DNA of 33,772 nt from Bacteroidaceae bacterium. Lineage in GTDB: Bacteria > Bacteroidota > Bacteroidia > Bacteroidales > Bacteroidaceae. Location: positions 1 through 33,772 of the forward strand of contig JAFXMB010000087.1 of the NCBI GenBank assembly GCA_017530735.1. The letters run 5' to 3'. This document shows, piece after piece, positions 1-33,772 of this stretch (position 1 is its first letter; each line of letters opens with the position of its first letter). The position numbers and the translations under genes were made by a program. A model generated the notes under the pieces. It had not been told where the DNA came from. It made no database searches and saw nothing but the letters and a program-made list of their open reading frames with translations.

Positions 1-1
1 G

Positions 2-523
2 ACTATATCACTGGACGGTAGTCTGAGTTACAATCACTCAACAAATGATGTTGATCCCAGGAACAACATGGATACCTATGATTACAGCTACGGTACAAGT
101 GTTATGGCATACATTCCCTGGCGTAACATGCGTCTGGGTTCAGACCTCAACATGAACAGCCGTCGTGGTTACACCGGTGACATGAACAGGGATGAACTTA
201 TCTGGAATGCTTCACTGTCATTCTCATTCCTTAAGGGTAACAAGGCCAGTCTGTCACTTGCAGCATATGATATCCTGCATCAGCGCAGCACAATCAGTCG
301 TTCAATGAGTACAACATCAATCTCTGACTCAGAGACTAAGAACATTACCAGCTACTTCATGGCAACTCTGACTTACCGTCTGTCACTCATGGGTGACCGT
401 AACTCACGTCAGCAGCTTCGTGGCCGTGGCGGCATGGGCGGCGGCTTCGGCGGCGGCATGGGCGGCTTTGGCGGCGGCATGGGCGGCTTCGGCGGCGGCT
501 TTGGTGGCGGTATGATGTTCTAA
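2..523 (+). CDS. Outer-membrane beta-barrel protein, C-terminal part (5' truncated by window)
   Basis: The open frame runs in from base 2 without a stop, so the true start lies upstream of the window. The visible part has alternating polar and hydrophobic strands typical of an outer-membrane barrel, for example a last strand resembling ATLTYRLSLMG. It ends in a low-complexity tail of GGM/GGF repeats (about residues 139-173 of the visible part). This layout fits the large TonB-receptor-like outer-membrane barrel families of Bacteroidota, many of which end in Gly-rich tails. The plug and N-terminal domains are not visible, so neither substrate nor exact family can be named. An intrinsic terminator follows 26 bp after the stop. 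Barrel assignment is fairly sure; the TonB-dependent label is inference. Confidence 0.7.
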   Translation, partial: TISLDGSLSYNHSTNDVDPRNNMDTYDYSYGTSVMAYIPWRNMRLGSDLNMNSRRGYTGDMNRDELIWNASLSFSFLKGNKASLSLAAYDILHQRSTISRSMSTTSISDSETKNITSYFMATLTYRLSLMGDRNSRQQLRGRGGMGGGFGGGMGGFGGGMGGFGGGFGGGMMF

Positions 524-549
524 TCATCTGCACAACGCATCACACATCA

Positions 550-577
550 GGGGACTCTTTCGGGTCCCCTTTTTTTT
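550..577 (+). terminator. Intrinsic terminator after the barrel gene
   Basis: GGGGAC pairs with GTCCCC around an 8-nt loop, followed directly by eight T. It lies 26 bp after the barrel-protein stop codon. Confidence 0.9.
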
Positions 578-673
578 GTGCACACTCCTCCCACTGGTCA
601 CGCGTGGGTGCGAGACTCCCCAATACTATGAGGTCCTTTTTCCTAATTGTGCAAAACAGGAGCATTTCCATCC

Positions 674-720
674 TGATAGAAAAGAACAGCGCCCGATATA
701 ATCGGACGCTGTTTCTATCA
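674..720 (-). terminator. Long inverted repeat ending the esterase-arabinofuranosidase gene
   Basis: Arms at 685-697 and 701-713 pair with one mismatch around a 3-nt loop. Outer arms TGATAGA (674-680) and TCTATCA (714-720) also match. On the minus strand the inner stem is followed by a T-rich stretch. It begins 14 bp after the minus-strand stop codon. Confidence 0.7.
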
Positions 721-734
721 TTAGTTGAAGTTTT

Positions 735-3700
735 TTACTTGGTGGGGGTGAGCTTTATGATACCGATGGAGTTCTCGGGGAGGGTTAGGGTGAACTGCTT
801 CTTGATGGTGCCGTAGTTTTTGGTGTGGGGTACTACGGCTTCGGTGTAGCTTACGCGGTTACGGTTGCCTCCGAATCCTCCGAAGGGGCCGGGACGGCCT
901 CCCTGCAGCTGCTGTGCCTGGGGCTGTGCTCCGGCAAAGCTGTTCAGGTCTCCCTGGTTCTTGATCTTTGTATCGTGTGATGAGATGAAGTCTACCGTTG
1001 CTGTGTACTTCTTGCGCTTCTGACCCTTGCCCATGTTGATGGTGAGTTCCTTGTCTACGGCCTCGGAGTTGACGAACTTGATGTAGATCTCACCGGTCTC
1101 TGTATCAACTGTGGGTGATGTGTAGACGGTGGCATCGGCCTCGGTGCCGTTCATTACGTCGGTCATCTGGAAGGCGCGGTTGCCGGCCTCGCTGAAGAGT
1201 GCCTGATAGTAGTAGTTGGTGGTGCGCCACATGCCGCGGTTGTCGAACCAGATCAGGTTGGAGTTCCACTTGTTGTAGCCCTTCTTGCAGAGCAGGGGAG
1301 CATAGGCAGCCATCACAACCATGTCGCTGTTGCGCTCCAGACTGGTCCAGTAAGCGGCCTCAGCCATAGCTGATGCATAATCGTTGTTGCTGTTGTTATT
1401 GGCAAACTCGCCTACAAATACGCGGGTGGGGCGCTTGCGGTCATAGGTCAGGCCGTCGGCTCCGCGAACCTTATCGGCATGGTAGCGGTCACCGTTGGTG
1501 TAGAACCACTGGTTGTTGCGGTAGTAGTGCTCATCGACAACGGTGTTCTGATACTTGGTGTCAATCTCGTGCATGTTGGCATTGAACTCGGGACCATCGG
1601 CGGCTGAACCTGCGGTAGAGACGATGATGATATCGGGATACTTGGCCTGCACCTCTTTATATATGATGTCAAAACGCTCCCAGAACTCAGGTCCCTTGTT
1701 TTCGTTACCGATGCCCAGGTACTTGAGGTTGAAGGGCTCGGGATGTCCCATATCGGCACGCAATTTACCCCATTTGGTATCGGTGCCGCCGTTGCAGAAC
1801 TCGATGAAGTCAAGGGCATCGCATACGAATATGTCGTGGAAACGCTTGCGGTCGGCCTCGGTCTCCAGCGGTGCAATGTACTGGTGGCCTGCAAACTGGC
1901 AGGTTACGCCGTTGTTGAGAACGGGCAGGGGAGTTGCTCCAAGTGACTCTGCCATAAGCAGATACTCGTAGAATCCTACGTACTGTGATGTCCAGTAACC
2001 CCAGTGGTTGCGGAAACCTATACGCTCCTCCTCGGGGCCTACGGAGTTCTTCCAGAAGGGCTGGCCAAAGTAGTTGGTACCCTCGCTGGCGCATCCGCCG
2101 GGGAAACGCATGAATGTGGGGTGCAGATCAGCCAGTGCCTGCATCAGATCCTTACGGAAGGGACCGAACTTACCCTCTTGCCACAGCTGTGATGCCTCGG
2201 GCAACAGGGTTACATAGTCAAGCCAGAATGTGCCGGCTGCATCGGCCATGATGGCCAGACGGCTGTCAACAGAGCGCTCGGCCTTGAGCTGGCCGGTGTA
2301 TTTCTGCCAGTCGTTCTTGAGGCCTGAAATTGTAATTACATTTGAGTTTGCCTGTCCGTTGGCATCCTCAAGACAAACCTTGATGGTGCCGGGGTATGAC
2401 TGGCCTGCCAGATAGAGGGTAAGGTCATAGCTTACGCCCTGCACGGCGGGTATGGATGCCTTCTGGGTGTTGTTTGAGTAGTAGCCGCGGCGGTCATTAG
2501 GTGCGGTGCCGTAACCGTTGGCTGCTATTCCGAATCCCTGACCGGCATCCTCAATGTCAAACTTGACGCTGTACTGGGCGTAGCGAAGCTCATCGTCATA
2601 CTTATCGTTAGGATCAAAGTCATAGTAACGTTTAAGGTCCTTTACCAGAGGCTTATCGGCAACGGCGTGAGCCAGACCGGCAGCACCGTCCTTCTTGATT
2701 ACTGTCCAGCCAAAGAATACGGTATCGGAATATGAGAACTCCTTCTCTTTGTCACGTACGGGTGCATCGGGCACATTGTATGCCTGGAAAGAGTGGTTCT
2801 GGATAAGCTGTGCGCAGATTCCGCCGTCAAGTGACTGGTTGATATCCTCAAAGAATATACCGGCCAGAGTGGGGCTTACCTCAATACCTAAGCCCTTCTT
2901 CTTGAGGTTCAGGGTGACTGAACGCTCCTGAACGGGCTTGAATCCCTGCAGCTGGAGCATCTTCTCGGCCATGCGGTAACCCATAAGGCGCATACCCTCG
3001 GTGCTGAAGTGGAACTGGTCACCGGTGCTCTCGCAGCCCAGTGATGAGATTACGTAACCGTTCTTCATGACCTTGGGCAGGTTGGCCAGCACTACTTCGT
3101 TGAAGGCAGCGCAAACGCCGCCCTGCTCAGCCTGCTTAAGTTCACCGGCCAGCAGAGGTATCTCGTCGGGGTTCAGACCCAGATCGGCGCAGAGGTCATC
3201 ATGTATCTTCTTGAGTCGTGCGCACCACTGGTCATCGTCGGGGTTGGATTCACCCTGATGTACCAGCATACCCTTTATGACACCGCTCTTCTGAGCGATC
3301 TTGGCCAGATCGACAATGCGCTGATAGCAGTTCATATCATACTCCTTGGCCATATTCACAAGCCAGTTGCGGCTGGGATCGGCGGCCTCCATTGCAAGGT
3401 ACTCCTCGCAGGCATCCTTGTCCCAGAGTTCCAGCTTGGCGCCGGCTACAGAGACGTTGATTACACCTACACGGTACTGCTCGGGGAGCTCCTCAATCAT
3501 CTTGCGGCCAAAGAAATCGACCGGACCCATGTTGTTGCTCTGACGGCAGATAGGGGGTGTTGCGGTATACCATTCACCTTTTACGCGGTTGTAACGCGGC
3601 ATATCCACGGCCGATACAAACTGGAAACGGGGGTCGTTCCAATCCTTATCCTGATCGGCAGGAGTGGCGCCGGCCTCCATGTTGGACTGGCCAAAGCACA

Positions 3701-3791
3701 AGTAGATAAAGAAATTGGGGTCAGGCGTCTGAGCCTGGAGCGACAAAGCCGTAAAGACCGTTGCCGCAAACAGCAATAGTTTCGTTTTCAT
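735..3791 (-). CDS. Secreted acetylesterase (SASA/CE6-like) fused to GH51 alpha-L-arabinofuranosidase
   Basis: A 1018-residue secreted protein predicted to remove acetyl groups and arabinofuranosyl side chains from plant arabinoxylan or similar glycans. Residues 1-21 are a signal peptide ending in LQAQ. Residues about 26-285 form an SGNH/SASA esterase domain with GQSNM (Ser36), HQGES near 178-182 and a terminal D258-x-x-H261. From about 292 it is GH51: GIFFEDINQSLDGG, a CBM4/9-like beta-sandwich insert (about 350-530), FMRFPGGC, GNEN with the expected acid/base Glu697, and VGEF with the expected nucleophile Glu795. A Gly/Gln/Pro-rich loop lies near residues 965-990 in the C-terminal sandwich. 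It follows the MgtC-like gene by 13 bp, so the two may be cotranscribed. The domains are clear; the exact substrate is inferred. Confidence 0.9.
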   Translation of the reverse strand: MKTKLLLFAATVFTALSLQAQTPDPNFFIYLCFGQSNMEAGATPADQDKDWNDPRFQFVSAVDMPRYNRVKGEWYTATPPICRQSNNMGPVDFFGRKMIEELPEQYRVGVINVSVAGAKLELWDKDACEEYLAMEAADPSRNWLVNMAKEYDMNCYQRIVDLAKIAQKSGVIKGMLVHQGESNPDDDQWCARLKKIHDDLCADLGLNPDEIPLLAGELKQAEQGGVCAAFNEVVLANLPKVMKNGYVISSLGCESTGDQFHFSTEGMRLMGYRMAEKMLQLQGFKPVQERSVTLNLKKKGLGIEVSPTLAGIFFEDINQSLDGGICAQLIQNHSFQAYNVPDAPVRDKEKEFSYSDTVFFGWTVIKKDGAAGLAHAVADKPLVKDLKRYYDFDPNDKYDDELRYAQYSVKFDIEDAGQGFGIAANGYGTAPNDRRGYYSNNTQKASIPAVQGVSYDLTLYLAGQSYPGTIKVCLEDANGQANSNVITISGLKNDWQKYTGQLKAERSVDSRLAIMADAAGTFWLDYVTLLPEASQLWQEGKFGPFRKDLMQALADLHPTFMRFPGGCASEGTNYFGQPFWKNSVGPEEERIGFRNHWGYWTSQYVGFYEYLLMAESLGATPLPVLNNGVTCQFAGHQYIAPLETEADRKRFHDIFVCDALDFIEFCNGGTDTKWGKLRADMGHPEPFNLKYLGIGNENKGPEFWERFDIIYKEVQAKYPDIIIVSTAGSAADGPEFNANMHEIDTKYQNTVVDEHYYRNNQWFYTNGDRYHADKVRGADGLTYDRKRPTRVFVGEFANNNSNNDYASAMAEAAYWTSLERNSDMVVMAAYAPLLCKKGYNKWNSNLIWFDNRGMWRTTNYYYQALFSEAGNRAFQMTDVMNGTEADATVYTSPTVDTETGEIYIKFVNSEAVDKELTINMGKGQKRKKYTATVDFISSHDTKIKNQGDLNSFAGAQPQAQQLQGGRPGPFGGFGGNRNRVSYTEAVVPHTKNYGTIKKQFTLTLPENSIGIIKLTPTK

Positions 3792-3804
3792 ACAGTTATA
3801 GGGT

Positions 3805-4290
3805 TTATTTGTTGTCCTTTAAAGAATCAAGTCTTTCTTTCTCCTCCTGTTCCATGGCTTTCTGGCGGGAGTTGTTCTCATGGAAAAGGAATGATGATGC
3901 AAGCACCAGTATCACAATGAACGTAACCAATGCGGATACCCAAATCAGTCCCACACCCACTGCAATACCTATTATACTGGTTGCGAATATGCTGGCCGCG
4001 GTCGTCAAGCCGGACACGTCGTACTTGTTTTTGATAATCAGACCTGCGCCGATGAAACCTATGCCGGTAACGACCTGGGCTGCAATTCGGCCCGGATCAC
4101 CGTTTATCAGGTTCAGATTGGTCTGGCAGATCCATATTGATGCGAGTGTGGCCAGCGTCGAGGCCATGCAGATTAGCATGAATGTCCTTACTCCGGCGGG
4201 GTGTTTGTGTATGTATCGTTCAATTCCAATGCAGCAGCCAAACAGAGCGCTGATAAGGATTCTGGTTATAGCAATACTTTCGGTCAGCAT
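3805..4290 (-). CDS. MgtC/SapB family inner-membrane protein
   Basis: A 161-residue protein with about four hydrophobic segments and the family hallmarks: an early RILISALFGCCIGIER segment, GVRTFMLI, and GIGFIGAGLIIK followed by GLTTAASIF. MgtC relatives sit in the inner membrane and are linked to growth at low magnesium and to control of ATP synthase; which applies here cannot be told. The C-terminus (from about residue 138) is a charged Glu/Lys-rich tail. The start at 4290 lies about 16 nt after the predicted transcription start. It is the first gene of a likely two-gene unit with the downstream esterase-arabinofuranosidase, an odd functional pairing. Confidence 0.88.
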   Translation of the reverse strand: MLTESIAITRILISALFGCCIGIERYIHKHPAGVRTFMLICMASTLATLASIWICQTNLNLINGDPGRIAAQVVTGIGFIGAGLIIKNKYDVSGLTTAASIFATSIIGIAVGVGLIWVSALVTFIVILVLASSFLFHENNSRQKAMEQEEKERLDSLKDNK

Positions 4291-4308
4291 AATAGTAGGT
4301 TATATCTA

Positions 4309-4340
4309 TTTGCAAAAATAATCTAAGATTCTTATCTTTA
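4309..4340 (+). promoter_or_regulatory. Bacteroidota-type promoter for the phosphatase gene
   Basis: TTTG at 4309-4312, a 20-bp spacer, then TATCTTTA at 4333-4340, a one-base variant of TAnnTTTG. The predicted start is about 14 nt before the ATG at 4362. It overlaps the oppositely directed mgtC promoter. Confidence 0.6.
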
Positions 4341-4344
4341 CAAA
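4313..4344 (-). promoter_or_regulatory. Bacteroidota-type promoter for the mgtC-like gene
   Basis: On the minus strand TTTG (complement of 4341-4344), a 20-bp spacer, then TATTTTTG (complement of 4313-4320), a full TAnnTTTG match. Its elements interlock with those of the plus-strand promoter. Confidence 0.7.
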
Positions 4345-4361
4345 CAATTACTAATCGCTTT

Positions 4362-5744
4362 ATGAGAAAGATATTTGTTGTGTTGTCAGCATTGTTGCTG
4401 ACAGTCAGCCTGAAGGCGCAAATAATTAAAAAGGACCAAATCAATGCCGATAACCTTAAGAAAATGGCAGGTTCCGTTTATGCTTATGAAGCTCCAACTG
4501 AGCCTCTTACTCCTGCTCCCAAGGGATTCAAACCGGTTTATCTGACACATTTCGGCCGTCACGGCTCACGTTTTCTGGACAACGCGTCCAACTACGACCG
4601 TCCGTACAATATCCTGAAGGAGGCCGATGACGCCGGTGCACTGACAGATTTCGGTAAGGACGTGTTGCGCCGTGTGGAGATAATCCGTGCCGAGGCCGAT
4701 CAGCGTGCAGGTGACCTTACACAGAAAGGTATGCAGCAGCACCGTGACATAGCCCGCCGTATGGTAGAGAACTATCCGGCACTGTTTACCAATGACAAGA
4801 TCATCATGGCCCGTTCCACCACATCACACCGTGTGCTGGTAAGTGAGTATTCGGCCCTGATGCAGATTCTGCGCATGCGTCCCAAGATAAAGTTTGACTA
4901 TGACTCCAGCAACCACGATGAGCCCTGGATGTACACAGAGGATAAGGGCGTATCGGCCCATAAGCGGAAGGCCAGTGCCGCAGTATCGGAATTCAACCAG
5001 CGTCACACGCATCCGGAGCGTCTCATGAAAGCCCTGTTCAAGGACCCTGAGTACATCAAGACTGCCGGCGGACGTGACCAGAGCAACAGTCTCTATACAT
5101 CCCTTTACGATTTGGCATCATATGTGCAGGGATCGGACCCCGGTGTTGACCTTAATGACGTATTCACATATGACGAGTGGTATGACCTGTTCCTTATGAA
5201 CAACATGCGCTGGTACTCACAGGGCGGTTATACACCGCTTACCGACAACGTGGTGCCTTACGGCCACTGCGCAACCCTGCAGAACTTCATCGATTTTGCC
5301 GATGAGGCCCTGGCCGGAAACGGCGTGAGCGTGATGCTGCGTTACGGTCATGAGGTTACACTTATGTCATACTTCTGCCTGCTGGACCTGAACGGTTCAG
5401 GTTACAGCACCGATGATCTGGAGACAGTGGCCGACCATTGGGCTGCATATAATCTGGCTTATATGGGCGGTAACGTTCAGTGGGTATTCTTCCGCGACAA
5501 GAAAGGAAACGTTATCGTAAAGTTCCTTCTTAATGAGCAGGAGGCAACGCTTCCGGAGTCGGTTCCGTTCTACAAGGACGCCAAGGGTAAGGAGCAGCGC
5601 CCGTATTACCGCTGGGAGGATGTAAAGAAGTTCTATCTTGACAAGATTGCCTATTGGGAGGATTTCAAGGCGCATGACGAAACACCTGTCGAGGAGACTC
5701 CCCGCCGCAGTTACCGTCAGGAAATCAGTACAAGTTCAAACTAA
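4362..5744 (+). CDS. Secreted histidine-type phosphatase (phytase/MINPP-like)
   Basis: A 460-residue protein with a signal peptide (residues 1-20, ending LKAQ). The histidine acid phosphatase signature is HFGRHGSRF, with R66-H67-G68-x-R70 carrying the phosphohistidine nucleophile His67. Near the end RYGHEVTLM places His330-Glu331 where the family proton-donor motif (HD or HAE) is expected. The length suits the branch-2 acid phosphatases and the inositol-polyphosphate phosphatases found in gut Bacteroidota. It probably hydrolyses phosphomonoesters, perhaps inositol phosphates, in the periplasm or outside the cell. The GH3 lipoprotein gene starts 24 bp downstream, so the two may form an operon. 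The family is clear; the substrate is inferred. Confidence 0.85.
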   Translation: MRKIFVVLSALLLTVSLKAQIIKKDQINADNLKKMAGSVYAYEAPTEPLTPAPKGFKPVYLTHFGRHGSRFLDNASNYDRPYNILKEADDAGALTDFGKDVLRRVEIIRAEADQRAGDLTQKGMQQHRDIARRMVENYPALFTNDKIIMARSTTSHRVLVSEYSALMQILRMRPKIKFDYDSSNHDEPWMYTEDKGVSAHKRKASAAVSEFNQRHTHPERLMKALFKDPEYIKTAGGRDQSNSLYTSLYDLASYVQGSDPGVDLNDVFTYDEWYDLFLMNNMRWYSQGGYTPLTDNVVPYGHCATLQNFIDFADEALAGNGVSVMLRYGHEVTLMSYFCLLDLNGSGYSTDDLETVADHWAAYNLAYMGGNVQWVFFRDKKGNVIVKFLLNEQEATLPESVPFYKDAKGKEQRPYYRWEDVKKFYLDKIAYWEDFKAHDETPVEETPRRSYRQEISTSSN

Positions 5745-5768
5745 CCAAGTAACCCTAATATTAACCTT

Positions 5769-8417
5769 ATGAGAATTGTTAAAGTATTGGCCTTAGGGGC
5801 AGTAGTGCTGTCTCTAACGGCATGCGGAGGCGGAAACTCCAAGTATGAGTATCCCTTCCAGAATCCCAATCTTAAGATTGAGAAGAGAGTTGAGAACCTG
5901 CTCTCACTGTTGAGCCCCGAGGAGAAGGTGGGACTCATGATGAACGGTTCAATCTCTGTTGACAGCCTTGGCATTCCCGCCTACAACTGGTGGTCGGAGG
6001 CTTGCCACGGTATCTGCATGAACGGTGCTACCGTATTCCCGCAGGCAATCGCACTTGCCGCCACATGGGACGATGCACAGCAGTTTGAGGTTTACACCGC
6101 AGTGTCCGATGAGGCACGCGCGCATTGGAACACATCGGACCACAACCAGTTCGGCAAGACCCGCGCTACCGGCGGTGCATGGCATCAGGGACTCTCGTTC
6201 TGGTGCCCCAACATCAATATATTCCGTGACCCGCGCTGGGGACGCGGCCAGGAGACCAGCGGCGAAGACCCGTACCTGACAGGTAAGATGGGAACCGCTC
6301 TTGTAAAAGGTATGCAGGGCGACAACCCCAAGTACTACAAAACACACGCCTGCGCCAAGCACTATGCCGTTCACAGCGGTCTGGAGGCTGACCGTCACCG
6401 CTTCAATGTAAGCGTAAGCCAGCGTGACCTGTGGGAGACCTACCTGCCTGCATTCAAGACTCTGGTAACCGAGGCTAACGTACAGGAGGTTATGTGCGCA
6501 TACAACCGTTATGAGGGTGAGCCCTGCTGCGGCAGCGACCGTCTGCTGACCGATATCCTGCGCAACAAGTGGGGATTCAAGGCTCTGGTTGTATCTGACT
6601 GCGGTGCCATCAACAACTTCTACACACGCGGCCAGCATGAGACTCATGAGAATGCCACCGATGCAAGTATCGACGCTGTATTGTCAGGAACCGACATTGA
6701 GTGCGGTACCAGTTACAACGCTCTGGTTCAGGCAATGAAGGACGGTAAGATAAATGAGGCCGATATCGACGTATCACTGCGCCGCATACTGCGTTCACGC
6801 TTTGAACTGGGTATGCATGATCCCGTTGAGATGGATCCCTGGAAGGATCTGGGTGCTGATGATATAAGCAGCCCCGCACATGCTGCACTGGCTCACAAGG
6901 CTGCCGATGAGGCTATGGTTCTGCTCAAGAACGATGGTAATATCCTGCCTCTCAAGAAGGAGGGTCTGACAATCGCAATAGTAGGTCCCAACGCCGACAA
7001 CGTATCAATGCAGTACGGTAACTACAACGGTACTCCTACACGCGAGAACCAGATTTCAATCCTTCAGGCCATCCGTGCCAAGGCTCCTAACGCCAAGATC
7101 ATCTACGAGCGCGGCTGCGAACTGGCCGATGACTACCTGACCGTTAACCATCTTGGTGACCTGAACAACGGCCGCGGACTCTATGCAGAGTTCTGGAACA
7201 ACACCACCATGAGCGGTAAGGCTGTAAATGCCGGTTTCTACAATGAGATCAACATGCGCACCATGGGTGACTACCGTTTTGCCGACAATGTTGAGATGAC
7301 CAACTTCTCAGCCCGCATGACCGGTACCTATGTTGCAGACTTTACTGGTGACCTGAGTTACAACCTGCGTGGTAATGACACCTGGAAACTGATGGTAAAC
7401 GGAAAGGTTATTGCCGAGCAGAAGCAGCCCATGCAGGGCCGTGGCGGATTCGGTCGCGGACAGCAGGCTCAGGCTCCGTCGTTCAAGGTCGTCAAGGGAC
7501 GTACCTATAATATTGAACTCCAGTACACCAAGGGTGAGAGTGGTTCAGCATACCTGACATTCGAGCTCAGCCAGCGCAAGCTTGCTGAATTCAACTCAGT
7601 TGCACAGAAGGTTAAGGATGCCGATGTAATCATCATGGTATCAGGTATCTCGGCCCGTCTGGAGGGTGAGGAGATGCGCGTCAACTACGAGGGATTCTCA
7701 GGTGGTGACCGCACCAAGATTGAGTTGCCCAACGTACAGCTCAAGCTTCTGGAGGCAATGTATAACACCGGAAAGCCTGTCATCCTGGTTAACTGCTCAG
7801 GTTCAGCCATCGGATTCGGTGCCGTTGAGAACCAGTATCAGGCTCTGCTGCAGGCATGGTACGGCGGTCAGGCCGGTGGTCTGGCTGTTGCCGATGTACT
7901 GTTCGGTGACTACAATCCCGCAGGCCGTCTGCCGGTTACCTTCTACAAGAGCACAGACCAGCTGCCCGATGTAGAGGACTACAACATGGATCACGGCTTT
8001 ACATACCGTTACTTCAAGGGTGAGCCTCTGTACGCATTCGGTTACGGTCTGAGTTACACCACATTCTCATACGGTGAGGCAACTCTGTCAAAGCAGAGCA
8101 TCAAGGCCGGTGGTTCAGTAGACATTACCGTTCCTGTTACCAATACCGGTAAGATGGACGGCGACGAGGTTGTTCAGGTCTACATCAAGTCACTTGACAA
8201 TCCTGCTGCTCCCATCAAGTCTCTCAAGGGATTTAAGCGCGTGAATATACCCGCAGGCCAGACCGCACAGGTTAAGATCACTCTTGAGCCCAAGGCATTC
8301 GAGTACTACGATGAGAAGATTGACGAGCTGTCAGCAATGCCCGGCCGCTATCAGATTCTGTATGGTCCCTCATCGCTTGACAAGGACCTCAAATCCCTTG
8401 CTTTCGTAGTAAAGTGA
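5769..8417 (+). CDS. GH3 beta-glycosidase lipoprotein with PA14 insert
   Basis: An 882-residue lipoprotein (lipobox LTAC, Cys19) likely exposed on the outer membrane or in the periplasm. The GH3 N-terminal barrel shows NWWSEACHG, DPRWGRGQE, KHYAVHSG and the nucleophile motif VVSDCGA (Asp277). The C-terminal GH3 sandwich starts near 380 (EAMVLLKNDG). A PA14 domain is inserted at about 468-600 (GLYAEFWNN), and a fibronectin III-like domain closes the protein (about 790-875). This layout is typical of beta-glucosidases and beta-xylosidases; the early NWWSEACHG resembles the xylosidase-type branch. A Gly/Arg/Gln-rich loop (residues 555-570) interrupts the PA14 domain. Exact specificity is not determinable here. 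Confidence 0.92.
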   Translation: MRIVKVLALGAVVLSLTACGGGNSKYEYPFQNPNLKIEKRVENLLSLLSPEEKVGLMMNGSISVDSLGIPAYNWWSEACHGICMNGATVFPQAIALAATWDDAQQFEVYTAVSDEARAHWNTSDHNQFGKTRATGGAWHQGLSFWCPNINIFRDPRWGRGQETSGEDPYLTGKMGTALVKGMQGDNPKYYKTHACAKHYAVHSGLEADRHRFNVSVSQRDLWETYLPAFKTLVTEANVQEVMCAYNRYEGEPCCGSDRLLTDILRNKWGFKALVVSDCGAINNFYTRGQHETHENATDASIDAVLSGTDIECGTSYNALVQAMKDGKINEADIDVSLRRILRSRFELGMHDPVEMDPWKDLGADDISSPAHAALAHKAADEAMVLLKNDGNILPLKKEGLTIAIVGPNADNVSMQYGNYNGTPTRENQISILQAIRAKAPNAKIIYERGCELADDYLTVNHLGDLNNGRGLYAEFWNNTTMSGKAVNAGFYNEINMRTMGDYRFADNVEMTNFSARMTGTYVADFTGDLSYNLRGNDTWKLMVNGKVIAEQKQPMQGRGGFGRGQQAQAPSFKVVKGRTYNIELQYTKGESGSAYLTFELSQRKLAEFNSVAQKVKDADVIIMVSGISARLEGEEMRVNYEGFSGGDRTKIELPNVQLKLLEAMYNTGKPVILVNCSGSAIGFGAVENQYQALLQAWYGGQAGGLAVADVLFGDYNPAGRLPVTFYKSTDQLPDVEDYNMDHGFTYRYFKGEPLYAFGYGLSYTTFSYGEATLSKQSIKAGGSVDITVPVTNTGKMDGDEVVQVYIKSLDNPAAPIKSLKGFKRVNIPAGQTAQVKITLEPKAFEYYDEKIDELSAMPGRYQILYGPSSLDKDLKSLAFVVK

Positions 8418-8424
8418 GCAAAAT

Positions 8425-8461
8425 AGTACCAATGGGGTCAGGCCCCAATGGTACTGTTTTT
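8425..8461 (+). terminator. Hairpin terminator of the GH3 gene (unit 1 of an inverted pair)
   Basis: AGTACCAATGGGG (8425-8437) pairs with CCCCAATGGTACT (8443-8455) with one mismatch, followed by GTTTTT. It sits 7 bp after the GH3 stop and is nearly the reverse complement of the next hairpin. Confidence 0.8.
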
Positions 8462-8468
8462 GAAAAAT

Positions 8469-8505
8469 GATACCAATGGGGCCTGACCCCATTGGTATCA
8501 TTTTG
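8469..8505. repeat. Hairpin unit 2 of an inverted pair, overlapping the DUF1573 stop codon
   Basis: GATACCAATGGGG (8469-8481) pairs perfectly with CCCCATTGGTATC (8487-8499) around a 5-nt loop. The minus-strand gene's TGA stop (8498-8500) lies in the arm. On the minus strand the stem is followed by ATTTTTC, so it can terminate that gene. Over a 27-bp core it matches unit 1 in inverse orientation at 26 positions. Confidence 0.8.
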
Positions 8506-9577
8506 TGTCTACTTGGAGGCGAAGTTCGCGGAACGGACGGGTGGGGTCGTTGGTGGTGAGGTTGATGGAGCCTAACGTGGCGTTGTGGGGTATGTTGGAA
8601 TTGGTGATGGCAACCGTGACCTTGAGTTCCTTTCCGGGTTTGATTACCTGACCGGTCTGAATGCTTATAGCGGTGCCCTCCATGGGCTCTACGTTGCGGA
8701 AAATGAGGTCGGCATTGCCGGTGTTGCCAATGATGATGGTTTTCTTGTAGATCTTGCCGGGTGCCTTCTGACCAAAGTCCACGTAGGAGGGTTCAATCCG
8801 CATTACGGGTTTGTTCTTGTCCTCCTGTGACAGTTTCTCAATCCTTAAGGCATTTACAGGAATGGGTACCTGGCTTTTTACACCGTCCACTACAACCCAT
8901 ACGGTGTCACGTGCCATTCCGAAATGGTTCTTGCCCCGGCCTATGTTATATGTGATACGGATACTGGCTACATCCTGCGGAGTAACGATTTCGGGGCACT
9001 CTACAGACATTCCGTTACGGTTCCCGGTGGTTACGACTGACAGTTTTGCGGTCTTGTCACCTACGTTTGCAACCCTTACTATCCTGGTTACCTTCTCACC
9101 CTGGGTTATGTATCCGAAGGGGCAGTTCTTGGCGTTGGTCTTGACGGTACCGGCCAGAAGGTGGGGGTAGATCTGTTCCAGGCCCATGGGGATGGGATTT
9201 ACATCGGCCGTAATCATTAGGCTGGCGTAGTTGCGGCGGTCTTTGGTGAATATCTCAACCTCGCGCAGTACACGGCCTTCGGTACGGGACGGGTCAAACG
9301 CAACGGTAAGTTCGCCATACTCACCTCCTGCAACGGGCTGGGTGGAGTAGAGCACCGTAGTGCAGCCGCAACTGGTGGCTACATTGTCTATCTGGATGGG
9401 GTTGTTGGATATGTTCGTGAACCTGAAGGTGTGCTGAACGACTCCGTCGGCCTCGTTTATCTGGCCGAAATCCCACTCATATGTCTCAAATACCAAGGCT
9501 GAGTTGAGTTCCTCCTGAGCATGGGCTATGCTGACGGAGAGTGCCAGTATTGCGGTAAGTAAAGCTTTGGTTTTCAT
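8498..9577 (-). CDS. Secreted DUF1573 protein with tandem Ig-like domains
   Basis: A 359-residue protein with a signal peptide (residues 1-20, ending IAHAQ). The first domain begins VFETYEWDFGQINE and contains the DUF1573 hallmark VATSCGCTT; a second copy near residue 262 begins EPSYVDFGQKAPG. DUF1573 domains are Ig-like folds common in Bacteroidota envelope proteins; their role is not known to me. The ATG overlaps the MBL hydrolase stop by 4 bp, so it is the last gene of a four-gene minus-strand unit. Its stop codon lies inside a palindromic hairpin, showing how close the repeat sits to the coding end. No catalytic motif is visible. Confidence 0.85.
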   Translation of the reverse strand: MKTKALLTAILALSVSIAHAQEELNSALVFETYEWDFGQINEADGVVQHTFRFTNISNNPIQIDNVATSCGCTTVLYSTQPVAGGEYGELTVAFDPSRTEGRVLREVEIFTKDRRNYASLMITADVNPIPMGLEQIYPHLLAGTVKTNAKNCPFGYITQGEKVTRIVRVANVGDKTAKLSVVTTGNRNGMSVECPEIVTPQDVASIRITYNIGRGKNHFGMARDTVWVVVDGVKSQVPIPVNALRIEKLSQEDKNKPVMRIEPSYVDFGQKAPGKIYKKTIIIGNTGNADLIFRNVEPMEGTAISIQTGQVIKPGKELKVTVAITNSNIPHNATLGSINLTTNDPTRPFRELRLQVDTK

Positions 9578-10212
9578 AGTCTGTAGTAGTTTCTTTCGTG
9601 TTTTATAGTTGTAATGGGGCCGTGTCCCGGGTATACGACAGTCTCATCGGGCATGGTGAGCAGTTTTGTGCGGATACCGTTCATAAGAGCCTCGTGGTTT
9701 CCGTCAGGAAAATCAGTCCTGCCGTAACTGCCCTGGAAAATGACATCGCCTGTAAATACGCAGTTCTGCTCCTTATTCCAGAATACCAGACTGCCTGGCG
9801 AATGGCCGGGTACATGCAGTGCATGGAGGGTGGTGTTGCCAAAAGAGACTGAATCTCCTTCGTTGATCACGTTTTCCGGCTCAATTGGGTTGACATGACC
9901 TTTATAGTCTATTCCAAAAACCGATAACCGGGCACTCATGGTCCTTATCCAGGGCATATCCAGATCGTTGGCACGTGCTTTTACACCATAAGTCTCCTCT
10001 ACAAAATTGTTGCCGAATACGTGGTCAAAATGCAGATGCGTGTTCAATAACAGTTTTACTTGTAATGAGTTGTCTTTGATGAATGAGGCCAGTTGATCTG
10101 TCTCACCCGGATAGAAACAGCCGGGGTCGATGACTGCGGCCTCCTTAGTCTCATCCCAGATAACATAGGTGTTGACCGGAAGGAAGTTGAATTCAAAGCA
10201 CTTAACCTGCAT
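9574..10212 (-). CDS. MBL-fold metallo-hydrolase (glyoxalase II-like)
   Basis: A 212-residue cytoplasmic protein of the metallo-beta-lactamase fold. The metal-binding motif THLHFDH (His59, His61, Asp63, His64) is followed by HVPGHSPGS, FTGDVIF and YPGHG, which supply the remaining ligands. This matches the short glyoxalase II-like hydrolases with two metal ions. The usual substrates are thioesters such as S-lactoylglutathione, but the C-terminal glutathione-binding domain of true GloB is absent, so the substrate is open. It overlaps the rsmG stop by 1 bp upstream and the DUF1573 start by 4 bp downstream, indicating translational coupling in one operon. Confidence 0.88.
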   Translation of the reverse strand: MQVKCFEFNFLPVNTYVIWDETKEAAVIDPGCFYPGETDQLASFIKDNSLQVKLLLNTHLHFDHVFGNNFVEETYGVKARANDLDMPWIRTMSARLSVFGIDYKGHVNPIEPENVINEGDSVSFGNTTLHALHVPGHSPGSLVFWNKEQNCVFTGDVIFQGSYGRTDFPDGNHEALMNGIRTKLLTMPDETVVYPGHGPITTIKHERNYYRL

Positions 10213-10835
10213 TATATCTGTACGTAGACGGTTTTCTTGTCCTTAAAGAATTCCTCGTTGAAGTATAGGCTTATCTCGGTGATTTCGGCCACCTTTCTGA
10301 ACTGGGCGGCCTCGGTGCTAAGGTCTCCGCCCTTGAGGCAGATTACACCGTTGGGATAGGCGTTGCGCTGTGTCTTGCGGTCCAGCATATGGCCGGCAAC
10401 CTGGCAGAGGTCGGGCAGGGGCATTACGCCTCGGGACAGTATGAACTCATACTTGTCCTTGTCCTCCTGGGCGCGCTCATGGCGGCAGATTACATTCTTG
10501 AGACCAATCTGAGCAGCAATATCCTGAGCTACACGTACCTTTTTGCCGATGCTGTCAATGAGTGTGAAGCTGCACTCGGGGAACAGTATGGCTAGCGGTA
10601 TGCCGGGCAGTCCTCCGCCGGTTCCGACATCGGCCAGACGGGTACCCGGAGCAAACCTTATGACCTTGGCGATAGCCATGGAATGGAGTATGTGATGCTC
10701 ATACAGATTGTCAATATCCTTGCGTGATATGACGTTTATCTTGCTGTTCCAGTCTGTATATAACGGACCGAGAGCCTCCAGTTGCTCATACTGAAGGCTC
10801 GTCAGGTCCGGAAAATATTTCCTTATAAGCTGCAT
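10212..10835 (-). CDS. rsmG: 16S rRNA m7G527 methyltransferase RsmG
   Basis: A 207-residue Rossmann-fold methyltransferase. The SAM-binding loop LADVGTGGGLPGIPLAI (from residue 67), the preceding NLYEHHILHSMAI segment, and the FTLIDSIGKKVRV acidic motif are diagnostic for RsmG (GidB). The enzyme methylates N7 of G527 in 16S rRNA, and its loss gives low-level streptomycin resistance in other bacteria. The length is normal. It abuts the SIMPL gene with no gap and overlaps the MBL gene by 1 bp, so the four minus-strand genes are very likely one transcript. Confidence 0.95.
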   Translation of the reverse strand: MQLIRKYFPDLTSLQYEQLEALGPLYTDWNSKINVISRKDIDNLYEHHILHSMAIAKVIRFAPGTRLADVGTGGGLPGIPLAILFPECSFTLIDSIGKKVRVAQDIAAQIGLKNVICRHERAQEDKDKYEFILSRGVMPLPDLCQVAGHMLDRKTQRNAYPNGVICLKGGDLSTEAAQFRKVAEITEISLYFNEEFFKDKKTVYVQI

Positions 10836-11519
10836 TTATTTGAGATAATAGGTAACGGTGGTTACAACGCGTACGTTCTTTATCCACGGAGTGTTGCTGT
10901 CACGGTCATAGATTGAGAACTGGCCCTGTGAGGCGGTCTGGATCTTGCCCAGCTTGGAGCCGGAATCATCGGCAAACTTCTGGGCTACCTCACGTGCGTT
11001 GCGGGTGGCTACCTCAACCATCTGAGGCTTGAGCTCATTCAGGCCGTTAAAGTCATACTGAACACGGTACTCATAGTCATTACCGCCTATGGCAATGCCT
11101 TTCTTGAGCAGGTCTCCCTGTTTGAGAATGAGCTGGCGAACAAGATCAACATTGTCGGAACTCACGGTTACAACCTGCTGCATCTGGTAGCGGTTGGCTA
11201 TGTACTCGTTTGAGTAGCGGTTTGCGGTACGGTCATATACAGTAGGAGCAGTGGTGCTTATCTCGCTGTCCTTGATTCCGCCTTCCTTAAGGAACTTTAC
11301 AATCTCGTTGCTCTTCTTTTCCATTGTTGAGTAGAGCCTGACAAGGTCATTATCAACATCCTGAATAACCAGGGGCCAGATAACGTGGTCGGCCATAACC
11401 TCCTGAGTGGCAAGGCCTTTTACATTTACAACACGTTTTGTGCCGGTAAACTTTCCGACAGATAGGATAATGCAGACACCCAGTGCCAGCAATCCCCAGA
11501 AATTGGTTGAATTCTTCAT
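10836..11519 (-). CDS. SIMPL-domain envelope protein
   Basis: A 227-residue protein with one N-terminal hydrophobic segment (about residues 8-24), likely an uncleaved anchor or signal. The remainder fits the SIMPL (DUF541) family: RVVNVKGLATQEVMADHVIWPL near the start, a central EISTTAPTVYDR, and a C-terminal ARNAREVAQKFADDSGSKLGKI helix and strand. SIMPL proteins are periplasmic or membrane-anchored and of poorly defined function. It is the first gene of the SIMPL-rsmG-MBL-DUF1573 unit. A possible promoter with TAACTTTA lies at 11557-11564, about 38 bp upstream of the start codon. Confidence 0.85.
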   Translation of the reverse strand: MKNSTNFWGLLALGVCIILSVGKFTGTKRVVNVKGLATQEVMADHVIWPLVIQDVDNDLVRLYSTMEKKSNEIVKFLKEGGIKDSEISTTAPTVYDRTANRYSNEYIANRYQMQQVVTVSSDNVDLVRQLILKQGDLLKKGIAIGGNDYEYRVQYDFNGLNELKPQMVEVATRNAREVAQKFADDSGSKLGKIQTASQGQFSIYDRDSNTPWIKNVRVVTTVTYYLK

Positions 11520-11556
11520 AACGCCTGTACTATTGGAAAATTAATTATTCAAGGTG

Positions 11557-11564
11557 TAAAGTTA
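11557..11564 (-). promoter_or_regulatory. Possible -7 element of the SIMPL-rsmG operon
   Basis: On the minus strand the sequence reads TAACTTTA, one base from TAnnTTTG. I saw no clear TTTG at the right distance, so this is tentative. Confidence 0.3.
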
Positions 11565-11623
11565 GGTATTTTTTTCTCATATTTGCAAATACAGTACTTA
11601 TTGCTAACCTTATTACAACCAAT

Positions 11624-13744
11624 ATGAAACAGATTCTTAAATGGACTATTGCCGGCATGGCTATAATGTTGGCAGGTGTTACCGTTCATGCCCAACACAC
11701 GTTTGCCAACCCTCTTGACGTGGTGGTAGGTAATGAACCGGCCATCAGAGGCGGTGAACCCGTAGTAATCATCTTTGAGGATAACTATTTCCTCTTTGTA
11801 TCCCACAGGCGCGGATACTGGTATTCCCAGGATTTCCGTGACTGGACCTATGTTGATGCTCCCGGTTATCCTGCCGGTGTGGTATCGGTCGTGGAGATGG
11901 ACGGTAAGCTGATAGGCTGCTCCATGAATAACCGTAACGTCTATCGCGCCATAGATCCCTATAAGGGAGAGTGGGAGAAGATAGGAGAACTCAGCAGTGA
12001 CCGATACGGTGACGCCAACATGTTTGTGGATGATGACGGCCGCCTGTACATGTACTTTGGCTGGTCTCAGATTATGCCGTTCCAGGTAGTGGAACTTGAC
12101 AAGGAGACATTCAAGGAGAAGGGTGAGCCCAAACCGCTGTTCTGGAGTGACATCAAGAACCACGGATTCGAGGTACGCAAGCCTGAGGACGTGATCTATT
12201 CCATATTCAACGGTCGCCGTGACTACGGCCCCGAGGAACTTCCCTGGATTGAGGGTCCCTACATGATCAAGCACAACGGCAAGTACTATCTGCAGTACGC
12301 AGCCATCGGCCTTGAATTCATCTCTTATTCACATGGCGTATATGTATCGGACAGCCCCATGGGCCCGTTCACATACAGCGAGCATAATCCGCTCACTTTC
12401 AAGACCAGCGGTTTCCAGGTTGGTGCCGGACACGGCAGCACTTTCAAGGACAAGAAGGGTAACTTCTGGACCATCTGCATGATTCCCGCACAGTATGGTG
12501 AGGGTGGACGCGGATCAGAACTGGCCATCTATCCGTCGGCTGTCGACAAGCAGGGCGTGATGTACTCCAACACCGCTCTGGGTGACTATCCCCAGTATTA
12601 TCCCGATGAGCGCAAGGTAGGCGGCGTAGACAACTATGTTGACTGGAAACTGCTGTCAGTAAACAAGAAGGCTATAGTTTCATCAACATTTGAGAACTAT
12701 GCTCCCGCTCAGGCTCTGGATGAGGATTTCAAGACCTGCTGGGCTGCCGCTACAGGCGATGCCGGTGAGTTCTTCACGGTTGATCTGGGGGACAAGGCTA
12801 CCATCAATGCCATCCAACTCAACTGGGATCACATAGGTGCACAGCGTGCCGGCGGCCGTGGCGGATTCGGCGGTATGATGGGCGGAGCCAGACCTCAGCA
12901 GGCTCAGGCAGAGCGCCTGTACCAGTGCTATGAGGTGTTTGTGTCGGACGATAACTCCAACTGGACCAAGATCATAAGCAAGCCCCAGAACAAGATGGAA
13001 CTCAAGCATGACTATAATGAACTGGAGAATCCTGTTCAGGCCCGTTATGTGAAGGTTGTCAATGTGGCTACCTATGATAACGCCAAGTTCTCAATCAAGG
13101 ATCTGCGCGTGTTCGGTACCACACCCAAGATGAAGACCCAGAAGGTTACCAAGTTCATGGCAGTACGCAATCCCGAGGACCGTCGTGAGGCCAATGTAAT
13201 CTGGGAACCCGTTGCCGGTGCCGACGGCTACATTGTACGTTACGGTATTGAGAAGAAGAAACTGTACAACAGCTACATAGTATACGGCAAGAACGAACTT
13301 TACATGCACAGCCTCAACACATCACCTGAGTACTATTTTGAGGTTGAGGCATTTACAAGCGGTCTGCCAAAATACACCGAGAATCCGCGCGAGACCATCG
13401 GCCTGGGTGCAGAGCTTCAGATTGCACAGCGTGGCGGCGGTGGCAACGCAGGCTATGCCCAGGGTGCAGGCACCAGATATATCATGCTTAAGGAGAATGT
13501 CAATGAGTACTGGTTTGATGATATTACAGCCGGAACATGGACATTGAGCCACTCATATGGTCCCGTGCTTTGGTCAGGCCAACTCTCTGAGGCCGATGTT
13601 ATCTCAAATGCTGCCAACCCCCAACCCACAGTAACGGCCAAACTGACTCTGCTGGGTGAGGGCACAAAGACCACCGGTACCCTGGAAATGCAGGTAATCC
13701 CCGGCAAGGAAAAAGCCCGCATTAGGATTGTTGTTGTAAAATGA
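11624..13744 (+). CDS. Secreted GH43-like glycosidase with F5/8-type C domain
   Basis: A 706-residue secreted protein (signal peptide 1-24, ending VHAQ). The first 330 residues look like a five-bladed GH43 propeller: a PVVIIFEDNYFLFVSH blade, DANMFVDDDGRLYMYFG (Asp131, the expected pKa modulator) and WIEGPYMIKHNGKYYLQYA (Glu210, the expected acid). Where the general base usually sits in an (A)DP motif, the protein reads GEPVV with Glu45. Residues about 365-505 are a discoidin-type sugar-binding domain, interrupted near 407-430 by a Gly/Gln-rich loop. A fibronectin III-like segment (about 510-600) and a C-terminal beta domain follow. It overlaps the GH27 gene by 4 bp (ATGA), so the two act together on galactosyl- or arabinosyl-decorated glycans (inference). 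Confidence 0.82.
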   Translation: MKQILKWTIAGMAIMLAGVTVHAQHTFANPLDVVVGNEPAIRGGEPVVIIFEDNYFLFVSHRRGYWYSQDFRDWTYVDAPGYPAGVVSVVEMDGKLIGCSMNNRNVYRAIDPYKGEWEKIGELSSDRYGDANMFVDDDGRLYMYFGWSQIMPFQVVELDKETFKEKGEPKPLFWSDIKNHGFEVRKPEDVIYSIFNGRRDYGPEELPWIEGPYMIKHNGKYYLQYAAIGLEFISYSHGVYVSDSPMGPFTYSEHNPLTFKTSGFQVGAGHGSTFKDKKGNFWTICMIPAQYGEGGRGSELAIYPSAVDKQGVMYSNTALGDYPQYYPDERKVGGVDNYVDWKLLSVNKKAIVSSTFENYAPAQALDEDFKTCWAAATGDAGEFFTVDLGDKATINAIQLNWDHIGAQRAGGRGGFGGMMGGARPQQAQAERLYQCYEVFVSDDNSNWTKIISKPQNKMELKHDYNELENPVQARYVKVVNVATYDNAKFSIKDLRVFGTTPKMKTQKVTKFMAVRNPEDRREANVIWEPVAGADGYIVRYGIEKKKLYNSYIVYGKNELYMHSLNTSPEYYFEVEAFTSGLPKYTENPRETIGLGAELQIAQRGGGGNAGYAQGAGTRYIMLKENVNEYWFDDITAGTWTLSHSYGPVLWSGQLSEADVISNAANPQPTVTAKLTLLGEGTKTTGTLEMQVIPGKEKARIRIVVVK

Positions 13745-14973
13745 TTATAATGAAAAAGTTATTGTATCTTTTAGCTGTTGCTGTGATTCCTTTTGGAGCA
13801 ACAGCGCAGAAATGGGAAGGTCTGGCAGATACCCCTCAGATGGGTTGGAACAGCTGGAACAAGTTCGGACAGAACATCAGTGAGAAGCTTATACGCGAGC
13901 AGGCCGATGCTATGGTAGCCGAGGGTCTGGTGGAGGCAGGTTACATCTATCTCAATATGGATGACTGCTGGCACGGCGAGCGCGATGCCGACGGATTCGT
14001 TCAGCCCGATCCCAAGACATTCCCTTCAGGTATTGAGGCATTGGCAGATTATGTACACTCCAAGGGTATGAAACTGGGTATCTATTCCGATGCCGGCCGT
14101 AAGACCTGCGCCGGACGTACAGGCAGTTTCGGCCATGAGTATCAGGATGCTCTGCAGTATGCACGCTGGGGTATTGACTACCTCAAGTATGACTGGTGTT
14201 CAAGCGAGAACATCAACCCGCGCGGCGCATACGCCCTGATGCGTGACGCACTGCGTGCAGCAGGCCGCCCCATATTCTTCAGCATGTGCGAGTGGGGCAG
14301 CAACAAACCCTGGGAGTGGGCCGAGAACATAGGCCACTCATGGCGTACCACAGGAGATATCACCGCCCGTTTTGCAGGTAACCCGCGTCAGCGCGGCTGG
14401 GGACAGACGGTACTGAGCATCATTGACCAGAACGCTCCGCTGCGCAAGTATGCAGGTCCGGGACACTGGAATGATCCCGATATGCTTGAGGTAGGCAACG
14501 GCATGAGCGTGAATGAGGACCGTGCCCATTTCAGCATGTGGTGCATGATGGCCGCTCCGCTTATTCTGGGCAATGACCTCTCCAAGATGACCGATGAGAC
14601 CCGCGCCATAATACTGAACAAGAAGGTGATAGCCATCGATCAGGATAAGCTGGGCGTGCAGGGACTGCGTTATAAGACTGAAGGTGATATAGAATACTGG
14701 TTCAAGCCTCTGGAGGGCGGTGACTGGGCATTCTGCCTGCTCAACCGCGGTACAGAGCCTGTTGAATGCAACATCAACTGGCAGGATTACAATCTGACCG
14801 ATGATGAGGTAAGCCATCTCTCTACATCATTTGATGCCATCACCTACAATATTGAGAATCTGTGGGAGCAGAATGCCAAGAAGGCCAAAGTGGGTAACAC
14901 CAAGAAGGCTCTCAATGTTACGGTTCCCGGTCACGATGTGGTGATGTATCGCCTAACTCCCAATAAGAAATAG
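13741..14973 (+). CDS. Secreted GH27 alpha-galactosidase family enzyme
   Basis: A 410-residue protein with an N-terminal signal peptide ending ATAQ. GH27 marks: TPQMGWNSWNKFG, NMDDCWHG, LGIYSDAGRKTC, YLKYDWC with the expected nucleophile Asp151, and SWRTTGDI with the expected acid/base Asp206. A C-terminal beta-sandwich follows from about 315. The length is standard. GH27 removes terminal alpha-galactose; some members cleave beta-L-arabinopyranose instead, and the sequence alone does not decide. The first ATG overlaps the GH43 stop as ATGA; a second in-frame ATG at 13750 would give the cleaner signal peptide MKKLLYLL and is equally plausible. No terminator is evident before the glmS leader promoter. 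Confidence 0.93.
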   Translation: MIIMKKLLYLLAVAVIPFGATAQKWEGLADTPQMGWNSWNKFGQNISEKLIREQADAMVAEGLVEAGYIYLNMDDCWHGERDADGFVQPDPKTFPSGIEALADYVHSKGMKLGIYSDAGRKTCAGRTGSFGHEYQDALQYARWGIDYLKYDWCSSENINPRGAYALMRDALRAAGRPIFFSMCEWGSNKPWEWAENIGHSWRTTGDITARFAGNPRQRGWGQTVLSIIDQNAPLRKYAGPGHWNDPDMLEVGNGMSVNEDRAHFSMWCMMAAPLILGNDLSKMTDETRAIILNKKVIAIDQDKLGVQGLRYKTEGDIEYWFKPLEGGDWAFCLLNRGTEPVECNINWQDYNLTDDEVSHLSTSFDAITYNIENLWEQNAKKAKVGNTKKALNVTVPGHDVVMYRLTPNKK

Positions 14974-15010
14974 GATTATATGTCAAATTGAAACTTATTT
15001 ATCAGATTTG

Positions 15011-15041
15011 ATTGCAAATAGGAATTTTCTGTGTATTTTTG
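15011..15041 (+). promoter_or_regulatory. Promoter of the glmS-pyrG leader
   Basis: ATTG at 15011-15014, a 19-bp spacer, then TATTTTTG at 15034-15041 (TAnnTTTG). The predicted start near 15047 leaves a very short 5' UTR before the leader ATG at 15060. Confidence 0.65.
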
Positions 15042-15059
15042 CGACGTTTTGAAATAACA

Positions 15060-15173
15060 ATGGAGGGAAAAGTTACATACAACTGTCTGTCTAACCAGAT
15101 GAATGACAAGCAGAATCTGAATAATAATCAGATTCCGGTTTCCCCGTGTTGTTTCACCAGTCGGATAATATGA
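15060..15173 (+). CDS. Asn/Gln-rich leader peptide upstream of glmS-pyrG (37 aa)
   Basis: A 37-codon ORF just after a good promoter and before the glmS hairpin. The peptide begins MEGKVTYNCLSNQ, has a middle of QNLNNNQIPV and ends FTSRII. Seven Asn and three Gln fall between residues 8 and 24. I predict it is read for its ribosome position, not for the product: slowing at the Asn/Gln codons would leave bases 15156-15162 (the Thr33-Ser34-Arg35 codons) free to pair with the terminator's left arm. The second leader at 23493 has the same plan and an 18-base stretch differing at one position. Translation is not proven, and no Shine-Dalgarno site is visible. Confidence 0.65.
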   Translation: MEGKVTYNCLSNQMNDKQNLNNNQIPVSPCCFTSRII

Positions 15174-15219
15174 CGGAGATTTTGGAAATACTTATTGGAT
15201 AATTTGAGTGAAGGCTGGT
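15156..15219 (+). promoter_or_regulatory. Predicted antiterminator pairing in the glmS leader
   Basis: ACCAGTC (15156-15162), in the last five sense codons of the leader ORF, can pair with GGCTGGT (15213-15219), the left arm of the terminator-like hairpin: seven pairs, one of them G-U. The two structures exclude each other. Confidence 0.5.
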
Positions 15220-15248
15220 TCAGTTAGAATCAGCCTTCACCCTTTATT
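15208..15248 (+). terminator. Terminator-like hairpin in the glmS leader
   Basis: Bases 15208-15221 and 15227-15240 form a 14-bp stem with one G-U pair and a 5-nt loop, followed by CCTTTATT. The stem is strong but the T tract is weak, so it may act by pausing or by blocking translation of glmS, whose ATG is 20 nt away. Confidence 0.6.
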
Positions 15249-15260
15249 GAAGGTTATTAT

Positions 15261-17105
15261 ATGTGCGGAATTGTAGGTTATATCGGTAAACGTCAGGCAT
15301 GCCCGATACTGCTCAAGGGGCTTTCCCGCCTGGAGTATCGCGGTTACGACAGCGCCGGCGTGGCGCTTATCAATGACAACGGCAATCTGGTCATTTACAA
15401 GACCAAGGGTAAGGTGGCCGATCTGGAAAAGGCCATAGAAGGAAAGGATATCAGCGGCAGTGTGGGTATAGCGCATACCCGTTGGGCCACTCACGGAGAA
15501 CCCAATGACATCAATGCCCATCCGCACTTCTCGGAGTCCGGTAACCTGGCACTCATACACAACGGTATAATTGAGAACTACCGCTCACTCAAGACCGAGC
15601 TCCAGAACCAGGGCTATCACTTTAAGAGTGAGACAGATACAGAGGTTATAATCCAGCTTATCCAGTACATCATGGACAGCCACTCCATCACGCTTGAGGA
15701 GGCTGTTCCGCTGGCTCTAAACAGCGTGATAGGCGCCTATGCCATCGTGATTGTGGACAAGACCCAACCCGACCGCATGATTGCCGCCCGCAAGGGAAGC
15801 CCCCTTATAATAGGTGTTGGCGATGACGAGTTCCTGATAGGGTCCGATGCCACCCCGATCATTGAATACACTGACCGGGTGGTATATCTGGGTGAGGAGC
15901 AGATAGCTTTCATTGAGCGCGGCAAGGATCTTAAGATTACGGATCTGCGCAGTGTTGAGCAGACTGCCGTGATCAAGAAACTGGAACTGAACCTGAGTCA
16001 GATAGAGAAGGGCGGTTTTGCCCATTTCATGCTCAAAGAGATACATGAGCAGCCCGATACGTCACGTACGGTTATGAACGGCCGCCTGCATCCGGAACTG
16101 GGTATTGTAAAACTGTCAGGCGTCATAGACCATAAGGACCGTCTGCTCAAGGCACGCCGCATAATAATTTGTGCCTGCGGAACATCATGGCACGCAGCGC
16201 TCATAGGAAAATACATGATTGAGGAACTAACCCGCATTCCGGTTGAGGTGGAGTACTCATCGGAGTTCCGTTACCGCAATCCGGTTATCTATCCCGATGA
16301 TGTGGTGATTGCCATATCGCAGTCGGGTGAGACGGCCGATACATTGGCAGCCATGCAGCTGGCCAAGGCATCGGGCGCATTCCTGTTCGGAATATGCAAT
16401 GTGGTTGGTTCATCGATTGCACGTGCGGCCGATACGGGTTGTTACACCCATGCAGGCCCCGAGATCGGTGTGGCATCGACCAAGGCCTTTACCGCTCAGG
16501 TTGAGACACTGCTGCTGCTTGCACTCAACATTGCCCAGGAGAAGGGAACCGTATCGGACGAACTCCGTAAACGCATCATTGCAGAACTGCCTCGTATTCC
16601 CGACAAGATTGAGAAGATACTCAGGCATGACAAGCAGATATCCGAACTTGCCAAGACATTCACATACGCGCATAACTTTATCTACCTGGGACGCGGTTAC
16701 AACTATCCGATTGCACTGGAGGGTGCGCTCAAACTCAAGGAGATATCATACATACATGCCGAGGGCTATCCCGCAGCCGAGATGAAACACGGTCCTATTG
16801 CCCTGATTGATGAGGAGATGCCGGTGGTGGTTATTGCTCCCAAACGCGGTCATTATGACAAGATCCTGAGCAATATCCAGGAGGTCAAGGCGCGTAAGGG
16901 CAGGGTGATCAGCATCGTGACCGAGGGCGACAAGGACGTCAAGGGAATATCGGACTACTCGTTTGAGATTCCGGATACCGAGGAGTGCCTGGTTCCGCTG
17001 CTGTCGGTCATACCTCTGCAGCTCCTTGCATACCACATTGCCATTGCCAAGGGGCGTGACGTGGACCAGCCCCGTAACCTTGCCAAATCTGTTACAGTAG
17101 AATAG
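15261..17105 (+). CDS. glmS: Glutamine-fructose-6-phosphate aminotransferase (isomerising)
   Basis: A 614-residue enzyme making glucosamine-6-phosphate from fructose-6-phosphate and glutamine, the first step to UDP-GlcNAc for peptidoglycan and LPS. After removal of Met, Cys2 of MCGIVGYIG is the glutaminase nucleophile. RLEYRGYDSAG, HTRWATHG and the N-terminal amidotransferase fold are present; two SIS sugar-isomerase domains follow (CGTSWHA near 308-314, SQSGETADT, STKAFTAQ), and the end DQPRNLAKSVTVE is the family C-terminus. It stands 20 nt after the leader hairpin and 15 bp before pyrG, so both glutamine amidotransferases should share the leader control. No glmS ribozyme is apparent. Confidence 0.98.
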   Translation: MCGIVGYIGKRQACPILLKGLSRLEYRGYDSAGVALINDNGNLVIYKTKGKVADLEKAIEGKDISGSVGIAHTRWATHGEPNDINAHPHFSESGNLALIHNGIIENYRSLKTELQNQGYHFKSETDTEVIIQLIQYIMDSHSITLEEAVPLALNSVIGAYAIVIVDKTQPDRMIAARKGSPLIIGVGDDEFLIGSDATPIIEYTDRVVYLGEEQIAFIERGKDLKITDLRSVEQTAVIKKLELNLSQIEKGGFAHFMLKEIHEQPDTSRTVMNGRLHPELGIVKLSGVIDHKDRLLKARRIIICACGTSWHAALIGKYMIEELTRIPVEVEYSSEFRYRNPVIYPDDVVIAISQSGETADTLAAMQLAKASGAFLFGICNVVGSSIARAADTGCYTHAGPEIGVASTKAFTAQVETLLLLALNIAQEKGTVSDELRKRIIAELPRIPDKIEKILRHDKQISELAKTFTYAHNFIYLGRGYNYPIALEGALKLKEISYIHAEGYPAAEMKHGPIALIDEEMPVVVIAPKRGHYDKILSNIQEVKARKGRVISIVTEGDKDVKGISDYSFEIPDTEECLVPLLSVIPLQLLAYHIAIAKGRDVDQPRNLAKSVTVE

Positions 17106-18922
<1,817 letters not shown>

Positions 18923-18925
18923 GTG

Positions 18926-21900
18926 CTATTTGTGGTAATACAACTTGCCGTTAATGATTACTATACCGCGAGGCTGGCCCTCTATGGGGCGTCCGTTCAG
19001 GTCATAGATGATGTCTGAACCAGGTGCGGCAGGAATCAGTTTCACGTCAGTTGGATACTGCGTAAGGGTCCAGTTGGCAGCCATGTGGTTATCGGCATTC
19101 AGGTCACGCAGCAGCAGTGCCGTAGTGCCGGACTGTTCCGATACGGGCCAAGGAGCCACACTCATGTAAGTAACCTGGTCAACGACTATGCCAGCCGGAT
19201 TGCTCAGACGTATAGACTCGCCGTTGTTGGAGAGTTTACCGTCGGTCCACTGCCATACCTTATCACCGTTGACTTTAGGTGACAGTTTGGAGGCATTGGC
19301 CGCTACATAGATGCTTTTTTGAGCCGGAATGCGGCTTCCTTCAGGGAATGTAAAGTCAAAGGCCTGGCTGAGTGTGTATCCGCTTAGGTCAAATGGCGTA
19401 TTGGCCGAATTGTAGATCCTTATGTACTCTGACTCTGAATCAAGGGTGGGATGGAAGCAGATCTCGCTTATGACAGGCTCTGCTTGCGGGGTCTCGGGCA
19501 GGTAGGTAGAGCCGATCTTCAGGTCGGCAGGTATCAATATGAAGTTGGTGGCCGATGTAAACTGCGCATCGCCGTACAGATTGCCGATAGAGAGCGTGTC
19601 ACCGTCTGAGAGCGATCCGCTGAACCTGATGCTGGAATTGGCATCGCACTCATATGTACGGTCATAGCTGTTGGAGAGTATGCATTCGGTTACCACGGCA
19701 TTTCCGCCCAGACGTCCGTCAACCTTCTCATAGCAGGCCACCGGAGTTGCCACGGCAAAGAAAGTGCACTTGTCAATATCGGCATGGCAAGAGTCCTTTA
19801 CGGCAACGCCCATGTTGGTCTGAATGAACGTTGAGTTGCTGACCTTTACGGTTGAGCGCTGTCCCACACTGATGCCCTTGTCGGTTATGGTGTATGCCAG
19901 CAGGCTGTCAATAACCACGCCGATGGCCTGCTCGCCGATATCCACGGCATCACTGTTGTCACCCAGGAAGTGGTGCGCCACCACATCCCTTATGATACCG
20001 CCGTTTATGCCGTCAAAGTCAATGGCATCGGTGTCAACCTGGTCATTGCCTATGAACGTGCAGTGCTCCACGCGTCCCTTGCCGTACTTGACGTTAATCA
20101 GGTCACCCGTAACACGGCTGTGTATTATGCTGTTTGTAAGCGTCACGTCGCTGTAACGGGCAGCGATGGGATTGCTGGTGACATCAGTTATGTTCAGATG
20201 GTCAAGCACCAGTTGCTGACAGTTGTAGGCCGATATGGCTGCCACGCAGTTGTACAGACGCGGTCCCTGACCGGCATCAGTCATGGTTGCATAGCTGAGC
20301 GTTGACCTGGAATCGCTGTTAATGAAGCAGAGCGCGCCCCAGGCCTGTCCTGCATATTGCGGATTGAGCACAAATCGTATGCTGTCCGAACGTGTACCCT
20401 GAGCGGTAAGGCCTCCGTGTACAATCATGCATGAGTTGGGAGCAAACCTTATCTCCACACCCGGCTCTACTGTAAGGCGTGCGCCTTTGACTACGGTCAC
20501 ATCGGCCGCGGTATAGTAGGGCGATTTGGACTTGAGCAGGGTCATATCAGCGAATATGGTATCGGGCAGCATGTTAAGACCGGATGGCTCATACATTGCC
20601 TCCACTGCCATATCGGAATCAATGGACAGTTTGATTGTGGGGCTGGTCTGTCCGCTTAAACGGTTCTGTGATGCAGTCTGGTTCAGCACAGCCAGAAGTT
20701 CCACGTCCATTATTATATCCGAGCTGCTCCTGGATGTCTGGTGTACCTCGACTGCAATGGTGTTCTCTCCCTGACGCAGCCATGAGGGATCGATATCATA
20801 TGTGAGATATCTGATGGCGGCACGCTTGGGAATGGCATAATTGTCAGCCAGCGGATTGGATTCATAGTTCTCCCTGAGGTTGCTTCGGATTATCTGTTTG
20901 CCGTTGATATAGACAACTGCGCCGTCATCACGCAGAAGGCGGAGTTTAATCTGCATGTAGGATGCGGGATCATCATCAACGGTGAACTTGCGGCGGAAAT
21001 ATGTGGTGACATACTTTGAACTGCTTGAACCGTAGTCCACGGTTGTCTTGATAAGGTCAGTCATCTTGTTGTCGGTGTCATATCCCAGGGGTGATGTTCC
21101 CGATTTCCATGCCGAGTCGTCAAAAGAGGCAGTCTGCCATGAAGCGGGGCTGGTTCCGTCATCCAGATATTTCCACCCACTGCCGGTGGATATAAGTTTC
21201 TTTACGGCATTCTCACGCCAGCCTGTGAACGTATATCCTACACGCTGACGGGCGGTAAGGGTTATCTCCATACCGGAGGGGTATGATCCGCTCCACTTGT
21301 CCTTGTTGATGGCCAGGCCGTTGAACTCAAAACCCGTCTTACCGGTAAGGGTGAGCAGGGCGGGCATTCCGGTGCCGTAGTTCTCATACATATCCCAAAG
21401 CAGCACAATGGGACGGCCGTTACAGAAATCCCGCAGATAGCTTATCCTGCTGCGCCATTGCCTGGTCGAGGTGAGTGCATTTCCGCTGTAGGAACTGCTG
21501 GTGCCCAGCCATCTCTGAACCTGCTGTTCCATAAGCGGCTCTATATCCTTGCTGTGCTCTGTCACCTGGCGCTGTATCTCCTCCGGATTGAATGCCGTGA
21601 ACAGGAGGTCGGCGGCACGTTTGCAGAAATAATTGCGGTAACCTTCATTCTTGAGCATTGATCCGAACGGCATGTTGGCCTTTCCGGCATACCAGTCGGT
21701 ATAGTCATCGGCGTAACTGTTGAAACCGCGGTCACCGTCAGTGAATATCCAACGCCATACGCCGCCTTCCTTGGGCTTCCAGGCCATAGGATTGTGGTTG
21801 ACCGATGTGTTATGGCTCCAGATCTGCGCCACCATGAAATCGGTATAGTTCTCCACGTCCATTATTGCGGCAAGGGCATCGTAGTTGGCCTGTACGCTCA

Positions 21901-23266
21901 GGTCTTTCTGCCACAACTCCTTGTAGTGGTTCCACTCCTCCCAATCTCCGGCCTCGACGGTCTGGTCACCTTCAATCATGTCAAATGTGCCGGCTTCAAG
22001 TCCGTAGCGGGTCTCTATATACTCCTCATTGACCTTCTCGCGGATATTGTGGATACCCAGGAACTCGCCGTTAAGATATACCACCGACGGACGGAATGCC
22101 TGCAGGGCCAGATTGAGCCCGCCTCTGCGGCATGCCTGCTGCAGAAGGCCGTCACGGAACATGGTGTAGTTCCAGTCGTTGCCCGATGCACGCAGCGCAA
22201 AATCATCAAACTCGTTGCGCCCGTCGTCATGGAACAGCTGGTATGACAGTTTGCTCTCGCCGTATTTCTTCTTGAAATATACTCCAAGCATCTTCTGTGG
22301 CAGTTGCCATGCATACAGGCCGTTTATCTTTACGCCTGCAGGCTCGTTGAACGCAGCCCTGTCGCTGCCGTTGTTCTCATAGAGTTCTATGTTTACCGGA
22401 ATCTCAAAATCGGCCTTTTCGTTATGTGCGTTGGTCCAACCGTAAATTCCATGCTCGGAGTCCCAGAAGTTGCCGCTCTCAGTTGCCAGCGATACTATGG
22501 GCAGACTGTGGCCCAGGAACTCATCATTAAGGAAATATGTCATGGTCTTGGTCAGACCGGGCATCTTGCCGTCCTCCAGTATGCGTGCCCTGAATACCGT
22601 AGTCCGGGTGAAGGTGAGAGGAGAAGTATATACATTTGACTCTTTGGTAGGCTCTGAACCGTCAGTGGTATAATAAACCACACCTCCCTGATCATTGGTG
22701 ACGGTTACCGTAACGGATCCCGCATAAGCTCCGCCCTGTGTCAGTATAACCGGCTGGTTGGATCTGCCTGTATACCCCTGAGTGGTGTTGGCGGCACCGG
22801 GAGTGGGGATCATGAAGAAGACCGGCAATCCGGCATTATCTAAGGAACGGCCAAAACTCACATCGCCGTATTGCGGTCCGAATGACATGCTGTCAACCAT
22901 CTTGCCGTCAGCATCAAAAAGACCCACCTCCTCACCGTCGGCACTCAACTTGAATCCGGCGTGAAGGCCTGTACCCAAGTCATCGCACCATATCAGCAGA
23001 AAGCCTCCGGCATTGACGGTTGTGTCGGGCAGAACGAACTTGGCGGGTTTGTTCAGGTTGTCAGTGATTGACCATCCGCGCAGGTTTACATCGGCCTTTC
23101 CTGCATTGTGCAGTTCTATCCAGTCAGCGTTTGCTCCGTAATCAGGATCCGTATTGGTGCTGCCGTTTGATGCCAGTACCTCATTTATTATAATCTGTGC
23201 TTTAGCGGGCATTGCTGCCATTATGGTCAGCACGGCCATGACCGAAAGGTAGTTTGAGAGTTTCAT
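18926..23266 (-). CDS. Giant secreted lamin-tail/CotH/beta-helix protein
   Basis: A 1446-residue secreted protein (signal peptide 1-23, ending AKAQ). Domains in order: lamin-tail domain (about 24-155, IIINEVLASNGS, DWIELHNAG); chitobiase-like C-terminal domain (about 170-245, VVYYTTDGSEPT); CotH kinase-like domain (about 250-600, with GIHNIREKVNEEYIETRYG and WIFTDGDRGFNSY); a sugar-binding-type sandwich (about 690-860); a right-handed beta-helix of short repeats (about 905-1200); a second lamin-tail domain (about 1245-1385); and a short C-terminal YDLNGRPIEG...GIVIINGKLYYHK module common at the ends of Bacteroidota secreted proteins. CotH proteins in Bacillus are atypical kinases of spore coat proteins; the target here is unknown. 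It has its own promoter and no close operon partners. Confidence 0.85.
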   Translation of the reverse strand: MKLSNYLSVMAVLTIMAAMPAKAQIIINEVLASNGSTNTDPDYGANADWIELHNAGKADVNLRGWSITDNLNKPAKFVLPDTTVNAGGFLLIWCDDLGTGLHAGFKLSADGEEVGLFDADGKMVDSMSFGPQYGDVSFGRSLDNAGLPVFFMIPTPGAANTTQGYTGRSNQPVILTQGGAYAGSVTVTVTNDQGGVVYYTTDGSEPTKESNVYTSPLTFTRTTVFRARILEDGKMPGLTKTMTYFLNDEFLGHSLPIVSLATESGNFWDSEHGIYGWTNAHNEKADFEIPVNIELYENNGSDRAAFNEPAGVKINGLYAWQLPQKMLGVYFKKKYGESKLSYQLFHDDGRNEFDDFALRASGNDWNYTMFRDGLLQQACRRGGLNLALQAFRPSVVYLNGEFLGIHNIREKVNEEYIETRYGLEAGTFDMIEGDQTVEAGDWEEWNHYKELWQKDLSVQANYDALAAIMDVENYTDFMVAQIWSHNTSVNHNPMAWKPKEGGVWRWIFTDGDRGFNSYADDYTDWYAGKANMPFGSMLKNEGYRNYFCKRAADLLFTAFNPEEIQRQVTEHSKDIEPLMEQQVQRWLGTSSSYSGNALTSTRQWRSRISYLRDFCNGRPIVLLWDMYENYGTGMPALLTLTGKTGFEFNGLAINKDKWSGSYPSGMEITLTARQRVGYTFTGWRENAVKKLISTGSGWKYLDDGTSPASWQTASFDDSAWKSGTSPLGYDTDNKMTDLIKTTVDYGSSSSKYVTTYFRRKFTVDDDPASYMQIKLRLLRDDGAVVYINGKQIIRSNLRENYESNPLADNYAIPKRAAIRYLTYDIDPSWLRQGENTIAVEVHQTSRSSSDIIMDVELLAVLNQTASQNRLSGQTSPTIKLSIDSDMAVEAMYEPSGLNMLPDTIFADMTLLKSKSPYYTAADVTVVKGARLTVEPGVEIRFAPNSCMIVHGGLTAQGTRSDSIRFVLNPQYAGQAWGALCFINSDSRSTLSYATMTDAGQGPRLYNCVAAISAYNCQQLVLDHLNITDVTSNPIAARYSDVTLTNSIIHSRVTGDLINVKYGKGRVEHCTFIGNDQVDTDAIDFDGINGGIIRDVVAHHFLGDNSDAVDIGEQAIGVVIDSLLAYTITDKGISVGQRSTVKVSNSTFIQTNMGVAVKDSCHADIDKCTFFAVATPVACYEKVDGRLGGNAVVTECILSNSYDRTYECDANSSIRFSGSLSDGDTLSIGNLYGDAQFTSATNFILIPADLKIGSTYLPETPQAEPVISEICFHPTLDSESEYIRIYNSANTPFDLSGYTLSQAFDFTFPEGSRIPAQKSIYVAANASKLSPKVNGDKVWQWTDGKLSNNGESIRLSNPAGIVVDQVTYMSVAPWPVSEQSGTTALLLRDLNADNHMAANWTLTQYPTDVKLIPAAPGSDIIYDLNGRPIEGQPRGIVIINGKLYYHK

Positions 23267-23294
23267 AATCAGGTCAGTTCCTTTTTATTGGATG

Positions 23295-23325
23295 TAAATA
23301 TACTCATTTTCATAGAGATGACAAA
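23295..23325 (-). promoter_or_regulatory. Promoter of the CotH-domain gene
   Basis: On the minus strand TTTG (complement of 23322-23325), a 19-bp spacer, then TATATTTA (complement of 23295-23302). The palindrome TGACA-N7-TGTCA (23319-23335) overlaps the upstream element and might be an operator. Confidence 0.55.
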
Positions 23326-23453
23326 TTTGATGTCATATATCAAGATGTTGCAAATTTGTTAGTTACACTTACTAAATGTCAGAAATTTTGGAAATTTGAT
23401 AGAATTAGGTAAAAAATTTCGTCTTTTTGAGAACAATGTATCAGAATGCGTCG

Positions 23454-23461
23454 TACCTTTG
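23454..23461 (+). promoter_or_regulatory. Promoter -7 element of the glnK-amtB leader
   Basis: TACCTTTG is a full TAnnTTTG match. A TTTG lies at 23426-23429, with a slightly long 24-bp spacer. The predicted start near 23467 leaves about 26 nt before the leader ATG. The stretch from 23267 to 23453 is otherwise AT-rich and holds only the divergent CotH promoter. Confidence 0.65.
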
Positions 23462-23492
23462 CACCAGAAATCAGAAACAACAAAACATTTAT

Positions 23493-23615
23493 ATGTTTAT
23501 CGGTTTTAAAAATATAACCACTGTCCAGCTGAATAATAACCAGCAGCAGAATAATCAGAACCAGAATAATAATCAGGTTCCGATGGTTATACCTTTTGAC
23601 CGGTCAGGTATGTAA
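23493..23615 (+). CDS. Asn/Gln-rich leader peptide upstream of glnK-amtB (40 aa)
   Basis: A 40-codon ORF between a promoter and a strong terminator. The peptide begins MFIGFKNITTVQL, continues with fifteen consecutive Asn/Gln residues (14-28), and ends VPMVIPFDRSGM. In all 10 Asn and 7 Gln codons are present. This is the classical look of an attenuator leader peptide: translation would stall at this run when charged Gln or Asn tRNA is scarce. The frame is also open upstream from a TTG at 23427, but that start lies before the predicted transcription start, so I prefer ATG 23493. The Asp36-Arg37-Ser38 codons contain the predicted antiterminator arm. It matches the 15060 leader in layout and in NNNQ-(I/V)-P. 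Confidence 0.75.
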   Translation: MFIGFKNITTVQLNNNQQQNNQNQNNNQVPMVIPFDRSGM

Positions 23616-23653
23616 CTGTTGATTTAGATAAAGAAAAAGAATTAAGGCTGGTC
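23598..23653 (+). promoter_or_regulatory. Predicted antiterminator pairing in the glnK leader
   Basis: GACCGGTC (23598-23605), beginning five codons before the leader stop, can pair with GGCTGGTC (23646-23653), the left arm of the terminator: eight pairs including two G-U. Formation of this helix would prevent the terminator. Confidence 0.6.
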
Positions 23654-23674
23654 TTTTTAGACCGGCCTTTTTTT
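23644..23674 (+). terminator. Strong intrinsic terminator between the leader ORF and glnK
   Basis: AAGGCTGGTCT (23644-23654) pairs with AGACCGGCCTT (23659-23669), with one G-U pair and a TTTT loop, followed by an unbroken T run to 23674. It lies 28 bp after the leader stop and 48 bp before glnK, so without antitermination glnK-amtB would not be transcribed from the leader promoter. Confidence 0.9.
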
Positions 23675-23722
23675 GTTTAACGATGCATCAAAACACAATA
23701 ATTAACCTCAAATCAAAACACA

Positions 23723-24070
23723 ATGAAAAAGATTGAAGCAATCATCCGGAAAACCCGGTTTGAAGATGTTAAGGAGGCGCTCTTTGAGGCCGACATCAAC
23801 TGGTTCTCTTACGCAGAGGTTCATGCTATCGGTCAGGCCCGTCAGGATCGTATCTACCGTGGTGTGATGTACAGTACTGATATCATTTCGCGTATTGAGA
23901 TAACAATTATCTGCCGCGATCAGTTCGTACAGCCTGCCATCGATGCCATCATGGGAGCAGCCCGCACCGGTCAGGTGGGTGATGGCCGAATATTCGTAAG
24001 CCCTGTAGATGACACATGGTCAATCCGTACCGGAGAACACGGTGATACGGTTCTGGCCGACAAAAAGTAA
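23723..24070 (+). CDS. glnK: P-II nitrogen regulatory protein
   Basis: A 115-residue trimeric signal protein that binds ATP, ADP and 2-oxoglutarate and gates the ammonium channel AmtB. The T-loop (about 37-55) contains Tyr45 and Tyr50 in RIYRGVMYST, corresponding to Tyr46 and Tyr51 of enteric P-II; the B-loop TGQVGDGRIFV (82-92) and C-loop IRTGEHGDTVL (101-111) are intact. The T-loop otherwise departs from the enteric sequence (AIGQARQDR), so uridylylation cannot be assumed. Linkage to amtB 21 bp downstream supports the GlnK name over GlnB. Expression is expected to depend on the leader attenuator upstream. Confidence 0.95.
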   Translation: MKKIEAIIRKTRFEDVKEALFEADINWFSYAEVHAIGQARQDRIYRGVMYSTDIISRIEITIICRDQFVQPAIDAIMGAARTGQVGDGRIFVSPVDDTWSIRTGEHGDTVLADKK

Positions 24071-24091
24071 AAACGGTTAAATCATTGAATT

Positions 24092-25336
24092 ATGGAAGAC
24101 ATTATTACAACAGTAAGTGAGAGTAGCATAAGCGGACTGGATACAGTCTGGGTATTGATAGCAGCAATGCTGGTGTTCTTTATGCAGCCCGGTTTCGCGC
24201 TGGTGGAGGCAGGCTTTACCCGTTCCAAGAACACTGCCAACATCCTCATGAAGAACTTTGTTGACTTCATGGTAGGTTCTTTCCTGTTCTGGATGATCGG
24301 TTTCGGTCTGATGCACGGAGCCAACAACGGTTTCATTGGTGGACTTCACCTTTTTGACTGGTCATTCATTGGAGACTCAAACGTTCCCGCTGAATGCACC
24401 CTGATATTTCAGACCGTATTCTGCGCCACTGCCGCTACTATAGTATCAGGCGGTATGGCAGAGAGAACCAAGTTCTCCATGTACGTACTTATTTCAATCA
24501 TCATCTCAGTAATCATTTATCCCATTGAGGGTCACTGGACATGGGGTGGCGGCTGGCTTTCAGAGCTTGGTTTCCATGATTTTGCAGGTTCAACCGTTGT
24601 TCACTCATGCGGTGGTGTGATTGCTCTGGCCGGTGCTATGGTACTCGGACCCCGTATCGGTAAATATTCAAAGACTGGCGAATCACGCGCTATCCCCGGT
24701 CACAACCTGACATTCGGTGCCCTGGGTGTATTCATCCTCTGGTTCGGTTGGTTCGGTTTCAACCCCGGTTCACAGCTGGCTGCTGAGGGAGCTGAGAACG
24801 CTATCGCAATCTCACACGTAATGTGCACAACCAACATGGCTGCAGCCACAGGCGGTCTTTCAGTTCTGTTCCTTACATGGCTGGTATATGGCAAACCTTC
24901 ACTCTCACTGGTATGCAACGGCATCCTGGCAGGTCTGGTAGGTATCACAGCCGGTTGCGACCTTGTATCAATAGGCGGTGCAGCAATAATCGGCGCTCTT
25001 TGCGGTGTTGCAATGGTAGGTTCGGTTGCCCTGATTGATAAGGTCTGCAAGATTGACGATCCCGTTGGCGCTGTATCAGTTCACGGAGTATGCGGTATCC
25101 TTGGTACACTTATGACCGGTATGTTTGCAGTTGACGGTGGCCTGTTCTACGGTGGTGGCTGGCACTTCCTGGGCGTTGAGGCTCTTGGATCACTTGTAAC
25201 CTGCGCCTGGTCATTCGGACTTGGTCTGCTCACATTCGTAATCCTCAAGAAGGTTCACGGAATCCGCGTTGAGGCCCGCGTCGAGGAGGAAGGTTTGGAT
25301 ATCTATGAGCATGGAGAAACAGCATACAACATCTGA
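24092..25336 (+). CDS. amtB: Ammonium transporter
   Basis: A 414-residue inner-membrane channel of the Amt/Rh family with about eleven membrane segments. Diagnostic segments are FFMQPGFALVEAGFTRSKN near the start, the twin pore histidines His171 (VVHSCGGVIALAGA) and His331 (SVHGVCGILGTL), and FGWFGFNPGS. The C-terminal cytoplasmic tail (KKVHGIRVEARVEEEGLDIYEHGE) is the family pattern that contacts P-II. It lies 21 bp after glnK and 39 bp before the TorF-type gene. Function: uptake of ammonium under nitrogen limitation, blocked by the P-II T-loop when nitrogen is plentiful. Confidence 0.98.
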   Translation: MEDIITTVSESSISGLDTVWVLIAAMLVFFMQPGFALVEAGFTRSKNTANILMKNFVDFMVGSFLFWMIGFGLMHGANNGFIGGLHLFDWSFIGDSNVPAECTLIFQTVFCATAATIVSGGMAERTKFSMYVLISIIISVIIYPIEGHWTWGGGWLSELGFHDFAGSTVVHSCGGVIALAGAMVLGPRIGKYSKTGESRAIPGHNLTFGALGVFILWFGWFGFNPGSQLAAEGAENAIAISHVMCTTNMAAATGGLSVLFLTWLVYGKPSLSLVCNGILAGLVGITAGCDLVSIGGAAIIGALCGVAMVGSVALIDKVCKIDDPVGAVSVHGVCGILGTLMTGMFAVDGGLFYGGGWHFLGVEALGSLVTCAWSFGLGLLTFVILKKVHGIRVEARVEEEGLDIYEHGETAYNI

Positions 25337-25375
25337 TAAACCAATAATAAACCAACATTTTAATACCTTACAATT

Positions 25376-26065
25376 ATGAAAAAGATATTCTCAATAGTAG
25401 CATTAGTGATGATAATGGCACCTGTATGTGCCGAAGTTGAAACAACAATAGCAGCCGATGTAGTAAGTGAGTACGTTTGGAGAGGCGCTAAATGCGGAGA
25501 CGCAGCAATTCAACCCACATTGGGAGTAAGCGCTGCGGGATTTGACCTCTCGCTTTGGGGATCGGTTGGAGTTGCCAACTTTGGTGATACCAGAGAGTTG
25601 GATGTCACCTTGAGTTACTCGATAGCCGGAGCATCGGTAGGTGTTACAGACTATTGGTTCAGCGCGGGTGATGAGCCTTTCGGACGTTATTTCAAGTATG
25701 GAAAGGGTGCTACCAACCATGTTTTTGAAGTATTTGCCGGATATGACTTTGGATTTGCCTCAATCAGCTGGTACACAAACTTTGCGGGTGCCGATTACAA
25801 GGCCGACGGCAGCAGCGCATTCAGCTCGTACTGCGAGCTTGCCGCTCCGTTCAGTTTTGGCGGTGCAGACTGGACTGCAACTCTGGGTATGGTTCCCTTT
25901 GAGAGCGGACTGTACGGAACCGAAGGATTTGCCGTAACCAACGTTTCACTCAGTGCAGCAAAATCAATTGACATAACAGAAAACTTCAGTCTTCCGGTAT
26001 CGGCCGGACTGACAGTAAACCCATGTGCCGAGATGGCATACCTTGTTTTTGGAATTTCATTCTAA
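25376..26065 (+). CDS. TorF-type putative outer-membrane porin of the amt locus
   Basis: A 229-residue protein with a signal peptide (about residues 1-19, ending VCAEV). VVSEYVWRGA near the mature N-terminus and alternating beta-strands ending in aromatic residues (final LVFGISF) fit the TIGR02001/Gcw_chp family, also named TorF putative porin. Members recur next to ammonium transporters, so a role in letting ammonium or small nitrogen compounds across the outer membrane is plausible but unproven. It is the third gene after the leader (39 bp after amtB), and two tandem hairpins end the transcript. Confidence 0.78.
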   Translation: MKKIFSIVALVMIMAPVCAEVETTIAADVVSEYVWRGAKCGDAAIQPTLGVSAAGFDLSLWGSVGVANFGDTRELDVTLSYSIAGASVGVTDYWFSAGDEPFGRYFKYGKGATNHVFEVFAGYDFGFASISWYTNFAGADYKADGSSAFSSYCELAAPFSFGGADWTATLGMVPFESGLYGTEGFAVTNVSLSAAKSIDITENFSLPVSAGLTVNPCAEMAYLVFGISF

Positions 26066-26094
26066 ACGTCAGGGTCTTGTCCCCCTGAGTTTAG
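26062..26094 (+). terminator. First hairpin after the TorF-type gene
   Basis: CTAAACGTCAGGG (26062-26074) pairs with CCCTGAGTTTAG (26083-26094) apart from one bulged base. It begins at the stop codon and has no T run, so it may protect the 3' end or add to termination. Confidence 0.5.
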
Positions 26095-26098
26095 GAGT

Positions 26099-26137
26099 CC
26101 CCGGAACTGTTTGAATCGTGCGGTTCCGGGGATTTTA
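26099..26137 (+). terminator. Intrinsic terminator of the glnK-amtB operon
   Basis: CCCCGGAAC (26099-26107) pairs with GTTCCGGGG (26123-26131), followed by ATTTTATT. Confidence 0.8.
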
Positions 26138-26162
26138 TTCATTTAGCATTATTTAAGACAAG

Positions 26163-26176
26163 TATCGTATGCGATA
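26163..26176. promoter_or_regulatory. Upstream operator copy of the peroxide operon
   Basis: Palindrome TATCGTATGCGATA with arms TATCG/CGATA. It covers the region where the upstream promoter element should lie. A second copy occurs 35 bp downstream; the likely binder is the OhrR-type protein encoded in the operon. Confidence 0.6.
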
Positions 26177-26189
26177 TAAAATAATGTAG

Positions 26190-26197
26190 TACTTTTG
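26190..26197 (+). promoter_or_regulatory. Promoter -7 element of the gpx-ohrR operon
   Basis: TACTTTTG matches TAnnTTTG. It lies between the two operator copies, with the gpx ATG 30 bp downstream. Confidence 0.7.
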
Positions 26198-26211
26198 TAT
26201 CGTAAACGATA
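26198..26211. promoter_or_regulatory. Downstream operator copy over the transcription start
   Basis: Palindrome TATCGTAAACGATA (arms TATCGT/ACGATA). It touches the -7 element and covers the expected start site, an effective position for repression. Confidence 0.65.
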
Positions 26212-26227
26212 TAAAACAACAATAGAT

Positions 26228-26773
26228 ATGGAAAGGATTTATGATTTCAAGGCACTGACAGGAAAGGGTGCAGAACTGAGTTTCAATGAGTTTGAGGGCA
26301 AGGTCCTCATGATAGTAAATACTGCTTCAAAGTGCGGTTTCACCCCTCAGTATGACGGTCTGGAGGCACTTTATCAGAAATATAAGGATCAGGGTTTCAC
26401 AATCATCGGTTTCCCGTGCGACCAGTTCGCTCATCAGGAGCCCGGCACCGATGCTGAAATTGAGGAGTTCTGCCGCCTGAACCACGGCGTGACCTTCCAG
26501 CTAATGAAGAAGATTGATGTAAACGGAGCCCAGGCACATCCTGTATTTGAGTACCTCAAGAGCCAGGCACCCACCGAGGAGTATAAGGGCCTTAAGGCAA
26601 AGGCCGCTCAGAAACTCTTTAAGAACATCAGCAAGAGTGTAGAAAAAGAGAGTGACATCAAGTGGAATTTCACTAAATTTGTAATCAGTCGCGATGGTAC
26701 TGTTATTAAGCGCTTTGCTCCTACAACAACTCCCGAGCAGATGGAAAAGGACATTCAGGAATTACTTAAATGA
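26228..26773 (+). CDS. Glutathione peroxidase-like thiol peroxidase
   Basis: A 181-residue cytoplasmic peroxidase of the GPx family that reduces hydrogen peroxide and organic hydroperoxides, in bacteria usually with thioredoxin. NTASKCGFTPQYDGLE carries the peroxidatic Cys36; GFPCDQFAHQEPG supplies the Gln and a possible resolving Cys; and KWNFTKF supplies the Trp and Asn of the catalytic set. I chose the ATG at 26228, since MERIYDF fits the family start and the longer frame from 26195 begins inside the promoter and operator. The stop overlaps ohrR by 4 bp. Regulation by the two flanking palindromes is inferred. Confidence 0.95.
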   Translation: MERIYDFKALTGKGAELSFNEFEGKVLMIVNTASKCGFTPQYDGLEALYQKYKDQGFTIIGFPCDQFAHQEPGTDAEIEEFCRLNHGVTFQLMKKIDVNGAQAHPVFEYLKSQAPTEEYKGLKAKAAQKLFKNISKSVEKESDIKWNFTKFVISRDGTVIKRFAPTTTPEQMEKDIQELLK

Positions 26774-27210
26774 AAGAAGAGTTCAAATTAGACAATCAGC
26801 TCTGTTTCAGGCTGTACACCGCGTCACGACTCATGACGCAGGCCTATCATCCGTTGCTGTCAGAGCACGGACTCACGTATCCGCAGTACCTGGTGCTGCT
26901 TGTACTCTGGGAGGCCGATGCACAGCCGGTAAATGACATAGCTCACAAACTCTATCTGGAGACCAATACGGTTACGCCGCTGCTGCAGCGCATGGAGAAG
27001 GAAGGAATCCTGATCCGTCAGCGCGGCCAGAAGGATGCCCGCCAGATGATAGTGTCACTCACCAGAAAGGGATGGGACTTGCAGAAGAAACTGGCTGATG
27101 TTCCATTTAAGGTGGGTGGTGCCGTCCTCTGCGACAGCGTTACACCGGAGACAGCTCCCACATTATATAAGATGCTCAATGATATTATATCCAAATTGAA
27201 AAATGACTAG
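26770..27210 (+). CDS. ohrR: OhrR-type MarR family peroxide-sensing repressor
   Basis: A 146-residue winged-helix regulator. LDNQLCFRLYTASR places Cys12 at the position of the reactive Cys15 of Bacillus subtilis OhrR, and AYHPLLSEHGLTYPQYLVLLVLWE matches the dimer region with its conserved Tyr residues. The recognition part is LYLETNTVTPLLQRMEKEGILIRQR followed by the wing. A second Cys (Cys121) near the end suggests a two-Cys sensor, as in Xanthomonas OhrR. Organic peroxides oxidise the Cys and release DNA. It starts within the gpx stop (ATGA) and overlaps the CDF gene by 8 bp. The twin palindromes upstream of gpx are the obvious target, making the operon autoregulated (inference). Confidence 0.9.
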   Translation: MKEEFKLDNQLCFRLYTASRLMTQAYHPLLSEHGLTYPQYLVLLVLWEADAQPVNDIAHKLYLETNTVTPLLQRMEKEGILIRQRGQKDARQMIVSLTRKGWDLQKKLADVPFKVGGAVLCDSVTPETAPTLYKMLNDIISKLKND

Positions 27211-28306
27211 ATCCAGACAGATTATACGCACTAGCGTAGTAGGTATCATCACGAACGTCCTGCTGGCCGGATTCAAGGCTCTGGTAGGTCTGCTGGCACA
27301 TTCGGTTGCCATTGTACTTGATGCCGTCAACAACCTGAGCGATGCTCTTTCAAGTGTCATTACAATAATTGGCACCAAATTGTCGGAACGTCCCGCCGAT
27401 AAGGAGCACCCGTTCGGATATGGCCGCGTGGAGTATTTCACGGCCATAATAATATCGTCCATTGTGCTTACCACAGGTATCACATCGCTGGTGGAATCTG
27501 TCAGGAAGATTATTAATCCAACCCAGCCTGATTACACCACAATCACACTGATTGTAATCATTGCCGCCATAGTGACCAAACTGGTGCTGGGCTGGTATGT
27601 CCGCAAGCAGGGTCAGAAACTGGAGAGCGATGCGCTGATAGCCTCCGGTTCTGATGCTCTGTTTGATGCGGTCATCACACTGGCTACTCTGATATCGGCC
27701 GGAATCATGCTTATCTGGAACGTCTCTCTGGACGGTTATCTGGGCGTGCTTATATCGGCTGTGATCATCAAGGCCGGCATTGAGATGCTGTCATCACCGA
27801 TTACCCAGTTGCTGGGTGCAAGCGTATCGGCCGAACTCACCCGTCAGATCAAGAGTGAAATCCTGGAACAGGAGGGCGTACAGGGTGTATATGACATCAT
27901 TGTGCACGGTTACGGTCCCAATCTCAGCATCGGTTCGCTGCATATCAGCGTACCCGACACCATGGATGCGCACCAGATTCACGGACTGACCAGAAAGATA
28001 TCGGAAATGATGATGAGCCGTCACGGAATAGTCATGACGGTAGGAATCTATGCCATTGCAACCGGAAACAACCGTCACGCAGAACTGCAGAAAGAGGTGG
28101 TACAGACCCTTTCACAACAGGAGCACGTAATTCAGGTTCATGGTTTCTATTACTACGAGTCAGAGAACTGCGTTTCGGTCGATGTTGTTCCGGATATGAC
28201 CGTCACCGATGACCAGGCTTTCATCAATTTACTGACAGAGAAACTCAAACCCATCCTTAAGGACCTGCAAATCTCCATCGTCATAGATCACAACTACTGT
28301 GATTAA
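27203..28306 (+). CDS. Cation diffusion facilitator (CDF) metal efflux transporter
   Basis: A 367-residue inner-membrane transporter. Six membrane segments span about residues 12-200; HSVAIVLDAVNNLSDALSSV and SDALFDAVIT provide the paired metal-binding motifs, and HPFGYGRVEYF is the family loop. The cytoplasmic C-terminal domain (about 205-300) has the ferredoxin-like fold, with QGVYDIIVHGYGPN. It is followed by a further roughly 70-residue segment (about 300-367) resembling a second such domain. CDF proteins export Zn, Fe, Mn or Co in exchange for protons; the metal cannot be fixed by eye. Placement in a peroxide-regulated operon would fit export of iron or zinc during oxidative stress (inference). 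It overlaps ohrR by 8 bp. Confidence 0.92.
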   Translation: MTRSRQIIRTSVVGIITNVLLAGFKALVGLLAHSVAIVLDAVNNLSDALSSVITIIGTKLSERPADKEHPFGYGRVEYFTAIIISSIVLTTGITSLVESVRKIINPTQPDYTTITLIVIIAAIVTKLVLGWYVRKQGQKLESDALIASGSDALFDAVITLATLISAGIMLIWNVSLDGYLGVLISAVIIKAGIEMLSSPITQLLGASVSAELTRQIKSEILEQEGVQGVYDIIVHGYGPNLSIGSLHISVPDTMDAHQIHGLTRKISEMMMSRHGIVMTVGIYAIATGNNRHAELQKEVVQTLSQQEHVIQVHGFYYYESENCVSVDVVPDMTVTDDQAFINLLTEKLKPILKDLQISIVIDHNYCD

Positions 28307-28313
28307 AGAATCT

Positions 28314-29687
28314 ATGGAATTTCATTCTCTGACACTCTCTGACCGGGAGGCCATGCAGGCTGTGACGCTCAATTCCGGGCGCCGCAACTGCAATTATACC
28401 TTTGCAAACCTTATAGGGTGGCAGTTCCTGTATAAAACTGAGGTTTGTGTGCTGAAGGATGCTGTGGTACTGCGCTTCAGTTATGAAGGGGAGCGCGCAT
28501 ATATGGTCTGTACATCCGGTAATCTGACCCGGGAACTGGTCAGTGAACTGCTGTCAGATAGCGGCGGAAAGTTGACCATTTATGGTCTTGAGGACTCGCA
28601 GGCATCGGCCCTCTCAGCATTTAAGGTGCAGGTTGAGCCTTTGCGTGACCAATATGACTATATCTATCATCGCACTGATCTGGCTTTACTTCAGGGCGGA
28701 CATCTGCAAGCCAAACGCAATCATGTAAACCGTTTCAGGGCCGATAATCCCGGTTTTGAATACCGGCCGCTCACACCCGAACTATTTGATGAGTGCCGCC
28801 GACTTACTGGGATATGGCAGGGGGAGAAAGAAGCCAGTGATACCATAGATGCCGAAAGGCTGGTTATGGAAACCATTTTCAGCAACTGGGATTCATTGGG
28901 GATGATAGGCGGCAGCATATTTGTAAACGGCCGTATGGTTGCATTCTGTTATGGCGCTGCCGTTACCCATGACACATTTGATATCTGTGTAGAGAAGGCT
29001 GACCGCAACATTGAGGGGGCATTTGCCATAATTAACCAGCAGTTTGCCGCTCATCTGCCCGAACAATACATCTACGTGAACCGCGAGGAGGATATGGGCA
29101 TTCCGGGCCTGAGAAAGGCAAAACTGTCGTATCACCCCGAAATAATGTTGAGTTTCAATGTGGCACACATTTCAATGCCGTACACGTTGCAAAGAATGAC
29201 GCCGGCCGATGCATCGCTGACCGTAGACTGGATGGTGCGGGAGTACGGCTTTGACCGCGTTGAGGTTGAGTCCTGGGTGCGTGACCTTCGCTTCAACTGG
29301 CCTCTCAGTGTAAAGGCTGTAGATGAGGCCGGAAGGGTTATAGGCCTTCTCAATATGAGTGATTACAGAATAGAGGAGGAGACTGAGCAGATCCTGACCG
29401 ATGCCCCTGAACTGCTGGCCAGCCTGAATGCCCAGCGCTATACAGCAGTATTCTCATTCATAGTGGCTGAGGAATATCGTGGCACACGACTTAATTACGA
29501 TATGCTTATGTCTGTCATGCCACAACTCAAGGCAGGCTTTGACTTTATATTCATACCGGTCATGCATCGGCTCAAAACCCACGCATACTGGCAGCGTTGG
29601 GGCGCCACCGAGTTCTATCGGGACTCAGACTGTATCTACTATAAACTTGATATTTCAAAGTCCAGGCAGGAACGCTGGATGGTGTAG
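28314..29687 (+). CDS. DUF2156 protein fused to a GNAT acetyltransferase domain
   Basis: A 457-residue protein. Residues about 1-285 fit DUF2156, related to the C-terminal domain of phosphatidylglycerol lysyltransferase and itself a double GNAT-like fold (NYTFANLIGWQFLYKTEV, KRNHVNRFRADNPGFEYRPLT, NREEDMGIPGLRKAKLSYHP). Residues about 290-450 are a GNAT domain (MPYTLQRMTPADASLTVDWM, VFSFIVAEEYRGTRLNYDML, THAYWQRWGATEFYRDS). The first suggests aminoacyl transfer and the second acyl transfer, but the substrates are unknown. I prefer ATG 28314 to the GTG at 28299, which overlaps the CDF gene. It is the last gene of the peroxide operon, and its 3' end overlaps the convergent Dabb gene by 49 bp. 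Confidence 0.8.
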   Translation: MEFHSLTLSDREAMQAVTLNSGRRNCNYTFANLIGWQFLYKTEVCVLKDAVVLRFSYEGERAYMVCTSGNLTRELVSELLSDSGGKLTIYGLEDSQASALSAFKVQVEPLRDQYDYIYHRTDLALLQGGHLQAKRNHVNRFRADNPGFEYRPLTPELFDECRRLTGIWQGEKEASDTIDAERLVMETIFSNWDSLGMIGGSIFVNGRMVAFCYGAAVTHDTFDICVEKADRNIEGAFAIINQQFAAHLPEQYIYVNREEDMGIPGLRKAKLSYHPEIMLSFNVAHISMPYTLQRMTPADASLTVDWMVREYGFDRVEVESWVRDLRFNWPLSVKAVDEAGRVIGLLNMSDYRIEEETEQILTDAPELLASLNAQRYTAVFSFIVAEEYRGTRLNYDMLMSVMPQLKAGFDFIFIPVMHRLKTHAYWQRWGATEFYRDSDCIYYKLDISKSRQERWMV

Positions 29688-29953
29688 GGGCGTACTTTTG
29701 TATCGGCCACGGCTACGTGTGCGGGATGCTTGGCGTAGGCTTTGAGCGCCTCCTCGCTCTCAAGGGTGCTGTCCAGCATGACATCGGCGTTTGATGAAGC
29801 CAGGCGGCCGTCAATCTGCACCTTTACGTCAATTAGTCCGGGAACCTTGCCTACAAGGCCCTCCAGGCCCTCTTTGATACCTGCCTTTACGGTCTTTTTC
29901 TGATCATCGGACAATTCAGGATTCAATGTCCAAAGAATGATATGCTTTACCAT
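29639..29953 (-). CDS. Dabb family (stress-responsive A/B barrel) protein
   Basis: A 104-residue protein of the dimeric alpha/beta-barrel (Dabb) family: MVKHIILWTLNPELSDDQK, a central KVQIDGRLASSNADVML, and EALKAYAKHPAHVAVADTKVRPYTIQRSCLDFEI. The His in YAKHPAHVAV is a family feature. Function is unknown; relatives are linked to stress or small-ligand chemistry. The gene follows the Na/Pi transporter fusion by 71 bp on the same strand without a clear promoter of its own. Its last 49 bp lie antiparallel to the end of the DUF2156-GNAT gene. Confidence 0.88.
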   Translation of the reverse strand: MVKHIILWTLNPELSDDQKKTVKAGIKEGLEGLVGKVPGLIDVKVQIDGRLASSNADVMLDSTLESEEALKAYAKHPAHVAVADTKVRPYTIQRSCLDFEISSL

Positions 29954-30024
29954 ATTAATTTGATTGATTACAGAAACTGGTCACAGATGGCTTTCATTCC
30001 GCTGATTGACGGATAACCTACCGG

Positions 30025-31989
30025 TTATTCCTGGAATGAGTAACCAAAACCGGCGCGAGTGGTAAGGTAATCAGCGTAAGGCTCTATCTTCTTGCGGATG
30101 CGGGTAATGTTGACATCCACCGTGCGGGCGGTAACAACCACATCATCCGGCCAGATGGCCTGGAGCAGATCCTCACGTGAGAACACCATACCGCGGTTCA
30201 TCATGAACATCTTGAGCAGCTCATATTCGGTCTTGGTGAATGAAACCGACTGTCCGTCAACCGATACTGTCTTGCTGTCAGTGTCTATGTAAATGCCCTT
30301 GAAACGTATACCGTTGCGTGTGGCGCGCAGACGTGATTCAACCACGTTGATTATATAGTCGCCGTTCTTCTCGAACTCGTTGATAAGGTCGGAGAATACG
30401 GTGCCGTTATCGTAGCTGTAGATATGCTGGTCAAGATTGCTTATATTCCACTGCTTCAGGCGGTTACGGCAGGCGTTGATGCTGTTCTCAAGTTCCTCGG
30501 AGGGGGTGAGGTCATAGTCCTCACGGCGTCCGGCCAGAAGTTCGTTCATACGTGTCAGAGCCTGGTCAATCAGAGTGAACATCTGATCAACTCCGGCCTG
30601 CTGCTCATCGTTGAACGTAATTTTGTTGTCACGCTTGCGGCGCATTATGCGGGCCAGACCAAAACAACTGTCGCCGATTGATTCCAACTCGCCAATCTGG
30701 CGCAGCATGGCGCGGATCTTCTCCTTGGTGTCATCTGACAGGTGTGCATCGCCTACATCGCCCAGATACTTGCCGATTTCCTGTTCCATGCGGTCGCTCA
30801 CATCCTCGGTCTTCTCTATGCGCTCAAACAGCTTCTTGAATTCCTGGTCATCGGTAGTGGAGTAGAGGTCCTTAACCATGTGCAACATATGCTGCATCTT
30901 CTCGCCGAATATAACAATCTCCTTTTGTGCCTGGAATACCGATATTTCCGGGGTCTTCATGATACCGCCGCGTATGAACTGCAGGCGGAACTCGTCCTCC
31001 TCATCGGTCTTGCCGGGTTTGATTATGTAGCAGACCAGTTTCTCCAGTTGCGGTATGAAACCTATCAGCAGCGATGTATTTATTACGTTGAATGCGGTGT
31101 GGAATGTGGCCAGGGCAAAGGTGAGACGTGCCGGGTCAATGGTATCGGCCGTAACATCAATGCCAACCACTCGGCATACGGTACGTACGAACGGGAAGAA
31201 CAGGATCAGTACCCAGATTACACCGAATACGTTGAACAGCAGGTGAGCCATGGCCGCGCGGCGGGCTTGTGTGTTGGCCGACATCGCCGCCAGGTTTGCT
31301 GTCAGTGTGGTGCCTATGTTCTCACCCATAACCAGTGCGATACCCTGGAATATGGAGATTGCGCCGGTTGAGCAGAGCACCATGGTGATGGCCATAAGTG
31401 CGGCCGATGACTGCGCAATGCACGTGAGTATGGCGCCTATAAGCAGGAACAGCAGGATGGTGCCGTAGCTGCCGGAGTCAAATGATGCGAAAAAGTTTAC
31501 CACCGCGGGGTTGCTGGCCAGGTCCATATCGCGGCCGGTCTGGTTAAGCATGCCAAGCGCGAACAGCAGGAAACTGATTCCGAAAAGGAAATCGCCTATA
31601 TAACGGTGCTTACCTATTTGTATTAGTATGATTCCTATCAGGAATGCCGGCCATACAAGATTTGCTATGTTGAATGAGAATCCGGCCGACATGATCCAGG
31701 CGCTCAGTGTTGTGCCTATGTTGGCGCCCATGATGACCGATATTGCCTGACTTAATGTGAGCAGTGCGGCGTTTACGAACGATACGGTCATTACCGTTGT
31801 TGCTGCCGAGGACTGGACTGCTACTGTTACAAGTGCTCCTGTTGCTACTCCTGAGAAACGGTTGGTGGTCATTGCGCCCAACAGGTGACGCAGTTGCGGG
31901 CCCGCCATCTTCTGCAATGCCTCGCTCATGACCTTCATACCGTAGATGAGCAGGGCGATGGACCCTAAAAGCTTCAATACAATTAACAT
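30025..31989 (-). CDS. Na/Pi cotransporter with PhoU domain fused to an OmpR/PhoB-type DNA-binding domain
   Basis: A 654-residue protein. Residues 1-325 are the NptA/YjbB-type Na/Pi-cotransporter II core, with the paired QSSA repeats (VAVQSSAATT at 57-65 and IAQSSAALM at 191-199) and IMGANIGTT/VMGENIGTT. Residues about 350-550 are a PhoU-like helical domain (LESIGDSCFGLARIMR; FEKNGDYIINVVESRLR). Residues 562-652 form a winged helix of response-regulator type: TKTEYELLKMFMMNRGMVFSREDLLQAIW, then RTVDVNITRIRKKI and TTRAGFGYSFQE. The ordinary family ends after PhoU, so the last 90 residues are an addition. The frame is continuous, with a roughly 10-residue linker. A transporter that also binds DNA in response to phosphate is inferred. 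Dabb follows by 71 bp. Confidence 0.9.
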   Translation of the reverse strand: MLIVLKLLGSIALLIYGMKVMSEALQKMAGPQLRHLLGAMTTNRFSGVATGALVTVAVQSSAATTVMTVSFVNAALLTLSQAISVIMGANIGTTLSAWIMSAGFSFNIANLVWPAFLIGIILIQIGKHRYIGDFLFGISFLLFALGMLNQTGRDMDLASNPAVVNFFASFDSGSYGTILLFLLIGAILTCIAQSSAALMAITMVLCSTGAISIFQGIALVMGENIGTTLTANLAAMSANTQARRAAMAHLLFNVFGVIWVLILFFPFVRTVCRVVGIDVTADTIDPARLTFALATFHTAFNVINTSLLIGFIPQLEKLVCYIIKPGKTDEEDEFRLQFIRGGIMKTPEISVFQAQKEIVIFGEKMQHMLHMVKDLYSTTDDQEFKKLFERIEKTEDVSDRMEQEIGKYLGDVGDAHLSDDTKEKIRAMLRQIGELESIGDSCFGLARIMRRKRDNKITFNDEQQAGVDQMFTLIDQALTRMNELLAGRREDYDLTPSEELENSINACRNRLKQWNISNLDQHIYSYDNGTVFSDLINEFEKNGDYIINVVESRLRATRNGIRFKGIYIDTDSKTVSVDGQSVSFTKTEYELLKMFMMNRGMVFSREDLLQAIWPDDVVVTARTVDVNITRIRKKIEPYADYLTTRAGFGYSFQE

Positions 31990-32010
31990 CTTTACCTTTT
32001 GATTTCAGTA

Positions 32011-32040
32011 CAAAAATATAGGATTTTCTCAGTTTTCAAA
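32011..32040 (-). promoter_or_regulatory. Promoter of the Na/Pi transporter fusion gene
   Basis: On the minus strand TTTG (complement of 32037-32040), an 18-bp spacer, then TATTTTTG (complement of 32011-32018). The start codon follows about 22 bp later. Confidence 0.65.
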
Positions 32041-32080
32041 AGGCAGGAGAGCAATTGTAACATAATCTTAATATCAAAAA

Positions 32081-32111
32081 TGACGCAAAGGGGTCGTTTC
32101 ACTTTGCGTCA
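32081..32111. repeat. GACGCAAAG palindromic repeat, copy 1
   Basis: TGACGCAAAG and CTTTGCGTCA form a perfect 10-bp stem around the loop GGGTCGTTTCA. On the minus strand it is followed by ATTTTTG, so it can act as a terminator for anything transcribed leftward from around 32230. Confidence 0.85.
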
Positions 32112-32226
32112 CTTTAGTTGGCTTTGAGCCGATTGGAGATTGCTACACGGTATGATTCGCCAATGGGAATGGCGGTGGCGGTCCCGGCGGTCCGGGCGGT
32201 TGGCCTTGGTGAAAAACGACTCCTTT
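32082..32226 (-). ncRNA. Candidate small RNA upstream of the Na/Pi transporter gene
   Basis: On the minus strand a TATCTTTG element (complement of 32232-32239) is followed about 120 bp later by repeat copy 1, a hairpin with a T run. No convincing ORF lies between them. The interior is GC-rich near 32170-32205, unlike its flanks. A decayed gene fragment is an alternative. The rest of the 396-bp gap between the two genes holds only the two genes' promoters and repeat remnants. Confidence 0.25.
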
Positions 32227-32231
32227 GCGTC
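32213..32231 (-). repeat. GACGCAAAG repeat, degenerate half copy
   Basis: The minus strand reads GGACGCAAAGGAGTCGTTT, matching the left arm and loop of the repeat with one change; the right arm is lost. It lies inverted relative to copy 1. Confidence 0.6.
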
Positions 32232-32327
32232 CAAAGATAGGCAAGATTTCTTTTATATTTGTGGTAAATTTTTGTACTGATAATCGCGGTCAGGATACTC
32301 TGTGGGGCAATAGCAACAACATGTTTC

Positions 32328-32358
32328 TTGACAAGCGTGAATGGGCGGCGTAACTTTG
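32328..32358 (+). promoter_or_regulatory. Promoter of the HTH/zinc-ribbon gene
   Basis: TTG at 32328-32330, a 20-bp spacer, then TAACTTTG at 32351-32358 (TAnnTTTG). The ATG is 26 bp downstream. Confidence 0.65.
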
Positions 32359-32384
32359 CATCATCAATCAAACAAAAAACTCAA

Positions 32385-32831
32385 ATGGAAGTAAAAGAAA
32401 TCTTGAAGAATCTGCGTGAAAAAAACAATCTCACGCAGGAGCAGATGGCAGAACGCATCAATGTTACACGTCAGGCTGTGAGCCGATGGGAGACAGGACT
32501 GACACAGCCCAATCCCGAGCTGCTGAAGATCCTGTCACGCGAGTTCGGCGTATCTATCAATACACTCCTGGGCTCACCGCAGACACTCTATTGCCAGTGT
32601 TGCGGAATGCCGTTGTCCGATGATTCCATGATAAGCAAGGAGCCGGACGGCTCATTCAATGAGGATTACTGCAAGTGGTGTTACACCGATGGTAAATACA
32701 CATATGACAGTAAGGAGACTCTGCTGGATTTCCTGATGCAGCACATGCCCAATCCTGATAACCAGCCCGATTCACAGCGCCGCGCCTTCTACGATTCCCA
32801 CCTCTCACAACTCAAGCACTGGAAAAACTGA
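32385..32831 (+). CDS. XRE-family HTH regulator with C-terminal zinc ribbon
   Basis: A 148-residue protein. Residues 5-62 are a Cro/C1-type helix-turn-helix (LREKNNLTQEQMAERINVTRQAVSRWE), and residues 69-108 a zinc-ribbon domain of the putative PF12674 type with Cys70-x-x-Cys73 (YCQCCGMPL) and Cys96-x-x-Cys99 (DYCKWCYTDGKYTY). Proteins with this pair of domains are presumed transcription regulators; the signal is unknown. I chose ATG 32385, since the longer frame from a TTG at 32328 would start within the promoter. A palindromic repeat hairpin with a T run follows the stop directly and probably ends the transcript. Confidence 0.85.
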   Translation: MEVKEILKNLREKNNLTQEQMAERINVTRQAVSRWETGLTQPNPELLKILSREFGVSINTLLGSPQTLYCQCCGMPLSDDSMISKEPDGSFNEDYCKWCYTDGKYTYDSKETLLDFLMQHMPNPDNQPDSQRRAFYDSHLSQLKHWKN

Positions 32832-32905
32832 TGACGCATTAGGGTCGTTTCACTTTGCGTCGTTTTTTAACAAATGACGCATTGTTAAACGACCCCTTTG
32901 CGTCA
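32832..32905. repeat. GACGCAAAG repeat, two copies in inverted orientation
   Basis: Copy 2a (32832-32861) is TGACGCATTA, loop GGGTCGTTTCA, CTTTGCGTC, then GTTTTTT, a terminator for the HTH gene. Copy 2b (32874-32905) is the same unit inverted, with one degraded arm. Most of the stretch also encodes the C-terminus of the opposing HAD gene. Confidence 0.8.
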
Positions 32906-33686
32906 GGTTGAAGTGTTGGAGGGCGTTCAGGATGCCGTCCTCATCGACGGAGGTGGTGATGTAGTCGGCTTGCTGCTTTAGTTCTGGGGTGGCGTTACCC
33001 ATCGCTACGCCTATTCCGGCCTGCAGGATCATTGAAAGGTCGTTTCCGCCGTCGCCGAATGCGATGGTGCGGCTGGGGTCAAAACCCATGTGGCGGGCAA
33101 TTGCCTGGATGCCTTTACCCTTATCGGCCTCACGGGCGGTTATATCGGTAAACTCCGGATGCCATCGGCCCGATACACAATGGGGCATGCGTGGCATCAT
33201 CTGCTTTTCATAATCGGCATCAAAGAATGCTGTCAGCTGCAGGACATCCTGGCTTAGCAACTCCTGGAGCGGTGATGGGTTATCGAACTCCCTGACATTC
33301 AGATACTGACGGAATATGCGGTCCACGCTGCCGGTAGGGTCAAGCACGGCCACGTGGTCGCGGCCTACTACAATCAGGCCGTATCCCTTGTCTTGCGCAT
33401 CCTGTACGCAGGTTATGACATCCTGCTTTGGTATCGGCTGGTAGCACACCAACTCATCACCTATATAACAAAGTGCGCCGTTTATGGTTATGTATCCGTC
33501 AATCAGATGCTCGATTGCTCCCAAATTGGTGATGATCATGGGCGGTCGTCCGGTTGCTATATACACCTGCGCCCCGCCGGCCTTTGCATCGGTCAGCGCG
33601 CGGACGGTGGATTCAGGGATCTGATGAGTGTTGAAACTCACCAGAGTCCCGTCAATATCAAAAAACAATGCGTAGTTATCGGTCAT
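32850..33686 (-). CDS. Cof-type HAD-IIB phosphatase
   Basis: A 278-residue HAD hydrolase that dephosphorylates small phosphorylated metabolites such as sugar phosphates. Motif I is FFDIDGTLVSF (nucleophile Asp10, Asp12), motif II IATGRPP, and motif III/IV comprises the Lys of DKGKGIQAIARHMGF plus AFGDGGNDLSMILQAGIGVAMGNA; the C2B cap lies between. The family usually ends soon after the DEDGILNALQHF segment. Here about 17 further residues (from TQRGRLTMRH) are encoded by the palindromic repeats 2b and 2a, so the repeat has extended the protein. Its stop lies inside the loop of copy 2a, 18 bp from the HTH gene's stop. Confidence 0.9.
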   Translation of the reverse strand: MTDNYALFFDIDGTLVSFNTHQIPESTVRALTDAKAGGAQVYIATGRPPMIITNLGAIEHLIDGYITINGALCYIGDELVCYQPIPKQDVITCVQDAQDKGYGLIVVGRDHVAVLDPTGSVDRIFRQYLNVREFDNPSPLQELLSQDVLQLTAFFDADYEKQMMPRMPHCVSGRWHPEFTDITAREADKGKGIQAIARHMGFDPSRTIAFGDGGNDLSMILQAGIGVAMGNATPELKQQADYITTSVDEDGILNALQHFNLTQRGRLTMRHLLKNDAK

Positions 33687-33696
33687 AATCCTGATG

Positions 33697-33704
33697 CAAA
33701 ATTA
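33697..33704 (-). promoter_or_regulatory. -7 element of the HAD phosphatase gene
   Basis: The minus strand reads TAATTTTG, a TAnnTTTG match 10 bp before the ATG at 33686, which implies a very short leader. It lies in the left outer arm of the palindrome. Confidence 0.55.
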
Positions 33705-33750
33705 GGCAAAAACGACGCAAAACGAAACGACCCCTTTGCGTCGTTTTTGC

Positions 33751-33758
33751 TAATTTTG
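33751..33758 (+). promoter_or_regulatory. -7 element of the gene leaving the window
   Basis: TAATTTTG, the mirror copy of the minus-strand element, 4 bp before an ATG at 33763. Confidence 0.45.
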
Positions 33759-33762
33759 CGCC

Positions 33763-33772
33763 ATGAACCACA
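33763..33772 (+). CDS. Possible start of a gene cut off by the window end
   Basis: ATG AAC CAC just downstream of a TAATTTTG element. Only three codons are visible and no identity can be given. The spacing implies a nearly leaderless message or a later start. Confidence 0.3.

Follow-up and report, generated by a model that had tools for sequence, protein, structure and literature searches.

Asparagine/glutamine-codon leaders before glnK-amtB and other nitrogen-use operons of Bacteroidaceae: a candidate attenuation regulon

The leaders of the window

The window analysed here is a stretch of 33,772 nucleotides from a Bacteroidaceae bacterium (contig JAFXMB010000087.1 of assembly GCA_017530735.1), on which the genes for a P-II protein and an ammonium transporter, glnK and amtB, are preceded by a short ORF with an uninterrupted series of asparagine and glutamine (N/Q) codons and by an intrinsic terminator. 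The features of this locus are as follows.

23454..23461, + strand: promoter -7-type element TACCTTTG of the glnK leader (from the sequence; TAnnTT(T/C)G is also found 5' of most N/Q ORFs)
23493..23615, + strand: leader peptide ORF from the ATG at 23493 to the TAA ending at 23615, 40 codons plus TAA, MFIGFKNITTVQLNNNQQQNNQNQNNNQVPMVIPFDRSGM (from translation; conserved in the genus)
23532..23576, + strand: 15 consecutive Asn/Gln codons, residues 14-28, the proposed stalling region (from the sequence)
23558..23580, + strand: P1, a small hairpin GAACC...GGTTC over the end of the N/Q run (from the fold and covariation)
23598..23605, + strand: arm 2, GACCGGTC, the putative 5' arm of the antiterminator, overlapping the last leader codons (from sequence and alignment)
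23644..23669, + strand: intrinsic terminator hairpin of 11 pairs followed by TTTTT, the T run extending to 23674 (from a hairpin scan and covariation)
23646..23653, + strand: arm 3, GGCTGGTC, the left arm of the terminator (from the sequence)
23723..24070, + strand: glnK, P-II protein (PF00543 over cut-off; NCBIfam P-II models below their equivalog cut-offs)
24092..25336, + strand: amtB, ammonium transporter (TIGR00836 over cut-off)
25376..26065, + strand: torF, presumably a small outer-membrane porin-like protein, 3' of amtB (no NCBIfam or Pfam match; torF is the label used here)

The original prediction had placed these elements from the letters of the window, and direct reading of the sequence agrees with its coordinates to the base. 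The TAnnTTTG element, which we take to be the Bacteroidota-type -7 promoter element, is present as TACCTTTG, the 40-codon ORF carries its 15 consecutive Asn/Gln codons, a strong intrinsic terminator with pronounced covariation in relatives stands before the P-II gene, GACCGGTC and GGCTGGTC can form eight pairs, and 24 nt separate the start of the last Gln codon from arm 2. The list of parts was right but incomplete, the conserved P1 hairpin at the end of the N/Q run having been missed.

Asparagine and glutamine together make up 8.7% of the 10,117 codons of 22 window genes, with at most 6 in any 15-codon stretch, and on this background 15 N/Q codons in a row would be expected with a chance of about 1e-16 per position. 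A TAnnTT(T/C)G element lies upstream of 71 of 86 scored N/Q ORFs and, in 61 of the 71, is 18-31 nt before the ATG; a sigma-70 promoter scan of the glnK leader region, which does not cover TAnnTTTG promoters, remained at chance level. The terminator scan of the same region found one terminator against a shuffle mean of 0.2, and the whole leader with its terminator is far more stably folded than its shuffles (z -5.62). The pairing of arm 2 with arm 3 is modestly improbable taken alone, being equalled by 4 of 500 dinucleotide shuffles (0.008). In the whole-leader fold the start region pairs with arm 2 in a superattenuation-like manner, which we do not take as a general feature. The torF-type gene, which follows amtB in the window, stands before glnK in some other loci.

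In addition to the leader before glnK-amtB, the window holds another of the same kind, before glmS-pyrG.

15034..15041, + strand: promoter element TATTTTTG of the second leader (from the sequence)
15060..15173, + strand: second Asn/Gln leader ORF, MEGKVTYNCLSNQMNDKQNLNNNQIPVSPCCFTSRII, before glmS-pyrG (leader profile match, E 6.3e-14)
15156..15162, + strand: arm 2 of the glmS leader, ACCAGTC (from the sequence)
15209..15239, + strand: terminator-like hairpin of the glmS leader, with arm 3 at 15213-15219 and a weak T run, CCCTTTATT (from the sequence)
15261..17105, + strand: glmS, glutamine--fructose-6-phosphate transaminase (TIGR01135 over cut-off)
17121..18731, + strand: pyrG, glutamine-hydrolysing CTP synthase (TIGR00337 over cut-off)

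Occurrence of the leaders before other genes and in other genomes

When the window's own genome was searched with the leader peptide alone, three N/Q leaders were found, before glnK-amtB, glmS-pyrG and asnB, the last of these on contig C5, and a profile search returned the same number (3 matches at E<=0.5, all before such genes). Run over 399 genomes of the family, the profile, made from 13 leaders, gave matches in 55 genomes at E<=0.5. All 70 profile rows with E<=2.5e-4, one of which is truncated by a contig edge, directly precede glnK, torF-glnK, asnB, glmS, pyrG or purF. Weaker rows (E>2.5e-4) include leaders of pyrG (G026), glnK (G170) and, in three cases, gltB; the weak row of G396 (L253) is noise on reading, and the other rows above 2.5e-4, two of G180 among them, fall outside the gene reading.

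Relatives add purF, pyrG alone and gltB to the targets found in the window's own genome, and the unit of leader, arm and terminator stands before six kinds of operon: glnK-amtB (in some cases headed by a porin-like gene), asnB, glmS, pyrG, purF and gltB, all of which are concerned with glutamine or ammonium use. For AsnB, GlmS, PurF, PyrG and GltB glutamine is the nitrogen donor, and GlnK-AmtB serves ammonium uptake. The identities of asnB, glmS, pyrG and purF rest on matches over the NCBIfam cut-offs and that of amtB on TIGR00836; gltB is identified by a partial match over the fetched stretch, below the NCBIfam cut-off. Three supposed purF leaders (L178, L235, L244) belong to glmS by the translated gene starts, GlmS and PurF sharing an amidotransferase domain. 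In G018 (L023/L199, L241) the glnK match falls into two pieces and asnB is interrupted early by an in-frame stop, and leaders, arms and terminators still stand before both. Judged by sequence, the N/Q leaders form a regulon rather than a curiosity of glnK-amtB. The leader first reported before glnK-amtB is real but is one member of this regulon, and its second copy in the window had been overlooked.

A search that started from the glnK protein found the gene in 22 of the 37 genomes of the genus. The comparison of regions upstream of amtB and glnK that the original prediction proposed as a check came out in its favour, in that the arrangement of N/Q ORF, arm and terminator is kept at 22/22 of these loci, before glnK itself or, in G014, before torF-glnK. 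Among the 15 genomes with no glnK match, 13 also gave no leader-peptide match; of the remaining two, G028 has a glnK leader that ends at a contig edge and G003 has an asnB leader. At L022 the leader stands before torF. For genus g15, the leader was present in 15 of 30 fetched glnK loci, and in further genera of the family most of the glnK loci read have no leader. Among 80 named glnK loci, a leader lies within 450 nt of glnK in three (L025, L026 and L027), all from metagenome-assembled genomes (MAGs). In the case of L027, from a horse-faeces Bacteroidales MAG, N/Q leader and terminator are present, and the pairing of the arms is no better than in shuffles (0.368). The MAG UBA1189 has a second N/Q leader (L025:4878-5017), before an asnB-like gene with 62.8% identity to the asnB of the window's own genome. 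Searched across the order, 4 of 393 genomes gave matches at E<=0.01, namely the window's own genome and three weak matches; since these three, on reading, are not leaders of the Asn/Gln kind, the module seems limited to a portion of one family, apparently a single clade. Its hosts are a group of uncultured gut and rumen bacteria.

The genus has 21 asnB genes, 18 of them with an N/Q leader (including L317, with an early stop after the run). At the other loci the leader is frameshifted (L321), or asnB lies directly behind amtB (G010 and G014), glnK or torF-glnK having the N/Q leader there. The stop of L317 falls just after the run and the frame of L321 shifts before it, which may reflect errors in assembly or natural mutation. 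When 20 of the 21 asnB upstream regions were shuffled by mononucleotide, an N/Q ORF arose in 1 of 4000. For glmS, 24 genes exceeded the cut-off, with a leader at 13; at 6 the gene lies directly behind another, which by eye is the apparent end of carB in 5 of those 6 (L275, L277, L282, L283, L292). carB belongs to another glutamine-dependent system, and purF-like genes follow glmS in several genomes. At 5 of the 24 glmS loci (L276, L278, L281, L287, L295) a terminator-like hairpin is kept, with N/Q ORF and arm 2 both gone. Their joint loss fits a single unit; the hairpin that persists with no leader does not fit a pure switch. The upstream region of glmS in L295 resembles a half-decayed leader.

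Coding signals, RNA structure and tRNA charging

Measured in 20 glnK leaders of the genus, arm 2 always keeps its frame relative to the ATG, from which it lies 100, 103 or 106 nt away, and arm 3 follows arm 2 at 43 or 45-49; the length of the glnK leaders changes by whole codons only. Within the run, N and Q swap freely, and its order, length and neighbouring residues vary widely. The best windows of the leaders comprise 1200 codons, 203 of which are not N/Q; Leu CTG is the commonest of these (47), and Lys and His together account for only 24. Asparagine is written as AAT 567 times and AAC 127 times in 76 leaders, as against 138 and 357 in the window genes, and glutamine is mostly CAG in both (468/495 in leaders, 346/382 in window genes). 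In many leaders, the AAC codon that breaks the AAT series lies within the 5' arm of P1.

The nucleotides of arm 2 (CCAGTCGG-like) are kept across different reading frames, or past the stop, depending on the locus, and arm 2 is unchanged where the peptide ends differ between genera and frames. For 82 of the 85 rows scored, the core of arm 2 begins at most 21 nt ahead of the end of the stop codon and at most 4 nt beyond it, a count limited to a search range of -32..+22 that includes one spurious ORF and three gltB rows scored at another site. The spurious ORF, a second one at L161, was left out of the promoter, shuffle, codon and distance counts. In the gltB leaders, the stop lies about 30 nt past arm 2. 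For a ribosome that leaves arm 2 exposed by stalling in the run and hides it at the stop, the spacing suits most loci and does not suit gltB.

For structure, 40 representatives were chosen by hand from 85 leader rows and aligned. The terminator is paired in 99.4% of 360 cells, with a covariation score reached by none of 500 shuffles, and P1 in 91.5% of 259 cells, with a score reached by 1 of 500. The antiterminator has a core of four pairs (columns 106-109 with 199-202) that forms in 40/40 sequences, its outer pairs varying between gene families. Three of its pairs are changed on both sides, a number reached by 2 of 500 shuffles; its percentage paired and covariation score are not above shuffles in this alignment, so that covariation is weak. 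When arm 3 was shuffled among 27 arm combinations, the observed pairing was reached in 70 of 5000, and the arm pairing of individual leader variants has p<=0.05 in 50 of 68 and is no better than 0.05 in 18 of 68.

The RNA of 16 representatives was folded with ribosomes placed either on the run or on the stop codon. A ribosome on the stop codon lets the terminator form with all or most of its pairs in 16/16. If the ribosome is instead set on the end of the run and the RNA stops short of arm 4, arm 3 is clearly the partner of arm 2 in 7 of the 16, including the glnK leader of the window. With arm 4 added, equilibrium favours the terminator in 16/16, and the minimum-energy fold of the full RNA likewise contains it in all of them. 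This consistent preference of equilibrium folding for the terminator means that the switch must be kinetic, as classical attenuation switches likewise are. An Rfam scan of the glnK leader region at E up to 1 returned four unrelated families, all below the gathering score, with no T-box family and no covariance-model match to the glutamine riboswitches (glnA, Downstream-peptide).

The enzymes that charge the relevant tRNAs were sought in the genomes of the genus. GlnRS is found in 37/37 genomes of the genus, 34 over the cut-off, and GatB in 0/37, with a control search positive in 12 of 14. The presence of GlnRS together with the absence of GatB suggests that Gln-tRNA is made directly from glutamine, so that its charging should follow free glutamine, and the absence of GatB implies that Asn-tRNA is charged directly too. 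In addition, 14 of 15 hisG loci of the genus (L259-L273, the window's own genome being L270) have a short ORF upstream in which three or four His codons are clustered (MKSYTASYHHHHTCRS type). It lies about 180-330 nt ahead of the assumed start of hisG, and in the two upstream sequences viewed there is also a hairpin with a T run. By its anatomy, this looks like classical His attenuation in Bacteroidales, and on that basis it is a positive control for attenuation logic in these bacteria. It shares the short ORF, the repeated codons and the hairpin with T run with the Asn/Gln leaders, and differs from them in concerning one amino acid and one operon.

Proposed mechanism, alternatives and related systems

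Leader-peptide attenuation of the trp/his type is known from Proteobacteria. The parts of the Asn/Gln leaders, their spacing and conservation, the covariation of the terminator, the set of genes and the presence of GlnRS with absence of GatB are all read from sequence, and from them we consider it very probable that the leaders act by ribosome-mediated transcription attenuation responding to the charging of Asn- and Gln-tRNA, and that they make up a small glutamine-status regulon. The appeal to trp/his logic in the original prediction is supported in that, of the explanations considered, Asn/Gln-dependent attenuation agrees best with the comparative data. It is favoured by the occurrence of one unit before six kinds of operon, by codon-sized length changes, and by the retention of arm 2 across frames near the stop.

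Transcription would begin about 25-30 nt upstream of the leader ATG, with a ribosome translating the leader behind RNA polymerase, possibly aided by a pause of the polymerase at the hairpin at the end of the run that lets the ribosome catch up; P1, from its sequence and fold, is a possible candidate for such a pause hairpin. If Asn-tRNA and Gln-tRNA are both charged, the ribosome would pass the run and sit at the stop, its footprint covering arm 2, whereupon arm 3 would pair with arm 4 and the terminator would form and end transcription. If either charged tRNA is scarce, the ribosome would stall in the run, which in the glnK leader ends its progress at least 24 nt short of arm 2, leaving arm 2 free to pair with arm 3 once the latter is made, and the polymerase would read into glnK-amtB, asnB, glmS-pyrG, purF, pyrG or gltB. 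The transcription start, the stalling, the arm switching, the termination and the direction of the response are inferred.

Several observations run counter to attenuation, namely the weak covariation of the antiterminator, the terminator-only equilibrium folds, the leaderless hairpins at 5 of 24 glmS loci, the weak T run of the glmS leader, and the position of the gltB stop. It also counts against attenuation that higher levels of glutamine-consuming enzymes at low glutamine are not obviously useful. In P. ruminicola 23, glnK, amtB, asnB, gltB and pyrG are among the ammonium-responding genes in the available parts of PMC5552732, where passages disagree on direction and one has glnK higher on non-limiting ammonium. 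That direction would oppose the attenuation reading only if this strain carries leaders.

A regulatory protein or small molecule that binds the leader RNA through its AAU/CAG repeats, P1 and arm 2, with the frame being incidental or keeping the RNA open, would account for the strong nucleotide constraint evident in the preference for AAT and for the covariation of P1. Against such binding stand the whole-codon length changes of the glnK leaders, the interchange of Asn and Gln codons in leaders that nevertheless hold few of the Lys and His codons one base away (24/1200), and the lack of an Rfam family above its gathering score, and we regard it as quite improbable. A constitutive partial terminator or processing hairpin, behind an ORF for a functional N/Q-rich peptide and with regulation elsewhere, for instance at the promoter, agrees with the leaderless glmS hairpins and with folds that always give the terminator at equilibrium. 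It is harder to reconcile with peptide ends that vary by genus and frame where arm 2 stays, with leader and arm 2 being lost together at the five glmS loci, and with the single metabolic theme of the profile matches, and we think it less probable still.

The smallest likelihood is assigned to a scheme with the same anatomy in which read-through is set by a stall of the nascent N/Q peptide or by slow decoding of AAU rather than by uncharged tRNA. The AAT bias of the leaders would suit it, but the order, length and neighbouring residues of N and Q vary widely, unlike those typical of known arrest peptides, and the gene set points to glutamine and asparagine supply. For glmS only, and compatible with attenuation elsewhere, the leader might act on translation initiation rather than termination, as suggested by the weak T run and by a start codon only 21 nt after the hairpin. 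This is possible if somewhat doubtful, as the T runs at glnK and asnB are stronger and the hairpin there lies further from the gene.

Returning to attenuation, we lean towards the broader view that the leaders constitute a nitrogen-status regulon operating via the ribosome, in which leader copies acting as an Asn+Gln OR gate may have spread to ammonium uptake and several glutamine amidotransferases, putatively filling the role that NtrBC or GlnR/TnrA have in other bacteria. Nitrogen sensing in Bacteroidales is, as far as we know, poorly understood. If correct, the regulon would provide a concrete sensor, readable in codons, of how well rumen and gut bacteria are supplied with glutamine and asparagine, and nitrogen-regulated genes would be predictable from sequence alone. 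As in the trp, his and thr systems of E. coli, a short ORF with a run of regulatory codons is combined with mutually exclusive antiterminator and terminator, and the regulatory amino acid is tied to the pathway of the operon. The Asn/Gln leaders differ from those systems in pooling asparagine and glutamine in one run, in serving several unlinked nitrogen-use operons, and in belonging to Bacteroidales, and we know of no earlier leader-peptide regulon that pools two amino acids across unlinked nitrogen-use operons. On the sequences compared, it appears to be new that the leaders form a regulon, that the window holds a second copy, that a P1 hairpin is conserved, and that the module is apparently restricted to a single clade.

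The glnA and Downstream-peptide RNAs have cyanobacterial hosts and bind glutamine. Unlike the Asn/Gln leaders they are structured riboswitch candidates; the target genes of glnA RNAs are similar, as these are linked to genes for P-II proteins, ammonium transporters and glutamate synthase (the parts of PMC2864571 available). The statement of the original prediction that no such description was known in Bacteroidota was too broad, in view of two accounts available in part. In Flavobacterium psychrophilum, leader-peptide attenuation has been suggested for amino-acid biosynthesis operons (PMC9723704), a case that shares phylum and proposed mechanism and, in the parts available, mentions no Asn/Gln leader or nitrogen regulon. 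The Bacteroid-trp motif (RF01692), a likely cis-regulatory RNA of Bacteroidetes, also shares the phylum and by its name concerns trp (PMC2864571, in part). The available parts of PMC7366714 describe sORFs of B. thetaiotaomicron reminiscent of leader peptides. The open-access literature searched, as far as its available parts extend, yielded no comparable Asn/Gln leader peptide or nitrogen regulon; a 2010 attenuation survey cited in PMC4833913 might mention related cases.

Among the glnK loci, those of Prevotella type (L031, L113, L114, L115, L116, L146) have a short conserved leader of another kind, CATTGCAATGTG...AGGACGCT, which directly follows the promoter just upstream of glnK.
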